Shown here: positions 1 through 56,814 of the stretch, in pieces
Position numbering within the stretch: position 1 is the first letter of the stretch
Layout of the letters: each line of letters starts with the position of its first letter
Source: Campylobacteraceae bacterium
GTDB lineage: Bacteria; Campylobacterota; Campylobacteria; Campylobacterales; Arcobacteraceae
Length of the DNA stretch: 56,814 nucleotides
Assembly (NCBI GenBank): GCA_018662405.1
Contig: JABJGE010000092.1
Location: 1-56,814, forward strand
Direction: 5' to 3'
The notes under the pieces: model-generated
What the model was told of the DNA's origin: nothing
The model's database searches: none
The model's input: only the letters and a program-made list of their open reading frames with translations
Translations under genes and position numbers: made by a program

Positions 1-333
1 ATCATCTATTATTATTGCTAATTTTGGTCTTGTATCTTTTTTGACTACTGTTTTTTTTGTCTTTGTAGTAGTCTTTTCTTTTATAATTTTGTTATATTCT
101 TTTTTTATATCAACTTTCTTTTTTTCAATATTCTTTACTGGCTCTTGTTTGTAGATGATATTTAAAGCAGGAGTTTTTTCCTCAAGAGGAATATCTTCTT
201 TAAATTTTGTTACCAATAATATATATGTTACAAGTGAAATAATAAGAGAAAATAGTATTATAACTACAATCTTAGGAACATAATTTCTTTTTGATTTAAA
301 TGATTTCTTTTTGATAGTTCGTTTTTTAGCCAT
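1..333 (-). CDS. Divergent polysaccharide deacetylase family protein, N-terminal part (cut by window edge)
   Basis: The minus-strand frame opens with ATG at 333 and stays open to base 1, giving the first 111 residues. Residues 1-20 are strongly basic, about 21-43 form one hydrophobic membrane anchor, and 45-100 are a Lys/Glu-rich linker. The translation then reaches RPKLAIIIDD. That motif typically begins the catalytic domain of the divergent polysaccharide deacetylase family (YibQ-like), a periplasmic carbohydrate-esterase-like fold. The substrate is unknown. The same kind of gene follows ilvC in Campylobacter, from memory of the Cj0632-Cj0633 order. It lies 50 bases downstream of the ilvC stop on the same strand and is probably co-transcribed. 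The domain itself lies outside the window, so the family call rests on the short motif and the context. Confidence 0.7.
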   Translation of the reverse strand, partial: MAKKRTIKKKSFKSKRNYVPKIVVIILFSLIISLVTYILLVTKFKEDIPLEEKTPALNIIYKQEPVKNIEKKKVDIKKEYNKIIKEKTTTKTKKTVVKKDTRPKLAIIIDD

Positions 334-383
334 AACGACATGATATTATATTAAGCCCCAAGAGGGACTTAAAATTTATGAAA

Positions 384-1436
<1,053 letters not shown>

Positions 1437-1444
1437 TTATCGGG

Positions 1445-1450
1445 ATTATA
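1445..1450 (-). promoter_or_regulatory. -10 element of the ilvC promoter
   Basis: Read on the minus strand the bases are TATAAT followed by CCCG, about 40 bases upstream of the ilvC start. No good -35 is visible, which is normal for Campylobacterota sigma-70 promoters. The same TATAATC(G/C)CG pattern occurs ahead of valS and the mscS-der operon. Confidence 0.6.
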
Positions 1451-1508
1451 CCTAAAAAGAATTAAAAGTTAGTTATCATGTTATAAATAAATATAGGACA
1501 ATAAATAA

Positions 1509-3260
1509 ATGTCAATAGAAATACCAGCAAAATATGAAGGCAATTCAAAATATGAAATTGGAGTAATTGAGCTAAAACAAAATTCTGCGAAGTTAATAAC
1601 AAAAAATGAAAATCAAAAATTATTGATTGACAAAGATAATTTAAATGGTGCGTACAATGGTGATATTGTAATTGTACAAAAAATTTTCAATCCAAGAGCT
1701 AGATTTAAAGCAAAAGTAATTGAAGTATTAAAATCACAAAATAAAGAAGTACTGTGTTATGTAGAAAACAATCAATTATTTTCTATTAAAGAAAATGTAA
1801 ATATGAAATCAATTAGTTTTATACAGAAAAATGGAGATATTGTACTTTGTGATAATGAAAAGGTTCTAAAAGTTATAGGAAATATTGAGGATCCATTTAT
1901 TGATGAGACAATATCTTTACTTCTTTATAATGAAGATTATAGACATTCAAAAAATGATTATGAAAAAATCACTGAAGGAACAACACAGCATACTAGAGTT
2001 GATTTAACACATCTGCCATTTTGTACAATAGATCCAGCATCTGCAAAAGATCATGATGATGCAATATATTATGATGATGAAAATGAAATTTTATATGTTG
2101 CAATTGCTGATGTTAGTGCATTTGTAGAACAAGATAGTCAAATAGATAAAGAAGCTAAGAAAAGAGCACTGTCAATGTACTTACCTGGAAAAGTATTACC
2201 AATGTTACCAGCATTTTTAAGTGAAGATCTTTGTTCATTAAAACCAGATGTAGAGAGATTTGCTTTTGTATTTGCAATGTATATTGATAAAAATAATTCA
2301 TCAATCATTAAAAGTGAGTTATTTGAAGCTACTATAAATTCAAAAAGAAAATTTTCTTACGGGAGAATTGATAGAGTGTTGGATGGTCAATTAGATCAGC
2401 ATACCGATCTTGATAAACAAATTTTTAAAAGTTTAGCTTCATTATATAAAGTTACAAAGTCTTTTAAACATAATAGATTAAGAAATGGATATGATTTTAG
2501 AACTACAGAATTAAGATTAGTATTAAATAATAAATCATTGCTTGAAACAGTATCTAAAGAAACTTCATCACCATCTCATTCATTAGTAGAAGAGTGTATG
2601 CTTTTAGCTAATATTGAAGCCGCAAAAAAAGTAGGAACAAATGGAATATTTAGAGTTCATGATGAGCCAACCTTACAGAAAATAAATGAATTAATTACTG
2701 ATATTAATTTATTAGGGTTAGAAGTGGAGCCTAAAAAGACAGTACATAAGACAATAGTTCATGCACAAACAAAAGCAAAACAAGTTGGATTAAGTGCTGA
2801 AGTTGATGAACTTATTATAAAATCTCAACAACAAGCTCATTATAGTAGTTCTAATGGAGGACATTTTGGATTAGGGTTTGAATCATATTCTCATTTTACA
2901 TCACCAATACGAAGATATAGTGACCTTGTATTACATAGAATGTTAAAAACAAAATCAATTCCAAAAGATATTGATAGTATATGTGAAAATATAAGTACAC
3001 AAGAAAGAAATATTACATCATGTGTATGGGATTATGAAGATAGAAAATATGCAAGATGGGCAAAAAACAATTTATATAAAGAATTTATGGTAAAATTAGT
3101 TGATATTGAAAAAGGTATTGTTGAATTAATTGATGGTGCATATGGAGCTAAAGCTACTGTTACAAATTATAAAGGACAAAAACTTTTCTCAAAGTTCAAA
3201 GTTAAACTCACTTCAAGTGATATATATACTAAAAAGATTATTGCAGATATAAAATATTAG
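1509..3260 (+). CDS. rnr: Ribonuclease R/RNB-family 3'-5' exoribonuclease (short form)
   Basis: Processive 3'-5' exoribonuclease that degrades structured RNA. The RNB catalytic motif IDPASAKDHDDA begins at residue 174. D175, D181, D183 and D184 reproduce the spacing of the four metal-binding aspartates of E. coli RNase II (201, 207, 209, 210). The later block with SYSHFTSPIRRYSDLVLHR, near residue 460-478, is the typical RNA-binding end of the RNB domain. At 583 residues it is much shorter than E. coli RNase R (about 813). The N-terminus has only one compact cold-shock-like region, and the C-terminal S1 part after residue 525 is short. AGGAC lies 10 bases ahead of the ATG. It is followed closely by holA, as in Campylobacter. 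Confidence 0.93.
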   Translation: MSIEIPAKYEGNSKYEIGVIELKQNSAKLITKNENQKLLIDKDNLNGAYNGDIVIVQKIFNPRARFKAKVIEVLKSQNKEVLCYVENNQLFSIKENVNMKSISFIQKNGDIVLCDNEKVLKVIGNIEDPFIDETISLLLYNEDYRHSKNDYEKITEGTTQHTRVDLTHLPFCTIDPASAKDHDDAIYYDDENEILYVAIADVSAFVEQDSQIDKEAKKRALSMYLPGKVLPMLPAFLSEDLCSLKPDVERFAFVFAMYIDKNNSSIIKSELFEATINSKRKFSYGRIDRVLDGQLDQHTDLDKQIFKSLASLYKVTKSFKHNRLRNGYDFRTTELRLVLNNKSLLETVSKETSSPSHSLVEECMLLANIEAAKKVGTNGIFRVHDEPTLQKINELITDINLLGLEVEPKKTVHKTIVHAQTKAKQVGLSAEVDELIIKSQQQAHYSSSNGGHFGLGFESYSHFTSPIRRYSDLVLHRMLKTKSIPKDIDSICENISTQERNITSCVWDYEDRKYARWAKNNLYKEFMVKLVDIEKGIVELIDGAYGAKATVTNYKGQKLFSKFKVKLTSSDIYTKKIIADIKY

Positions 3261-3275
3261 GAAAAATAAATAAAT

Positions 3276-4259
3276 ATGTATAAAAATGAATTTGATAATA
3301 TACTAAGGCAGAAACAACGAAATAGTGCATATTTATTTTATGGTGAAGCTGATTTTCTAATAGATAACTATATTGAACAAACAATCAAATCATTAGATAT
3401 TGCTATTGATGAGGTAGAAAAAATATATCATGATGATTATGATTTAAATTATATAAAAAATCAATTATCTCAGTCATCACTTTTTTCTTTAAATAATTTA
3501 ATAGTGATTAAAACATCAAAAAAGATACCAAAAAAAGAGATGGAAGTTATAGTCAATGCTGCTAAGTCTAATCCAGATAGCGTAGTTATTTTTGCAATAT
3601 ATATAAATGAAAAATTAGGCACACATGAAAAATTATTTACACCTAAAGGTGATGGAATATGTGTAAGATTTTTTAATCCAAAACCTTATGAAGCTATTGC
3701 AGTTTTATCACAAGAAGCAAATAATTTAGGATTAAAATATACACAAGATGCATTAACACATTTATATGCTACTCATGAAGAAAATTTATCCCTTTGTGTA
3801 AATGACTTAAAAAAATTACAAATATTAGATGAAGAGATTACCTATAATATAATTTCAAAATATTGTTTTGGTATGGGCGAAGTTAGTGTTGATGGTTTTT
3901 TACATAATTTATTTGATAATAAAAATATAAATAAAGAGATTTATCTAATACTAGAAGAGGGTGTAAATGAAGTATTTTTAATTTCTCAAATTAGTACATT
4001 TATTCAACAACTTTTTATGATAAACTCTTATACAAGAACGCATGGATATCCAAATTCTAAAGAGATTTTAGGCTATTCTCCTCCTAAAGATGTATGGGAA
4101 AAAAAGACTACTATTGCATCAAAAATTAAATCAAAACAATTTTTAGAGATTATGAATTATTATAATGATTTAGAATTAGAACTTAAAACAAACAGACACC
4201 TAGATTCCAATAGTTATGTATCATCTAAACTAAGGCAACATTCAGCTATTTTTTGTTAA
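3276..4259 (+). CDS. holA: DNA polymerase III subunit delta
   Basis: The clamp-loader delta subunit opens the beta sliding clamp during replication. The 327-residue protein starts with a family-typical N-terminus in which AYLFYGEADFLI (residues 19-30) corresponds to the strand and loop of the degenerate AAA+ domain. There is no Walker A motif, as expected for delta. The C-terminal helical collar domain is seen around residues 205-320. Sequence conservation in this family is low, so the call also leans on length and on the rnr-holA-rpsF context shared with Campylobacter. The start is 15 bases after the rnr stop, suggesting co-transcription. The window also encodes dnaX, the clamp-loader motor. 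Confidence 0.9.
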   Translation: MYKNEFDNILRQKQRNSAYLFYGEADFLIDNYIEQTIKSLDIAIDEVEKIYHDDYDLNYIKNQLSQSSLFSLNNLIVIKTSKKIPKKEMEVIVNAAKSNPDSVVIFAIYINEKLGTHEKLFTPKGDGICVRFFNPKPYEAIAVLSQEANNLGLKYTQDALTHLYATHEENLSLCVNDLKKLQILDEEITYNIISKYCFGMGEVSVDGFLHNLFDNKNINKEIYLILEEGVNEVFLISQISTFIQQLFMINSYTRTHGYPNSKEILGYSPPKDVWEKKTTIASKIKSKQFLEIMNYYNDLELELKTNRHLDSNSYVSSKLRQHSAIFC

Positions 4260-4262
4260 AAT
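4257..4262 (+). promoter_or_regulatory. Putative -10 element for rpsF-ssb-rpsR
   Basis: TAAAAT follows a T-rich TTTTTTGT stretch at the very end of holA and lies about 85 bases ahead of rpsF. It is followed by CCAAAAC, a discriminator-like sequence also seen after other -10 boxes in this window. The assignment is from pattern only. Confidence 0.4.
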
Positions 4263-4271
4263 CCAAAACTT

Positions 4272-4329
4272 TTACTGGTAATTGCCACCAGTATAAAGCC
4301 TTGCTGATAAAATTATTTACCGGCTTATT
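4272..4329 (+). promoter_or_regulatory. Structured rpsF leader, possible S6:S18 autoregulatory motif
   Basis: The 5' untranslated region of rpsF can fold. ACTGGT (4274-4279) pairs with ACCAGT (4287-4292), and AAGCC (4296-4300) pairs with GGCTT (4322-4326). A CCG trinucleotide sits at 4320-4322, at the 3' base of the second element. Many bacteria carry an S6:S18-binding structure with a conserved CCG in the rpsF leader for feedback control. The pairing and CCG are seen; the identity as that motif is inference, and the second stem is short. Confidence 0.35.
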
Positions 4330-4346
4330 AACCAAAAGGAGTACAA

Positions 4347-4709
4347 ATGGCACGAATTAAAAATTATGAAACAATGTTTATTGTTAAGCCTTCACTTGCT
4401 GAAGAAGAAACACAAGCACAAATTGAATTAGTGAAATCAAATATCACTAAAAATGGTGGTGAAATTATTGAATGTGATGATATGGGTTCAAGAGAACTTG
4501 CATATGAAATCGATAAAAACAAAAGAGGTTACTACTTCGTAATCTACTTTACTGCACCTACTGAATCTATTCTTGAATTAGAAAGAAACTACAACATTAA
4601 TGAAAATATTTTAAGACATATGTTTATTAAATTTGAAAGTAAAAAAGAGATCGCAGCTTGGACTTCAATGAAAGACGCAGCAGCAAAGAAAGCAGCAAAA
4701 GAAGCGTAA
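4347..4709 (+). CDS. rpsF: 30S ribosomal protein S6
   Basis: S6 binds S18 in the platform of the small ribosomal subunit. The 120-residue product opens with the typical first strand NYETMFIVKP (residues 6-15). It also carries GSRELAYEI (47-55) and RGYYFVIYF, and ends in an Ala/Lys-rich tail. A strong AAAGGAG site lies just ahead of the ATG. The gene is first in the classical rpsF-ssb-rpsR operon, with ssb 32 bases and rpsR about 570 bases downstream. The leader may mediate feedback by S6:S18. Confidence 0.98.
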   Translation: MARIKNYETMFIVKPSLAEEETQAQIELVKSNITKNGGEIIECDDMGSRELAYEIDKNKRGYYFVIYFTAPTESILELERNYNINENILRHMFIKFESKKEIAAWTSMKDAAAKKAAKEA

Positions 4710-4741
4710 GCTTCATTTGTAAAATCAAATAAAGGCTTAAA

Positions 4742-5248
4742 ATGTATAATAAAGTAGTTATGATAGGAAACCTTACAAGAGATATTGAACTTAGATATTT
4801 ACCATCTGGTTCTGCTTTAGCCAAAAGTGCTATTGCAACATCTCATAAGTACAAAACACAGGCTGGAGAACAAAAAGAAGAAGTTTGTTTTTTAGATTTT
4901 TCTGTATTTGGAAAATCTGCTGAGATTTTAAATCAATATGTAAGAAAAGGTTCTAAAGTGCTACTTGAAGGTAGATTGGTATTAGAACAATGGACAGCAC
5001 AAGATGGAAGTAAAAGAAGCAAACATGCTCTAAGTGTTGAATCTTTTAAATTTCTTGATAGTAAAGCTGATTCTAATAATATGCAACAAGGTGGTGGATA
5101 TAATAATCAAGCACCTGCACAACAGCAACAACAATCATATCAGCAAAATAACTACAATAACAATACACAAGCTAATTATGGACAAAATAATCCTCAAGAA
5201 CAAAGAATTCCTGAGATTAATGTAGAAGACGAAGAAATTCCGTTTTAG
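4742..5248 (+). CDS. ssb: Single-stranded DNA-binding protein
   Basis: SSB coats single-stranded DNA during replication and repair and recruits partners by its tail. The OB-fold covers about residues 1-108, beginning MYNKVVMIGNLTRDIELRY, with VLLEGRLVLEQW near 78-89. Residues 115-157 are a flexible Gln/Asn-rich linker of low complexity. The C-terminus DEEIPF is the acidic tip that partner proteins recognise. Length is 168 residues, close to the usual 170-180. It lies between rpsF and rpsR in their standard operon; AAAGGC precedes the ATG. Confidence 0.97.
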   Translation: MYNKVVMIGNLTRDIELRYLPSGSALAKSAIATSHKYKTQAGEQKEEVCFLDFSVFGKSAEILNQYVRKGSKVLLEGRLVLEQWTAQDGSKRSKHALSVESFKFLDSKADSNNMQQGGGYNNQAPAQQQQQSYQQNNYNNNTQANYGQNNPQEQRIPEINVEDEEIPF

Positions 5249-5279
5249 AACAAGATAAGATAAAAGAAAAGGATAAATA

Positions 5280-5540
5280 ATGGCAGCACCAAGAAGAAAG
5301 TTCGCTAAAAAATATTGTAAATATTCAGAAATGAAAGTAGAATTTATTGACTATAAAAACTTAGAGTTAATTAAAATGTCTTTAAGTGAAAGAGGTAAAA
5401 TTATGCCTAGAAGACTTACAGGTACTTCTAAAAGAGCTCAAGAGATGTTAGAAATGGCAGCAAAAAGAGCTAGACATATGGCACTTGTACCATACGTTGT
5501 AAATACTCATAATGTAACTACTCCAGCTTTCGTTAAGTAA
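5280..5540 (+). CDS. rpsR: 30S ribosomal protein S18
   Basis: S18 forms a heterodimer with S6 on the small-subunit platform. The 86-residue sequence is basic. It shows [21 protein letters not shown] (about residues 25-45; the S18 signature is IDYKN...L..F(M)..E.GKI.PRR) and ends with [13 protein letters not shown] precedes the ATG by a normal distance. It is the last gene of the operon, with a strong terminator 17 bases after the stop. Confidence 0.98.
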
Positions 5541-5556
5541 TAGTTTAGTTTATATC

Positions 5557-5594
5557 AAAAAAAGGGGAGAGCTTAACGGCTCTTCCCTTTTTTT
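5557..5594 (+). terminator. Rho-independent terminator of rpsF-ssb-rpsR
   Basis: A nine-pair stem GGGGAGAGC / GCTCTTCCC (one G-U pair, loop TTAACG) is flanked by an A run before and a run of eight T after. It lies directly after rpsR. Confidence 0.93.
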
Positions 5595-5598
5595 ATGT

Positions 5599-5604
5599 TA
5601 AAAT
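5599..5604 (+). promoter_or_regulatory. Putative -10 element for the RND permease gene
   Basis: TAAAAT lies 30 bases ahead of the ATG and just downstream of the rpsR terminator, so a new transcript must start near here. No convincing -35 is visible. Confidence 0.4.
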
Positions 5605-5634
5605 ACAATAATATTTAAAAAAGGCATACCTATC

Positions 5635-8600
5635 ATGTTCGAAAGATTTTTAAGATTTTTTATAAATAATGCTAGAATGAACTACACACTATTTGTATTA
5701 TTATTTGCAGTTGGTGTTGTATCATATATAAAGACACCTAAAGAGATATTTCCTGTATTTGATTTAGATATGATATCTATCAAAGGTAGTTATACTGGAG
5801 CTAGTTCGGATATACTTGATAAGATGGTAGTTCGAGATATTGAAGATGATGTAAAAAGTATTAATGGTATTACAGACATATCTACTATTATTAATCCTGG
5901 AAGATTTTCTATTATACTTGAGCTTGAAAAAGGTACAAATAGATTTAATATAGCAAATCAAGTTAAAGATGTAGTTGCATTAACAAAACAAAACTTACCA
6001 ACTGATATGGATGATCCAATAGTAAGTGTTTTAGATTTACATAAAAACCTAGTAGAAGTCTCACTAAAATCAAATAAAGTAAGTTTCGATGAGCTAAAAA
6101 CAAATGCAAAAGATTTACGATCAAAATTATTATCCTTAAAAAATATATCTGAAGTTAATATTTATGGTGATAGTGATAAATTTTATGAAATTATTTTAGA
6201 TGAACAGAAGATTCAATCATATAATTTAAATACAAGTGATATATATAATGCAATAGGTGGAATCTCTTTTATATATCCAGTAGGAAAAATAGAAGGAGAT
6301 AAAAAACACTTTTTTTTATCTACATATAATGGAGCTAAAAATCTTAAAGAATTTTCTCAAACAATAATAAAAATAAATACTCAAACAATATATTTACGAG
6401 ATATTGCTACTATTAAAAAAAGATATGAAGATTCTAGTACTCTTTTTTCAGTTGATGGAAAAAAAGCAATCAATCTTGTAATTAAGCAAAATAAAGATGG
6501 TAATGCATTAACAATTACATCTAAAATAGAAAAATTATTAAAAGAAGAATCTCTTAAAAATTCATCAGTTGAATTTGTAATTAGAAATGATCAATCTGTT
6601 AAAATCAAAGATAGACTTAATATTGTAGTTTCAAATATATTATTAGGTGTAATTGCTATTACATTAATTGTTGCATTACTTATTAATTCAAGAATGGCAT
6701 TCATTATTATGATAGGAATTCCTACATCATTTGTAATAGGTGCTATTTACCTTTATATATTTGGATATACAATAAATATGATTTCTTTGGTAGGGGTATT
6801 AATTGCATTAGGAATTATTGTAGATGATGCAATGGTTGTAAGTGAAAATATACAACAAAAAGTAGAATCTGGAATGGAACCAAAGGAGGCAGCTATAAAA
6901 GGTGCTTCGGAGATGGCTAAACCTGTATTTATATCTTCTATTACAACTTTATTTGCTTTTTTACCAGCATTAATGATATCTGGGACTATGGGCGAAGTAA
7001 TTAAATTAATACCAATAGCAATTTCTGCTTTAATTGTAGCATCGCTTATTGAGTCATTTATATTTTTACCAATTCATGCCGCACATACACTTAAAAAAGA
7101 AGCAAAGACATTAGATTGGACAAGAATCAATCAAAGTTATAGCACAATAATACATCTTTGTATGAAATATAAAAAAACATTTCTTATATCATTTATAATT
7201 TTAGTACCACTATTAACTGTTCTTGTTGTAAAAAAATCTAAATTTCAGATGTTTCCATCTTTTGATTCTAGTATTGTAAGTATTACTATGAAAGCTAATG
7301 TAAATACAACATTAGAAAAAAGTTTTGATATTGTAAGCTCTATAGAAAAAGATATTTTAAAAGAAAAAGATAAATTCTTTATTAACAATATAGGAAGTGT
7401 TGCAGGATACAGAAGAGATAGTGGATCTAATACAGAAAACTATTCATATGTTATGTATATGACCATTGAGTTAGAAAAATTAAAAGAACAAAATTTTGTA
7501 GATAAATATATTACACCTTACTTGAGTTTCTATTATGATAGTAATAATAGATCTAGAGAAATAGATTCCCAAGAAGTGTCACAATTATTGAAAAAGTTTC
7601 TAAAAGATAAAAACTATATTGAAAAATTTAATTTAACAGATTTAGCAGTAGTTGAAAAAAAAGTAGGACCTATAAAGGCAGATATTAAAATTGGACTGAT
7701 ATCTGGAGACTATGAAAAGATATCATCGTCAATAAAAAAGCTTGAAGATAAACTAAATTCAATTAAAGGTATAAAGTCTGTTGCTAATTCTACTAATATA
7801 GGTGTAGAAGAATTAAAAATAAAAGTAAACCAATATGGATTATCTCTTGGGGTGGATGAACAATATATTGGAACATATTTATCAAATATATATTCATCAA
7901 AAAAGAAAACAACTGCATTTGATGATATTCAAATGTTAGATATTAAAATTACATCTATAAATAAAGATAATGTAGATAATTTAGAAGATATGCAAATTCC
8001 ATTAAAAGATGGAAGTATTGTATCCTTAAAAGATATATGTGAATTTAAAATCATAACATCATACGAAAAAATAATAAAAGAAAATGGTGAAGCAAATTTC
8101 TATGTATTTGCAAATGTGAATAAAAAGATTATCACATCAATAGAAGTGATGGATACAATTCAACCAATTCTAGATGAGATAAAAAATAGTGGTGTAAAAA
8201 TGATATTTAAAGGTGAAGCAGAGAAAAATAAAGAATTAAAACAAGATATGTTACTTGCTACTGCTTTAGCTATGGTATTAATTATGTTATCAATGTTATA
8301 TTTATTTAATTCATTTAAAGAAACCTTTATAGTAATGTCTGTAATACCTTTTTCACTTTTAGGAGTATTAATAGGGCATCAAATTATGGGTGTAAATTTA
8401 GGTATGACAACAATGATAGGAGCTTTAGGTTTAGCTGGTGTTGTAATTAATGATGGAATTATTATGATGACATATCTTAAGAAAGCGAAAACAATTGAAG
8501 AAGTATTTATACAAGGTGCAAAAAGGTTTAGACCAATAATACTCACATCTGTAACAACACTAATTGGTGTATCTACTATGATATTCTTTCCTACGGGTCA

Positions 8601-8715
8601 AGCTGTAATATTCCAACCACTTGCAATTGCTTTAGGATTTGGTCTTTTATGGGGAACAATTATTAATCTTGTTTATTTACCTGTATTATATACATTTGCA
8701 AATAAGTTAAAATAG
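5635..8715 (+). CDS. RND-family efflux permease (AcrB/MdtB-like)
   Basis: This is an inner-membrane, proton-driven pump subunit of the resistance-nodulation-division superfamily. The 1026 residues match the family length. It has the usual plan: one N-terminal membrane helix (about 14-31), a periplasmic porter half (about 32-325), a block of membrane helices (about 326-480), a helix near 510-530, a second periplasmic half and a final helix block (about 870-1020). The segment with IALGIIVDDAMVVSENI (about 387-403) holds the adjacent aspartates of the proton relay. No membrane-fusion protein or outer-membrane channel gene lies next to it, so partners must be encoded elsewhere. The substrate cannot be read from sequence. 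It is transcribed alone, between the rpsR terminator and a 275-base spacer. Confidence 0.92.
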   Translation: MFERFLRFFINNARMNYTLFVLLFAVGVVSYIKTPKEIFPVFDLDMISIKGSYTGASSDILDKMVVRDIEDDVKSINGITDISTIINPGRFSIILELEKGTNRFNIANQVKDVVALTKQNLPTDMDDPIVSVLDLHKNLVEVSLKSNKVSFDELKTNAKDLRSKLLSLKNISEVNIYGDSDKFYEIILDEQKIQSYNLNTSDIYNAIGGISFIYPVGKIEGDKKHFFLSTYNGAKNLKEFSQTIIKINTQTIYLRDIATIKKRYEDSSTLFSVDGKKAINLVIKQNKDGNALTITSKIEKLLKEESLKNSSVEFVIRNDQSVKIKDRLNIVVSNILLGVIAITLIVALLINSRMAFIIMIGIPTSFVIGAIYLYIFGYTINMISLVGVLIALGIIVDDAMVVSENIQQKVESGMEPKEAAIKGASEMAKPVFISSITTLFAFLPALMISGTMGEVIKLIPIAISALIVASLIESFIFLPIHAAHTLKKEAKTLDWTRINQSYSTIIHLCMKYKKTFLISFIILVPLLTVLVVKKSKFQMFPSFDSSIVSITMKANVNTTLEKSFDIVSSIEKDILKEKDKFFINNIGSVAGYRRDSGSNTENYSYVMYMTIELEKLKEQNFVDKYITPYLSFYYDSNNRSREIDSQEVSQLLKKFLKDKNYIEKFNLTDLAVVEKKVGPIKADIKIGLISGDYEKISSSIKKLEDKLNSIKGIKSVANSTNIGVEELKIKVNQYGLSLGVDEQYIGTYLSNIYSSKKKTTAFDDIQMLDIKITSINKDNVDNLEDMQIPLKDGSIVSLKDICEFKIITSYEKIIKENGEANFYVFANVNKKIITSIEVMDTIQPILDEIKNSGVKMIFKGEAEKNKELKQDMLLATALAMVLIMLSMLYLFNSFKETFIVMSVIPFSLLGVLIGHQIMGVNLGMTTMIGALGLAGVVINDGIIMMTYLKKAKTIEEVFIQGAKRFRPIILTSVTTLIGVSTMIFFPTGQAVIFQPLAIALGFGLLWGTIINLVYLPVLYTFANKLK

Positions 8716-8759
8716 TTATTCAATAGGAATAACTATAAGTATATACTTAATATATACTT

Positions 8760-8789
8760 AATATAATTAATTAATTAATTAATTATATT
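8760..8789. repeat. 30-base perfect palindrome of TAAT repeats
   Basis: Five and a half tandem TAAT units (8764-8785) flanked by symmetric AT bases give a palindrome identical on both strands. It could be a cruciform, a protein-binding site or part of the RND gene terminator; its role is unknown. Confidence 0.75.
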
Positions 8790-8857
8790 TATAATTATAT
8801 TCTATCCTTAAAAGTAATTGTAAAGCCCTTTACTTCAGTCATGTCTCTCTCTCTATA

Positions 8858-8863
8858 TATAAT
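8858..8863 (+). promoter_or_regulatory. Candidate -10 element upstream of the FCSD-like gene
   Basis: TATAAT following a CT-rich run lies 128 bases ahead of the ATG at 8991. If used, the leader would be long. The AT-rich composition makes chance matches common, so this is weak. Confidence 0.25.
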
Positions 8864-8990
8864 AAAAAATCATTATAAAATAAAATTAATATAAAAAATT
8901 CTAAATAATAAAAACTTATGTTTAAGGAAGTTATAAGCATATGAGTGTCAAAATAATGACGTTATAAAATTATAAGAAAAAGGAATACAC

Positions 8991-10367
8991 ATGACAAGAA
9001 GAGATCTATTTAAAGTTGCTGGAGTTACTGCTGCATCAGCTGTTGTAACTGGTTGTACTGCAAGTACTGGAGTATCTACTCCAAACACTCAAGGTGCTAC
9101 AAATACTTTGATGCCAAAATCAAATGGTAAAAGAGTTGTAATTATTGGTGGTGGTTACGGTGGTTTAACTGCAGCTAAATATATAAGAAAAGGTGATAAA
9201 ACAACTGAGGTTGTAGTATTAGAAAAGAAAGATATATTTATGTCTTGTCCATTCTCAAATGCATTATTAGGTGGAATGGAAGATGTTTCATTAGATACTC
9301 TTACTCATGATTTATATTCTGGTGCACAAGCACATGGTTACCATATGATTCAAACAGAAGTAACTGCAATTAATAGAGGTTCTAAAGTTGTAACTACGTC
9401 AAAAGGTACAATTGATTACGATATCTTAGTTATGTCTCCAGGTATTGCTTATAATTATGAAGATCAATTTAAAGGTTGGGATGCAAATAAAATTGCTGAT
9501 ATCCAACAAAATGCACCTGCAGCATTAATGCCAGGTAGTGAGCATTTAGCATTAAAAAGACAATTAGAAAATATGGATGATGGTGATGTAATTATTACTA
9601 AACCAGCTGGTAAATATAGATGTCCACCTGCACCATTTGAGAGAGCTTGTATGATTGCTTCTTACATGGAAAAAGAAGGCATTAAAGGTAAAGTTATTAT
9701 TTTAAATGAAAATAAAAGCGTTGCAAAAGGTAAAGCATTTAAAGAAGCATGGAAAGAATTATATGGAAAAAGAATTATCCATATGACAAACTGTAATATT
9801 GATGATGTAGATATGGATAAAAAAGAAGTTCACTTTACACAAAAAGATTCACTTGGTGATACTAAAAAAAGATCTCATAAGTTCCAAGTATTAAATTTAA
9901 TACCACATAACAAAGCTAATCCAGTAGTTGAGATGTCAGGTGTTGAAACTACAACAAGTTTTGGTAAGGTAGTAATGAATGGTTGTTCTTTCCAAACTAA
10001 ATCTGATAAAAACGTATATGCAATTGGAGATGTAGTAGGTCATGCTATACCACCATCAGGTCAAACTGCAAACTGGGCTGCAAAAGAAGCTGCTTCTGAA
10101 ATTGTTGCTCAATTAAATGGTAAAGCTCATACATTAGGTGTTAAAGCTAAAACTGTTAATGCTGGTAATGTTTGTTATTCAATGGTTGGAGATAAACCTG
10201 AGTCTGCAATTATGGTTACACATGATTTCTCATGGACTGGTAAAGTTATTAAAGGTAAAGGAAATGTTCCAAAACCAAAAGATGGAAAAGGAAAATTCAG
10301 ATCTAAAAATGTTGCAAAAGCAACTAGAGAATGGTACAGAGGAATTGTTAGCGATTTATTTGCATAA
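8991..10367 (+). CDS. Flavocytochrome c sulfide dehydrogenase-like flavoprotein (FccB/SoxF family)
   Basis: Likely oxidises sulfide, or another reduced sulfur compound, in the periplasm and passes electrons to a cytochrome. Residues 3-8 (RRDLFK) are a twin-arginine signal. The signal peptide ends in VVTGC with C22, so Tat export with lipid attachment is possible. The FAD-binding GGGYGG is at 53-58. Compared from memory with Allochromatium FccB, C86 (in SCPFSN) aligns with the cysteine that binds FAD covalently. C211 (RCPPAPFER) and C395 (NVCYSM) align with the redox disulfide. All three are kept, supporting true FCSD chemistry. The usual diheme subunit is not adjacent; a terminator, a Rieske gene and a monoheme cytochrome gene follow. 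AAAGGAA precedes the start. Confidence 0.88.
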   Translation: MTRRDLFKVAGVTAASAVVTGCTASTGVSTPNTQGATNTLMPKSNGKRVVIIGGGYGGLTAAKYIRKGDKTTEVVVLEKKDIFMSCPFSNALLGGMEDVSLDTLTHDLYSGAQAHGYHMIQTEVTAINRGSKVVTTSKGTIDYDILVMSPGIAYNYEDQFKGWDANKIADIQQNAPAALMPGSEHLALKRQLENMDDGDVIITKPAGKYRCPPAPFERACMIASYMEKEGIKGKVIILNENKSVAKGKAFKEAWKELYGKRIIHMTNCNIDDVDMDKKEVHFTQKDSLGDTKKRSHKFQVLNLIPHNKANPVVEMSGVETTTSFGKVVMNGCSFQTKSDKNVYAIGDVVGHAIPPSGQTANWAAKEAASEIVAQLNGKAHTLGVKAKTVNAGNVCYSMVGDKPESAIMVTHDFSWTGKVIKGKGNVPKPKDGKGKFRSKNVAKATREWYRGIVSDLFA

Positions 10368-10390
10368 TAACAATTAATTAATCAAAAATA

Positions 10391-10428
10391 GGAAAGAGGG
10401 GTAGGTGCGAAAACCCCTCTTTTTTTAG
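10391..10428 (+). terminator. Intrinsic terminator or attenuator between FCSD-like and Rieske genes
   Basis: AAAGAGGGG (10393-10401) pairs with CCCCTCTTT (10414-10422), with further T after it. It lies 24 bases after the FCSD-like stop and 22 bases before the next ATG. It probably lowers expression of the two downstream genes relative to the flavoprotein. Confidence 0.88.
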
Positions 10429-10449
10429 TTTAAAAAATAAGGACAATTT

Positions 10450-11181
10450 ATGGAAAGAAGAGATTTTTTTAAGTTAGTAACTTCTAGTGCAGCAGTTGTT
10501 GCAATTAGCCCATCTTTAATAACTACAAGATTACAAGCACATGATGGAAGACTTTATGAATCATATGAAAAAGTACAATTATTAGATAAAGATGGTAATC
10601 CACTTAAAGCAAGTAATATAGTTAATGAAGAAAACTATATATTTAATTATCCATTTGTAGGAACACCTGCTATGTTATTAAATTTACCAGAAACTTGTAA
10701 AGAACCTGTAACATTGAAATCTTCAGAAGGTGAAGAATATGTTTGGAATGAAGGTACAGGATCTAAAAAAACAATAGTTGCATATGCTGCAATCTGTACA
10801 CACTCATTAACTCATCCAAATAAAAGTGAAAGCTTTCTTAGTTATATGAAAAAGGGTGGTAAAACAATGGCTTGTCAGCAAGATGGAGTAATTGTTTGTT
10901 CATCGCACCTTTCTGCTTTTGAACCAAAATGTGGCGCAAAAAATATTGCTGGACCTGCAGATCAACCTTTAGCTGCAATTGTATTAGAACATGATACAGC
11001 TAACGATACTTTACATGCAGTAGGTGTATTAGGTCCTGATAAATATCATGATTATTTCAAAGCATTTAGAACTGAAATGAAAAAAGAATGGGGTGGCAAA
11101 AGAAAGGCCAAAAAGAAAGTAACAGACAGTGCAAAAGTTGTTAAGCTTTCAGAATACACTAAAGAAATTATCCAATATTAA
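10450..11181 (+). CDS. Tat-exported Rieske [2Fe-2S] protein
   Basis: A periplasmic electron-transfer protein. The N-terminus ERRDFFKLV (2-10) followed by a hydrophobic stretch is a twin-arginine signal; whether it is cleaved or acts as an anchor is unclear. The Rieske ligands are visible as CTH (C116, H118) and CSSH (C150, H153). The extra disulfide cysteines inside the cluster-binding boxes of cytochrome bc1 Rieske proteins are absent, though C142 and C161 could form another bridge. The C-terminal 40 residues are Lys-rich. It is 243 residues, with AAGGA before the ATG. It sits between the FCSD-like gene and a c-type cytochrome gene, which suggests one electron-transfer chain. It is not the bc1 PetA, since no petB or petC is adjacent. 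Confidence 0.87.
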   Translation: MERRDFFKLVTSSAAVVAISPSLITTRLQAHDGRLYESYEKVQLLDKDGNPLKASNIVNEENYIFNYPFVGTPAMLLNLPETCKEPVTLKSSEGEEYVWNEGTGSKKTIVAYAAICTHSLTHPNKSESFLSYMKKGGKTMACQQDGVIVCSSHLSAFEPKCGAKNIAGPADQPLAAIVLEHDTANDTLHAVGVLGPDKYHDYFKAFRTEMKKEWGGKRKAKKKVTDSAKVVKLSEYTKEIIQY

Positions 11182-11193
11182 TAAAGGAAAAAT

Positions 11194-11610
11194 ATGAATA
11201 AAATTATATTACTAATTACATTATTATGTACAACAAATATTTTTGCAGAGTCTATTGAAGATCAAGTGCAAAGAAAAATGGATATGCAAACACTATCTAC
11301 TGGATTAGAGATGGTTCAAAAAGGTATATTATATAATAACCCATCATTAACTAAAACTGGTATTAGTATGATAAAAAAAGGTCAAAAAAAACTTATTGAA
11401 TCACATGGTGAAGATCTTAAAAAATATTTACCAATGGATAGTGCTTTTGCATTTAAGTTTGCAAAATCTGCTGCAAAAAGAATACAAGATTATTCTGATG
11501 AACTTACAGAAGATTTAAATAGTAAAAAAGATTATATGAAAATATCTGCCTCTTATACGCATATAATGAATGAGTGTGCTGGATGTCATCTTCGAATTAG
11601 AAAGTGGTAA
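11194..11610 (+). CDS. Periplasmic monoheme c-type cytochrome with C-terminal heme site
   Basis: The first 18 residues form a Sec signal peptide ending NIFA. The mature protein is helical. It carries a single CAGCH heme-attachment motif near its C-terminus (C128, C131, H132), followed only by LRIRKW. A C-terminal CxxCH in a roughly 120-residue helical protein resembles cytochrome c' (four-helix bundle). The arginine shortly after the motif fits too, but overall family identity is not proven. It lies 12 bases after the Rieske gene stop with AAAGGAA before the ATG, so the two are co-transcribed. Likely role: electron acceptor or shuttle for the upstream flavoprotein or Rieske protein. An alternative is an NO-binding c'-type protein. 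Confidence 0.82.
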   Translation: MNKIILLITLLCTTNIFAESIEDQVQRKMDMQTLSTGLEMVQKGILYNNPSLTKTGISMIKKGQKKLIESHGEDLKKYLPMDSAFAFKFAKSAAKRIQDYSDELTEDLNSKKDYMKISASYTHIMNECAGCHLRIRKW

Positions 11611-11630
11611 GCGTATTTGTTAAAATACTA

Positions 11631-11666
11631 AAAAAAAGGTGTACAGATTATCTGTACACCTTTTTT
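11631..11666. terminator. Bidirectional intrinsic terminator between the cytochrome gene and valS
   Basis: A perfect ten-pair stem GGTGTACAGA / TCTGTACACC (11638-11647, 11651-11660, loop TTA) is flanked by seven A and six T. It can therefore stop transcripts arriving from either side. The two genes converge here. Confidence 0.95.
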
Positions 11667-11679
11667 AGTTTATATATCG

Positions 11680-14298
11680 TTAAACTAAAGCTTGTAACTC
11701 AAGTTCAACTTTTTCTAGTTTTTGGCTAGCTGATTCTAGACCTTTTTTATTTACTTCAATTACTTCAGGTTTTGCATTTGCTACAAACTTTTCATTTGAA
11801 AGCATTCCTGTTAATTTTTGTACTTCTTTTTCTAGTTTTTCTTTTTGCTTAGTTAATTTAGAGATAATTGGAGTCATGTCAATTTCACCAGTTGGTAAAT
11901 AAACTTCAAGATTATCAGATACATCAGTAATAGAATTTTCAACTTTAGCATCTACAAATTCTATATTTTCAACTTTAGCAAGTTTTTCAATAAATGGACG
12001 AGCAATATTAGTATCAATATTAGTATTTAATTTGATATATGCTTTTGAAATCTTACTATTACCCATATCTATAATTACTTTTGCTCTTCGTAGGGCTGTA
12101 ATAGATTCTTCTATAATTGTAAACATATCTTCTACTTCAATATCTCTTTTGATATTTTTAGGGAAGTTGTTAATCATTAAAGATTCACCATCTTCAAGAG
12201 TAGTTCCTGAAAGTTTATGATATAGATTATCTGCAATAAATGGCATAAACGGAGATATCATTTTAAGAGTTTCTTTAAAAATCGCTCCAAGCTCTACAAT
12301 AGATTCTTTTGAAGCTTTTGAGTATTCAATACCCCAATCACAGTATTCATTCCATACAAAGTTATATAGTACTCTTGCTGCTTCATTAAATTTAAACTCA
12401 TCAATTGTATTTCTAATATCTTCAACTGCTACACTAAGTCTTGATTGCATATAAAGACCTAATGGTGTTTTAACTTGAATATTTTTTAAGTCAGGGAAAG
12501 TTTCTACATTTAATTGTAAAAAATTTGTCGCATTATATAGTTTATTTGTAAAGTTTCTAAACTGCTCTAAGTTCTTTTCACCTAATTTAATATCTCTACC
12601 TTGAACTGCAAGGTAAGCTAATGTAAATCTAATAATATCAGCAGAATGTGCTTCAACCATATCAAGTGGATCAATTACATTTCCTTTTGATTTTGACATC
12701 TTAGCACCATGTTCATCACGAACTAAGGCATGCATATAAATATCTTTAAATGGTAACTCTTTTTCAAAATGCTCACCCATCATCATCATTCTAGCTACCC
12801 AGAAAAACATAATATCAAAACCTGTAATTAACAAAGAGTTTGGATAAAAGTCTGCCATATCAGTATCATTGTAAAGTTCTTTTAACTCTCCATTATTTCC
12901 CCAACCTAAAGGCGACATAGCCCAAAGTGCTGAAGAGAACCAAGTATCTAATACATCTGGATCTTGAGTCATATTTTTACCATTACATTTTGGACAACAT
13001 TCTGGTTCATCATTTTTATCTGCCCATTGATGATTACAGTTAGAATCATCACAAGTAAATACTGGAATTCTATGTCCCCACCAAAGTTGTCTAGAGATAC
13101 ACCAAGGTCTAAGCTCATCCATCCAAGCTGTGTATGAATTTATCCAATGTGGTGGGTGAAAATTATTATTTGCTTTAGTTTTATCAATTGAATTTTGAGC
13201 CATCTCATTAGATAAAAACCATTGAGTTGAGATAAAAGGTTCAACTATATTTTTACATCTATAACAGTGTCCTACTTGATGAACATGATCTTCAATTTTA
13301 ACAATATATCCAGCATTTTCTAAAGCTTTAACGATAACTGGTCTAGCTTCAAGTCGTTCTAATCCAGCAAACTCCCCACAATAATCATTTAAAATACCTT
13401 TTTCATCAAATACTTTAATAAACTCTAAATTATGTCTTTTACCAACAGCATAATCATTTTGGTCATGTGCTGGTGTAACTTTAACCACACCAGTACCAAA
13501 TTCCATATCAACATGAGAATCTGTAATAACTTTAATAGTTCTATCAGTCAAAGGAAGTAATACATCTTTTCCTACAATATTAGTGTATCGTGAATCATCA
13601 GGATGTACCATAATAGCAGTATCCCCAAAATAAGTTTCAGGTCTTGTTGTAGCAACTTCAAGCTCTCCACTACCATCAGCAAATTTATAGATCATATGAT
13701 AAAATTTACCTTGAACTTCATCATGTTCAACCTCTATATCACTTAGTGCACCATCATGTGTACACCAATTTACCATATAATTATTTTGAGTAATTTGCCC
13801 TTCATCATATAAAGATACAAATGCTTCTTTTACTGCTTCATGAAGTCCAGAATCTAAAGTAAATCTTTCTCTTTTCCAAGCAGGAGTAACTCCCAGCTTT
13901 CTCATTTGATGTACAATGTTTCCACCTGAAGTTTCTTTTTGCTTCCAAGCTCTCTCAAGAAATTTTTCACGACCAATTTCTTCTTTTGTAGTACCTTCAG
14001 CTAAAAGTTGTTTTTCAACTACATTTTGAGTTGCAATTCCAGCATGATCTGTTCCTGGTTGCCATAAAGTTTTATATCCATCCATTCTTTTGTATCTAGT
14101 AATAATATCTTGTAAAGTAAATGTAAGTGCATGACCAATATGTAAACTTCCTGTTACATTTGGTGGTGGCATCATAATTGAAAAGTTTTTACCTTCTTCT
14201 TGAATTGACTTATTTCCATCAATTTCAAAATAACCTCTATCTTCACATAGTTTGTAGTATTTATCTTCTACTTCTTTTGGATTGTATTTATTACTCAT
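11680..14298 (-). CDS. valS: Valyl-tRNA synthetase
   Basis: Class I synthetase that charges tRNA-Val and edits mischarged threonine. The signature PNVTGSLHIGHAL holds HIGH at residues 53-56, and KMSKS lies near residue 533. Cysteine pairs near 348-351 (CYRCKN) and 425-443 suggest zinc sites. The CP1 editing domain lies between about 160 and 340. The C-terminal 70 residues form the coiled-coil arm typical of ValRS. Length 872 is normal. The start ATG at 14298 is preceded by AAGGAAC, and a -10 box lies at 14337-14332. The gene stands alone and ends at the bidirectional terminator. Confidence 0.98.
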   Translation of the reverse strand: MSNKYNPKEVEDKYYKLCEDRGYFEIDGNKSIQEEGKNFSIMMPPPNVTGSLHIGHALTFTLQDIITRYKRMDGYKTLWQPGTDHAGIATQNVVEKQLLAEGTTKEEIGREKFLERAWKQKETSGGNIVHQMRKLGVTPAWKRERFTLDSGLHEAVKEAFVSLYDEGQITQNNYMVNWCTHDGALSDIEVEHDEVQGKFYHMIYKFADGSGELEVATTRPETYFGDTAIMVHPDDSRYTNIVGKDVLLPLTDRTIKVITDSHVDMEFGTGVVKVTPAHDQNDYAVGKRHNLEFIKVFDEKGILNDYCGEFAGLERLEARPVIVKALENAGYIVKIEDHVHQVGHCYRCKNIVEPFISTQWFLSNEMAQNSIDKTKANNNFHPPHWINSYTAWMDELRPWCISRQLWWGHRIPVFTCDDSNCNHQWADKNDEPECCPKCNGKNMTQDPDVLDTWFSSALWAMSPLGWGNNGELKELYNDTDMADFYPNSLLITGFDIMFFWVARMMMMGEHFEKELPFKDIYMHALVRDEHGAKMSKSKGNVIDPLDMVEAHSADIIRFTLAYLAVQGRDIKLGEKNLEQFRNFTNKLYNATNFLQLNVETFPDLKNIQVKTPLGLYMQSRLSVAVEDIRNTIDEFKFNEAARVLYNFVWNEYCDWGIEYSKASKESIVELGAIFKETLKMISPFMPFIADNLYHKLSGTTLEDGESLMINNFPKNIKRDIEVEDMFTIIEESITALRRAKVIIDMGNSKISKAYIKLNTNIDTNIARPFIEKLAKVENIEFVDAKVENSITDVSDNLEVYLPTGEIDMTPIISKLTKQKEKLEKEVQKLTGMLSNEKFVANAKPEVIEVNKKGLESASQKLEKVELELQALV

Positions 14299-14331
14299 AA
14301 GTTTTTTGTTCCTTATTATTTATATGCCGCG

Positions 14332-14337
14332 ATTATA
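14332..14337 (-). promoter_or_regulatory. -10 element of the valS promoter
   Basis: On the minus strand TATAAT is followed by CGCGG, 34 bases ahead of the valS ATG. It shares the TATAATCGCG pattern with the mscS-der promoter. Confidence 0.6.
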
Positions 14338-14440
14338 TCTAATCTTAACTATAATTTGATTTATGAAGTTTTTTATATTACTATTATTTTTAAGTCAAGT
14401 TTTTTTTAGATAAAATGGAACAATTAATTAAAGGAATTTT

Positions 14441-14995
14441 ATGAGTACTATAGATCAAAAATTATTAGATAGAAGTGAAAATAAATGTGAATTATGTGGA
14501 TCAGGAGATAATTTAGATTCATATAAAGTAGAGCCAAAAGATGAAGAGATTCTTGTATGTGGCGTATGTAAAGAGCAAATAGAAGACAATAGTAAACTTG
14601 ATGAGACACATATGTACTGTTTAAATGATTCTATGTGGAGTGAAGTAGATGCAGTTAAAGTTGTAGCATATAGGTTATTTTCTATTATGAAAAATCAAGA
14701 TATGCTAGATATGATGTATCTTGAAGATGATGTTAAACAATGGGCTGATGATGGACTTCCTGATGAACCAGATGAAGATGCACTTATATATAGAGATTCA
14801 AATGGAGTAATTTTAAATGCAGGTGACACTGTTGTAATTGTTAAAGATTTACCAGTAAAAGGTGCAGGATTTGTAGCAAAACAAGGTGTGGCAGTTAGAA
14901 ATATCGGACTTGTTCCTGGTGATGAAACACATATTGAAGGTCGTGTAAATGGTGTTAAGGTTCATTTAAAAACTTGTTTTTTAAAAAAATCATAG
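14441..14995 (+). CDS. PhnA/YjdM-like zinc-ribbon protein
   Basis: A small cytosolic protein of the PhnA family. The N-terminus has a zinc ribbon with C16, C19 (CELCG) and C40, C43 (CGVC). The C-terminal third (about residues 115-184) is the PhnA domain, with IYRDSNGVILNAGDTVVIVKDL-type SH3-like strands. Despite the historical name, this family is not part of C-P lyase; its biochemical role is unclear. An acidic linker lies between the two. AAGGA precedes the ATG, and TAAAAT at 14411-14416 is a plausible -10. It begins a three-gene plus-strand run with rmuC and a carbonic anhydrase. Confidence 0.85.
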   Translation: MSTIDQKLLDRSENKCELCGSGDNLDSYKVEPKDEEILVCGVCKEQIEDNSKLDETHMYCLNDSMWSEVDAVKVVAYRLFSIMKNQDMLDMMYLEDDVKQWADDGLPDEPDEDALIYRDSNGVILNAGDTVVIVKDLPVKGAGFVAKQGVAVRNIGLVPGDETHIEGRVNGVKVHLKTCFLKKS

Positions 14996-15003
14996 GTCTT
15001 TAG

Positions 15004-16203
15004 ATGATAGAGATTTTTATATTTGTAATTGGTATTATTATTGGTAGTATAGTAGCTTGGTATATTTTAAAAAATAAATTTGATATACATACGACTTCAA
15101 TTTTAAATGAATCAAATATAAAATTATCCTCACTTCAAACTCAATTAAATTTACAAAAAGATCATTATGAAGATAAATTAAATACTCTTGAATCTTCAAA
15201 AGATCAAATGAAGCAAGAATTTGAAAATCTTGCAAATAAAATATTTGATCAAAATAATAAAAAATCAAATGATAATTTATCTATTCTTTTAACTCCATTT
15301 AAAGATCAACTAAAATCTTTTGGTTCAAGAGTAGATGAGATATATAATGAAGAGACAAAACAAAGATCATCTCTTTTAACAGAGATAAAAAACTTAAAAG
15401 AATTAAATAACCAAATTAGTACTGATGCTCTTAATCTTACAAAAGCACTTAAGGGTGAAAATAAAACTCAAGGTGATTGGGGTGAGATGATCTTATCTAA
15501 AATACTTGAGCAAACAGGACTACGAGAAGGTATTGAATATGAAACACAAGGGAGTTATACCTCTGAAGATGGTAAAAGATTAAGACCTGATGTAATTTTA
15601 CATTTACCAGAAGAAAAAGATATTATTATTGATTCAAAAGTATCTTTAGTGTCATATTTGAATTATACAAATGCTAGCGATAGCCAGTCTCAAGATAAAG
15701 CCACAAAAGAGTTAGTAAAGTCATTAACAACACATATAAAAGATTTAAGTGGAAAAAGATATGACAATATTGAACAAATAAAAACATTAGATTTTGTACT
15801 AATGTTTATACCAATAGAAGCTGCTTTTACACTTGCTGCATCAAGTGATCCAAAATTATTTAAAACTGCATTTGAAAGTAATATTATGCTTGTTTCTCCA
15901 TCTACATTATTCGTTACACTTCGTACGATTGAAAATATTTGGAGGTATGAACATCAAAGTAATAATGCCCAATTGATTTCTAAAAAAGCAGCATCATTGT
16001 ATGATAAATTTGCTGGGTTTGTAAAAGACATGGATAATATAGGTGTACATATTAGTAGAACTCAAAAAGCTTATGATGATGCTACAAATAAACTAAGTAG
16101 TGGTAAGGGAAATCTTTTACGACAAAGTGAACAGTTTTTGGATCTTGGAGTAAAGCCAAAAACAAAGATTAAAACAAAAATGATTGAAACTATAGAGGAG
16201 TAA
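15004..16203 (+). CDS. rmuC: DNA recombination protein RmuC
   Basis: RmuC-family proteins limit inversions at short inverted repeats and resemble nucleases; the mechanism is not well established. Residues 1-20 form an N-terminal membrane anchor. Residues about 35-95 are a coiled coil rich in Gln, Lys and Asn. The conserved RmuC domain spans about 140-375. It includes GDWGEMILSKILEQTGL (157-173), the RPDVILHLP and DSKVSL strands (near 193-214) and FIPIEAAFTLA. The DSKVSL stretch resembles the core of PD-(D/E)xK-type folds. The gene starts 8 bases after the PhnA-like gene and ends 2 bases before the carbonic anhydrase gene. The ribosome-binding site is weak. Confidence 0.92.
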   Translation: MIEIFIFVIGIIIGSIVAWYILKNKFDIHTTSILNESNIKLSSLQTQLNLQKDHYEDKLNTLESSKDQMKQEFENLANKIFDQNNKKSNDNLSILLTPFKDQLKSFGSRVDEIYNEETKQRSSLLTEIKNLKELNNQISTDALNLTKALKGENKTQGDWGEMILSKILEQTGLREGIEYETQGSYTSEDGKRLRPDVILHLPEEKDIIIDSKVSLVSYLNYTNASDSQSQDKATKELVKSLTTHIKDLSGKRYDNIEQIKTLDFVLMFIPIEAAFTLAASSDPKLFKTAFESNIMLVSPSTLFVTLRTIENIWRYEHQSNNAQLISKKAASLYDKFAGFVKDMDNIGVHISRTQKAYDDATNKLSSGKGNLLRQSEQFLDLGVKPKTKIKTKMIETIEE

Positions 16204-16205
16204 TT

Positions 16206-16844
16206 ATGCATATTGATAAACTTATTAAAGGTAATAAAAAATTTAGAAATACAACGTTTTCAAATCATAAAGAAGACTTTGATTCTTTAGTAAAATATGG
16301 TCAGAAACCTGAAGTTCTTTTTATAGGATGTAGTGACAGTAGGGTTGTTCCAGATTTAATAGTAGATAGTTCTCCTGGGGATATGTTTATATTACGAAAT
16401 ATAGGTAATTTTGTACCTCCTCATAAAGCAGATAATGATTTTCATGGGTCTAGTGCAGCTATTGAATTTGCAGTATCTGCATTGGAAGTAAAAGATATTA
16501 TAGTTTGTGGACATAGTTATTGTGGCGCATGTGAAGCTTTATATGATGATACATTAAAGTCTAAACCAGATTTAAGTCATGTATCTAAATGGTTAGAACT
16601 TGGTTTAAAAGCAAAAGAACAAGCTATTTTGGAATTAGAAAATAACAATAATACAGAACATCTTTTAAGAATTACAGAAAAAGCTTCCATTAAATTTCAA
16701 CTTGAAAATTTATTAACATACCCTGCTATTGCTAGAAGAGTTAAAGAAAAAAGCTTAACTTTGCATGGATGGTATTATAAAATTGAAGATGGGACAATAG
16801 AATCTTATTGTCCACAAGACGATAAATTCGTCTTATTGGATTAA
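16206..16844 (+). CDS. Beta-class carbonic anhydrase
   Basis: A zinc enzyme that interconverts CO2 and bicarbonate. The beta-class ligands are visible: C42 with the dyad D44 and R46 in GCSDSR, then H103 and C106 in GHSYCGAC. The 212-residue length fits. No signal peptide is seen, so it is cytosolic. In microaerophilic Campylobacterota it likely supplies bicarbonate for carboxylation and pH balance, which is family knowledge and inference. GAGGAG sits just ahead of the start. The last 4 bases overlap the end of the opposing DUF3817 gene. Confidence 0.95.
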   Translation: MHIDKLIKGNKKFRNTTFSNHKEDFDSLVKYGQKPEVLFIGCSDSRVVPDLIVDSSPGDMFILRNIGNFVPPHKADNDFHGSSAAIEFAVSALEVKDIIVCGHSYCGACEALYDDTLKSKPDLSHVSKWLELGLKAKEQAILELENNNNTEHLLRITEKASIKFQLENLLTYPAIARRVKEKSLTLHGWYYKIEDGTIESYCPQDDKFVLLD

Positions 16845-17155
16845 GAGTTACAGTTCTCTTTTACTTTTTCATTATCTAACATTTTATCTGTAAATGTAGT
16901 CCCAAATGGTATTAGAGAAGCTATAAATAATAATGCAGAAAATTTAGGTTTAAAATTATATTTATCATGAGAAGATGATAATAAAACTAACCATATAATA
17001 AATAAAATACCGTGAGTCATACCCATGATTTTTGTCGCAATAGCAATACCCATCATATATTTCAATGGCATTGCTACAAATACTAATAAAATAAAAGATA
17101 TCCCTTCTATAAAATTTATAAATCTAAATTTTTCTAAAGTTGTTTTGTTCATCAT
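16841..17155 (-). CDS. DUF3817 small integral membrane protein
   Basis: A 104-residue inner-membrane protein with three hydrophobic segments (about 15-33, 40-59, 70-88). The N-terminal motif FRFINFIEGISFILLVFVAMPLKY and the later MGMTHGILF are typical of the DUF3817 family; the function is unknown. The start ATG shares one base with the der stop (TAATG), so it is translationally coupled as the third gene of the mscS-der operon. Its end overlaps the carbonic anhydrase gene by 4 bases from the opposite strand, with no terminator between them. Confidence 0.82.
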   Translation of the reverse strand: MMNKTTLEKFRFINFIEGISFILLVFVAMPLKYMMGIAIATKIMGMTHGILFIIWLVLLSSSHDKYNFKPKFSALLFIASLIPFGTTFTDKMLDNEKVKENCNS

Positions 17156-18741
17156 TATTTTGGTTCCTGTTCATTATATGTTTTGTCATTATATTCATAT
17201 ATTTCATTATCATCATCTTCATACATTACAACTTCACCTTCTTCAGAAATATAAGTATGGTGATTTCCTACATTTGGTCCAAGTACTTCATACACTGGTA
17301 CATAGTCATCATCTGGTGTAATATTATCTCTTTTTCCACGAGCAATAATATGAATAGGTGTACCTTCAAAGTTTAAGGCACCTCTTAGGAAATTAATTAA
17401 GTATCTTTTATAAGAGAAGTGAAGCATTTTAGGTTTATTCATAACCAGTGCAAATGTAGGTGGTGTAGATTTAAACTGTGTAGAGAAATAAATTCTTAGC
17501 ATATTTCCATTTGGTGATGGTAAAGAGTGCCTTCTTGTAGCGGCATTAATGATTTCATTAATTCTAGATGTAGGTGTTCTTCTGTTAAAGTTATCATAAA
17601 TTTCGAATAATTTTTCTTGAAGTTTATCAATACTTCTTCCTGTTTTAGCAGAAACTACAACAACTGGAGCATAATAAAGAAATTTGAATTTACCTCTAAT
17701 CTCTTCTACCATCTCTTTGTATGGTTTCATTGTTTCGTCCCATTTATTAAGAACAATAATAGTTCCTAGAGCAAATTTATCTACAAGACCAGCAATTTTT
17801 TCATCTTGATCTGTAATTGGTAAACTAGCATCAATTACAATTAATGCTAGATTTGCTTGTGCTAACATATCGTTTGTTCTCATTAAAGCGTATTTTTCAA
17901 TACCTTCAATTTTACCTCTTCTTCTTAATCCTGCAGTATCAACGAATGTGATTTTCTTATCACCTACAAACATTGTCTCATCAACAGGATCAATAGTTGT
18001 ACCAGCTACTGGACTAACTACGGATCTTTCTTCTCCTACTAGGGCATTAAGAATTGAACTTTTTCCAACATTTACTTTACCAATAATTGCAACTTTTAGA
18101 TGATTATCTGGAGCATCAAGCTTTTTATCTTGTTCTTCTGATTCTAAATCTTCTTCTATTAAAAGATCTTCAAAAGATGGATCATCATTATCTAGTACAA
18201 CAGTATTTGCTTCAACATTTACAGGAAGTTCTTCATAAATCCATTCAAATAGTCTTTTTATACCACGGTTGTGTGAAACTGAAATACCAAACATATTTTC
18301 TTCATCGATTCCAAATTGATAGAAGTCCCAAAGCATATCTTTTTCTTTGTCATTATCAATTTTATTTACTACAAGAGCTAATTGTTTACCTAAAGCTTGT
18401 AATTCATAAAATAATTCTCTATCTCTATCGTCTGGAAGCTTTTTACCATCAACCATAAATAGAACTATATCAGCTTCTTTTGCTGTTTGTATGGCTTTTC
18501 TTTTCACATGCTTGAAGATTTTGTATTCACTATTATCTTCCATGATTTCACCTTTAGATTGTCCAATACCACCTGTATCTAACATCAAAGCTCGTCTATC
18601 TAGTATTTCTACCTCATGTCTTCTAACATCTCTAGTAGTACCAGATACATCACTTACAATAGCAATTCTTTTTTTCGCTATTCTATTAAATAGTGAACTT
18701 TTTCCAACATTTGGTTGCCCAATTAGTGCAATTTTTTTCAA
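17155..18741 (-). CDS. der: Ribosome biogenesis GTPase Der (EngA)
   Basis: A double GTPase needed for assembly of the 50S subunit. The first G domain has GQPNVGKSS (8-16), DTGG (55-58) and NKID (126-129). The second has GKVNVGKSS (221-229), DTAGL (268-272) and NKWD (near 325-328). The KH-like domain follows from about residue 390. At 528 residues it is longer than the roughly 440-490 usual, because of an acidic linker (about 184-212) and a Tyr/Asp/Glu-rich C-terminal tail of about 45 residues. The start overlaps the end of the mscS-like gene by 4 bases (ATGA). Confidence 0.97.
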   Translation of the reverse strand: MKKIALIGQPNVGKSSLFNRIAKKRIAIVSDVSGTTRDVRRHEVEILDRRALMLDTGGIGQSKGEIMEDNSEYKIFKHVKRKAIQTAKEADIVLFMVDGKKLPDDRDRELFYELQALGKQLALVVNKIDNDKEKDMLWDFYQFGIDEENMFGISVSHNRGIKRLFEWIYEELPVNVEANTVVLDNDDPSFEDLLIEEDLESEEQDKKLDAPDNHLKVAIIGKVNVGKSSILNALVGEERSVVSPVAGTTIDPVDETMFVGDKKITFVDTAGLRRRGKIEGIEKYALMRTNDMLAQANLALIVIDASLPITDQDEKIAGLVDKFALGTIIVLNKWDETMKPYKEMVEEIRGKFKFLYYAPVVVVSAKTGRSIDKLQEKLFEIYDNFNRRTPTSRINEIINAATRRHSLPSPNGNMLRIYFSTQFKSTPPTFALVMNKPKMLHFSYKRYLINFLRGALNFEGTPIHIIARGKRDNITPDDDYVPVYEVLGPNVGNHHTYISEEGEVVMYEDDDNEIYEYNDKTYNEQEPK

Positions 18742-19775
18742 TTCATTTCGCCTTTTTCAATATATATTGATTGTGATGGGAATGCAAAGCTTGCATTATT
18801 ATTCTCAATAATTTTCATAATATTAAAGTTTGTATCTTCTTTAACTGACATAAACTCTCCCCAATTTGTTGTTTTTGTAAAGTAGTAACAAAAAATATTT
18901 AAACTACTATTATCAAACTCTGTAAAATATATGTGTATAGTGTCTTGATGGATATCATTATGACTTTTAAGCATATCTTTTATCTGAGATACAATTGTTT
19001 CCATTGTTTGTACATTTGTATCATATGTTAGACCAAGTTTCATTTTTATTCTTCGTTTACCCATTTGCGACCAGTTTAATATGGCACTATTAGCTAAAAC
19101 TGCATTTGGTACAGTAACAAGTGCTTGTGCAAATGTTCTAACCTTAGTACTTCTTATTCCAATAGATTCGATAGTACCTTCTACATCAGGTGTTTTAATC
19201 CAATCTCCAATTTTAAATGGTCTATCACTGAAGATTACTAGAGAACCAAAAAGATTAGCAGCTGTATCTTTTGCAGCAAGAGCAAATGCCATACCTACAA
19301 GTCCTAGCGATGCTAAGAATCCACTAATATTGTAACCCCATTCTTGTAAGATTGATACAAAACCAATTGCAATTACTAAAAACTTTAAAGTTTTAACAAT
19401 AAAGTTAGCAATATCTTCACTTAATTCTTTACCAAATTTAGATGTAAATTTGTGAATTATACCAGATAAAGGAGTTAGTGTATTAAATATAATCCAAAAA
19501 ATCGAGAATGCAAAAGCTGATCTTATAAGGTTTGTAGCAATGGTATCAAAACTTGAACTAAATGATAAAAAATCTTTTGCTATTGAAATACCAATAATTA
19601 TAATTAAGAAATCAATAGGTTTTTTTATAGCTTCAACTAGTTTATCATCAAAATCAGTTTTTGTTTTCACTGTTAATTTTGTTAAAAATGAAATTACTAT
19701 TTTTCTAAAAAGAACTCTTAAAAATAAAAAGGTTGAGAATGCAATAACGGCATATATTAAATTATTATCTATCAT
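18738..19775 (-). CDS. MscS-family small-conductance mechanosensitive channel
   Basis: An inner-membrane channel that opens under membrane tension to release solutes. Residues about 5-25, 50-70, 80-105 and 130-165 are hydrophobic. The pore-lining helix with ISGFLASLGLVGMAFALAA (about 149-167) and then KDTAANLFGS begins the conserved MscS core. The beta domain follows, with FKIGDWIKTPDVEGTIESIG (about 187-206) and STKVRTFAQALVTVPNAVL. At 345 residues it is somewhat longer than E. coli MscS (286), with an extra N-terminal helix. It is the first gene of the mscS-der-DUF3817 operon; the -10 lies 7 bases ahead of the start, so the leader would be very short. Confidence 0.93.
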   Translation of the reverse strand: MIDNNLIYAVIAFSTFLFLRVLFRKIVISFLTKLTVKTKTDFDDKLVEAIKKPIDFLIIIIGISIAKDFLSFSSSFDTIATNLIRSAFAFSIFWIIFNTLTPLSGIIHKFTSKFGKELSEDIANFIVKTLKFLVIAIGFVSILQEWGYNISGFLASLGLVGMAFALAAKDTAANLFGSLVIFSDRPFKIGDWIKTPDVEGTIESIGIRSTKVRTFAQALVTVPNAVLANSAILNWSQMGKRRIKMKLGLTYDTNVQTMETIVSQIKDMLKSHNDIHQDTIHIYFTEFDNSSLNIFCYYFTKTTNWGEFMSVKEDTNFNIMKIIENNNASFAFPSQSIYIEKGEMN

Positions 19776-19781
19776 ATCGCG

Positions 19782-19787
19782 ATTATA
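19782..19787 (-). promoter_or_regulatory. -10 element for mscS-der-DUF3817
   Basis: On the minus strand TATAAT is followed by CGCGATATG. It lies so close to the ATG at 19775 that the transcript would be almost leaderless if this start codon is used. Confidence 0.5.
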
Positions 19788-19810
19788 TCATAATTTTGGT
19801 AATATGCAAT

Positions 19811-20704
19811 ATGATTATTGAAAACAATACAAGACTAGCAATAAAATACATGCTACTATCATCTTTTTTATTTGCTTTTACTGGTGCTTTTGCAAAGCTT
19901 TTAAGTGGATATATGAGTTCAGTAGAAGTTGTATTTTTTAGAAATTTTTCTGGTGTACTTATTATTTTATATGCAATATATAAATCACCTTTAAAACAAC
20001 AAGGTGGAAAACCGTTATTATTATTTATGCGAGGATTTATTGGTTTTTTTGCACTTCTTATGTATTTTTATAACATAGCAAATATACCATTAGCTGAAGC
20101 TCAGACATTTAATAAAATATCTCCAATATTTACAGCAATATTTTCATATATATTACTCAATGAAAAATTATCAAAGCTTGCATGGCTTGGTGTATTTGTA
20201 GGATTTATTGGAGTATTATTCATTACAGGCTTTGATGTGACATCGTTAAGTAAAACTGATTGGTTGGGTATATTAAGTGGGGTAGGAGCAGGACTAGCAT
20301 ATACTTCAATACGAGAACTAAAAAATTACTATGATAATAAAAGTATTGTTTTGTCTTTTATGGTTGTAGGTACTATTGGCCCTATGATTCTTATGCTTAT
20401 TGGAGAGTTTGTCTATATAGATAGTATGGATTGGATAATAGCAAAATTTATTATGCCTAGTGGCATAGCATGGATATATATAGTTGGACTTGGGGTATTT
20501 GCTACATTTTCACAATGGTATATGACAAAAGCATATTCATTAGCAGCTGGTGGAATGGTAGGTACAATAAGTTATAGTAATATTATATTTTCAATTATTC
20601 TTGGTATGATACTAGGGGATATGTTTCCATCTTTTATGGTTATTATAGGTATAATACTAGTAATTATAAGTGGAATTTTAGTTACATTAAAAATAAAAGC
20701 TTAA
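19811..20704 (+). CDS. DMT-family (EamA) transporter
   Basis: An inner-membrane transporter of the drug/metabolite family with two EamA repeats and about ten membrane helices over 297 residues. Typical features are the first helix SSFLFAFTGAFAKLLSG, FFRNFSGVL (repeat 1) and AEAQTFNKISPIFTAIFSYILLNEKL. The second repeat starts near residue 140, with a similar AYSLAAGGMVGTISYSNIIFSIILGMILGD stretch near its end. The substrate is not predictable. A TTG 15 bases upstream is in frame, but the ATG at 19811 gives the more usual start; no clear ribosome-binding site is seen for either. It is followed 13 bases later by the DUF6394 gene. Confidence 0.88.
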   Translation: MIIENNTRLAIKYMLLSSFLFAFTGAFAKLLSGYMSSVEVVFFRNFSGVLIILYAIYKSPLKQQGGKPLLLFMRGFIGFFALLMYFYNIANIPLAEAQTFNKISPIFTAIFSYILLNEKLSKLAWLGVFVGFIGVLFITGFDVTSLSKTDWLGILSGVGAGLAYTSIRELKNYYDNKSIVLSFMVVGTIGPMILMLIGEFVYIDSMDWIIAKFIMPSGIAWIYIVGLGVFATFSQWYMTKAYSLAAGGMVGTISYSNIIFSIILGMILGDMFPSFMVIIGIILVIISGILVTLKIKA

Positions 20705-20717
20705 GAGGAGAGTATAG

Positions 20718-21095
20718 ATGAATTTTGATAAGGTAATTGCAGGATTTTTTATTATCTTTGCTATGACATTAAATTTTGGATTTTTTTATGGTGAATTATC
20801 AGATATAACAATGCATAGTAGGTATGAATTATTTGCTGCAATTGTAATTAATATTATTGCTACAGTATTAAAGCTTGGTGATAGAACACAAATGGGCTCT
20901 GTACTTTTAGCAACATCATTAGTTGCTGTAATACAGCTTATCGCTGCTGCATCAGTTTGGGCAATTGCAGGATATAATGTTGTAATTTCACAGGAAACTA
21001 CGGCTGTAATTGTATCATTAAGTGGTGGTGCATTATTAGCAAATATTACATCTGTTATATTATATATTGGTGAGACAGTAAAGTCTAAACGATAA
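20718..21095 (+). CDS. DUF6394 family small membrane protein
   Basis: A 125-residue protein that is almost wholly hydrophobic, with four predicted membrane helices (about 5-25, 38-52, 61-85 and 95-117). A conserved-looking loop LKLGDRTQMGS lies between helices 2 and 3. I recognise it as the DUF6394 type found in Campylobacterota; no function is known. GAGGAG precedes the ATG. It lies 13 bases after the EamA gene and 21 bases ahead of the potassium channel gene. A link to the channel, for example as an accessory membrane subunit, is an inference from position only. Confidence 0.7.
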   Translation: MNFDKVIAGFFIIFAMTLNFGFFYGELSDITMHSRYELFAAIVINIIATVLKLGDRTQMGSVLLATSLVAVIQLIAAASVWAIAGYNVVISQETTAVIVSLSGGALLANITSVILYIGETVKSKR

Positions 21096-21116
21096 TATCT
21101 ATAAACTGGTATAAAT

Positions 21117-22817
21117 ATGAGAAATAGTGCACTTTGGATGATATTACATAAGATGAGAACACCATTTTTGGTGATTATCATCTCTTACACTATATCAATT
21201 ACAGGACTACTTTTAATAGAGGGTATGGATGCTAATGGCAATGCCTATCAAATGACAATATTTGATGCATTCTATTTTGTAACATATACTGCAACTACTA
21301 TTGGATTTGGTGAAACACCATTTGAATTTACTTACGCCCAAAGATTATGGGTAAGTGCTATGATTTATCTATCTGTAATATCTTGGTTTTATGCTGTTGG
21401 TACACTTGTTAGTTTATTACAGGATAAATTATTTTTATCTCAAATAGCTCAAAATAAATTTAAACGACAAGTTAATAATATTAAAGAATCTTTTGTCATT
21501 ATCCTTGGATACAATTATACTACAAGTGAAATTATTAAGATAATTAATGATTCAGATATTAGGGTAGTTGTTGTAGAAAGTGATCAACAAAGAGTAGATA
21601 GTTTAATGTTGGAAAATTTTACTCCAAATGTCCCTGCATTAAAAGCAAATTCATATGATGCACATACTTTAGAACTTGCAGGAATAAAATCAAAGTATTG
21701 TAAATCAGTAGTAACATTATATAAAACAGATGAGCTTAATTTAAGAGTAGCTTTAGCATCTAAAATGTTAAATCCAAATATAACAGTAGCTGCAAAATCT
21801 ACAACGCCGAATCATACTGAAAATCTAAAAGATTTAGGTGTTGAAATAGTTGAAAATCCATTTAAAATTATTGCCTCACATATAAATCATGCACTTAATG
21901 CACCAAATCTTTTGAAAATAGAAAGATGGATTTATCAAATTGGATTGCTAAGTGATTCACTGCCAACATTACCTCATGGTAAATATATAGTAAGTGGCTT
22001 TGGAAGAATGGGTAAAGAGATAAATAAAGTCTTTGAAAAAAATAATATAGATTGTCAATTTATAGAAATCGATTCTAATAAAGATGATAAAAAAATAGAT
22101 AAGAATATCAATATAATATATGGAGATAGTGATGATAAAGATATTCTTACTAAAGCAAACGTACAAGATAGTGTAGCAATTATTGCAGGTACAAATGATG
22201 ATACAGTGAATATATCTATTTTAAAAACAGCAAAAAAATTAAATCCAAATATAATTACAATTGCAAGAGAAAATAATATAGAAGATTTCTCTATATTTGA
22301 AAATGCAAAGATTGATCATATTTTTATGCCATCAAAAATATTAATTAATAAAACAACAAATGCATTAATTAAGCCTTCTGCTGATAAGTTTATAAAACAT
22401 TTAACAAAAAAAGATGAAGCATGGGGACAAAGTCTTGTGAAAAGATTAATCAATACTATTGATGAAAACCCTAAGTTGCATGTATTACATTTAACTAAAG
22501 ATACAGCTCCCGCAATTTTAGAAGAGATTGAAGAGAATAATGATAGTATGAAACTTGAAATACTAAAAAGATCACTTAGTAATAGGAAGATATCTAATAA
22601 TATTGTACCACTTATGATATATAATTCAAAAGATAAAAAAGAATTATTGCTACCTTCTTGGGATGAATTTTTAAGAGAAGATGATAAAATATTATTTGCG
22701 TGTGATAGTTATGCTATAGATGAGATAGAGTATATAGCAGAAAATTATTATGAACTTCATTATGTACTTACAGGTGAAGAAAAAAGTAAATTTAAATTAA
22801 AAGATAAAGGAATATAA
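21117..22817 (+). CDS. Potassium channel protein with two TrkA-N/RCK regions
   Basis: A two-helix ligand-gated potassium channel. The first membrane helix is about 15-35 and the second about 75-100. Between them TATTIGFGETP (58-68) is the pore and selectivity filter, reading TIGFGE instead of the common TVGYGD. A first Rossmann-like RCK domain follows (from about 120, SFVIILGYN). A second begins near 285 (YIVSGFGRMGKEI), with GDSDDKDIL and AIIAGTNDDT typical of NAD-binding TrkA-N folds. The last 120 residues may contain a TrkA-C-like ligand domain. At 566 residues it is longer than single-RCK channels. It is followed 3 bases later by kdsA. Confidence 0.9.
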   Translation: MRNSALWMILHKMRTPFLVIIISYTISITGLLLIEGMDANGNAYQMTIFDAFYFVTYTATTIGFGETPFEFTYAQRLWVSAMIYLSVISWFYAVGTLVSLLQDKLFLSQIAQNKFKRQVNNIKESFVIILGYNYTTSEIIKIINDSDIRVVVVESDQQRVDSLMLENFTPNVPALKANSYDAHTLELAGIKSKYCKSVVTLYKTDELNLRVALASKMLNPNITVAAKSTTPNHTENLKDLGVEIVENPFKIIASHINHALNAPNLLKIERWIYQIGLLSDSLPTLPHGKYIVSGFGRMGKEINKVFEKNNIDCQFIEIDSNKDDKKIDKNINIIYGDSDDKDILTKANVQDSVAIIAGTNDDTVNISILKTAKKLNPNIITIARENNIEDFSIFENAKIDHIFMPSKILINKTTNALIKPSADKFIKHLTKKDEAWGQSLVKRLINTIDENPKLHVLHLTKDTAPAILEEIEENNDSMKLEILKRSLSNRKISNNIVPLMIYNSKDKKELLLPSWDEFLREDDKILFACDSYAIDEIEYIAENYYELHYVLTGEEKSKFKLKDKGI

Positions 22818-22820
22818 AAA

Positions 22821-23621
22821 ATGATACTACTAACAGGACCATGTGTAATAGAAAGTAGAGATAACGTAATGAGAATTGCAGAAGAGTTATCATCTTTTTA
22901 TGAAGATAAAAGAATTGATTTTTATTTTAAAGCTAGTTTTGATAAAGCGAATAGAACTTCACTAGATAGTTTTAGAGGACCAGGATTAGATGAAGGATTA
23001 AAAATTCTTCAAGAAGTAAAAGATACATTTGGATACAAACTTGTTACAGATGTTCATGAATCATACCAGGTAGCTCCTGCTGCTGAAGTTGTAGATGTTG
23101 TTCAAATTCCTGCTTTCCTTTGTAGACAAACTGACTTATTAGTTGCTTGTGCTAAAACAAATGCTGCTGTAAATATTAAAAAAGGTCAGTTTTTAGCAGC
23201 AAATTCTATGGAGCATCCAGTGACAAAAGTACTTAAAACTAGAGGTATAGATGAGGTTAATTATCAAACATCAAAAGATAATAATGTATGGTTATGTGAA
23301 AGAGGGAATGTATTTGGTTATGGATCTTTAGTAGTAGATATGAAAAATCTTATTGCAATGAGAGAATTTGCTCCAGTAATTTTTGATGCTACTCATTCTG
23401 CTCAAGTACCAAGTACTGGAAGTACAACTGGTGGAAATAGTGCGGTAGTTCCAAGTTTAGCGAAAGCAGCAGCTTCTGTAGGTGTTGATGGTTTCTTTTT
23501 TGAAACACATTTTGATCCAAGTATTGCATTAAGTGATGGTCCAAATATGCTAACAATTCCAGATTTAAAAAATACGATAGAAGACATATTTAAAATACAA
23601 GAAGTATTAGGATATAATTAA
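22821..23621 (+). CDS. kdsA: 3-deoxy-8-phosphooctulonate synthase (KDO-8-P synthase)
   Basis: Condenses phosphoenolpyruvate with arabinose 5-phosphate to make KDO-8-P for the lipopolysaccharide inner core. Hallmarks are LLTGPCVIESRD near the N-terminus (residues 3-14), FKASFDKANRTS (36-47), GNVFGYGSLVVDM and FDATHSAQVP (about 189-198). Length 266 is typical. The cysteine in GPCVIE fits either metal-dependent or metal-independent types, and I did not assign which. AAGGA lies ahead of the ATG. It heads kdsA-ribH-nusB-pyrF, an order also seen in Campylobacter jejuni. Confidence 0.97.
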   Translation: MILLTGPCVIESRDNVMRIAEELSSFYEDKRIDFYFKASFDKANRTSLDSFRGPGLDEGLKILQEVKDTFGYKLVTDVHESYQVAPAAEVVDVVQIPAFLCRQTDLLVACAKTNAAVNIKKGQFLAANSMEHPVTKVLKTRGIDEVNYQTSKDNNVWLCERGNVFGYGSLVVDMKNLIAMREFAPVIFDATHSAQVPSTGSTTGGNSAVVPSLAKAAASVGVDGFFFETHFDPSIALSDGPNMLTIPDLKNTIEDIFKIQEVLGYN

Positions 23622-23649
23622 AAAAATTAAATAAGAATAAGGGAATATA

Positions 23650-24117
23650 ATGAATATTATTGAAGGAAATTTAAGATTAACTGGTAATGAAAAAATTGCT
23701 ATTATAAATGGAAGATTTAACCATATTATTACTGATAGATTAGTTGAAGGGGCTGCAGATGCTCTAAAAAGACATGGTGGGAATGAAGATAATTTAGATT
23801 TAATCTTAGTACCAGGTGCATTTGAAATTCCATTTGCTTTACAAAAAGCTTTAGAATCAGGTAAATATGATGCAATTTGTTGTGTAGGTGCTGTAATTAG
23901 AGGAGCTACTCCTCATTTTGATTACATTTCTGCAGAAGCTACAAAAGGAATTGCAAGTGCTACTATGGCACATGGTATTCCTGTTTCAAATGGTGTTTTA
24001 ACTACAGATACAATTGAGCAAGCTATTGAAAGAGCTGGTAGTAAAGTTGGTAACAAAGGTGCAGAAGCAATGGTTACTATTATTGAGATGTTAGACCTTT
24101 ACAAAGCGATGAAATAG
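23650..24117 (+). CDS. ribH: 6,7-dimethyl-8-ribityllumazine synthase
   Basis: Penultimate enzyme of riboflavin synthesis; it assembles into a large shell. The 155-residue sequence has [27 protein letters not shown] (near 56-67) and [16 protein letters not shown] (near 79-94), with the catalytic histidine in [21 protein letters not shown] follows near the C-terminus. AAGGGAA precedes the ATG. The stop codon shares one base with the GTG start of nusB (TAGTG), so translation of the two is coupled. Confidence 0.97.
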
Positions 24118-24509
24118 TGGCGACTAGAACTCAAGCTAGAGAGTCTGTAATAGGACTACTCTATGCATATGATTTAGGTAATGAAGCTATTGCCAATCAT
24201 ATTGATGTTATTTTTGAAGATAAAAAGATTAGAAATAAGCAGAAAGAATTTGCTATTACATTATTTGATGGTGTTGTTAAAAATATTGATGCTTGTGATG
24301 AGCAAATCGTATCACACCTTGATAAAAGAGGTATTGATGATTTAGGAATAGTAGAAAAATCTATTCTAAGATTAGCAATATATGAAATTTTATTTTCATC
24401 ATTAGATAAGCCAATTATTATAAATGAAGCAATTGAACTTACAAAAAGATTAGCAAGTGATAATGCACCTAGATTTATAAATGGTTTACTTGATAAAATT
24501 AATAAGTAG
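24117..24509 (+). CDS. nusB: Transcription antitermination factor NusB
   Basis: NusB, with S10, binds boxA RNA and supports rRNA antitermination. The 130-residue all-helical protein begins ATRTQARESVIGLLYAYDLG and carries the family end motif KPIIINEAIELTKRLASDNAPRFINGLLDKI. The start is GTG, overlapping the ribH stop by one base. No better in-frame ATG exists near the N-terminus. The ribH-nusB neighbourhood is common across bacteria. nusA and rho are also in this window. Confidence 0.95.
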   Translation: MATRTQARESVIGLLYAYDLGNEAIANHIDVIFEDKKIRNKQKEFAITLFDGVVKNIDACDEQIVSHLDKRGIDDLGIVEKSILRLAIYEILFSSLDKPIIINEAIELTKRLASDNAPRFINGLLDKINK

Positions 24510-24515
24510 TCAACT

Positions 24516-25199
24516 ATGAAATTATGTGTTGCTTTAGACTTACCTAGTGCTAAGGAAAATCTTGAATTAGCTAAGAAAATTAAAGATTTTGATGTATGGT
24601 TAAAAGTTGGTTTTAGATCTTATATTCGAGATGGAAAAGAATTTTTAGATGCATTAAAACAAATAAATCCCAAATTTAAAATATTTTTGGATTTAAAGCT
24701 TTATGATATTCCTAATACAATGGCAGATGCTGCTCAAGAGATTAGTAAGCTTGGTGTTGATATGTTTAATGTACATGCAAGTGCTGGTAAGGTTGCTATG
24801 ACTACAGTGATGGATAGATTAAAAGATATGCCTAATAGACCTTTAGTTTTAGCAGTAACAGCTCTTACAAGCTTTGATAATGATAATTTTAAAGCTATAT
24901 ATGCAGAAGACATAGATAAGAAAGCAACTCAATTTGCAAAAGACACATATGAAGCAGGGCTTGATGGTGTAGTTTCTTCTGCTTTTGAAAGCTTTGATAT
25001 TAAACAAAATACATCTAGTGATTTTGTTACTTTAACTCCAGGTATAAGACCATTTGGTGAAGATGCAGGTGATCAAAAAAGAGTTGCAGATATTGCATTA
25101 GCTAAAAAAGAGTTAGTTGATTTTATTGTTGTAGGTCGTCCTATATATAAATCAACAAACCCAGCAGAAATAGTAGAGAAAATATTAAAAACTTTATAG
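24516..25199 (+). CDS. pyrF: Orotidine 5'-phosphate decarboxylase
   Basis: Final step of UMP synthesis. The active-site motif [12 protein letters not shown] is at residues 57-68, with D59, K61 and D64 forming the charged network. The phosphate-binding end has [17 protein letters not shown] and [11 protein letters not shown]. The 227 residues and this motif spacing match the short bacterial class. It starts 6 bases after nusB and ends the kdsA-ribH-nusB-pyrF run. Confidence 0.97.
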
Positions 25200-25227
25200 T
25201 TTAAGTATTTTTTCAACTACTTTTATA

Positions 25228-25233
25228 TATAAT
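25228..25233 (+). promoter_or_regulatory. -10 element of tRNA-Ser
   Basis: TATAAT lies 13 bases ahead of the mature tRNA 5' end and is followed by TCCAAAC. A TTTTTTCAAC stretch upstream is the only -35-like signal. Confidence 0.5.
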
Positions 25234-25246
25234 TCCAAACTTACAT

Positions 25247-25336
25247 GGACGAGTGGGAGAGTGGCTGAATCCGCGCCCCTGCTAAGGGCGTGTATCCTTA
25301 CGGGTACCGAGGGTTCAAATCCCTCCTCGTCCGCCA
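25247..25336 (+). tRNA. tRNA-Ser (anticodon GCT)
   Basis: A 90-nucleotide class II tRNA. The acceptor arms GGACGAG and CTCGTCC pair fully and CCA is encoded (25334-25336). The anticodon stem CGCCC/GGGCG encloses the loop CTGCTAA with anticodon GCT at 25281-25283. The long variable arm (TATCCTTACGGGTA region) and the T-loop GGTTCAAAT are present. It reads AGC and AGT codons. Confidence 0.98.
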
Positions 25337-25434
25337 CTTAAATATACATAAATCATAAAAATTACAATAAAATCAAAGTTTAAATTATAAATTAAAAGAT
25401 ACAATTCCACAATAATTAATATTAAGGAAATACA

Positions 25435-25899
25435 ATGTTAAAATCAATATTCTTATTTACATTTATCATTACATCATTAGTAGCTGATCCTGCTAAGCAT
25501 TCTACATATGTTGTAGATTTAATGACAAAAGCAAAAAAACTAATTAAGCCAATATCACCTAAAGAATTTTACACTCTTGTAGATGAGGATGAAGTTGAAT
25601 TTATTCAATTAGATGTTAGGGAAGATAATCAATATGGTCATGGAGAAATATTTGCACTAAATACAGTAAAACTTACTCGTGGATATGTAGAGTATAAGAT
25701 TGAAAAAGAGATCAAAAATAAAAATGCAAAAATTATTGTTGTATGCTGCTCTGGTAAAAGAGCATTACTTGCAGGAAAAACACTTATTGATCTTGGATAT
25801 AAAGATGTATCATTTTTAGAAGGTGGAGTTAATGGTTGGCTAAATTCAGGATATCCATTAGATACGGTATTTGGTGAACTATATTTAAATAGAAAATAA
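25435..25899 (+). CDS. Exported single-domain rhodanese-like sulfurtransferase
   Basis: The first 17 residues form a Sec signal peptide (cleavage near SLVA-DP), placing the protein in the periplasm. The rhodanese domain spans about 38-145, with FIQLDVREDNQYGHGEI (57-72) and the active-site loop CCSGKRA. C104 aligns with the catalytic cysteine and C105 is an extra neighbouring cysteine. GGVNGWLNSGYPL (130-142) is the usual domain end. Such proteins carry sulfur as a persulfide; a link to the sulfide dehydrogenase-like cluster 14 kb away is possible but unproven. AAGGAA precedes the ATG. It stands alone between two tRNA genes. Confidence 0.88.
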   Translation: MLKSIFLFTFIITSLVADPAKHSTYVVDLMTKAKKLIKPISPKEFYTLVDEDEVEFIQLDVREDNQYGHGEIFALNTVKLTRGYVEYKIEKEIKNKNAKIIVVCCSGKRALLAGKTLIDLGYKDVSFLEGGVNGWLNSGYPLDTVFGELYLNRK

Positions 25900-25919
25900 T
25901 ATTTTATATTTAAATATAG

Positions 25920-26005
25920 TGGTGCGACCGGCGAGATTTGAACTCGCACATCCGAAGGACACTACCCCCTCAAGGTAGCGTGTCTACCAATTCCACCACG
26001 GTCGC
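25920..26005 (-). tRNA. tRNA-Leu (anticodon GAG)
   Basis: An 86-nucleotide class II tRNA on the minus strand. The acceptor GCGACCG pairs with CGGTCGC, and CCA is encoded at 25922-25920. The D-loop region TGGTGGAATTGGTAGACACGC is typical of tRNA-Leu. The anticodon stem CTACC/GGTAG encloses TTGAGGG, giving anticodon GAG at 25971-25969. The T-loop GTTCAAATC is present. It reads CUC and CUU codons. Confidence 0.98.
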
Positions 26006-26065
26006 AAAGAAATAGAATTATACCAAAAGCTCCTTAGCATTACATCATATTCAGTAAATTTTAGA

Positions 26066-26071
26066 TATAAT
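26066..26071 (+). promoter_or_regulatory. -10 element of the aspS promoter
   Basis: TATAAT followed by CCAAAA lies 39 bases ahead of the aspS start. The preceding sequence is AT-rich without a clear -35. Confidence 0.55.
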
Positions 26072-26109
26072 CCAAAAAAATATAACAAATATATTATTGT
26101 GGAGAATTT

Positions 26110-27867
26110 ATGAGAACTCATTATTGTACAGAAGTTACAGAAGAGAATATTGGCCAAGAAGTTACTGTTGCTGGTTGGGTAAATAGTAGAAGAGATCATG
26201 GTGGATTAATTTTCATTGACTTAAGAGATAAAGGTGGATTAGTACAATTAGTTTGTGATCCAGCTGATGATAAAGAAGCATGGGAAGTTGCAAACTCAGT
26301 AAGAGATGAATTTGTACTTATTGCAAAAGGTAAAGTAAGAGCTAGAGGTGAAGGATTAGAGAATCCAAAACTTATTACTGGTAAAATTGAGATTGTATTA
26401 GATAATTTAATTATTGAAAATAGATCTAAGCCTATGCCATTTGATTTAAATGATCCAAAAGTAAATGAAGAAATTAAATTAAAAAATAGATTTTTAGAAT
26501 TAAGAAGTACAAAATCAGCTAAAATATTTCAATTAAGATCAAAAGTAGGTATTACTGTTAGAAATACTCTTGATGAATTAGGATTTTTAGATGTAGAAAC
26601 TCCAATCTTAACTAAATCTACTCCAGAGGGTGCTAGAGATTATCTTGTACCTTCAAGAGTTCATGGTGGAGAATTTTATGCATTACCACAATCACCACAA
26701 TTATTTAAACAACTTTTAATGGTATCAGGATTTGATAAGTACTACCAAATTGCTAAATGTTTTAGAGATGAAGATTTAAGAGCAGATAGACAACCAGAAT
26801 TTACTCAAATAGATGTTGAGATGAGTTTTTGTGATCAAGAAGATGTAATTAAAGTAGCTGAAAAAGTTATTTATGATGTATTTACAGCAGTTGGTAAAGA
26901 TATCCCTACATCATTTAAAAGAATGACTTATAACGAAGCTATGGAATGTTATGGGTCTGATAAACCAGATATGAGATATGATTTAAAAATGACAGAAGTT
27001 GCTGATATTTTCGACTTTTGTACTTTAGATATTTTTTCAAATATTGCAAAAGATAAAAAGAATAATAGAATTAAAGCATTAAAAGTACCAAATGGTGATA
27101 ATGTATTCTCTAAAAGACAAATGAAAGGTTTTGAAGATTTCGTAAGAAAATTTGGAGCTAGTGGTCTTGGATATTTCCAAATGAAAGAAGATGGATTAAA
27201 AGGTCCATTAAATAAATTCTTTGAAGAAACACCAGAGAAACTAGAAGAATTAGTTGCTAGATGTGAAATGGAAGTTGGAGATATTATCTTCTTTGGAGCA
27301 GGTACAAAAAAATTAGTACTTGATTATATGGGAAGACTTAGAATTGAACTTGCTGAACAAATGAATTTAATTCCAGAAGATACTTATGAGTTCTTATGGG
27401 TTGTTGACTTCCCAATGTTTGAAACAGAAGATGGTAAAACTAAAGCACTTCATCATCCATTTACAATGCCAAAATCTTTAGATGATACATCTGACTTAGA
27501 AGAAATTGAATCTATTGCTTATGATATTGTATTAAATGGTACAGAGCTTGGTGGTGGAAGTATTAGAATTCATAAAAGTGATATTCAGGCTAAAATATTT
27601 GAACTTATGAATATAAGTGAAGAAGAGCAAAGAGAAAAGTTTGGTTTCTTACTAGATGCACTTGAATTTGGTGCTCCACCTCATGGTGGATTTGCTATGG
27701 GTCTTGATAGACTTATTATGTTACTTGCTGGTACTGATTCTATTAGAGATGTTATCGCATTCCCTAAAACTCAAAAAGCTCAATGTCTTCTAGCTCATGC
27801 ACCAAGTGCAGTTGATGCAGAACAACTTAAAGATTTAAGTATTAGAATTAGAAAAACAGAACAATAG
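26110..27867 (+). CDS. aspS: Aspartyl-tRNA synthetase, probably non-discriminating (Asp/Asn)
   Basis: Class II synthetase. The OB-fold anticodon domain is at 1-105. Motif 2 ([18 protein letters not shown], near 217-234), the bacterial GAD insertion (about 285-420) and motif 3 ([11 protein letters not shown], near 537-547) are all present. Length 585 is normal. Residue 30 is His in RRDHGG. In the family this position is His in enzymes that charge both tRNA-Asp and tRNA-Asn, and Leu in strict ones such as E. coli. That fits Campylobacterota, which lack asparaginyl-tRNA synthetase and amidate Asp-tRNA-Asn by GatCAB. GGAG precedes the ATG. It may be co-transcribed with tilS, 30 bases downstream. 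Confidence 0.97.
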
Positions 27868-27897
27868 GTTTTGTATACTTACTTGATTAGATAAAAT

Positions 27898-28866
27898 ATG
27901 ATACCTTTAGAGATAAGTACAAAGAAGAATCTTTTAGCTTTCTCTGCAGGTATTGACTCTACTGCATTATTTTTTATACTCATAGAAAATAATATCCCTT
28001 TTGATATTGCAATTGTTGATTATGGATTGAGAGATCAATCTAAAGATGAAGTTATTTATGCTCATCAATTAGCTCTTAAGTATAATAAACAAATATTTTT
28101 AAAAGAATTTACAAAAGATAGTAAGTTTAGTGAAAAATTAGCACGTGATTTTAGGCATAACTTTTTTGAAGAATTAATTGATCAATATAACTATAATTCT
28201 CTTATTACAGCACATCAATTAAATGATAAACTTGAATGGTTTTTAATGCAATTATCTAAAGGGGCAGGTTTAGTTGAATTAATTGGTATGAAAGAAAAAG
28301 ATGATAGAGATAATTATAATCTTTTAAAACCTCTTTTAGATTATTCAAAAGATGAACTACAAAACTATTTAGATAAAAATAACTATAAGTATTTTATTGA
28401 CTCTACAAATGAAGATACTAAATATAAGAGAAATTATATAAGATCAAAATTTGCAAATGACTTTATAGATGAGTACAAAGATGGGGTAAAAAATAGTTTT
28501 TCATATTTAGAAAATGATTTAGAAACACTCAATACTGATATAAAACCAAAATGTTTTGAAGATCTTAGTATTTATGATATTAAGAATTTAGATGATAATC
28601 AATTAGTACGAATTATAGATAAAGAATTAAAAAGAAGAGGTCTTATTATAAGTTCTGCTACGAGAGAAGAGATATTAAAGCAACAAGGGATTATTATTTC
28701 TAATAAGATTGCAATTTCTATTTATGATAATAGACTTTGGATTAGTAAAAATTCAAGTGATACTATGGATAAACAATTTAAAGAAAAGTGTAGAATAAAT
28801 AAAGTTCCAAAAAATATTAGAGCTTATTTATATTCTATTGGCTTTGTGAGCTTTGATGATATTTAA
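27898..28866 (+). CDS. tilS: tRNA(Ile)-lysidine synthase
   Basis: Modifies C34 of tRNA-Ile(CAU) to lysidine with ATP and lysine, so that it reads AUA. The N-type ATP-pyrophosphatase P-loop is AFSAGIDSTAL (14-24), a variant of SGGxDS. The middle has TAHQLNDKLEWFLMQL and the conserved KPLLDYSKDELQNYL and DSTNED, RNYIRS blocks. At 322 residues it is a short form with a reduced C-terminal domain, as in other Campylobacterota. No ribosome-binding site is evident ahead of the ATG. The last 32 bases overlap the opposing gene's end. Confidence 0.94.
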   Translation: MIPLEISTKKNLLAFSAGIDSTALFFILIENNIPFDIAIVDYGLRDQSKDEVIYAHQLALKYNKQIFLKEFTKDSKFSEKLARDFRHNFFEELIDQYNYNSLITAHQLNDKLEWFLMQLSKGAGLVELIGMKEKDDRDNYNLLKPLLDYSKDELQNYLDKNNYKYFIDSTNEDTKYKRNYIRSKFANDFIDEYKDGVKNSFSYLENDLETLNTDIKPKCFEDLSIYDIKNLDDNQLVRIIDKELKRRGLIISSATREEILKQQGIIISNKIAISIYDNRLWISKNSSDTMDKQFKEKCRINKVPKNIRAYLYSIGFVSFDDI

Positions 28867-30295
28867 GTATAAAATTAATATCTAATTTTGTACCGTTATT
28901 TTTAAATACTATGGGATAATCAATTGAAATAGGATTATTCTGAAGATTTATTTTATCAATTAATTTATACAATTCACTTGGATTATTTAAAGACACATTT
29001 ACACTATAGCTATATAAAGTATCTTCTTTTTTATCAATATTAATAAATTTAATTTTAGTATTAGTGGGTAATAAATTTTTAATTATATTAGTCATTTCTT
29101 CTGGATTAATTATATTATCTTGTTGATATTTTTTTGTCTTAACTTTAATATTATGGACATTACTAATAAGTTCAGTATTTAGAATAGTAGTTTTATACAT
29201 GCTATCTTCAATATGTTGATCGCTTAGTATTACATTTGAATATATATTTTCTAAATTATCTTTAGTACTTTTTATAAATGTATCTTGATGGAGATAATTT
29301 ATAAGTATCTTTGAACTATTTTTACTAAGTGTTATATTTTCTATATACATATCGTAAGAGGATATTGCAATAAATAAATTTTTTATACGCTGTATAGCTG
29401 TATTATTAATACTATTATGATCTTGTAGTTTTAATATATTTTTAGTATTAGTTTTAATTTCTTTTACAATATTTTTTATAGGTGTATTTTGATTAGTAGG
29501 ATAAAATATATAAAGAGACCATAATATAGCTATGGCTATAAATAAAATTAGTGGTAATTTATAATTTGATCTTTTATAGTTTTTGATTTCCGTATAGCTA
29601 AGTGTATGATAGTTTAATTCTTTTTGTGTAAGTCGTAATAATGTATCTTCTAAATTAATAGGAGTCTGTATAGTATCAATAAGTATTTGTTCTTCTTGCA
29701 ATACTATATTTGTATTAAATATTTGTATAGTTTCTATAAAGAAAGAATTAGATTGTTTATAAAAGATATTAAGATTATTTTGAACCACTTCTAATAGTTC
29801 AAGACTTATTATTTCTTGAAATAATATTGGAAGATTATTGTTATTAAAGAAATTAGTTTGTTTAATATCTAAAAAACTTGATATTTTTGTATGATTTGAA
29901 TAGATAATTTTATTTGTATTGTCTAATATAATCATATAAATTATATTTTCATAATAATATATATTTAGAGAGTTAGAAAGTTTGTTTTGTTTTATATTTT
30001 CTAAAAGTATATGATAAGGTGAAAATGTACAATAATTATTAAATTGATTATATTGTTTTTTTAAGTCTTTAAATTCTTGATTTGATATAGATATTGTATT
30101 TACTGTATCAAGATTAATTTGCTTGTATTTAGAATTACATTCTTTATTAATTATCTCATTAGAATTATTGTGTAAAATTGCTGTATAAGTATTATTCTTT
30201 GAATACTCACATTTTTTAAAATCATTATTTAAAAGAGTATAGCATTGTTTATTCTCTTGTGAATTTATTTTATTAACAACTAAAAATTGTTTCAT
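28835..30295 (-). CDS. Bitopic membrane protein, GspL/PilN-like layout, function unknown
   Basis: I do not recognise a named family. The 486 residues have a cytosolic N-terminal part (1-245), a single membrane helix (about 247-266), a helical stretch (about 280-305) and a periplasmic C-terminal part with alternating strands and helices to 486. The segment YYYENIIYMIILDNTNKIIYSNHTKI is split here for reading: YYYENIIYMIILD at 113-125, then NTNKIIYSNHTKI. It looks like a strand pair of an actin-like domain. This layout resembles GspL or fused PilM-PilN-PilO assembly-platform proteins, but I see no diagnostic motif. It is very rich in Asn and Ile. Its start overlaps the lpxJ-like stop (ATGA), and its end overlaps tilS by 32 bases from the other strand. 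Confidence 0.75.
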   Translation of the reverse strand: MKQFLVVNKINSQENKQCYTLLNNDFKKCEYSKNNTYTAILHNNSNEIINKECNSKYKQINLDTVNTISISNQEFKDLKKQYNQFNNYCTFSPYHILLENIKQNKLSNSLNIYYYENIIYMIILDNTNKIIYSNHTKISSFLDIKQTNFFNNNNLPILFQEIISLELLEVVQNNLNIFYKQSNSFFIETIQIFNTNIVLQEEQILIDTIQTPINLEDTLLRLTQKELNYHTLSYTEIKNYKRSNYKLPLILFIAIAILWSLYIFYPTNQNTPIKNIVKEIKTNTKNILKLQDHNSINNTAIQRIKNLFIAISSYDMYIENITLSKNSSKILINYLHQDTFIKSTKDNLENIYSNVILSDQHIEDSMYKTTILNTELISNVHNIKVKTKKYQQDNIINPEEMTNIIKNLLPTNTKIKFINIDKKEDTLYSYSVNVSLNNPSELYKLIDKINLQNNPISIDYPIVFKNNGTKLDINFILKYHQSSQSQ

Positions 30296-30906
30296 ATTGG
30301 CATCTTTAGCTTAATAAGTTCTCGAGACTCTTCTTTTGATAAGCCTTTTAAATTAAAAGGTTCACTAACAAAAAATTCAATAGTACCAAATGGTTTGGGT
30401 ATTATAAATTGATCCCAAGATTTTAATTGCCAATATTTACTAGCTTTATATGAAAAATAATATATATCTACATCAGCTTTCTGACTCAATGCAATGATTC
30501 CATCTGCAATACTATATATAGGCCCTCTTGGACCATCTGGTGTTATACCAATATTTGAATTTGTTTTTAATTCTTTAATAGCACCTATTAAAGCTTTGAC
30601 CCCACCTTGACTACTTGAACCTCTAACAGATTGAACACCAAGATGATTTACCATTTTTGCAATAGATTCACCATCACTATGATGAGAGATCATAGCTTTA
30701 AATGTACCTGATGGTTGAAATTTTTTAAATAGATATGGTTGCATTAAAAGATTACCATGCCAAAATGCTGCAATGAAAGGTTTTGTAGGTTTCCCTTTTG
30801 GAAAATGAAATTTCTTTTTATTTGTATAGTATATTACTTTTGTAATAATATATAAAATATAAGGAACAATAGTTACTTTTAGAAATTTCTTAATTTTCTT
30901 TTGCAA
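30292..30906 (-). CDS. lpxJ: Lysophospholipid acyltransferase family protein (DUF374), probable LpxJ
   Basis: An inner-membrane-associated acyltransferase of the DUF374 family. The N-terminal 25 residues are hydrophobic and basic. FWHGNLLM (near 48-55) and ISHHSDGESIAK (73-84) form the active-site region. RGSSSQGG (95-102) and the plsC-like ITPDGPRGP (121-129) follow. In Helicobacter pylori the DUF374 protein next to miaB is LpxJ, which adds a secondary acyl chain to lipid A. The same position here supports that name, but the substrate is inferred. The start overlaps the miaB end by 17 bases, and the stop overlaps the next start by 4. Confidence 0.82.
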   Translation of the reverse strand: MQKKIKKFLKVTIVPYILYIITKVIYYTNKKKFHFPKGKPTKPFIAAFWHGNLLMQPYLFKKFQPSGTFKAMISHHSDGESIAKMVNHLGVQSVRGSSSQGGVKALIGAIKELKTNSNIGITPDGPRGPIYSIADGIIALSQKADVDIYYFSYKASKYWQLKSWDQFIIPKPFGTIEFFVSEPFNLKGLSKEESRELIKLKMPI

Positions 30907-32212
30907 CTACTTCACCTTTTAGTGATGTTCTATTCGCATGTATAATTTTAATTGGAACTGTGCAACCTAGTAATTCTTCACTTGCTTCAACGAAGATTTG
31001 ACAATAGTTATCACTAAACCCCATGATTTCACCATTTGGTTTTAATTCTTCGAAGAATACATTCATAGTTTTACCTACATTTTCTTGCATTAGTTCAACT
31101 TGATGATTTTTATGTAATGCAATAACTTCTTCTAATCTAGCTGATGCGATATCATCTTCTACTTGATTAGACATATGTAGTGCTTCTGTTTCTGGTCTAG
31201 GAGAATATTTAAAGTTAAAAATTTGATCAAATTTAACTGTATTAATTACATCTATAGTGTCTTTAAATTCTTCATTTGTTTCTCCAGGGAAACCTACAAT
31301 AATATCTGTACTAATTCTTACTTCAGGCACTAATGACTTAATTCTTTGACATCTATCAATAAACCATTCTTTTGTATAACCACGCTTCATATCTTTTAAT
31401 ACTTTTGTAGATCCAGCTTGTAAAGGAACATGGATTTGTTTACATATTTTAGGGTTTGAAGCAAATTCAGCAATAAATTCATTATCCATATGTAATGGGT
31501 GAGGGGAAGTAAATCTAATTCTTTCAAGCTTTTCTATTTCACTAATAGCTTGTAATAGTTTTGTAAAATTAAATTTATCTCTACCATCACTAAAGTTTTT
31601 ACCATAGTTATTTACATTTTGACCTAATAAGAATACTTCTTTTGCACCATTGTCAACAGCTTTTTGGATTTCTCCAATAATAAGTTCTGGTGGGATACTA
31701 ATTTCTTCACCTCTAGTAGCAGGTACAATACAGAATGTACATTTTTTGTCACATCCTAATGAAATATTAACACTTACTTTATATAAAGAATTTCTATATT
31801 GAGCGAATTCATAATCTGTTTCGTCATGATTAATATCTATTTCTACTGTACCTTTATTTTGTACTGCTTCAGAAATTTTAGATACATTTCTAGCTCCAAC
31901 AACAAAATCAACATAAGGTGCTTTTTTAATTATTTCTTTGCCAAGATGGCTTGCAGTACATCCACATACTCCAACTTTAGCATTTGGTTTTTTCTTTTTT
32001 TTGAATTGTCCAAGTTCTGAAAAAAGTTTAGCTACTGGCTTTTCTCTAACAGAACATGTATTTATAATAATAAGATCAGCATCAGCTACATCTTCAGTTG
32101 TTTCATAATTGTCTTTCGAGTTTAACTCAGCAATAATATGCTCAGTATCTCTTGTATTCATAGCACAACCAAGTGTTTCTATGAATAGTTTTTTATTTCC
32201 TAGATTTTCCAC
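30890..32212 (-). CDS. miaB: tRNA-2-methylthio-N6-dimethylallyladenosine synthase
   Basis: A radical-SAM methylthiotransferase acting on A37 of tRNAs that read UNN codons. The N-terminal UPF0004 domain supplies C16, C53 and C85 for the auxiliary cluster. The radical-SAM motif is CDKKCTFC, with C154, C158 and C161. A TRAM domain occupies the last 65 residues. Length 440 is normal. It lies in the minus-strand run HP0268-like, miaB, lpxJ-like, 486-residue protein, with 22 bases to the upstream gene. Confidence 0.97.
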   Translation of the reverse strand: MENLGNKKLFIETLGCAMNTRDTEHIIAELNSKDNYETTEDVADADLIIINTCSVREKPVAKLFSELGQFKKKKKPNAKVGVCGCTASHLGKEIIKKAPYVDFVVGARNVSKISEAVQNKGTVEIDINHDETDYEFAQYRNSLYKVSVNISLGCDKKCTFCIVPATRGEEISIPPELIIGEIQKAVDNGAKEVFLLGQNVNNYGKNFSDGRDKFNFTKLLQAISEIEKLERIRFTSPHPLHMDNEFIAEFASNPKICKQIHVPLQAGSTKVLKDMKRGYTKEWFIDRCQRIKSLVPEVRISTDIIVGFPGETNEEFKDTIDVINTVKFDQIFNFKYSPRPETEALHMSNQVEDDIASARLEEVIALHKNHQVELMQENVGKTMNVFFEELKPNGEIMGFSDNYCQIFVEASEELLGCTVPIKIIHANRTSLKGEVVAKEN

Positions 32213-32234
32213 GATAGTTGTACTTTTTTATTTT

Positions 32235-32477
32235 TTATAATACGTGAAGCTCATACATGTAAGCATCTTCTTCTAAACCAAACTTAATTTCTCTAAAATG
32301 TACAGTATAATTGTCATCTTCAAAAGTATCAATTAAACTCATCATATCTTTGTGTGAGTTTTCTTTATCAAAGTAAAATAATTTGTCATTACATTTTGTT
32401 AATTCTTCTTTTAATTTATCTACATTTATTTTTTTTGGTTTTGCACTTATTTCTGTTCTTGCTAATAAAATATCCAT
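32235..32477 (-). CDS. HP0268-family small nuclease-like protein
   Basis: An 80-residue protein matching, from memory, Helicobacter pylori HP0268. It has the same length, a central FYF...SHKDM pattern (FYFDKENSHKDM, 33-44) and a C-terminus ending YELHVL, compared with YELHII. HP0268 has been described as a small protein with nicking endonuclease activity, so nuclease function is possible here but not shown. It sits directly upstream of miaB, as in H. pylori. AAGGA precedes the ATG, and a -10 (TAAAAT on the minus strand) lies at 32508-32503. Confidence 0.85.
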   Translation of the reverse strand: MDILLARTEISAKPKKINVDKLKEELTKCNDKLFYFDKENSHKDMMSLIDTFEDDNYTVHFREIKFGLEEDAYMYELHVL

Positions 32478-32502
32478 TTTAAATCCTTATATAATATTTT
32501 TC

Positions 32503-32508
32503 ATTTTA
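32503..32508 (-). promoter_or_regulatory. -10 element for the HP0268-like/miaB/lpxJ operon
   Basis: TAAAAT on the minus strand, preceded by AAAGA and lying 26 bases ahead of the ATG at 32477. It is divergent from the nusA promoter. Confidence 0.45.
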
Positions 32509-32547
32509 TCTTTAAAGCCCTTAATAATTGATAAAGTATATCTTTGC

Positions 32548-32553
32548 TATAAT
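32548..32553 (+). promoter_or_regulatory. -10 element of the nusA promoter
   Basis: TATAAT in the context CTTTGCTATAATCCAAA, about 75 bases ahead of nusA. The TTTGC before it recurs ahead of the atp operon -10. Confidence 0.6.
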
Positions 32554-32628
32554 CCAAACATAACTACACGTTGGACTTTCCAGTAAAATCATATTATTAA
32601 AATTCAATGTTAACAAATAAGGAAAATT

Positions 32629-33855
32629 ATGGATAAGATATTAGATATTTTAGATTCTATCGCACACGAAAAAGCTTTAACACTTACGCAAGTTGAAGAA
32701 GCATTAATTGAAGCACTTGTAAGAACAGCTAAAAAAATGGGTGACTATACATTAGAATATGGAGCATCAATTGATAAAGAAAATAAAAAATTAAATTTAT
32801 TTCAAAAAATAGAAGTTTTAAGTAACGATGATGAAAGATTAACAGCTGAGACGGTTAAAGGTGAAAGATTCGATAAAGAAACTAGAAGAAAAGTTGAAGC
32901 AGATGTACCAAATAACACTGACAATTTCATATCTTTAGATAATGCAAAAGAACTTGATGAAGACTTAGAAATTGGAGATTTTGTACAGTACGATATGGAA
33001 TTTGAACATATGGGAAGAAATGCAGCAACAATTTTACATAGTAACTTTGAATACAAATTACAAAATTTTGTATCGGATAACCTATTTGAAAAATATCAAT
33101 CTCAAATTGGCAATATTATTACTAGTAATGTTACTAGTATTGACCCTCAAGATAATACATTTGTTGAAATTGGTGAAGTTCGTGGAATTATGCCAAGAAA
33201 AAATAGAATTAAAGGTGAAAAGTTTAAAGTTGGAGATGTAGTAAAAGCAGTTGTTAAAGCTGTGACTATTGATAAACAACACGGATTAGTTGTAGAAATT
33301 TCTAGAACATCTCCTAAATTCTTAGAGGCATTATTAGAGCTTGAAGTACCAGAACTAAAAGATAAAAAAATAGAAATTATGGCAAGTGCTAGAATTCCTG
33401 GAGAAAGAGCTAAAATTGCATTATTAGCACTTGATCCTCAAATAGATCCAATTGGTGCTATTGTAGGTGTTAAGGGAATGAGAATTAATGCAGTAAGTGA
33501 AGAATTAAATAACGAATCTATTGATTGTATTGAATATTCTGAAATGAAAGAGATGTTTGTTAGTCGTGCATTAAGTCCAGCAATTGTAAATAGTGTAAAA
33601 GTTGAAGAAGAAGAATTTATTCAAGAAGATGGATATAAAAAGATTGTTACAAAAGCAACTATTACAATTGGTAGTGATCAAAAAAGTAGAGCAATTGGAC
33701 GAGCGGGTTTAAATATTAGACTTGCAGGAATGCTTACAAAATGTGATATTCAATTAAATGAAGTAGATGGTGTATCTAACCCATCACAAAGTAATGATGC
33801 TAAACCACAAGAGCCTACAAAAGATACTTCAGGATTAGAAGCACTATTTAAATAG
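32629..33855 (+). CDS. nusA: Transcription termination/antitermination protein NusA
   Basis: Binds RNA polymerase and modulates pausing, termination and rRNA antitermination. The N-terminal RNA-polymerase-binding domain covers about 1-125, the S1 domain about 130-200 (GEVRGIMPRKNRI) and two KH domains about 205-370. KH motifs are GAIVGVKGMRINAV (278-291) and AIGRAGLNIRLAG. The 408-residue length lacks the C-terminal acidic repeats of E. coli NusA, as expected outside Gammaproteobacteria. AAGGAA precedes the ATG. It is followed 7 bases later by cysS. Confidence 0.96.
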   Translation: MDKILDILDSIAHEKALTLTQVEEALIEALVRTAKKMGDYTLEYGASIDKENKKLNLFQKIEVLSNDDERLTAETVKGERFDKETRRKVEADVPNNTDNFISLDNAKELDEDLEIGDFVQYDMEFEHMGRNAATILHSNFEYKLQNFVSDNLFEKYQSQIGNIITSNVTSIDPQDNTFVEIGEVRGIMPRKNRIKGEKFKVGDVVKAVVKAVTIDKQHGLVVEISRTSPKFLEALLELEVPELKDKKIEIMASARIPGERAKIALLALDPQIDPIGAIVGVKGMRINAVSEELNNESIDCIEYSEMKEMFVSRALSPAIVNSVKVEEEEFIQEDGYKKIVTKATITIGSDQKSRAIGRAGLNIRLAGMLTKCDIQLNEVDGVSNPSQSNDAKPQEPTKDTSGLEALFK

Positions 33856-33862
33856 GAATATT

Positions 33863-35263
33863 ATGAGTTTGTATTTATATGATTCTGTAAAAAAAGAAAA
33901 AGTACTTTTCCAAGCACAAGAGCTTGGAAAAGCTAAAGTGTATGTGTGTGGTCCAACAGTATATGATGATGCACATTTAGGACACGCTAGAAGTGCTATT
34001 GTTTTTGACCTTTTACATAGGCTTTTAATTGCCAATGGTTATGATGTAACACTTGCAAAAAATTTTACCGATGTAGATGATAAAATTATTAAAAAAATGG
34101 AAGAAACTGGTAAGTCACTAGAAGAGATTACAAGTTTTTATATTGATAGTTATTCTAAAGATATGAAAATTTTAAATATATTACCAAATACTATAGAACC
34201 AAAAGCAACTGAAAATTTAGAAGTTATGAAGAAGTTTATACAAAAACTTTTGGATAATGATAATGCATACATTCTTGAAGATGGTATATACTTCGATACA
34301 TCAAAAGATGAAAAATATGGTTCTATATCCAATAGAGCTAGTGATGAAAATTCTCAAGCACGAGTACAAAGCAATAATAATAAAAAAGATCCAAAAGATT
34401 TTGCACTTTGGAAATTTATAAATAATGACACTTTAACTTTTGATACCAAGTATGGAAAAGGTCGTCCAGGATGGCATTGTGAATGTAGTGCCATGATTGA
34501 TAAACATCTTTCAAATCCAAACCTACCATATGCTGTGGATATTCATGGTGGTGGAGCTGATTTATTATTCCCACATCATGAAAATGAAGCTGCTCAAACA
34601 CGACAAGCATGTGGACAAGAATTAGCTAAATATTGGATTCACAATGGATTTGTAAATATCAATGGTGAAAAAATGTCAAAGTCTTTAGGGAATAGTTTTT
34701 TTCTAAAAGATTCTCTAAAGGAATATGATGGAGAAGTTATTAGATTTTATATGCTAACAACTTCTTATAGAGTTGATTTTGGTTTTAATGAAGATGATTT
34801 AATGTCTAGTAAAAAAAGACTAGATAAATTATATAGACTTAAAAAGCGTCTTTATGGTGTGGCTTGTGGGAATATGAATAAGCAATTTAAAGAAGATATA
34901 CTAAGTTCTTTAAATGATGATATGAATACATCCAAAGCACTAGCTACTATAGATGAATTTATTGCAAATGCCAACGACACGCTTGATAAAGAACCAAAGA
35001 ATAAAGCTTTAAAAAAAGAGATCATTGCTAATTGTAAATATTTAGAAGATATACTTGGTATTGGATATCAAGATCCATATTCATATTTTCAGTTTGGACT
35101 ATCAGCAGATGAAAAAAATAATATTGAAGATCTTATTTTGCAAAGAAAAGAAGCTAAAATAAATAAAGATTTTACATTGTCGGATGAAATTAGAGATCAA
35201 TTATCAAGAATGAATATTGCTCTTATGGATACAGTTAATGGTACTATGTGGGAAAAACTATAG
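33863..35263 (+). CDS. cysS: Cysteinyl-tRNA synthetase
   Basis: Class I synthetase for cysteine. CGPTVYDDAHLGHARS at 29-44 holds the HIGH-type motif HLGH (38-41) and zinc ligand C29. The zinc site is completed by the WHCECSAM and HHENEAAQ regions. GEKMSKSLGN near residue 270 carries KMSKS. Length 466 is typical. It starts 7 bases after nusA with AGGA before the ATG. About 90 bases with an AT-rich leader separate it from rho. Confidence 0.97.
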   Translation: MSLYLYDSVKKEKVLFQAQELGKAKVYVCGPTVYDDAHLGHARSAIVFDLLHRLLIANGYDVTLAKNFTDVDDKIIKKMEETGKSLEEITSFYIDSYSKDMKILNILPNTIEPKATENLEVMKKFIQKLLDNDNAYILEDGIYFDTSKDEKYGSISNRASDENSQARVQSNNNKKDPKDFALWKFINNDTLTFDTKYGKGRPGWHCECSAMIDKHLSNPNLPYAVDIHGGGADLLFPHHENEAAQTRQACGQELAKYWIHNGFVNINGEKMSKSLGNSFFLKDSLKEYDGEVIRFYMLTTSYRVDFGFNEDDLMSSKKRLDKLYRLKKRLYGVACGNMNKQFKEDILSSLNDDMNTSKALATIDEFIANANDTLDKEPKNKALKKEIIANCKYLEDILGIGYQDPYSYFQFGLSADEKNNIEDLILQRKEAKINKDFTLSDEIRDQLSRMNIALMDTVNGTMWEKL

Positions 35264-35372
35264 TTGTTTAATTGAAAAATAAACAACTATACACTATACT
35301 TAGGTACTTAAAAAATAAATAACAATTCAAAACTACACTTGTAGTGAAAATCATATGAAGGTCATATCACAA

Positions 35373-36698
35373 ATGTCAGAGCAAGAAAAACCAAAAAAAG
35401 TTCCAGCTAAGCAAAAAAAAACAAGAACACATACACCAGTAAACGGATTAACAGTAGAACAATTAAGATCACTACCTACAGATGAACTAATTGTAATTGG
35501 TAATGAAAAAGGTGTTGAAAATCCTCAAGAATTAAAAAGACAAGATCTTATATTTGAAATTTTAAAATCACAAACAAATGAAGGTGGATTCATCTTATTT
35601 ACAGGTATTTTAGAAATCCTTCAAGGTGGTTTTGGATTCTTACGAGCTATGGATGGTAATTTCTCTGATACATCAAATGATTCATATGTAAGTGCTACGC
35701 AAATTAGAAAATTTGCATTAAGAACTGGAGATATTGTATCTGGACAAGTTCGTCCTCCAAATAATGATAAAGAAAAATACAATGCTTTATTAAAAATTGA
35801 AGCAATTAACTATTTACCTGTAAAAGAATCTAGAAATAGACCATTATTTGATAACTTAACTCCTTTATATTCTCTTGATCAATTTAAATTTGAATATGAT
35901 CAATCAAAATTAACAGGTAGAATTTTAGATATCTTTGCACCTATGGGTAAAGGACAAAGAGGTTTAATTGTTGCATCTCCTAAGTCTGGTAAAACAGAAC
36001 TTATGAAAGAATTAGCACATGGAATTACTGCAAATCATCCAGAATCAGAATTAATTGTTTTACTTGTAGATGAAAGGCCAGAAGAAGTTACTGATATGCA
36101 AAGAAGTGTAAAAGGTGAAGTGTATAGTTCTACATTTGATTTACCTGCTCAAAACCATGTAAGAGTTGCAAATATGGTTATTGAAAAAGCTAAAAGAATG
36201 GTAGAGATGGGTAAAGATGTAATTATTTTACTTGATTCTATTACTAGACTTGCTCGTGCTTATAATACAGTTACACCATCATCTGGAAAAGTACTTTCTG
36301 GTGGTGTTGATGCAAATGCGTTACATAAACCAAAAAGATTTTTTGGAGCTGCTAGAAACATTGAAGAGGGTGGCTCTTTAACTATTATTGCAACAGCACT
36401 AGTTGAAACCGGTTCAAAAATGGATGAAGTTATTTTTGAAGAATTTAAAGGTACAGGAAACTCTGAAGTTGTATTAAGTAGAAAAGCAGCAGATAGAAGA
36501 GTTTACCCAGCTGTTAATATTATTAAATCAGGGACTAGAAAAGAAGAATTATTATTAGGTGCTGAGCAATTACAGAAAATTTGGATCTTAAGAAATGCTG
36601 TTGCTTCAATGGATGAAGTTGAAGCACTTAAATTCTTATATTCAAAAATGAGAAAAACAGAATCTAATGATGCTTTCTTTGCATCTATGAATGAGTAA
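35373..36698 (+). CDS. rho: Transcription termination factor Rho
   Basis: Hexameric RNA helicase that ends transcription. The N-terminal Rho domain and RNA-binding cold-shock fold contain [13 protein letters not shown]. The ATPase core has the Walker A SPKSGKTE, the Walker [17 protein letters not shown], and the Q- and R-loops ([29 protein letters not shown] region). An in-frame ATG at 35355 would add six residues. The ATG at 35373 is preferred because GAAGG lies about 11 bases ahead of it and the first ATG lacks a site. It has 441 residues from this start. A Lys-rich N-terminal tail precedes the domain. Confidence 0.96.
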
Positions 36699-36714
36699 AG
36701 TAAAGACTTAGTAT

Positions 36715-37461
36715 ATGAGAGTAGGTGTATTTGATAGTGGTATTGGTGGACTTACAGTAGTAAAATCTATTTTAGAGCATAATCTTTTTGAGGAAGTGAT
36801 CTATTATGGTGATACAGCTAGAGTTCCATACGGTAGCAAAGATAAAAATACCATTATTAGATACTCTCTTGAAGCATTAGAATTTTTTAAAAATTTTGAT
36901 ATTGATGTATTAATTGTTGCTTGTAATACTGCAAGTGCATATGCTCTTGATGAACTAAGAGCAAATACTACAATTCCAGTTGTTGGTGTAATAGAAGCTG
37001 GAATTTTATCTTTAGAAAATAAATTATCTAATAATGACTCAAATATATTAATATTAGGTACAAAAGCAACAATATCAAGTAAGAAATATGAAGTAGCATT
37101 AAAATCATATGGATTTAATAACCTTACTTCTATTGCAACTGGATTATTTGTACCTATTGTTGAAGAACAATTAGAAAATACACAAATATTAGATAAGACA
37201 TTTGAGCATTATTTCAAAGACTTATCTCATATTGATGCTGTTATTTTAGGATGTACACATTTTCCACTAATTGAAGAGAAAATTGGAAAGTACTTGGGTA
37301 ACGCTATGACAATACATAGTGGTGAAGCAATTGTAGAATTATTAAAATTAAAATATAATTGTAATAATAAATTCACTAAAACAGACATAAAGTTTTTTGC
37401 ATCTGAAAATCCTGATGGTTTAAAAGATGTAGCAAAAAAATGGTTAGGAGAATTGATATAA
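36715..37461 (+). CDS. murI: Glutamate racemase
   Basis: Makes D-glutamate for peptidoglycan. FDSGIGGL (6-13) carries D7, VACNTAS holds the first catalytic cysteine C70, and LGCTHFPL (near 179-186) the second. Length 248 is normal. The gene starts 16 bases after rho. Its TAA overlaps the ATG of dnaX by one base (TAATG). Confidence 0.97.
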   Translation: MRVGVFDSGIGGLTVVKSILEHNLFEEVIYYGDTARVPYGSKDKNTIIRYSLEALEFFKNFDIDVLIVACNTASAYALDELRANTTIPVVGVIEAGILSLENKLSNNDSNILILGTKATISSKKYEVALKSYGFNNLTSIATGLFVPIVEEQLENTQILDKTFEHYFKDLSHIDAVILGCTHFPLIEEKIGKYLGNAMTIHSGEAIVELLKLKYNCNNKFTKTDIKFFASENPDGLKDVAKKWLGELI

Positions 37462-39068
37462 TGAGTCAAGTATTAGCATTAAAATATAGACCAAAAAGAT
37501 TTGAAGATTTAATAGGTCAAAGTACAGTATCTCAAACTTTATCTTTAGCTTTAGATACGAATAGATTGTCACATGCATACCTTCTTAGTGGACTTAGAGG
37601 AAGTGGTAAAACAAGTACAGCAAGAATTTTGGCAAAGTCTTTTCTTTGTGATCAAGGACCAACATCAACACCATGTGAAGTATGTGATAACTGTTTAAGT
37701 GCAAATAATGGAAAACATCTTGATATTATTGAAATGGATGCAGCATCTAACCGTGGTATTGATGATATTAAAGATTTAATAGAACATATAAAATATAAGC
37801 CAAGTAGTGCAAAATATAAAGTATTTATAATTGATGAGATTCATATGCTTACACCTCAAGCATTCAATGCACTATTAAAAACACTTGAAGAACCACCTGA
37901 GTTTGTTAAATTTATACTTGCAACTACAGATCCTTTGAAGTTACCAGCTACTATATTAAGTAGAACTCAACATTTTAGATTTAATAAGATTCCGCATAAA
38001 GATGTATTACATCATTTAATACATATATTAAATCTTGAAAATATTAAATTTGAGAATGATGCATTAGATATATTAAGTAGAAGTGGACAAGGTAGTTTAA
38101 GAGATACATTAACAATGCTAGATCAAGCAATTATATTTTCAAAAGGTGATATAACTACAACAGCAGTTGTAGATATGCTTGGTTTACTGGATCCTAAAGT
38201 TTTAGATAAAATTTTTGACTTAATTGTGGAAAACCAAGATATAACAGAAGCTATGACTATGCTTGAAAATTTTGAAGCTTCATTAATAATTGATGAAATG
38301 GCTATATATTTAAAAGATAGAATGTTAAGACGTGATTCAAGATTTAACGTATTAATCTACGATAGATACTTTAAGATACTTAGTGATTCTAAACATCTAT
38401 TATATTTAAATAGTGATGGTGAATTTGTATTACTTTTAACACTTTTAAAAATGCAAGAAGCAGTAAATTTAAAATCTATAGATGATATTCTTGATGAGGT
38501 AGAGCAAGTTCAAACTAAAACTCAAAATATTGAAGAAGTTGTAGAAGAAGATCATATTTCTCCTGTGATTGATACACCAATTCCACATGAAACAGAGATA
38601 GTAGAAGTTGTTAATGAGGAAGATTATGACTATAATATTGATTATAAAAAATTAACAGATAAAATATATGATAAAAATTATGATTTAGGTGAATGTTTTG
38701 AGCAAAGTTTTAAATTTATTTCATTTATTGAAAATACATTATTAATTGCTAGTATTGCTCAAGGTGAGTGTAGAAAATTATTACATAAAAATTTTGCACA
38801 TATAAGGTCAATGAGTGAAGAAGTTTTTGGTAATGATATTGAAATTGAGTTTGAAAAAGTAGAACCAAAAGTAGTATTAATTGAACCAATTGAAGAAGTT
38901 GCTAATGATGGTTCAAGCTGTATGCAAAATACTATTGCTCCTACAATAAATAGCATGACAGATGCACAGCATGAATATCAAATTGAAGATATAGAGCATA
39001 GTGATATGTTTAACAATGCAAAAGAATTATTTAAACCTACAAAAATTGTAGTAACATCAAAGGCATAA
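37461..39068 (+). CDS. dnaX: DNA polymerase III subunit tau/gamma
   Basis: ATPase motor of the clamp loader. The start is ATG at 37461, giving MSQVLALKYRPKRF, the invariant N-terminus of the family; an in-frame upstream TTG is disfavoured. Walker A is GLRGSGKTSTAR (near 44-55). The zinc module CDQGPTSTPCEVCDNC lies near 66-81. Walker B is FIIDEIHML and the SRC-like sensor is ILSRTQHFRF. After domain III the C-terminal 180 residues are acidic and divergent. No classic -1 slippery heptamer is seen near the domain III boundary, so only the full-length form is expected. It is 535 residues. Confidence 0.95.
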   Translation: MSQVLALKYRPKRFEDLIGQSTVSQTLSLALDTNRLSHAYLLSGLRGSGKTSTARILAKSFLCDQGPTSTPCEVCDNCLSANNGKHLDIIEMDAASNRGIDDIKDLIEHIKYKPSSAKYKVFIIDEIHMLTPQAFNALLKTLEEPPEFVKFILATTDPLKLPATILSRTQHFRFNKIPHKDVLHHLIHILNLENIKFENDALDILSRSGQGSLRDTLTMLDQAIIFSKGDITTTAVVDMLGLLDPKVLDKIFDLIVENQDITEAMTMLENFEASLIIDEMAIYLKDRMLRRDSRFNVLIYDRYFKILSDSKHLLYLNSDGEFVLLLTLLKMQEAVNLKSIDDILDEVEQVQTKTQNIEEVVEEDHISPVIDTPIPHETEIVEVVNEEDYDYNIDYKKLTDKIYDKNYDLGECFEQSFKFISFIENTLLIASIAQGECRKLLHKNFAHIRSMSEEVFGNDIEIEFEKVEPKVVLIEPIEEVANDGSSCMQNTIAPTINSMTDAQHEYQIEDIEHSDMFNNAKELFKPTKIVVTSKA

Positions 39069-39069
39069 A

Positions 39070-39843
39070 ATGAAACGAATAGTATTAAAAGTTGGAAGTG
39101 CAGTACTAACCAACATCGATGAATTGGCTTTAGATAGGTTAATGAATTTAGTAGATTTTATTGATAAATTAAAGCAAAAAAATATTGAAGTTATTCTAGT
39201 TAGTTCTGGGGCAGTTGCTGCAGGATATACTTTACTTCCACTTGATAAATCTATTCTTGAAAATAAGCAAGCATTAGCATCAATTGGACAGCCATTATTA
39301 ATGGATACATACCGTAGACAATTTGGAAGATATAATATACTGTGTGCTCAAGTTTTAATGGAAGCATCAATTTTTAAAGATAACAGTAGATTAAATCATG
39401 CAAGAGATACTATTAGTAATCTTTTAAAAAATAATGTTGTACCAATTATAAACGAGAATGATGTAACAGCAATTGATGAACTTGTGTTTGGTGACAATGA
39501 CCAACTTGCTGCTTATGTAACACAATATTTTGATGCAAATTTATTAGTAATACTAACGGATATTGATGGATATTATGATGATAATCCAAAAATCAATGAA
39601 AATGCTAAGCTACAAAAAATTGTTAATAGTTTAAGTGATGATGAATTGAATATGAAACATAGTGCAAATAGTGAATTTGCTACAGGTGGTATTGTAACGA
39701 AATTAAAGGCAGCAGACTATTTAATGAATAATAATTTAGATATGTATCTTGCAAGTGGATTTGATCTTACAAATGCAAAAAATTATTTACTAGATAATAA
39801 TCATAATGGTGGTACTTTATTTACAAGGGATAACAATGAATAA
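39070..39843 (+). CDS. proB: Glutamate 5-kinase (AAK domain only)
   Basis: First step of proline synthesis. The amino-acid-kinase fold starts KRIVLKVGSAVLTN (2-15). It shows VSSGAVAAGY (46-55), NENDVTAIDEL and FGDNDQLAAYV (near 133-154) and GTGG-type TGGIVTKLKAA. At 257 residues it lacks the C-terminal PUA domain of E. coli ProB (about 367), as in Campylobacter. It starts one base after dnaX and overlaps fmt by 8 bases. No proA is in the window. Confidence 0.95.
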   Translation: MKRIVLKVGSAVLTNIDELALDRLMNLVDFIDKLKQKNIEVILVSSGAVAAGYTLLPLDKSILENKQALASIGQPLLMDTYRRQFGRYNILCAQVLMEASIFKDNSRLNHARDTISNLLKNNVVPIINENDVTAIDELVFGDNDQLAAYVTQYFDANLLVILTDIDGYYDDNPKINENAKLQKIVNSLSDDELNMKHSANSEFATGGIVTKLKAADYLMNNNLDMYLASGFDLTNAKNYLLDNNHNGGTLFTRDNNE

Positions 39844-40756
39844 AAGAATTATATTTATGGGTACCCCAGATTACGCAACACATATTTTTAAGAAGCTATA
39901 TGAATCTACTAATTATGATGTTGTAGGTTTGTATACACAACCAGATAAAAAAGTTGGTAGAAAACAACTTTTAACACCACCTCATATTAAACAACATTGT
40001 ATTGATAATGAGTTAGAATTACCAATATATCAACCAGTATCATTAAAAGATGAATCAATAGTTTCAGATATTAAAAACTTACGAGCAGATTTTATTATTG
40101 TTGCAGCATATGGACAAATTTTACCTCAGTCAATATTGGATTTAGCTCCATGTATTAATCTCCATGCTTCTTTATTACCTAAATATAGAGGTGCTAGTCC
40201 AATACAGCAATCAATATTGAATAATGACAAGTATAGTGGTGTAACAGCTATGATGATGGAAAAGGGATTAGATAGTGGAGATATTCTTGGTTTAGAATAT
40301 GTTTCTATTTTAGATGATATGGATGTAGGAGAGTTATTTGAAAAACTATCACAAGTAGCAGCGATACTAACAATTAGTACATTAGAAAACTATAGTAATA
40401 TTTTACCTAAAAAACAAAATATATCTAAAGTTAGTCATTGTGCTAAGATTAGTAAGGATGATGGACTTATTGAATTTAATGATAGTATTGAAGTGTATCA
40501 AAAATTTAAAGCATATAAATATTGGCCAGGAATATTTCTTAAGTCAGGACTAAAAATAAAAGAATGTAAATTTATAGAAAATAGTTCTATTAATAATACA
40601 GGTGAAGTTCTAGAAATAAATAAGAATAGTATAATTGTTGGATGTAATAAAGGTAGTATTGAAATCATGATGGTACAACCAGCGTCTAAGAAAGCAATGA
40701 ATGTTGTAGACTATACTAGAGGTGCAAGAGTAGAAATTGGAAATACTTTATCTTAA
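39836..40756 (+). CDS. fmt: Methionyl-tRNA formyltransferase
   Basis: Formylates initiator Met-tRNA. The start is ATG at 39836 (MNKRIIFMGTPDYA), preceded by AGGGA; a longer in-frame extension is rejected because the family begins here. HASLLPKYRGASPIQQ (near 107-122) holds the catalytic His and SLLPxxRG motif, with N just before. VTAMMMEKGLDSGDIL follows. The C-terminal tRNA-binding domain starts near 205. It has 306 residues. It overlaps proB by 8 bases and birA by 20. Confidence 0.96.
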   Translation: MNKRIIFMGTPDYATHIFKKLYESTNYDVVGLYTQPDKKVGRKQLLTPPHIKQHCIDNELELPIYQPVSLKDESIVSDIKNLRADFIIVAAYGQILPQSILDLAPCINLHASLLPKYRGASPIQQSILNNDKYSGVTAMMMEKGLDSGDILGLEYVSILDDMDVGELFEKLSQVAAILTISTLENYSNILPKKQNISKVSHCAKISKDDGLIEFNDSIEVYQKFKAYKYWPGIFLKSGLKIKECKFIENSSINNTGEVLEINKNSIIVGCNKGSIEIMMVQPASKKAMNVVDYTRGARVEIGNTLS

Positions 40757-41372
40757 GAGTGTTAACTCAACTCAAACATATATAAAAGACTATATTAGAA
40801 AAAATGGATATAATCATCCTGTTGCAATTGTTACTCAGAATCAAACAAATGGTATAGGTAGTCAAAATAATAGCTGGGATGGAAAAGAAGGAAATCTTTT
40901 CTTTTCATTTGTTATTTCTAGAAGTACATTACCAGAAGACTTACCATTACAATCAGCATCAATTTATTTTAGCTTTATGTTAAAAGAGATACTTGAAGAA
41001 CAAGGATCTTATACATGGATTAAATGGCCAAATGATTTTTATATTAATAATAAAAAAATTGGGGGGACAATTACTAGTGTTAATAAAGACTTGATTTATT
41101 GCGGTATAGGTATTAATCTTAGTAAAGTAGATGATAATTATGGTTTTTTAGATATTGATATAACTATTGAAAAATTATTAAATAGATACTTTCAATATAT
41201 AAAAAAATCACATTCGTGGAAGACAATATTTAGCAAATTCGTGATAGAATTCGGAAAGAATAATAATTTTACAACTAATATAAATGGTAGTAAAATTATA
41301 TTAAAAAGTAATATGTTGCAGCCTGATGGTTCGCTCCAAATAGATGATAAAAAGGTATTTAGCTTAAGATGA
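40737..41372 (+). CDS. birA: Biotin-[acetyl-CoA-carboxylase] ligase
   Basis: Attaches biotin to the carboxyl carrier protein. The N-terminus EILYLKSVNSTQTYI matches the family start (YLxxVxSTN), so the TTG at 40737 is the likely start codon, 20 bases inside fmt. TQNQTNGIGSQNNSW (34-48) is a variant of the biotin-binding GRGRxGRxW loop. WIKWPNDFYINNKKIGG (near 95-111) is the KWPND motif with its catalytic lysine. At 211 residues there is no N-terminal DNA-binding domain, so it is a ligase only. The stop overlaps parA (ATGA). Confidence 0.93.
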   Translation: MEILYLKSVNSTQTYIKDYIRKNGYNHPVAIVTQNQTNGIGSQNNSWDGKEGNLFFSFVISRSTLPEDLPLQSASIYFSFMLKEILEEQGSYTWIKWPNDFYINNKKIGGTITSVNKDLIYCGIGINLSKVDDNYGFLDIDITIEKLLNRYFQYIKKSHSWKTIFSKFVIEFGKNNNFTTNINGSKIILKSNMLQPDGSLQIDDKKVFSLR

Positions 41373-42145
41373 CAGAGATAATTACAATTGCAAATCAAAA
41401 AGGTGGAGTAGGTAAAACTACTACAGCTGTTAACTTAAGTGCAGCACTTGCAATAGAAGGTAAAAAAGTTTTACTAATTGATGCAGACTCTCAGGCTAAT
41501 GCTACAACAAGTTTGGGATTTTCTAGAGATCAGTATGAATTTAATATTTATCATGTTATGCTAGGTACGAAAGAGCTTAAAGATATTATCTTAGATACAG
41601 AAATTAAAACATTAAAACTTGTACCATCAAATATTGGCTTTGTAGGATTTGAAAAAGAATTTTATAATAGTAGTAAAGACAGAGAATTAATATTAAAACG
41701 AAAAATAGATACTGTAAAGTCTGAATATGATTATATAATTATTGATTCACCTCCTGCTTTAGGTCCTGTGACAATAAATACTCTTAGTACAGCAACATCT
41801 GTATTAATACCAATACAGTGTGAATTTTTTGCTCTAGAAGGATTAGCTCAGTTATTAAACACAATTAAGTTAGTAAGACAAACTACAAATAGACAACTTG
41901 CTATTAAGGGATTCTTACCAACTATGTATGGTGTACAAAATAATTTATCAAAGCAAGTATTAGCAGATTTATCAAGACACTTTAATGATAAGCTATTTAA
42001 AGTTAATGAAAAATCATATATAGTTATTCCAAGGAACGTTAAGCTTGCTGAATCTCCAAGTTTTGGTAAGCCAATTATGTTATACGATAAAAATGCTTCT
42101 GGATCTAAGGCATATACAAATTTAGCAAAAGTAATAATAGGATAG
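41369..42145 (+). CDS. parA: Chromosome-partitioning ATPase ParA (Soj)
   Basis: Walker-type ATPase that binds DNA non-specifically and, with ParB, segregates the origin. The deviant Walker A KGGVGKTT is at 11-18 with the first signature lysine K11. Walker A' is LLIDADSQANATT (near 34-46) and Walker B is YIIIDSPPALGP. It has 258 residues and no N-terminal extension, as expected for chromosomal Soj. It overlaps birA by 4 bases and ends 3 bases ahead of parB. Confidence 0.97.
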   Translation: MTEIITIANQKGGVGKTTTAVNLSAALAIEGKKVLLIDADSQANATTSLGFSRDQYEFNIYHVMLGTKELKDIILDTEIKTLKLVPSNIGFVGFEKEFYNSSKDRELILKRKIDTVKSEYDYIIIDSPPALGPVTINTLSTATSVLIPIQCEFFALEGLAQLLNTIKLVRQTTNRQLAIKGFLPTMYGVQNNLSKQVLADLSRHFNDKLFKVNEKSYIVIPRNVKLAESPSFGKPIMLYDKNASGSKAYTNLAKVIIG

Positions 42146-42148
42146 TTT

Positions 42149-42997
42149 ATGAAATCAGCATTAGGAAGAGGATTAGGTGAATTATTAGGTGAAATTGATA
42201 TTGCATATGATAATGAAAATAATATTACTTCCGATAGTATTGAAGAGATTAATGTAGATATTATTATACCAAATCCAAGTCAACCAAGAACAGTTTTTGA
42301 TGAGTCTAAAATAGAAGAATTAAGTGAGTCTATTAAAGAGCATGGCTTACTTCAACCTATTAATGTTACACGTGATGGAGATCAGTATATATTAATTGCA
42401 GGTGAACGAAGATTAAGAGCCACTAAAATGGCAAATATGGATACTATTAAGGCAATAGTAATAAATGTAGATGATAATAAACTAGCTGAACTTGCTTTAA
42501 TTGAAAATATTCAAAGGTCAGATTTAAATATAGTAGAGTTAGCTAAATCATATGCAAAACTTATTAATGAATATAATATAACACATGATGAATTATCAAA
42601 AAAAGTATCAAAAAGCCGTAGTTCAATTACAAATACGCTCCGATTATTAAACTTAAGTAACTATGTTCAAGATAAACTAAGTTCAAACACTATTACCTTA
42701 GGACATGCAAAAACAATGCTAGGCTTAGATGAAAATAGTCAAAAAAAGATTATTGATACGATTGTTGGACAAAAATTAAGTGTAAGGGATACTGAAAACC
42801 TAATTAAAAATGTTAAAGAATCTAATAAATCAGTAAAAACTGTATCAAAAACAAAACTAAATATTGAATTATTAGATAAAATTATACAAGATTTAAAATC
42901 AAAAAATATTAAATCGTCACTACAAAATAATTCAATTAAAATAAATTTCAATTCTCAAGAAGACATTGAAATAATTTCTAAATATTTCATTAAATAA
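42149..42997 (+). CDS. parB: Chromosome-partitioning protein ParB
   Basis: CTP-dependent clamp that loads at parS. The N-terminus KSALGRGLGELLG is typical. INVDIIIPNPSQPR (32-45) and the CTP-binding box IAGERRLRATKMA (near 89-101, GERR) are visible. The helix-turn-helix domain includes ELIENIQRSDLNIVELAKSY-like sequence (ALIENIQRSDLN, near 114-125) and SKSRSSITNTLRLL. The C-terminal dimer domain is short. I did not find a parS-like 16-base palindrome nearby. It has 282 residues, with AGGA before the ATG. Confidence 0.97.
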   Translation: MKSALGRGLGELLGEIDIAYDNENNITSDSIEEINVDIIIPNPSQPRTVFDESKIEELSESIKEHGLLQPINVTRDGDQYILIAGERRLRATKMANMDTIKAIVINVDDNKLAELALIENIQRSDLNIVELAKSYAKLINEYNITHDELSKKVSKSRSSITNTLRLLNLSNYVQDKLSSNTITLGHAKTMLGLDENSQKKIIDTIVGQKLSVRDTENLIKNVKESNKSVKTVSKTKLNIELLDKIIQDLKSKNIKSSLQNNSIKINFNSQEDIEIISKYFIK

Positions 42998-43032
42998 TAA
43001 TCTTTTTAATCTTTCTTTATAGAACATTTTGC

Positions 43033-43038
43033 TATCAT
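43033..43038 (+). promoter_or_regulatory. -10 element of the atp operon
   Basis: TATCAT in the context TTTTGCTATCAT, 47 bases ahead of atpF'. A short palindrome, TAGTTTA-AATA-TAAACTA (43044-43061), lies between it and the ribosome-binding site GGAGGA and could form a hairpin near the mRNA 5' end. Confidence 0.5.
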
Positions 43039-43084
43039 TGAGCTAGTTTAAATATAAACTAAACTGTAAATTACGGAGGAGTCA

Positions 43085-43507
43085 ATGTTAGACATAAGTC
43101 CTGTCTTACTACTTAGTTCAGCTATTATCTTTTTATTAGTATTAGCTAGATTAAATAGTTGTCTTTATAAACCACTTATGAAGCATATGGATGATAGAGC
43201 ACAAGATATACAAAATGATCTTGATGCAGCATCAGACAATAGTGCAGATGTAGATGGTTTAATAAGCGAAGCGAATGATGTTATTTCAAAAGCAAAAGTT
43301 CAAGCTGCTTCTATTAGAGAAGAAGCTACTGCTAGTGCAAATGAGATTGCACAAGTTAAATTAAATGGTGCCAAAGGTGAAATAGAAGAAAAATATAATT
43401 CTTTTGTTGAATCAATGAAGGTTGAGAGAGATACATTAAAGCAATCACTTGCAGCTTCAATGCCTCTATTTAAAGATAGCTTAAAAGCTAAAATCAGTTC
43501 AATATAA
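43085..43507 (+). CDS. atpF': ATP synthase Fo subunit B' (second b-type stalk subunit)
   Basis: Peripheral-stalk subunit of F1Fo ATP synthase. Residues about 5-25 form the membrane helix, and the rest is a charged coiled-coil rich in Ala, Glu and Lys. LNSCLYKPLMKHMDDRAQDIQNDL (split: LNSCLYKPLMKHMDD, then RAQDIQNDL) matches b/b' family membrane exit regions. The 140-residue length is typical of b'. The strong GGAGGA site before the ATG suits the first gene of a highly expressed operon. It forms the stalk with the next gene, as in photosynthetic bacteria and Campylobacter. Confidence 0.92.
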   Translation: MLDISPVLLLSSAIIFLLVLARLNSCLYKPLMKHMDDRAQDIQNDLDAASDNSADVDGLISEANDVISKAKVQAASIREEATASANEIAQVKLNGAKGEIEEKYNSFVESMKVERDTLKQSLAASMPLFKDSLKAKISSI

Positions 43508-43518
43508 AGGCATAGGAA

Positions 43519-44025
43519 ATGAAGAAATTATTATTTATATTATTATCATTATCTCCAGTTGCTATATTTGCATCTGATGGTAACACTGATATTATTGAAA
43601 GAACGGTAAACTTTATTATTTTTGCTTCAATTGTATATTATGTGTTAGCAGATAAAGCAAAAGCTTTCTTTAGTGAGAGAAGTGCTGGAATTCAATCTGA
43701 ACTTGAAAAAGTAAAAGATTTAAAAGCTCAAAGTGAAGCTAAAAGAGCTAATGCACAAGATAAACTTGATAATGCAAAAGAATTAGCTGCACAATTAGTT
43801 GAAGACGCAAAAAATGATGTAGAATCAATTAAAAAGCAAATTGAAGCTAATGTTGAGAATGAGATTACACAATTATCAAAAGGTTTTGATGATAGATGTG
43901 ATATAGAAACTAAAAAAATTAAAAAAGAAGTTGTTGAAGAGATTCTTAATGAATTAATGAGTGATGAAAATATTGCTATTAGTCAAGATAACTTAACTTC
44001 TATTGTATTAAATAAGGTTGCCTAA
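43519..44025 (+). CDS. atpF: ATP synthase Fo subunit B
   Basis: Main peripheral-stalk b subunit. An N-terminal hydrophobic segment (1-18) resembling a signal peptide precedes the conserved membrane helix TVNFIIFASIVYYVLADKAKAFF (about 29-51). A long coiled coil (about 55-145) rich in Lys, Glu and Ala follows. The extra leading hydrophobic segment is also seen in Campylobacterota b subunits. It has 168 residues. AGGAA precedes the ATG. One base separates it from atpH. Confidence 0.95.
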   Translation: MKKLLFILLSLSPVAIFASDGNTDIIERTVNFIIFASIVYYVLADKAKAFFSERSAGIQSELEKVKDLKAQSEAKRANAQDKLDNAKELAAQLVEDAKNDVESIKKQIEANVENEITQLSKGFDDRCDIETKKIKKEVVEEILNELMSDENIAISQDNLTSIVLNKVA

Positions 44026-44026
44026 T

Positions 44027-44548
44027 ATGAGTAATTTAGTAGCCAAAAGATATGTTAAAGCACTTATGAGTAGAGACAATGCAAATGATGTTTGCAATGA
44101 ATTATCACAAATTGCAACTGCTTATAATGACGATAAATTTTTATCTATTATTGAATCTACAGATATTAAATCAAGTGCTAAAGTTAGTTTAATTTTATCA
44201 TTTATTGATAACTGTAGTACAACTTCTATAAATTTAATTAATTTACTTGATGAAAATAAAAGATTAAATATAATTCCTGATATCGCTAATGAAATGAAAA
44301 AAGAATTAGCTGCATTAAGTAATATCTATACAGGTGTTGTTTATACAAATCAAGAATTAACAAGTGATGTTATAACTAAAATAGAAAATAGTTTTTCTAA
44401 GAAGTTTGATACATCATTAACATTAACACAAGATATTTGTAATTATGATGGAATTAAAGTTGATATTGAAGGACTTGGTGTTGAGATTGCATTCTCAAAA
44501 GAAAGATTAAAATCACAAATGATTGATCACATTTTAAAAGCAGTTTAG
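44027..44548 (+). CDS. atpH: ATP synthase F1 subunit delta
   Basis: Connects the peripheral stalk to the alpha3beta3 head. The start is ATG at 44027 (MSNLVAKRYVKALM), which is the family start; an upstream in-frame TTG would overlap atpF. ARRYAKAL-type VAKRYVKAL (5-13) and a helical N-terminal domain are followed by the C-terminal GVEIAFSKERLKSQM region. It has 173 residues. Sequence conservation is low in this family; operon position makes it certain. Confidence 0.95.
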   Translation: MSNLVAKRYVKALMSRDNANDVCNELSQIATAYNDDKFLSIIESTDIKSSAKVSLILSFIDNCSTTSINLINLLDENKRLNIIPDIANEMKKELAALSNIYTGVVYTNQELTSDVITKIENSFSKKFDTSLTLTQDICNYDGIKVDIEGLGVEIAFSKERLKSQMIDHILKAV

Positions 44549-44588
44549 TAAGACAATAGTCTTAATTAAAAAATAAAGGAGAAAATTA

Positions 44589-46106
44589 ATGAGTACAAAA
44601 ATTCAAGCAGATGAAATTAGTTCAATCATAAAAGAAAGAATTGATAATTTTGAATTAAATGTAGATGTAAGTGAGACAGGTAAAATTATCTCATTTGCAG
44701 ATGGTATTGCAAAAGTTCATGGTCTTAACAATGTTATGGCTGGTGAAATTGTAGAATTTGAAAATGGAGCACAAGGTCTTGCTCAAAACTTAGAAGAAAC
44801 ATCAGTAGGTATTGTTATTTTAGGTTCAAGTGAAGGTTTAAGAGAGGGTACATCTTGTAAAAGACTTGGTAAACTTCTTGATATTCCAGTTGGTCCAGCA
44901 TCTCTTGGTAGAGTAGTAAATGCACTTGGTGAGCCAGTTGATGGTAAAGGTGTAATTGAAGCGACAGAAACTAGATTAGTTGAAGAAAAAGCTCCTGGAA
45001 TTATGGCTAGAAAGTCAGTACATGAGCCATTAACAACTGGTATTAAAGCAATTGATGCACTTGTACCAATTGGTAGAGGGCAAAGAGAGCTAATTATTGG
45101 TGATAGACAAACTGGTAAAACTACAGTTGCAATTGATGCTATTATTAATCAAAAAGGTCAAGATGTTAAATGTATTTATGTTGCAATTGGTCAAAAAGAT
45201 TCATCTGTAGCTAACATTGTTGGTGCATTAGAAGCTGCTGGAGCAATGGAGTATACTACTATTGTTACTGCTGGTGCTTCTGCATCTTCTGCACTTCAAT
45301 TCCTAGCACCATATGCTGGTGTTACTTTAGGTGAGTATTACAGAGATAACGGTCAACATTGTTTAATTGTATATGATGATTTATCTAAGCATGCAGTTGC
45401 ATATAGAGAAATGTCATTACTATTAAGAAGACCACCGGGTCGAGAAGCATATCCAGGTGATGTATTCTACCTACACTCAAGATTATTAGAAAGAGCTGCA
45501 AAAGTTAATGATGAATTAGGTGCTGGTTCTATGACTGCACTACCAATTATTGAAACACAAGCTGGTGATGTTGCTGCATATATTCCAACAAACGTAATTT
45601 CTATTACAGATGGACAAATTTTCCTAGAAACAGATCTATTTAACTCAGGTATTAGACCAGCAATTAATGTTGGACTTTCTGTATCTAGAGTTGGTGGTGC
45701 TGCACAAATTAAAGCTACTAAACAAGTTGCAGGTACATTAAAACTAGACCTTGCACAATTTAGAGAGCTTGAAGCGTTTGCACAATTTGCTTCTGATCTA
45801 GATGCTGCTACAAGAGCACAACTTGAAAGAGGTCAGAGAATGGTTGAGCTTCTTAAACAAGGTGTTAATAAGCCATTAGTAATTCAAAAGCAAGTAGCAA
45901 TATTATATGCTGGTGTAAATGGATTTATTGATGATATTGATCCTTCTGATATTGTTAAATTTGAAGATGAGTTCCATACGTTTATGGAACAAAAACATTC
46001 AAATGTTTTAGATGCAATTGCTGCAAAAACTAAAATTGATGACGATATTAAAGCTGATTTAGAAAATGCTATTAATGAGTTTAAAACTATTTTTAGTGCA
46101 AAATAA
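44589..46106 (+). CDS. atpA: ATP synthase F1 subunit alpha
   Basis: Non-catalytic nucleotide-binding subunit of the F1 head. Walker A is GDRQTGKTT (near 170-178). Conserved blocks include [28 protein letters not shown] and [22 protein letters not shown] (split: [29 protein letters not shown]). The family signature around [17 protein letters not shown] carries the arginine finger (SVSRVG). The 505-residue length is typical. AAAGGAG precedes the ATG, 40 bases after atpH. Confidence 0.99.
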
Positions 46107-46116
46107 GGGATAAGTC

Positions 46117-48404
<2,288 letters not shown>

Positions 48405-48415
48405 AAGGCAAAAAT

Positions 48416-48796
48416 ATGAGTACGATTAAATTATCAATTGTTACTCCTACTGGTGAAATTTTTAACGATGATGTTAAATCTCTAACTCTTCCTGGTAAAG
48501 AAGGAGAGTTTGGGGTTTTAGAAGGTCATGCTTCTTTAGTTTCATCTTTAACTGTAGGTGTAATAGTTATAGAAAAAACAGATTCTTCAACTGAAGCTAT
48601 AGCAATTAACTGGGGATATGTAAATGTTTCTGAATCTGCTGTAGATGTTTTAGTTGATGGAGCAGTTTCATTAAATCCAAGTGATTCATCGACTACTGCT
48701 GCTAATATAGAAACTGCAAAAGAGCTTGTAAATTCAGTTCAAGATTCAAATGTATCAATGGCTGCGGTAAACGCAAAAATTAGTTCATTTGCATAA
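48416..48796 (+). CDS. atpC: ATP synthase F1 subunit epsilon
   Basis: Regulatory rotor subunit. The N-terminal beta sandwich has KLSIVTPTGEIF (5-16) and LTLPGKEGEFGVLEGHASLVSSL (split: LTLPGKEGEFGVLEG, HASLVSSL), typical of epsilon. The C-terminal helical part is reduced and Ala/Asn-rich, with 126 residues in all. It closes the atp genes; the a and c subunit genes (atpB, atpE) are not here and must lie elsewhere, as in other Campylobacterota. exbB begins only 18 bases later with no terminator. Confidence 0.96.
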   Translation: MSTIKLSIVTPTGEIFNDDVKSLTLPGKEGEFGVLEGHASLVSSLTVGVIVIEKTDSSTEAIAINWGYVNVSESAVDVLVDGAVSLNPSDSSTTAANIETAKELVNSVQDSNVSMAAVNAKISSFA

Positions 48797-48814
48797 TTAA
48801 ATAGAGGAAATAAA

Positions 48815-49378
48815 ATGATAGATTCAACACTTGATTACCTAGGGAATAGTGGATTAATTGCTATTTTAGTATTAGTTGGTCTTTCATTTTACTTTATTTT
48901 AACTTTTGCAATTTTCATTTATAAATTCAAAACATTACAACAACTAATTGAAGATGAAAAAAAATCATTAGAAGTGTTAGCTTCAGGTGGTAATTCTCAA
49001 CGAGTTTTATCTAAATTAAATAAATGTGTTGGTTCATCTCCCGTTTCGAAAGAACTATTGAGTGCCTGTGAAATTTCTCTAATTAGAGAAGCAAGTAACG
49101 GTATATCCTGGCTTTCAATAGTTTCTTCAACAGCTCCTTTTATTGGATTATTTGGAACTGTAGTTGGTATCTTAGAATCATTTGCAAAATTTTCATCGCA
49201 ATCAAAAGTGAGTTTTAGTGTAATTGCTCCAGCTATTAGTGAAGCATTAGTTGCAACAGCAGCTGGTATTTTTGTAGCAATATTTGCATACACATTTCAT
49301 CAAATAATTACGCGAAAAGTATATGAATTAAATACATATATAAAGGCTCAATCAGAAATATTAATTCTGAAAGCATAA
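48815..49378 (+). CDS. tolQ: MotA/TolQ/ExbB proton channel family protein (TolQ-like)
   Basis: Inner-membrane proton-channel subunit that energises the Tol-Pal system. Three membrane helices are seen (about 12-34, 104-125 and 140-165). The conserved LSIVSSTAPFIGLFGTVVGI (99-118) carries the TolQ/ExbB pore helix, and VIAPAISEALVATAAGIFVAI (split: VIAPAISEALVAT, AAGIFVAI) the third helix. At 187 residues it is shorter than E. coli TolQ (230). In Campylobacter the equivalent is named exbB. Position before exbD/tolR, tolA, tolB and pal supports the Tol role. Confidence 0.92.
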   Translation: MIDSTLDYLGNSGLIAILVLVGLSFYFILTFAIFIYKFKTLQQLIEDEKKSLEVLASGGNSQRVLSKLNKCVGSSPVSKELLSACEISLIREASNGISWLSIVSSTAPFIGLFGTVVGILESFAKFSSQSKVSFSVIAPAISEALVATAAGIFVAIFAYTFHQIITRKVYELNTYIKAQSEILILKA

Positions 49379-49388
49379 GGATGTAATC

Positions 49389-49778
49389 ATGTATGATTAC
49401 AATAATAAACCAGAACTAAATATTACTCCATTAGTTGATGTTATGCTAGTATTATTAGCTATATTAATGGTTACTGCACCTGTAATAGAATATGAAGAAA
49501 AAATAAATCTTCCTAAAGGTAGTCATTCCTCTAAAGTAAGTCAAAGTAAAAAGATAGATATTTTATTGACTAAAGATGGTAAAATACTTGTAAATAAGAG
49601 TGAAATAAAATTAATTAATTTTGCTGATAGTTTTGTTTTGTTTTCCAAAGATAAAAGTAGAGATATTCCTGTTCATATAAGGGCAGATAAGAATTTAAAG
49701 TATGATAATGTAATATTTATTCTTAAAACAATAAAAGAGACAGGCTTCTTAAAAGTTGCATTAATTACAGATGGATAA
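49389..49778 (+). CDS. tolR: ExbD/TolR-family proton-coupled stator protein
   Basis: Partner of the TolQ-like channel. The single N-terminal helix NITPLVDVMLVLLAILMVTAPV (12-33) contains the conserved aspartate D18 used for proton transfer. A periplasmic domain with VPVHIRADKNLKYDNVIFILKTIKETG-type pattern follows (IPVHIRADKNLKYD, then VIFILKTIKETG), as in ExbD/TolR. It has 129 residues. AAGGA is followed by the ATG 10 bases after the tolQ stop. The end overlaps tolA by 8 bases. Confidence 0.93.
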   Translation: MYDYNNKPELNITPLVDVMLVLLAILMVTAPVIEYEEKINLPKGSHSSKVSQSKKIDILLTKDGKILVNKSEIKLINFADSFVLFSKDKSRDIPVHIRADKNLKYDNVIFILKTIKETGFLKVALITDG

Positions 49779-50517
49779 TAAAAAACTTTATATAGTATCA
49801 ATTAGTATTGCACTAATACTGTATATAGCTATTATATTATTTATCTTATATTATATTTCATCTCAAAATGTAAAATCATATGATGCTGCAACAAAAGAAA
49901 CAACTATTGAATTAGATCTTGTATCATTACCTGTAAAAAAAGACATTAAAGATACAGTTCAACCTACTATAAAAAAGACATCAACAAAAAAAGCTAAGAA
50001 AATTGTTAAAAAATCAACTTCTAGATCTTCAAAACGAACTGCAAATATGAAATCACTTTTTGGAAAAGTTAAAATAAAATCTGCAAAAGTTGTAAAGCAA
50101 AATGTATTAAATATTAAATCTAGTATGACAAATAGTAGATATAAATCAAAATTTGAGAAAGAAAAAAAGACTGAAAATGTTAAGGTATCAAATAGTTTAA
50201 ATAAAATAAAAGATATATCTAATAAAAAAATATCCTTAAAATCTATTAAGGAAAACGATCCATATTATTCTAAAATATATCAAATATTATCATCTAGATT
50301 TATTCCAAGACAAATAGAAGAAGATCTTTCTGCAAAGGTACTAATTACAATTACAAATGATGGAATCTTTAGTTATACTTTTGTTCAGTATTCAAATAGT
50401 GAAACATATAATCAACAACTTATGGTTTTTTTAGATTCCCAAATTAATGAAACCTTCCCTTCCCCTTCTAATAGAAGTAGTGTTGATATTGAAATTATAT
50501 TTAAAACAAAAAAATAA
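49771..50517 (+). CDS. tolA: TolA-like bridging protein with TonB/TolA C-terminal domain
   Basis: Spans the periplasm between the TolQR motor and Pal/TolB. One membrane helix (about 8-28) is followed by a Lys/Ser/Thr-rich linker (about 55-160). A compact C-terminal domain (about 165-248) contains NDPYYSKIYQILSSRFIPRQ and AKVLITITNDGIFSY, the usual TonB/TolA C-terminal pattern. At 248 residues the linker is much shorter than in E. coli TolA (421) and lacks Ala-rich repeats. The Campylobacter counterpart is sometimes called TonB-like; neighbours favour TolA. Confidence 0.85.
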   Translation: MDNKKLYIVSISIALILYIAIILFILYYISSQNVKSYDAATKETTIELDLVSLPVKKDIKDTVQPTIKKTSTKKAKKIVKKSTSRSSKRTANMKSLFGKVKIKSAKVVKQNVLNIKSSMTNSRYKSKFEKEKKTENVKVSNSLNKIKDISNKKISLKSIKENDPYYSKIYQILSSRFIPRQIEEDLSAKVLITITNDGIFSYTFVQYSNSETYNQQLMVFLDSQINETFPSPSNRSSVDIEIIFKTKK

Positions 50518-50529
50518 ATAGGAGTTAGG

Positions 50530-51795
50530 ATGAAAATATTGTTAATATTATCACTTATATATTTAAATAACTTACTTGCAATAGATGCAACAATGGAAAT
50601 TATTAAAGAAAGTAAAAATTTACCAAATGTTCAAATTAATGTAACATCTTCTCATGAAAAAAGTATTTCTAACAAAATTAAAAAAATATTAAATCAAGAT
50701 TTATTGGTTAGTGGACACTTTGTACCATTAGATTTAAAATATGAAAATAGTTTTAACAGTCAACCTAATTATGTAACATTGAAGAAAAATGATGTTGATT
50801 TATTTTCAAATATCTTAATAAAAAAGAATGGTGTATCAGGAATTTTATTACATTTAAAATTATATGATATTAACTCAAAAAAACTAATTTTAGATAAAGT
50901 ATTTAATACAACAAATAAAGTAAGATATCCATTTTTAGCGCATAAAGTTGCAATTTCAATTAATAAAAAATTTAGTGCACCGTCTATTGATTGGATGGAT
51001 AAATTTATATTATTTTCTAAATATACAGGTGCAAAGAAAAGTGAAATAATTATTGCTGACTATACATTAACATATCAAAAGGTGATTATAAAAGGTGGTC
51101 TAAATGTTTTCCCAAAATGGGCTAATGTAGAACAAAATAGTTTTTATTATACATCTTATCATGGTGGTATGCCTTCTTTAGTTAAGCAAAATATTTATAC
51201 TGGGGAAAAGAAAACTATTATAAAAAGTGAAGGTATGATTGTATGTTCTGATGTAAGTAAGGACGGAAATAAATTACTTTTAACAATGGCACCTAATTCC
51301 CAACCTGATATTTATCTCTATGATATTAGAGAAAATATTAAAACACGAATTACAAAGTATAAAGGTATTGATGTTGGAGGTAGTTTTGTTGAAAATGATA
51401 CAAAAGTTGTCTTTGTTTCGGACAGATTAAAATATCCAAATATATTTGCAAAAAAAATTGGTTCAAAAGGTATAGAAAGATTAGTTTATCACGGTAGAAA
51501 TAATAGTGCCTGTAGTACTTATAAAAATTATATTGTATATAGTAGTAGAGAAACAAATAATGAGTTTAGTAGAAATAGTTTTAATTTATATTTAATATCC
51601 ACAACTAGTGATTTTATTAGAAGATTGACTACTACTGGATTAAATCAATTTCCAAAATTTTCCTCAGATGGAGAAACTATCCTTTTTATTAAAAGATATA
51701 AAGGCAAAAGTTATTTAAATCTTACTAGATTAAATTATAATAAGAGTTTTAAATTTCCATTAAAAAGTGGTAAATTACAATCTATTGATTGGTAA
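50530..51795 (+). CDS. tolB: Tol-Pal system protein TolB
   Basis: Periplasmic beta-propeller that interacts with Pal. A Sec signal peptide occupies about 1-17. An N-terminal alpha/beta domain follows (about 20-150), then a WD40-like propeller. The propeller repeats include FPKWANVEQNSFYYTSYHGG (195-214), SKDGNKLLLTMAPNSQPDIYLYD (split: SKDGNKLLLTM, APNSQPDIYLYD) and FPKFSSDGETILFIKR. SxDG-type PD40 repeats support the fold. It has 421 residues. GGAG precedes the ATG, 12 bases after tolA. Confidence 0.94.
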   Translation: MKILLILSLIYLNNLLAIDATMEIIKESKNLPNVQINVTSSHEKSISNKIKKILNQDLLVSGHFVPLDLKYENSFNSQPNYVTLKKNDVDLFSNILIKKNGVSGILLHLKLYDINSKKLILDKVFNTTNKVRYPFLAHKVAISINKKFSAPSIDWMDKFILFSKYTGAKKSEIIIADYTLTYQKVIIKGGLNVFPKWANVEQNSFYYTSYHGGMPSLVKQNIYTGEKKTIIKSEGMIVCSDVSKDGNKLLLTMAPNSQPDIYLYDIRENIKTRITKYKGIDVGGSFVENDTKVVFVSDRLKYPNIFAKKIGSKGIERLVYHGRNNSACSTYKNYIVYSSRETNNEFSRNSFNLYLISTTSDFIRRLTTTGLNQFPKFSSDGETILFIKRYKGKSYLNLTRLNYNKSFKFPLKSGKLQSIDW

Positions 51796-51811
51796 TTAAA
51801 CACAAATTAGA

Positions 51812-51817
51812 TAAAAT
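51812..51817 (+). promoter_or_regulatory. Possible internal -10 element ahead of pal
   Basis: TAAAAT followed by CTTG lies 30 bases before the pal ATG in a 51-base spacer, the widest gap in the tol genes. Abundant lipoproteins often have extra promoters; this one is unproven. Confidence 0.35.
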
Positions 51818-51846
51818 CTTGTAATTTACAATAATAAGGATATATT

Positions 51847-52428
51847 ATGATTAAAAAACTTGGATTGTTTTCATTTTTAGCAGCAGCATTATTATTTACT
51901 GGTTGTAGTCAAAAAAATGTTGGCTTTGAAGGACAACAAGATAAAGGTACTGAACTAGTAACTGAGAAAGTTATTGCTGGTACAGAATATGAAGCAGTAG
52001 CAACTGGTATTGATTCTTCATCTACAAATAATTTAAAATCTACAGATTTTGATTACTATAATGAAGAAGTAACTTTAGCCGATGGTACAAAAGCTACGGT
52101 AAAACAAATATTTTTTGGATTTGATAAATTTAATTTAACTACTGAAATGTTAGATAGAGTTAAGAATAATGCTTCAGTTTTTTCTAAATTAAAAGCGAAT
52201 GCAAAAGTTAAATTAGAAGGTAACTGTGATGAATGGGGTACTGATGAATATAACTTTGCACTTGGTTTAAAAAGAGCAAAAAGTGTGAAAGATGCTTTAA
52301 TTACTGAAGGTATAAATTCTGATAGAATAGTATTAGTTAGTTTTGGTGAGAGTAATCCTCTTTGTACAACAAAAACTAAAGATTGCTGGAAGTTAAACAG
52401 AAGAGTTGAAAATAAAATACTTCCGTAG
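51847..52428 (+). CDS. pal: Peptidoglycan-associated lipoprotein Pal
   Basis: Outer-membrane lipoprotein that binds peptidoglycan. The signal peptide ends in LLFTGC, with lipidated C20. The OmpA-like domain covers about 85-193, with IFFGFDKFNLT (86-96). The peptidoglycan site appears as CDEWGTDEYNFALGLKRAKSV (split: CDEWGTDEYN, FALGLKRAKSV), with the conserved Asp and Arg. LVSFGESNPL follows. The 193-residue length is normal. AAGGA precedes the ATG; cpoB starts 6 bases after the stop. Confidence 0.96.
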   Translation: MIKKLGLFSFLAAALLFTGCSQKNVGFEGQQDKGTELVTEKVIAGTEYEAVATGIDSSSTNNLKSTDFDYYNEEVTLADGTKATVKQIFFGFDKFNLTTEMLDRVKNNASVFSKLKANAKVKLEGNCDEWGTDEYNFALGLKRAKSVKDALITEGINSDRIVLVSFGESNPLCTTKTKDCWKLNRRVENKILP

Positions 52429-52434
52429 TAGTTT

Positions 52435-53385
52435 ATGTTAAATAAATTATTAATAACTATTTTCCTTTTATTCTCTTGTCTTGAGGCAAGAGAAGTTTCT
52501 GCATTTGGTGCAGGTGATATTTCTTCGCCTACACCATATGGTTTAACATCTGCTGAAAAACACATACTTAAAAATAAAAATAAATTAGAAAGTTTTGACA
52601 CAAATGTAAAAGGTGTGAAAAATTCTATTGAGATGGTTAGTGAAAGAATCGATGGTCTAGAGTCAATCATTGACGGTGATAGCAAAAAACTTCATGATAC
52701 AGTTATCCATTTAAATAAATTAATTAAACAATATAATTTAGATATAGAAAAAATCACTACATCAAACGATAATATTAAATTAGTAATTGAGAAGTTAGTT
52801 GAAGATCAATCTATCATAATTCAAAATCAAGAAAGTTTAAAACAAGATTTTTTAATCTTAAAAAAATCGCATGATAACTTAACCAAATTAACTAATAATA
52901 TTAACTCAACATATATTTCTCAAAAAGAGCTAAAATCTAATATGTCTCAATTTGTGACAAAAAAAGAATTTGATAAGTTAATTTCTCTTTTAGATAAAAA
53001 ATCGAAAACATCAAGTAAAGTTTCTAAATCTAAAAAACAAATGATGACAGAAGCAAAAAAATTATATGATAAACAGTATTTTACAAAAGCTATCCCTATA
53101 TATGAAGAGCTTGTACGGTTAAATTATAAACCAGCAGAATCTAATTATATGCTTGGGCAAATGTGGTTTGTTAGAGAAGAATATAAAAAAGCAATATCTT
53201 ATTTTAAAACAAGCGGTATGCTTTATGATAAAGGATGGTGGATGCCAAACTTATTATTAAATAGTGCAATATCATTTGAAAAAATTGGTGATATTGATAA
53301 TGCAGCATCTTTTTATAGTTCACTTATAGATGTATATCCTGAAACAAAACAGGCAAAAATAGCACAAAAAAATATTTTAAAATAA
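52435..53385 (+). CDS. cpoB: Tol-Pal system protein YbgF/CpoB
   Basis: Periplasmic TPR protein that coordinates Tol with cell-wall synthesis at division. The signal peptide is about 1-18 (ends SCLEAR). Residues 35-170 are predicted helical and coiled-coil, longer than in E. coli YbgF. Residues 195-316 form TPR repeats: EAKKLYDKQYFTKAIPIYEELV (split: EAKKLYDKQYF, TKAIPIYEELV), then a second with MLGQMWFVREEYKKAISYF and a third with DIDNAASFYSSLIDVYP. It has 316 residues. The tolB-pal-cpoB order supports the name. Confidence 0.92.
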   Translation: MLNKLLITIFLLFSCLEAREVSAFGAGDISSPTPYGLTSAEKHILKNKNKLESFDTNVKGVKNSIEMVSERIDGLESIIDGDSKKLHDTVIHLNKLIKQYNLDIEKITTSNDNIKLVIEKLVEDQSIIIQNQESLKQDFLILKKSHDNLTKLTNNINSTYISQKELKSNMSQFVTKKEFDKLISLLDKKSKTSSKVSKSKKQMMTEAKKLYDKQYFTKAIPIYEELVRLNYKPAESNYMLGQMWFVREEYKKAISYFKTSGMLYDKGWWMPNLLLNSAISFEKIGDIDNAASFYSSLIDVYPETKQAKIAQKNILK

Positions 53386-53400
53386 TAAAGGAAAATAAAA

Positions 53401-53970
53401 ATGACAATTAAAAATGATATGGTAGTAGGTATTGAATATACTTTACAAGATGCAAATACAAAAGAACAATTAGATACAAATGTTGGAGGAGCTCCATTAG
53501 AATATATTGCAGGAAAAGGACATATTATTCCTGGTCTTGAAGCAAAACTAGAAGGTCTAGAAAATGGTTCTAAAATTGATGTAGTTGTACAACCAGCAGA
53601 TGGTTACGGTGAAGTTAATCAAGATGCAATTCAAACATTACCAATTGAGCAATTTGCTGGTATTGAATTAGAAGAAGGAATGGCACTATATGGTACTGGA
53701 GAAAATGGAGAAACTGTACAAGTTACTGTTAAATCACTTAGTGAAAATGATGTAACTATTGATTACAATCATCCTATGGCTGGTAAAACATTAATGTTTA
53801 CTGTTGCTGTTTTATCTTTAAGAGAAGCTACTGCTGACGAAATATCTGCAGGTATGGTTGGTGGTCATCAACAAGATGGTGGTTGTTGTGGTGGTGGACA
53901 CTGTGATGATACTCCAGAACCTGCACCAAAAGAAGAGTCAGGTTGCTGTGGTGGTGGACACTGTAGTTAA
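53401..53970 (+). CDS. slyD: FKBP-type peptidyl-prolyl isomerase SlyD with metal-binding tail
   Basis: Cytosolic prolyl isomerase and chaperone that also binds nickel and other metals. The FKBP domain is interrupted by the IF domain: GAPLEYIAGKGHIIPGLEAKLEG (split: GAPLEYIAGKGHIIPG, LEAKLEG) at about 26-48, then VVQPADGYGEV and YNHPMAGKTLMFTV. The C-terminal tail carries two identical GCCGGGHC blocks at residues 161-168 and 181-188. They are encoded by a 24-base direct repeat, with 23 of 24 bases matching, 60 bases apart. It has 189 residues. A terminator follows. Confidence 0.95.
   Translation: MTIKNDMVVGIEYTLQDANTKEQLDTNVGGAPLEYIAGKGHIIPGLEAKLEGLENGSKIDVVVQPADGYGEVNQDAIQTLPIEQFAGIELEEGMALYGTGENGETVQVTVKSLSENDVTIDYNHPMAGKTLMFTVAVLSLREATADEISAGMVGGHQQDGGCCGGGHCDDTPEPAPKEESGCCGGGHCS
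53881..53964 (+). repeat. 24-base direct repeat coding the SlyD metal-binding blocks
   Basis: Copies at 53881-53904 and 53941-53964 differ at one base (GTTGTTGT against GTTGCTGT). They are exactly 60 bases apart, so frame is kept. Each encodes the GCCGGGHC block. This looks like an internal duplication. Confidence 0.95.
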
Positions 53971-53988
53971 TTAAAACTAACTAGATTA

Positions 53989-54022
53989 AAAAACTCCTAT
54001 TTATTTTAAATAGGAGTTTTTT
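53989..54022 (+). terminator. Rho-independent terminator after slyD
   Basis: ACTCCTATTTA (53993-54003) pairs perfectly with TAAATAGGAGT (54007-54017) around a TTT loop, with A before and a T run after. It closes the long atp-tol-pal-slyD stretch. Confidence 0.93.
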
Positions 54023-54026
54023 AGTA

Positions 54027-54032
54027 TATAAT
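54027..54032 (+). promoter_or_regulatory. -10 element of the fabD promoter
   Basis: TATAAT just after the slyD terminator, 23 bases ahead of fabD. Confidence 0.5.
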
Positions 54033-54054
54033 ACATTAAATTTAAAGGATAAAT

Positions 54055-54990
54055 ATGAGTAAAATAGCATTTATATTCCCAGGTCAGGGAAGTCAAACAG
54101 TTGGTATGGGTAAAGATTTTTTTGAAAATAGTGATATTGCAAAAGATATGGTTTCTAAAGCTAGTGAAAGATTAGGAATTGATTTTGAAAACTTACTATT
54201 TGAAGAAAATGATAAGTTAAGTCAAACACAATTTACTCAACCTGCTATTTTGCTAGTAAGCTGTATTGCATTAGAAATTTTTAAATCTAAATGTGATATT
54301 AAGCCTGAATTTGTTTTAGGTCATTCACTTGGTGAATTTTCTGCATTAGTTGCTAGTGGTTCGATTAACTATCTTGATGCAGTAGAGCTTGTATATAAAA
54401 GAGGTTTATATATGACAGAAGCATGTTCTGGAGCAGGTGCTGGTATGATGGCACTTGTAGGACTTGATGATGCAACTGTAGAATTAATGACAGCTACTCA
54501 AAGAGAAGATGGTAAATTAATTTGGGCTGCAAACTATAATATGGATGGTCAAATTGTAGTTGCTGGTAAAAAAGCTGATTTAGAATCTCTTGTAGATACA
54601 TATAAAGAAGCAGGTGCAAAAAGAGCAATTGTTCTTGATATGAGTGTTGCTAGTCATTGTGAATTATTAAATAGTGCAGTTGAAAAATTAAATCCATCAT
54701 TAGAAGAATATATTACAAATGATTTTAATGTATCAGTAATATCAAATGTAACAGCTAATGCATATAGTACAAAAGATGAAGCCGTTGATTTGTTAGGTAA
54801 ACAATTAGTTTCACCAGTTAAATATAAACATTCTATATTAGCAAATTCTGAAAATGTTGATATGTTTATTGAGTTTGGAAATGGATCAGTTTTAAAAGGT
54901 ATTAATAGAAAAATAGTAAAATCTATCCCTACATTAAATGTATCAGATTTTAAAACACTTGAATCTACATTAGAGCAATTAAATGACTAA
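54055..54990 (+). CDS. fabD: Malonyl-CoA-acyl carrier protein transacylase
   Basis: Loads malonyl groups onto ACP for fatty-acid synthesis. IFPGQGSQ (7-14) is the oxyanion loop. GHSLGEFSAL (89-98) carries the nucleophile S91, R116 binds malonate, and SHCELL near 200 supplies the catalytic His. The 311-residue length is normal. AAAGGA precedes the ATG. The end overlaps the next gene by 8 bases. Confidence 0.97.
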   Translation: MSKIAFIFPGQGSQTVGMGKDFFENSDIAKDMVSKASERLGIDFENLLFEENDKLSQTQFTQPAILLVSCIALEIFKSKCDIKPEFVLGHSLGEFSALVASGSINYLDAVELVYKRGLYMTEACSGAGAGMMALVGLDDATVELMTATQREDGKLIWAANYNMDGQIVVAGKKADLESLVDTYKEAGAKRAIVLDMSVASHCELLNSAVEKLNPSLEEYITNDFNVSVISNVTANAYSTKDEAVDLLGKQLVSPVKYKHSILANSENVDMFIEFGNGSVLKGINRKIVKSIPTLNVSDFKTLESTLEQLND

Positions 54991-55681
54991 ATTAGCAATA
55001 ATGGGAGCAATGGAAGAGGAGATTCAACCTCTTTTATCTTACTTTACAGATATTAAAGTTACAGAATTTGCAAATAATAGATATTATGAAGTTAAATATA
55101 ATGATTTAGATATTGTAGTTGCTTATAGTAAAATAGGAAAAGTCTTTTCAACTTTAACTGCAGCAACTATGATTGAAAAATTTGCTTGTGATACATTATT
55201 ATTTAGTGGGGTTGCTGGTGGAATTAATCCGGAACTTAAAATTGGTGACTTAATTGTTGCTAATAAATTATGTCAGCATGATTTAGATATTACTGCTTTT
55301 GGACATCCAAATGGTTTTGTTCCAGGTGGTGATGTTTTTGTTAAGACAGATGAAAAATTAAAAAATATTGCACTTGATGTAGCTAATGAAAATAATATAA
55401 AAATTATTGAAGGAACTATTGCTACTGGTGATCAATTTGTAGCTAATGAGACAAGAAAATCTTTTATTGAAAATACATTTAAAGCTGATGCTTTAGAGAT
55501 GGAAGGTGCCAGTGTTGCTGTTGTATGTGATGCATTGAATGTTCCATGTTTAATATTAAGAGCAATAAGTGATACTGCTGATATGGATGCAGGATTTAAT
55601 TTTGATGAATTCCTAGATAGCTCAGCAAAAAATTCAGCAAATTTTTTAATTAAAATTATAAATAAAATAAACTCTCATTAA
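54983..55681 (+). CDS. mtnN: 5'-methylthioadenosine/S-adenosylhomocysteine/aminodeoxyfutalosine nucleosidase
   Basis: Cleaves the glycosidic bond of MTA, SAH and, in Campylobacterota, 6-amino-6-deoxyfutalosine for menaquinone synthesis by the futalosine route. MGAMEEEI (8-15) carries the catalytic acid. FSGVAGGINPELKIGD (about 73-88), ATGDQFV and EMEGASVAVVC (about 172-182) are family motifs, followed by RAISDTAD. It has 232 residues. It overlaps fabD by 8 bases, the same order as fabD-pfs in Campylobacter. Which substrate dominates cannot be read from sequence; mqnB is an alternative name. Confidence 0.95.
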   Translation: MTKLAIMGAMEEEIQPLLSYFTDIKVTEFANNRYYEVKYNDLDIVVAYSKIGKVFSTLTAATMIEKFACDTLLFSGVAGGINPELKIGDLIVANKLCQHDLDITAFGHPNGFVPGGDVFVKTDEKLKNIALDVANENNIKIIEGTIATGDQFVANETRKSFIENTFKADALEMEGASVAVVCDALNVPCLILRAISDTADMDAGFNFDEFLDSSAKNSANFLIKIINKINSH

Positions 55682-55743
55682 GCTAACTTTCTATATTTCT
55701 ATCATAGTATAAATGTAAGATATTTATACAAGGTGGTAGAATT

Positions 55744-56592
55744 ATGAAACAAGCAATTCAAATATTTAGAACACATAAAAAATCAATAGAAAATTATTTA
55801 TATGATAATATAAACAATAATCATATAGATCATTTTAGTGATAAAACATTAGAAAAATTTTTTCATTTATTTAAATCTTTAGAAGCTTTATTTGTGGTAG
55901 ATATGAATCATTCACAAATCACACCTCGATATACAAAAAATAGTAAAGATGCAATGCACTTAGGAGAAGATAGATCCGTTTTATTTGATAAGGTTACATA
56001 TAATAGTAATGGATATTATATTAGTTCTCCATATATATGTGCACACACAGGTCATTCAACTATTACTGTTGTAAAAAAGATACATAACCATTTAATGGTA
56101 ATGGATTTTAATTTAATGAGATTACTTTCTGAGTTAGATTATATGGGTAAAAATATATTTTTTGATAAAATAACAAAATATATATACGGGGCTATTGGTT
56201 ATGGTTTAGCTTTATTTGCTCTTGTATTAGTAGGGTATTCAGTATTTAGTTTTGGAAGTTTTATATTATTTGGTGAAAGTAAATTACTAGAAACAATTTT
56301 TAAATCCATAATTGCATTAACATTAGGTTTAGCTATTTTTGATTTAGCTAAAAATTTACTTGAACATGAAGTTATATATAAAAATAATTCTTCAGCTGAG
56401 CATGATGATAATAAAATATTAACTAAATTTCTTATATCTATTATTATTGCATTGTCAATTGAAGCTTTAATGGTTGTTTTTAAAATTGCACTTCAAGATT
56501 ATACTCAAATGCATAATGCCGTGTATTTAATTGCTGGAGTATCTTTAATGATTATATCTTTAGGTTTATTTTATAAATATTCAAAAAAGTAG
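55744..56592 (+). CDS. Membrane protein with N-terminal PDC/Cache-like domain and C-terminal helices
   Basis: I do not recognise a gene name. Residues 1-140 look like a PDC/Cache-type sensory fold. Features are LEALFVVDMNHSQITP (47-62), NGYYISSPYICAHTG (88-102), ITVVKKIHNHLMVMDFNL (split: ITVVKKI, HNHLMVMDFNL). There is no leading membrane helix. Then come about four hydrophobic segments (about 151-178, 185-203, 228-248, 257-276). Typical Cache domains are periplasmic and flanked by membrane helices; here the domain would be cytosolic. No output domain (GGDEF, HAMP or kinase) is seen. AAGGTGG lies ahead of the ATG. It follows mtnN by 62 bases. Confidence 0.75.
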   Translation: MKQAIQIFRTHKKSIENYLYDNINNNHIDHFSDKTLEKFFHLFKSLEALFVVDMNHSQITPRYTKNSKDAMHLGEDRSVLFDKVTYNSNGYYISSPYICAHTGHSTITVVKKIHNHLMVMDFNLMRLLSELDYMGKNIFFDKITKYIYGAIGYGLALFALVLVGYSVFSFGSFILFGESKLLETIFKSIIALTLGLAIFDLAKNLLEHEVIYKNNSSAEHDDNKILTKFLISIIIALSIEALMVVFKIALQDYTQMHNAVYLIAGVSLMIISLGLFYKYSKK

Positions 56593-56615
56593 TCAAATTT
56601 TAATCTAAATTAAAT

Positions 56616-56643
56616 AAGTCCTATTCTGTAGGACTTGTCCTTA
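56616..56643 (+). terminator. Weak hairpin terminator after the PDC-like gene
   Basis: AAGTCCTA (56616-56623) pairs with TAGGACTT (56629-56636) around TTCTG. The following bases, GTCCTTATT, are only partly T-rich, so termination strength is uncertain. Confidence 0.5.
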
Positions 56644-56713
56644 TTATGTAATAACATATAGTTATATCATTTAAAAAACATTCCAAATTTTTCCAACATT
56701 TCCCAAAAAACTC

Positions 56714-56742
56714 TTGACATTTAAAGAGAAACCTATTATAAT
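56714..56742 (+). promoter_or_regulatory. Consensus sigma-70 promoter at the right edge (possible rRNA operon promoter)
   Basis: TTGACA (56714-56719) and TATAAT (56737-56742) are separated by exactly 17 bases, a perfect consensus that is rare in this lineage. No start codon with a ribosome-binding site follows in the remaining 70 bases. The downstream sequence looks like a structured leader. This suggests a stable-RNA operon beginning off the window. Confidence 0.75.
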
Positions 56743-56814
56743 TCCATCCACAAAACAAGCAGGGTTTTAAGAGACGATGTTTGAGATGTAAGTTATTTAA
56801 AATTCAAGGTTAAA

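Follow-up and report, generated by a model that had tools for sequence, protein, structure and literature searches.

An AioB-like Rieske protein replaces FccA beside an FCSD-type flavoprotein in Campylobacterota: a candidate periplasmic sulfide dehydrogenase

The window, a stretch of 56,814 nucleotides of a Campylobacteraceae genome, carries a three-gene operon on the + strand for an FccB-type flavoprotein of the flavocytochrome c sulfide dehydrogenase (FCSD) family, an AioB/SoxL2-like Rieske protein and a monoheme class-II-like cytochrome c. Across the phylum, it is well supported that the Rieske protein replaces FccA as the genetic unit with such flavoproteins.

We read the operon, with a probability of roughly 0.6, as a periplasmic sulfide dehydrogenase, in which the AioB-like Rieske protein would stand in the place of the FccA cytochrome and electrons would pass from FAD through the Rieske protein to cytochrome c. 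What we observe is the gene content, the protein families, the conserved ligands, the tight linkage and one Rieske module used with two flavoprotein clades; the substrate, the complex, the electron order and the membrane tether are what we infer.

The operon and its three proteins

The flavoprotein and Rieske genes are separated by 82 bases and the Rieske and cytochrome genes by 12 (Table 1). An RND-type transporter gene lies upstream of the flavoprotein gene, and a strong hairpin stands between the cytochrome gene and a convergent valyl-tRNA synthetase-like gene. Terminator-like sites number 4 against 0.7 expected. An earlier note on this DNA had the flavoprotein, Rieske and cytochrome content right, but missed the lipobox, the terminator and the absence of second cysteines for a Rieske disulfide.

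Table 1. Features of the operon and their positions in the window
Feature	Position	Strand	Remark
FCSD/FccB-type flavoprotein, clade A, 458 aa	8991..10367	+	Tat signal RRDLFK; Pfam, PDB, tree
Cys22, lipobox V-T-G-C, probable lipid anchor	9054..9056	+	motif in clade A members
Cys86, predicted covalent FAD cysteine	9246..9248	+	Cys in 5n1t/3vrd; 31/31 clade A
Cys211, redox disulfide	9621..9623	+	67/67 FCSD-like proteins
Cys395, redox disulfide	10173..10175	+	67/67 FCSD-like proteins
AioB/SoxL2-like Rieske [2Fe-2S] protein, RR signal, 243 aa	10450..11181	+	Pfam Rieske above cut-off
Rieske box 1, C116-T-H118	10795..10803	+	27/27; H122 invariant too
Rieske box 2, C150-S-S-H153, without bridging cysteine	10897..10908	+	27/27
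Monoheme class-II-like cytochrome c, cleavable signal, 138 aa	11194..11610	+	C-terminal CxxCH
Heme c attachment site CAGCH	11575..11589	+	32/32
Bidirectional terminator-like hairpin, 16 pairs, T tails both sides	11632..11666	.	strong; closes operon

Two Pfam domains, FCSD_central (4e-29) and FCSD-flav_bind (7e-7), match the flavoprotein above their cut-offs. The PDB chains that it matches best are of the FccB type, namely 5n1t, 3vrd and 1fcd (E 3e-57 to 1e-49, with 3e-57 for 5n1t), which we take to come from Thioalkalivibrio, Thermochromatium and Allochromatium, respectively. In the alignments to 5n1t and 3vrd, C86, C211 and C395 each stand opposite a cysteine, and their counterparts in Allochromatium FccB are Cys42, Cys161 and Cys337 (numbering of PMC3504083).

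The earlier note held that the covalent-FAD cysteine and both redox-disulfide cysteines are retained, and so they are: C86 in these alignments and in all 31 members of the window's clade, C211 and C395 invariantly in all 67 FCSD-like proteins. The window flavoprotein is a member of the FCSD flavoprotein (FccB/SoxF) family but not of an FccAB complex. Since the VTGC22 lipobox comes directly after the twin-arginine signal and a similar motif is kept in 28 of the 31 clade A members (C22 is 81% conserved), the clade A flavoproteins are probably Tat lipoproteins tethered to the membrane.

The Rieske ligands proved conserved, with the CxH and CxxH boxes kept in 27 of 27 relatives. Neither box has a second cysteine, so the bc1-type Rieske disulfide bridge is impossible here; Ser155 is present in 24 of the 27. 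The predicted structure (pLDDT 81) has its closest fold in the arsenite oxidase subunit AioB (E 1e-7), and the soxL2 model (TIGR03171) scores 97.6 bits, below its equivalog cut-off of 582.1.

The AioB of Rhizobium NT-26 is likewise bridge-less, with a potential of +225 mV (PMC3758308). The inference of a low potential from the missing disulfide was considered here and rejected, because the presence of the disulfide does not track potential among AioB proteins (PMC3758308). In arsenite oxidase, AioB receives electrons from the oxidoreductase subunit and delivers them to cytochrome c (PMC10071563, PMC5574378). Among plasmids, the window's Rieske protein matched just an arsenite oxidase subunit, 28% identical, and a scan of viral contigs found no Rieske relative.

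The C-terminal CxxCH and Met31 of the cytochrome are both invariant in 32 of 32 relatives, and the protein is predicted as a four-helix bundle (model pLDDT 85). The Cytochrom_C_2 match is below cut-off (E 0.06) and the fold matches to c'/b562 are not significant. The modelled layout suggests a class II cytochrome c (c'/c556) with a methionine ligand.

Two units elsewhere are without the class-II-like cytochrome and carry a gene for a tetra- or pentaheme protein and a DUF2603 gene directly upstream (L108, 11849-12910; L110, 11924-13105). The multiheme protein is a possible substitute electron outlet there.

Linkage and flavoprotein exchange across the phylum

We searched an even phylum sample of 298 genomes and another genome collection, which overlap partly so that their counts are not additive. 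The Rieske gene occurs in 25 of the 298 genomes (15 genera, 26 loci) and an FCSD gene adjoins it at every one of the 26 loci. The collection holds 25 flavoprotein relatives, all from Campylobacterota where the record names the group, with the Rieske gene adjacent in 24 and the cytochrome gene in 20. The flavoprotein–Rieske linkage is far beyond chance, and the rare co-occurrence that would have spoken against the gene set was not found. The exceptions to this linkage are L011 in the collection and the clade A gene L065 of G060 in the phylum set.

The cytochrome gene is present at 17 of the 26 Rieske loci and absent from 9, one of these at a contig edge. Those 17 loci coincide exactly with the best 17 matches to the cytochrome profile, an agreement partly by construction as the profile was partly built from the same sequences. 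The path from sulfide to FAD, Rieske and cytochrome c, as first suggested, is partly supported: the linkage backs a Rieske protein in the place of FccA as a genetic unit, the order would be as proposed below, and the cytochrome is less constant than the other two.

In the phylum sample, 49 genomes have FCSD-like genes, and no sampled FCSD gene adjoins a diheme FccA. The neighbours are indeed a Rieske protein and a C-terminal-heme cytochrome, as first noted, and a regular fccA partner, named beforehand as counter-evidence, was found beside none of the 16 FCSD genes in the sample that do not adjoin a Rieske gene. Nor was an AioA or cytochrome b partner gene found in any unit seen.

A canonical diheme FccA encoded elsewhere might still be the true partner, the Rieske protein being accessory, since Cytochrom_C domains are numerous in the genome and its draft is about 95% complete. 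We consider this extremely improbable. The genome's two-domain cytochromes lie in frames of about 300-400 aa or in sox loci, the frames fit c1, CcoP or SoxD (putative names) and not an FccA of about 200 aa, and the sampled FCSD genes are uniformly without such a neighbour.

A single conserved larger operon was considered and dropped because the flanking genes differ greatly from unit to unit (porin, SDF symporter, Na/sulfate symporter and others). A gene for a porin-like outer membrane protein recurs next to several units without being constant (L012 10249, L013 9695, L093 6930, L096 7347, L092 5938).

In the flavoprotein tree, clade A has 31 rows, the window's among them, and with two exceptions these are Rieske-linked. 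Clade B, distant from it, is mostly Rieske-linked too, and SoxCDYZ-linked FCSD genes nest inside it, such as two on contig C40 of the window genome. The earlier reading of one system had seen neither the two clades nor the tie of one of them to SoxYZ.

The covalent-FAD cysteine is replaced by glycine in L070 and in six Rieske-linked clade B proteins (L028 4693, L092, L094, L081, L104 and L013 6301), where FAD may be held without a covalent link.

The Rieske tree does not follow the split of the flavoproteins. A single clade of the Rieske proteins partnered with clade A is rejected (AU p 9e-6), and partners have changed between Rieske and flavoprotein clades at least seven times. Within one genus, the flavoprotein at the same locus is of clade A in G133 and G217 and of clade B in G176, the two types being 32-35% identical, while the flanks are mostly 62 to 84%, the Rieske proteins 76-83% and the cytochromes 71-80% identical. 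On these identities, the flavoprotein is swapped in place.

The swap is strong indirect evidence that the Rieske protein and the cytochrome are a common electron outlet. Because of the in-place replacement and the non-monophyly of the clade A Rieske proteins, we take the Rieske protein to serve both flavoproteins. That two deep flavoprotein clades share one Rieske family is new here.

These exchanges bear also on whether the Rieske protein draws electrons from quinol or a bc1 complex and has no more than a sulfur regulon in common with the flavoprotein. Rieske proteins of the bc1 type are quinol oxidants, and the present family matches bc1 models, if weakly. Yet no cytochrome b gene adjoins, and the window genome has a separate bc1-like Rieske gene on contig C62 beside a diheme c1-like gene. 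Moreover, the FCSD linkage at 26 of 26 loci persists in very different surroundings, even after flavoprotein replacement, and the quinol route is very unlikely.

Ties to the Sox system

The genes soxY and soxZ lie inside the unit in 9 phylum-sample genomes of four families and in L028, always with clade B (Pfam 3e-30 and 4e-23 for one such pair), and in none of the 31 clade A rows. SoxC is absent from all 9 genomes with in-unit soxYZ and present in all 6 clade B genomes without it. The p-values of this contrast, 2e-4 by genome and 0.002 by genus, are descriptive as it was spotted post hoc, and the genus counts handle relatedness only partly. SoxY is present in all 15 B-type genomes. Five of the 9 genomes have no SoxB and no second SoxY, and therefore their SoxYZ could serve only the Rieske unit or something unknown.

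Tentatively, and at somewhat less than even odds, the clade B units would be a SoxCD-less Sox variant, in which sulfur bound to the carrier is oxidised by the FCSD flavoprotein, the Rieske protein and the unit's own SoxYZ, even in bacteria lacking both SoxB and SoxCD. The Rieske–cytochrome module would then be a general periplasmic electron port plugged into two sulfur flavoproteins, and the window would carry its Sox-independent form.

Three clade A genomes (G203, G239 and G249) have no SoxY, SoxB or SoxC. Therefore, Sox is not required for clade A, and SoxYZ is not a necessary substrate for the window type. A SoxF-like role is that the flavoprotein loads, regenerates or oxidises SoxYZ-bound sulfur while the Rieske protein and the cytochrome drain the electrons, the SoxYZ for the window coming from other contigs. 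It agrees with the in-unit soxYZ genes, with SoxY throughout the B-type genomes, with units lacking soxYZ only where SoxC exists (9:0 versus 0:6) and with the nesting of SoxCDYZ-linked FCSD genes in clade B. However, all of this comes from clade B and the window protein belongs to clade A, for which we regard the SoxF-like role as unlikely.

The window genome has two soxCDYZ clusters and soxB, with full Sox genes on other contigs. The clusters (L004, contig C40) are at 5890-12704 and 16016-20000 and lie about 10 kb from each other. Both include a clade B FCSD gene and a gene for a DUF302 protein, and one includes a metallo-beta-lactamase-like gene as well. Between the clusters is a gene for an SQR-like flavoprotein with a cytochrome. 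The DUF302 protein, of about 300 aa, is found in some Rieske–SoxYZ units and in the SoxCDYZ clusters (L040 2590-3501, L042 2765-3676, L004 7317-8249).

Proposed electron path and relation to known systems

In the sulfide dehydrogenase that we favor, the flavoprotein would be exported folded via Tat and probably lipid-anchored. Using its disulfide and covalently bound FAD, it would convert sulfide (HS-) to sulfane sulfur or polysulfide, and pass electrons singly to the Rieske cluster. The compound oxidised might also be sulfane. From the Rieske protein the electrons would go on to a soluble cytochrome c, either the class-II-like one or another, and so reach a terminal oxidase or periplasmic reductases.

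The unit-bearing genomes, the window's included, also hold other SQR-like flavoproteins. With these and the full Sox of the window genome, other sulfide routes exist, and the flavoprotein might be specialised: its substrate could be a different thiol or persulfide, or it could reduce polysulfide or sulfane or serve in detoxification, rather than being an energy-conserving sulfide dehydrogenase. Enzymes with FAD and a disulfide act on several sulfur substrates. We find such a role improbable, as the FccB residues are closely conserved and sulfide activity has been measured for an Aquificota flavoprotein adjoining a Rieske gene (PMC3504083).

That flavoprotein is DhsU1, encoded in a dhsU1-Rieske-dhsU2-sox cluster of a Sulfurihydrogenibium-like bacterium; sulfide dehydrogenase activity was measured for the purified recombinant monomer (PMC3504083). 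Since monomeric DhsU1 is active in vitro, catalysis as such does not depend on the Rieske protein. Both gene sets place an FCSD flavoprotein with the same three cysteines beside Rieske and cytochrome-like genes, the Aquificota one near sox (PMC3504083). Compared by its description, the dhsU cluster differs in that it belongs to another phylum, two flavoproteins flank the Rieske gene and soxXYZAB is full (PMC3504083). The role of the Rieske protein was given no interpretation in that paper (PMC3504083).

The earlier note took the set for a candidate under-described system; a related gene set had been reported from an Aquificota bacterium in 2012 (PMC3504083). This paper was the only close prior art that we found in the literature on Rieske proteins with Sulfurimonas, FCSD or SoxF. 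In the main texts of the open-access literature, we found no paper that names a Rieske protein as FCSD partner or reports the two clades or the SoxYZ split. New here are also the soxYZ-bearing B-type units without SoxC, the Sox-less A-type genomes and the A-type flavoproteins as probable Tat lipoproteins.

At vents and in sulfidic sediments, Campylobacterota are the dominant sulfide oxidisers. FCSD genes are already known in them (PMC10066037, PMC12403661, PMC4288042), and their fcc genes are counted as evidence of sulfide oxidation (e.g. PMC10066037, PMC12403661). The non-canonical fcc of Sulfurimonas pluma and the Fcc of mangrove Campylobacteria resemble the window's flavoprotein gene as Campylobacterota FCSD-like genes and are transcribed in situ; the main texts on them mention no Rieske partner (PMC10066037, PMC12403661).

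We found no work identifying an electron acceptor of Campylobacterota Fcc, and the Rieske protein is a concrete and testable candidate. The Sox-independent and SoxYZ-tied FCSD types change the reading of metagenome annotations, and the two flavoproteins on one Rieske module constitute a natural partner-swap experiment.

The window flavoprotein shares with FccAB the FCSD domains, the covalent-FAD cysteine, the redox disulfide and Tat export. It differs by its lipobox and by having a Rieske protein and a monoheme class-II-like cytochrome instead of the mono- or diheme class I FccA subunit. With AioAB the window's unit shares the Tat-exported AioB-like Rieske protein, the layout of oxidoreductase, Rieske protein and cytochrome c, and the absence of bridge cysteines as in NT-26. 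Unlike AioAB, it has no molybdenum AioA, the FCSD flavoprotein is the catalytic partner and the Rieske protein is longer.

Monomeric SoxF is reported from Paracoccus pantotrophus and Chlorobaculum tepidum (as cited in PMC3504083). The clade B FCSD is like it in being tied to SoxYZ, whereas clade A, to which the window protein belongs, has no such tie. To our knowledge, monomeric SoxF has no Rieske partner. The SoxY proteins linked to Rieske genes (L098, L105, L108, L109, L110 and others) mostly end in GGCG, GGCS or GGCA, and those linked to SoxCD end in GGCGG or GGCEG, one residue longer.
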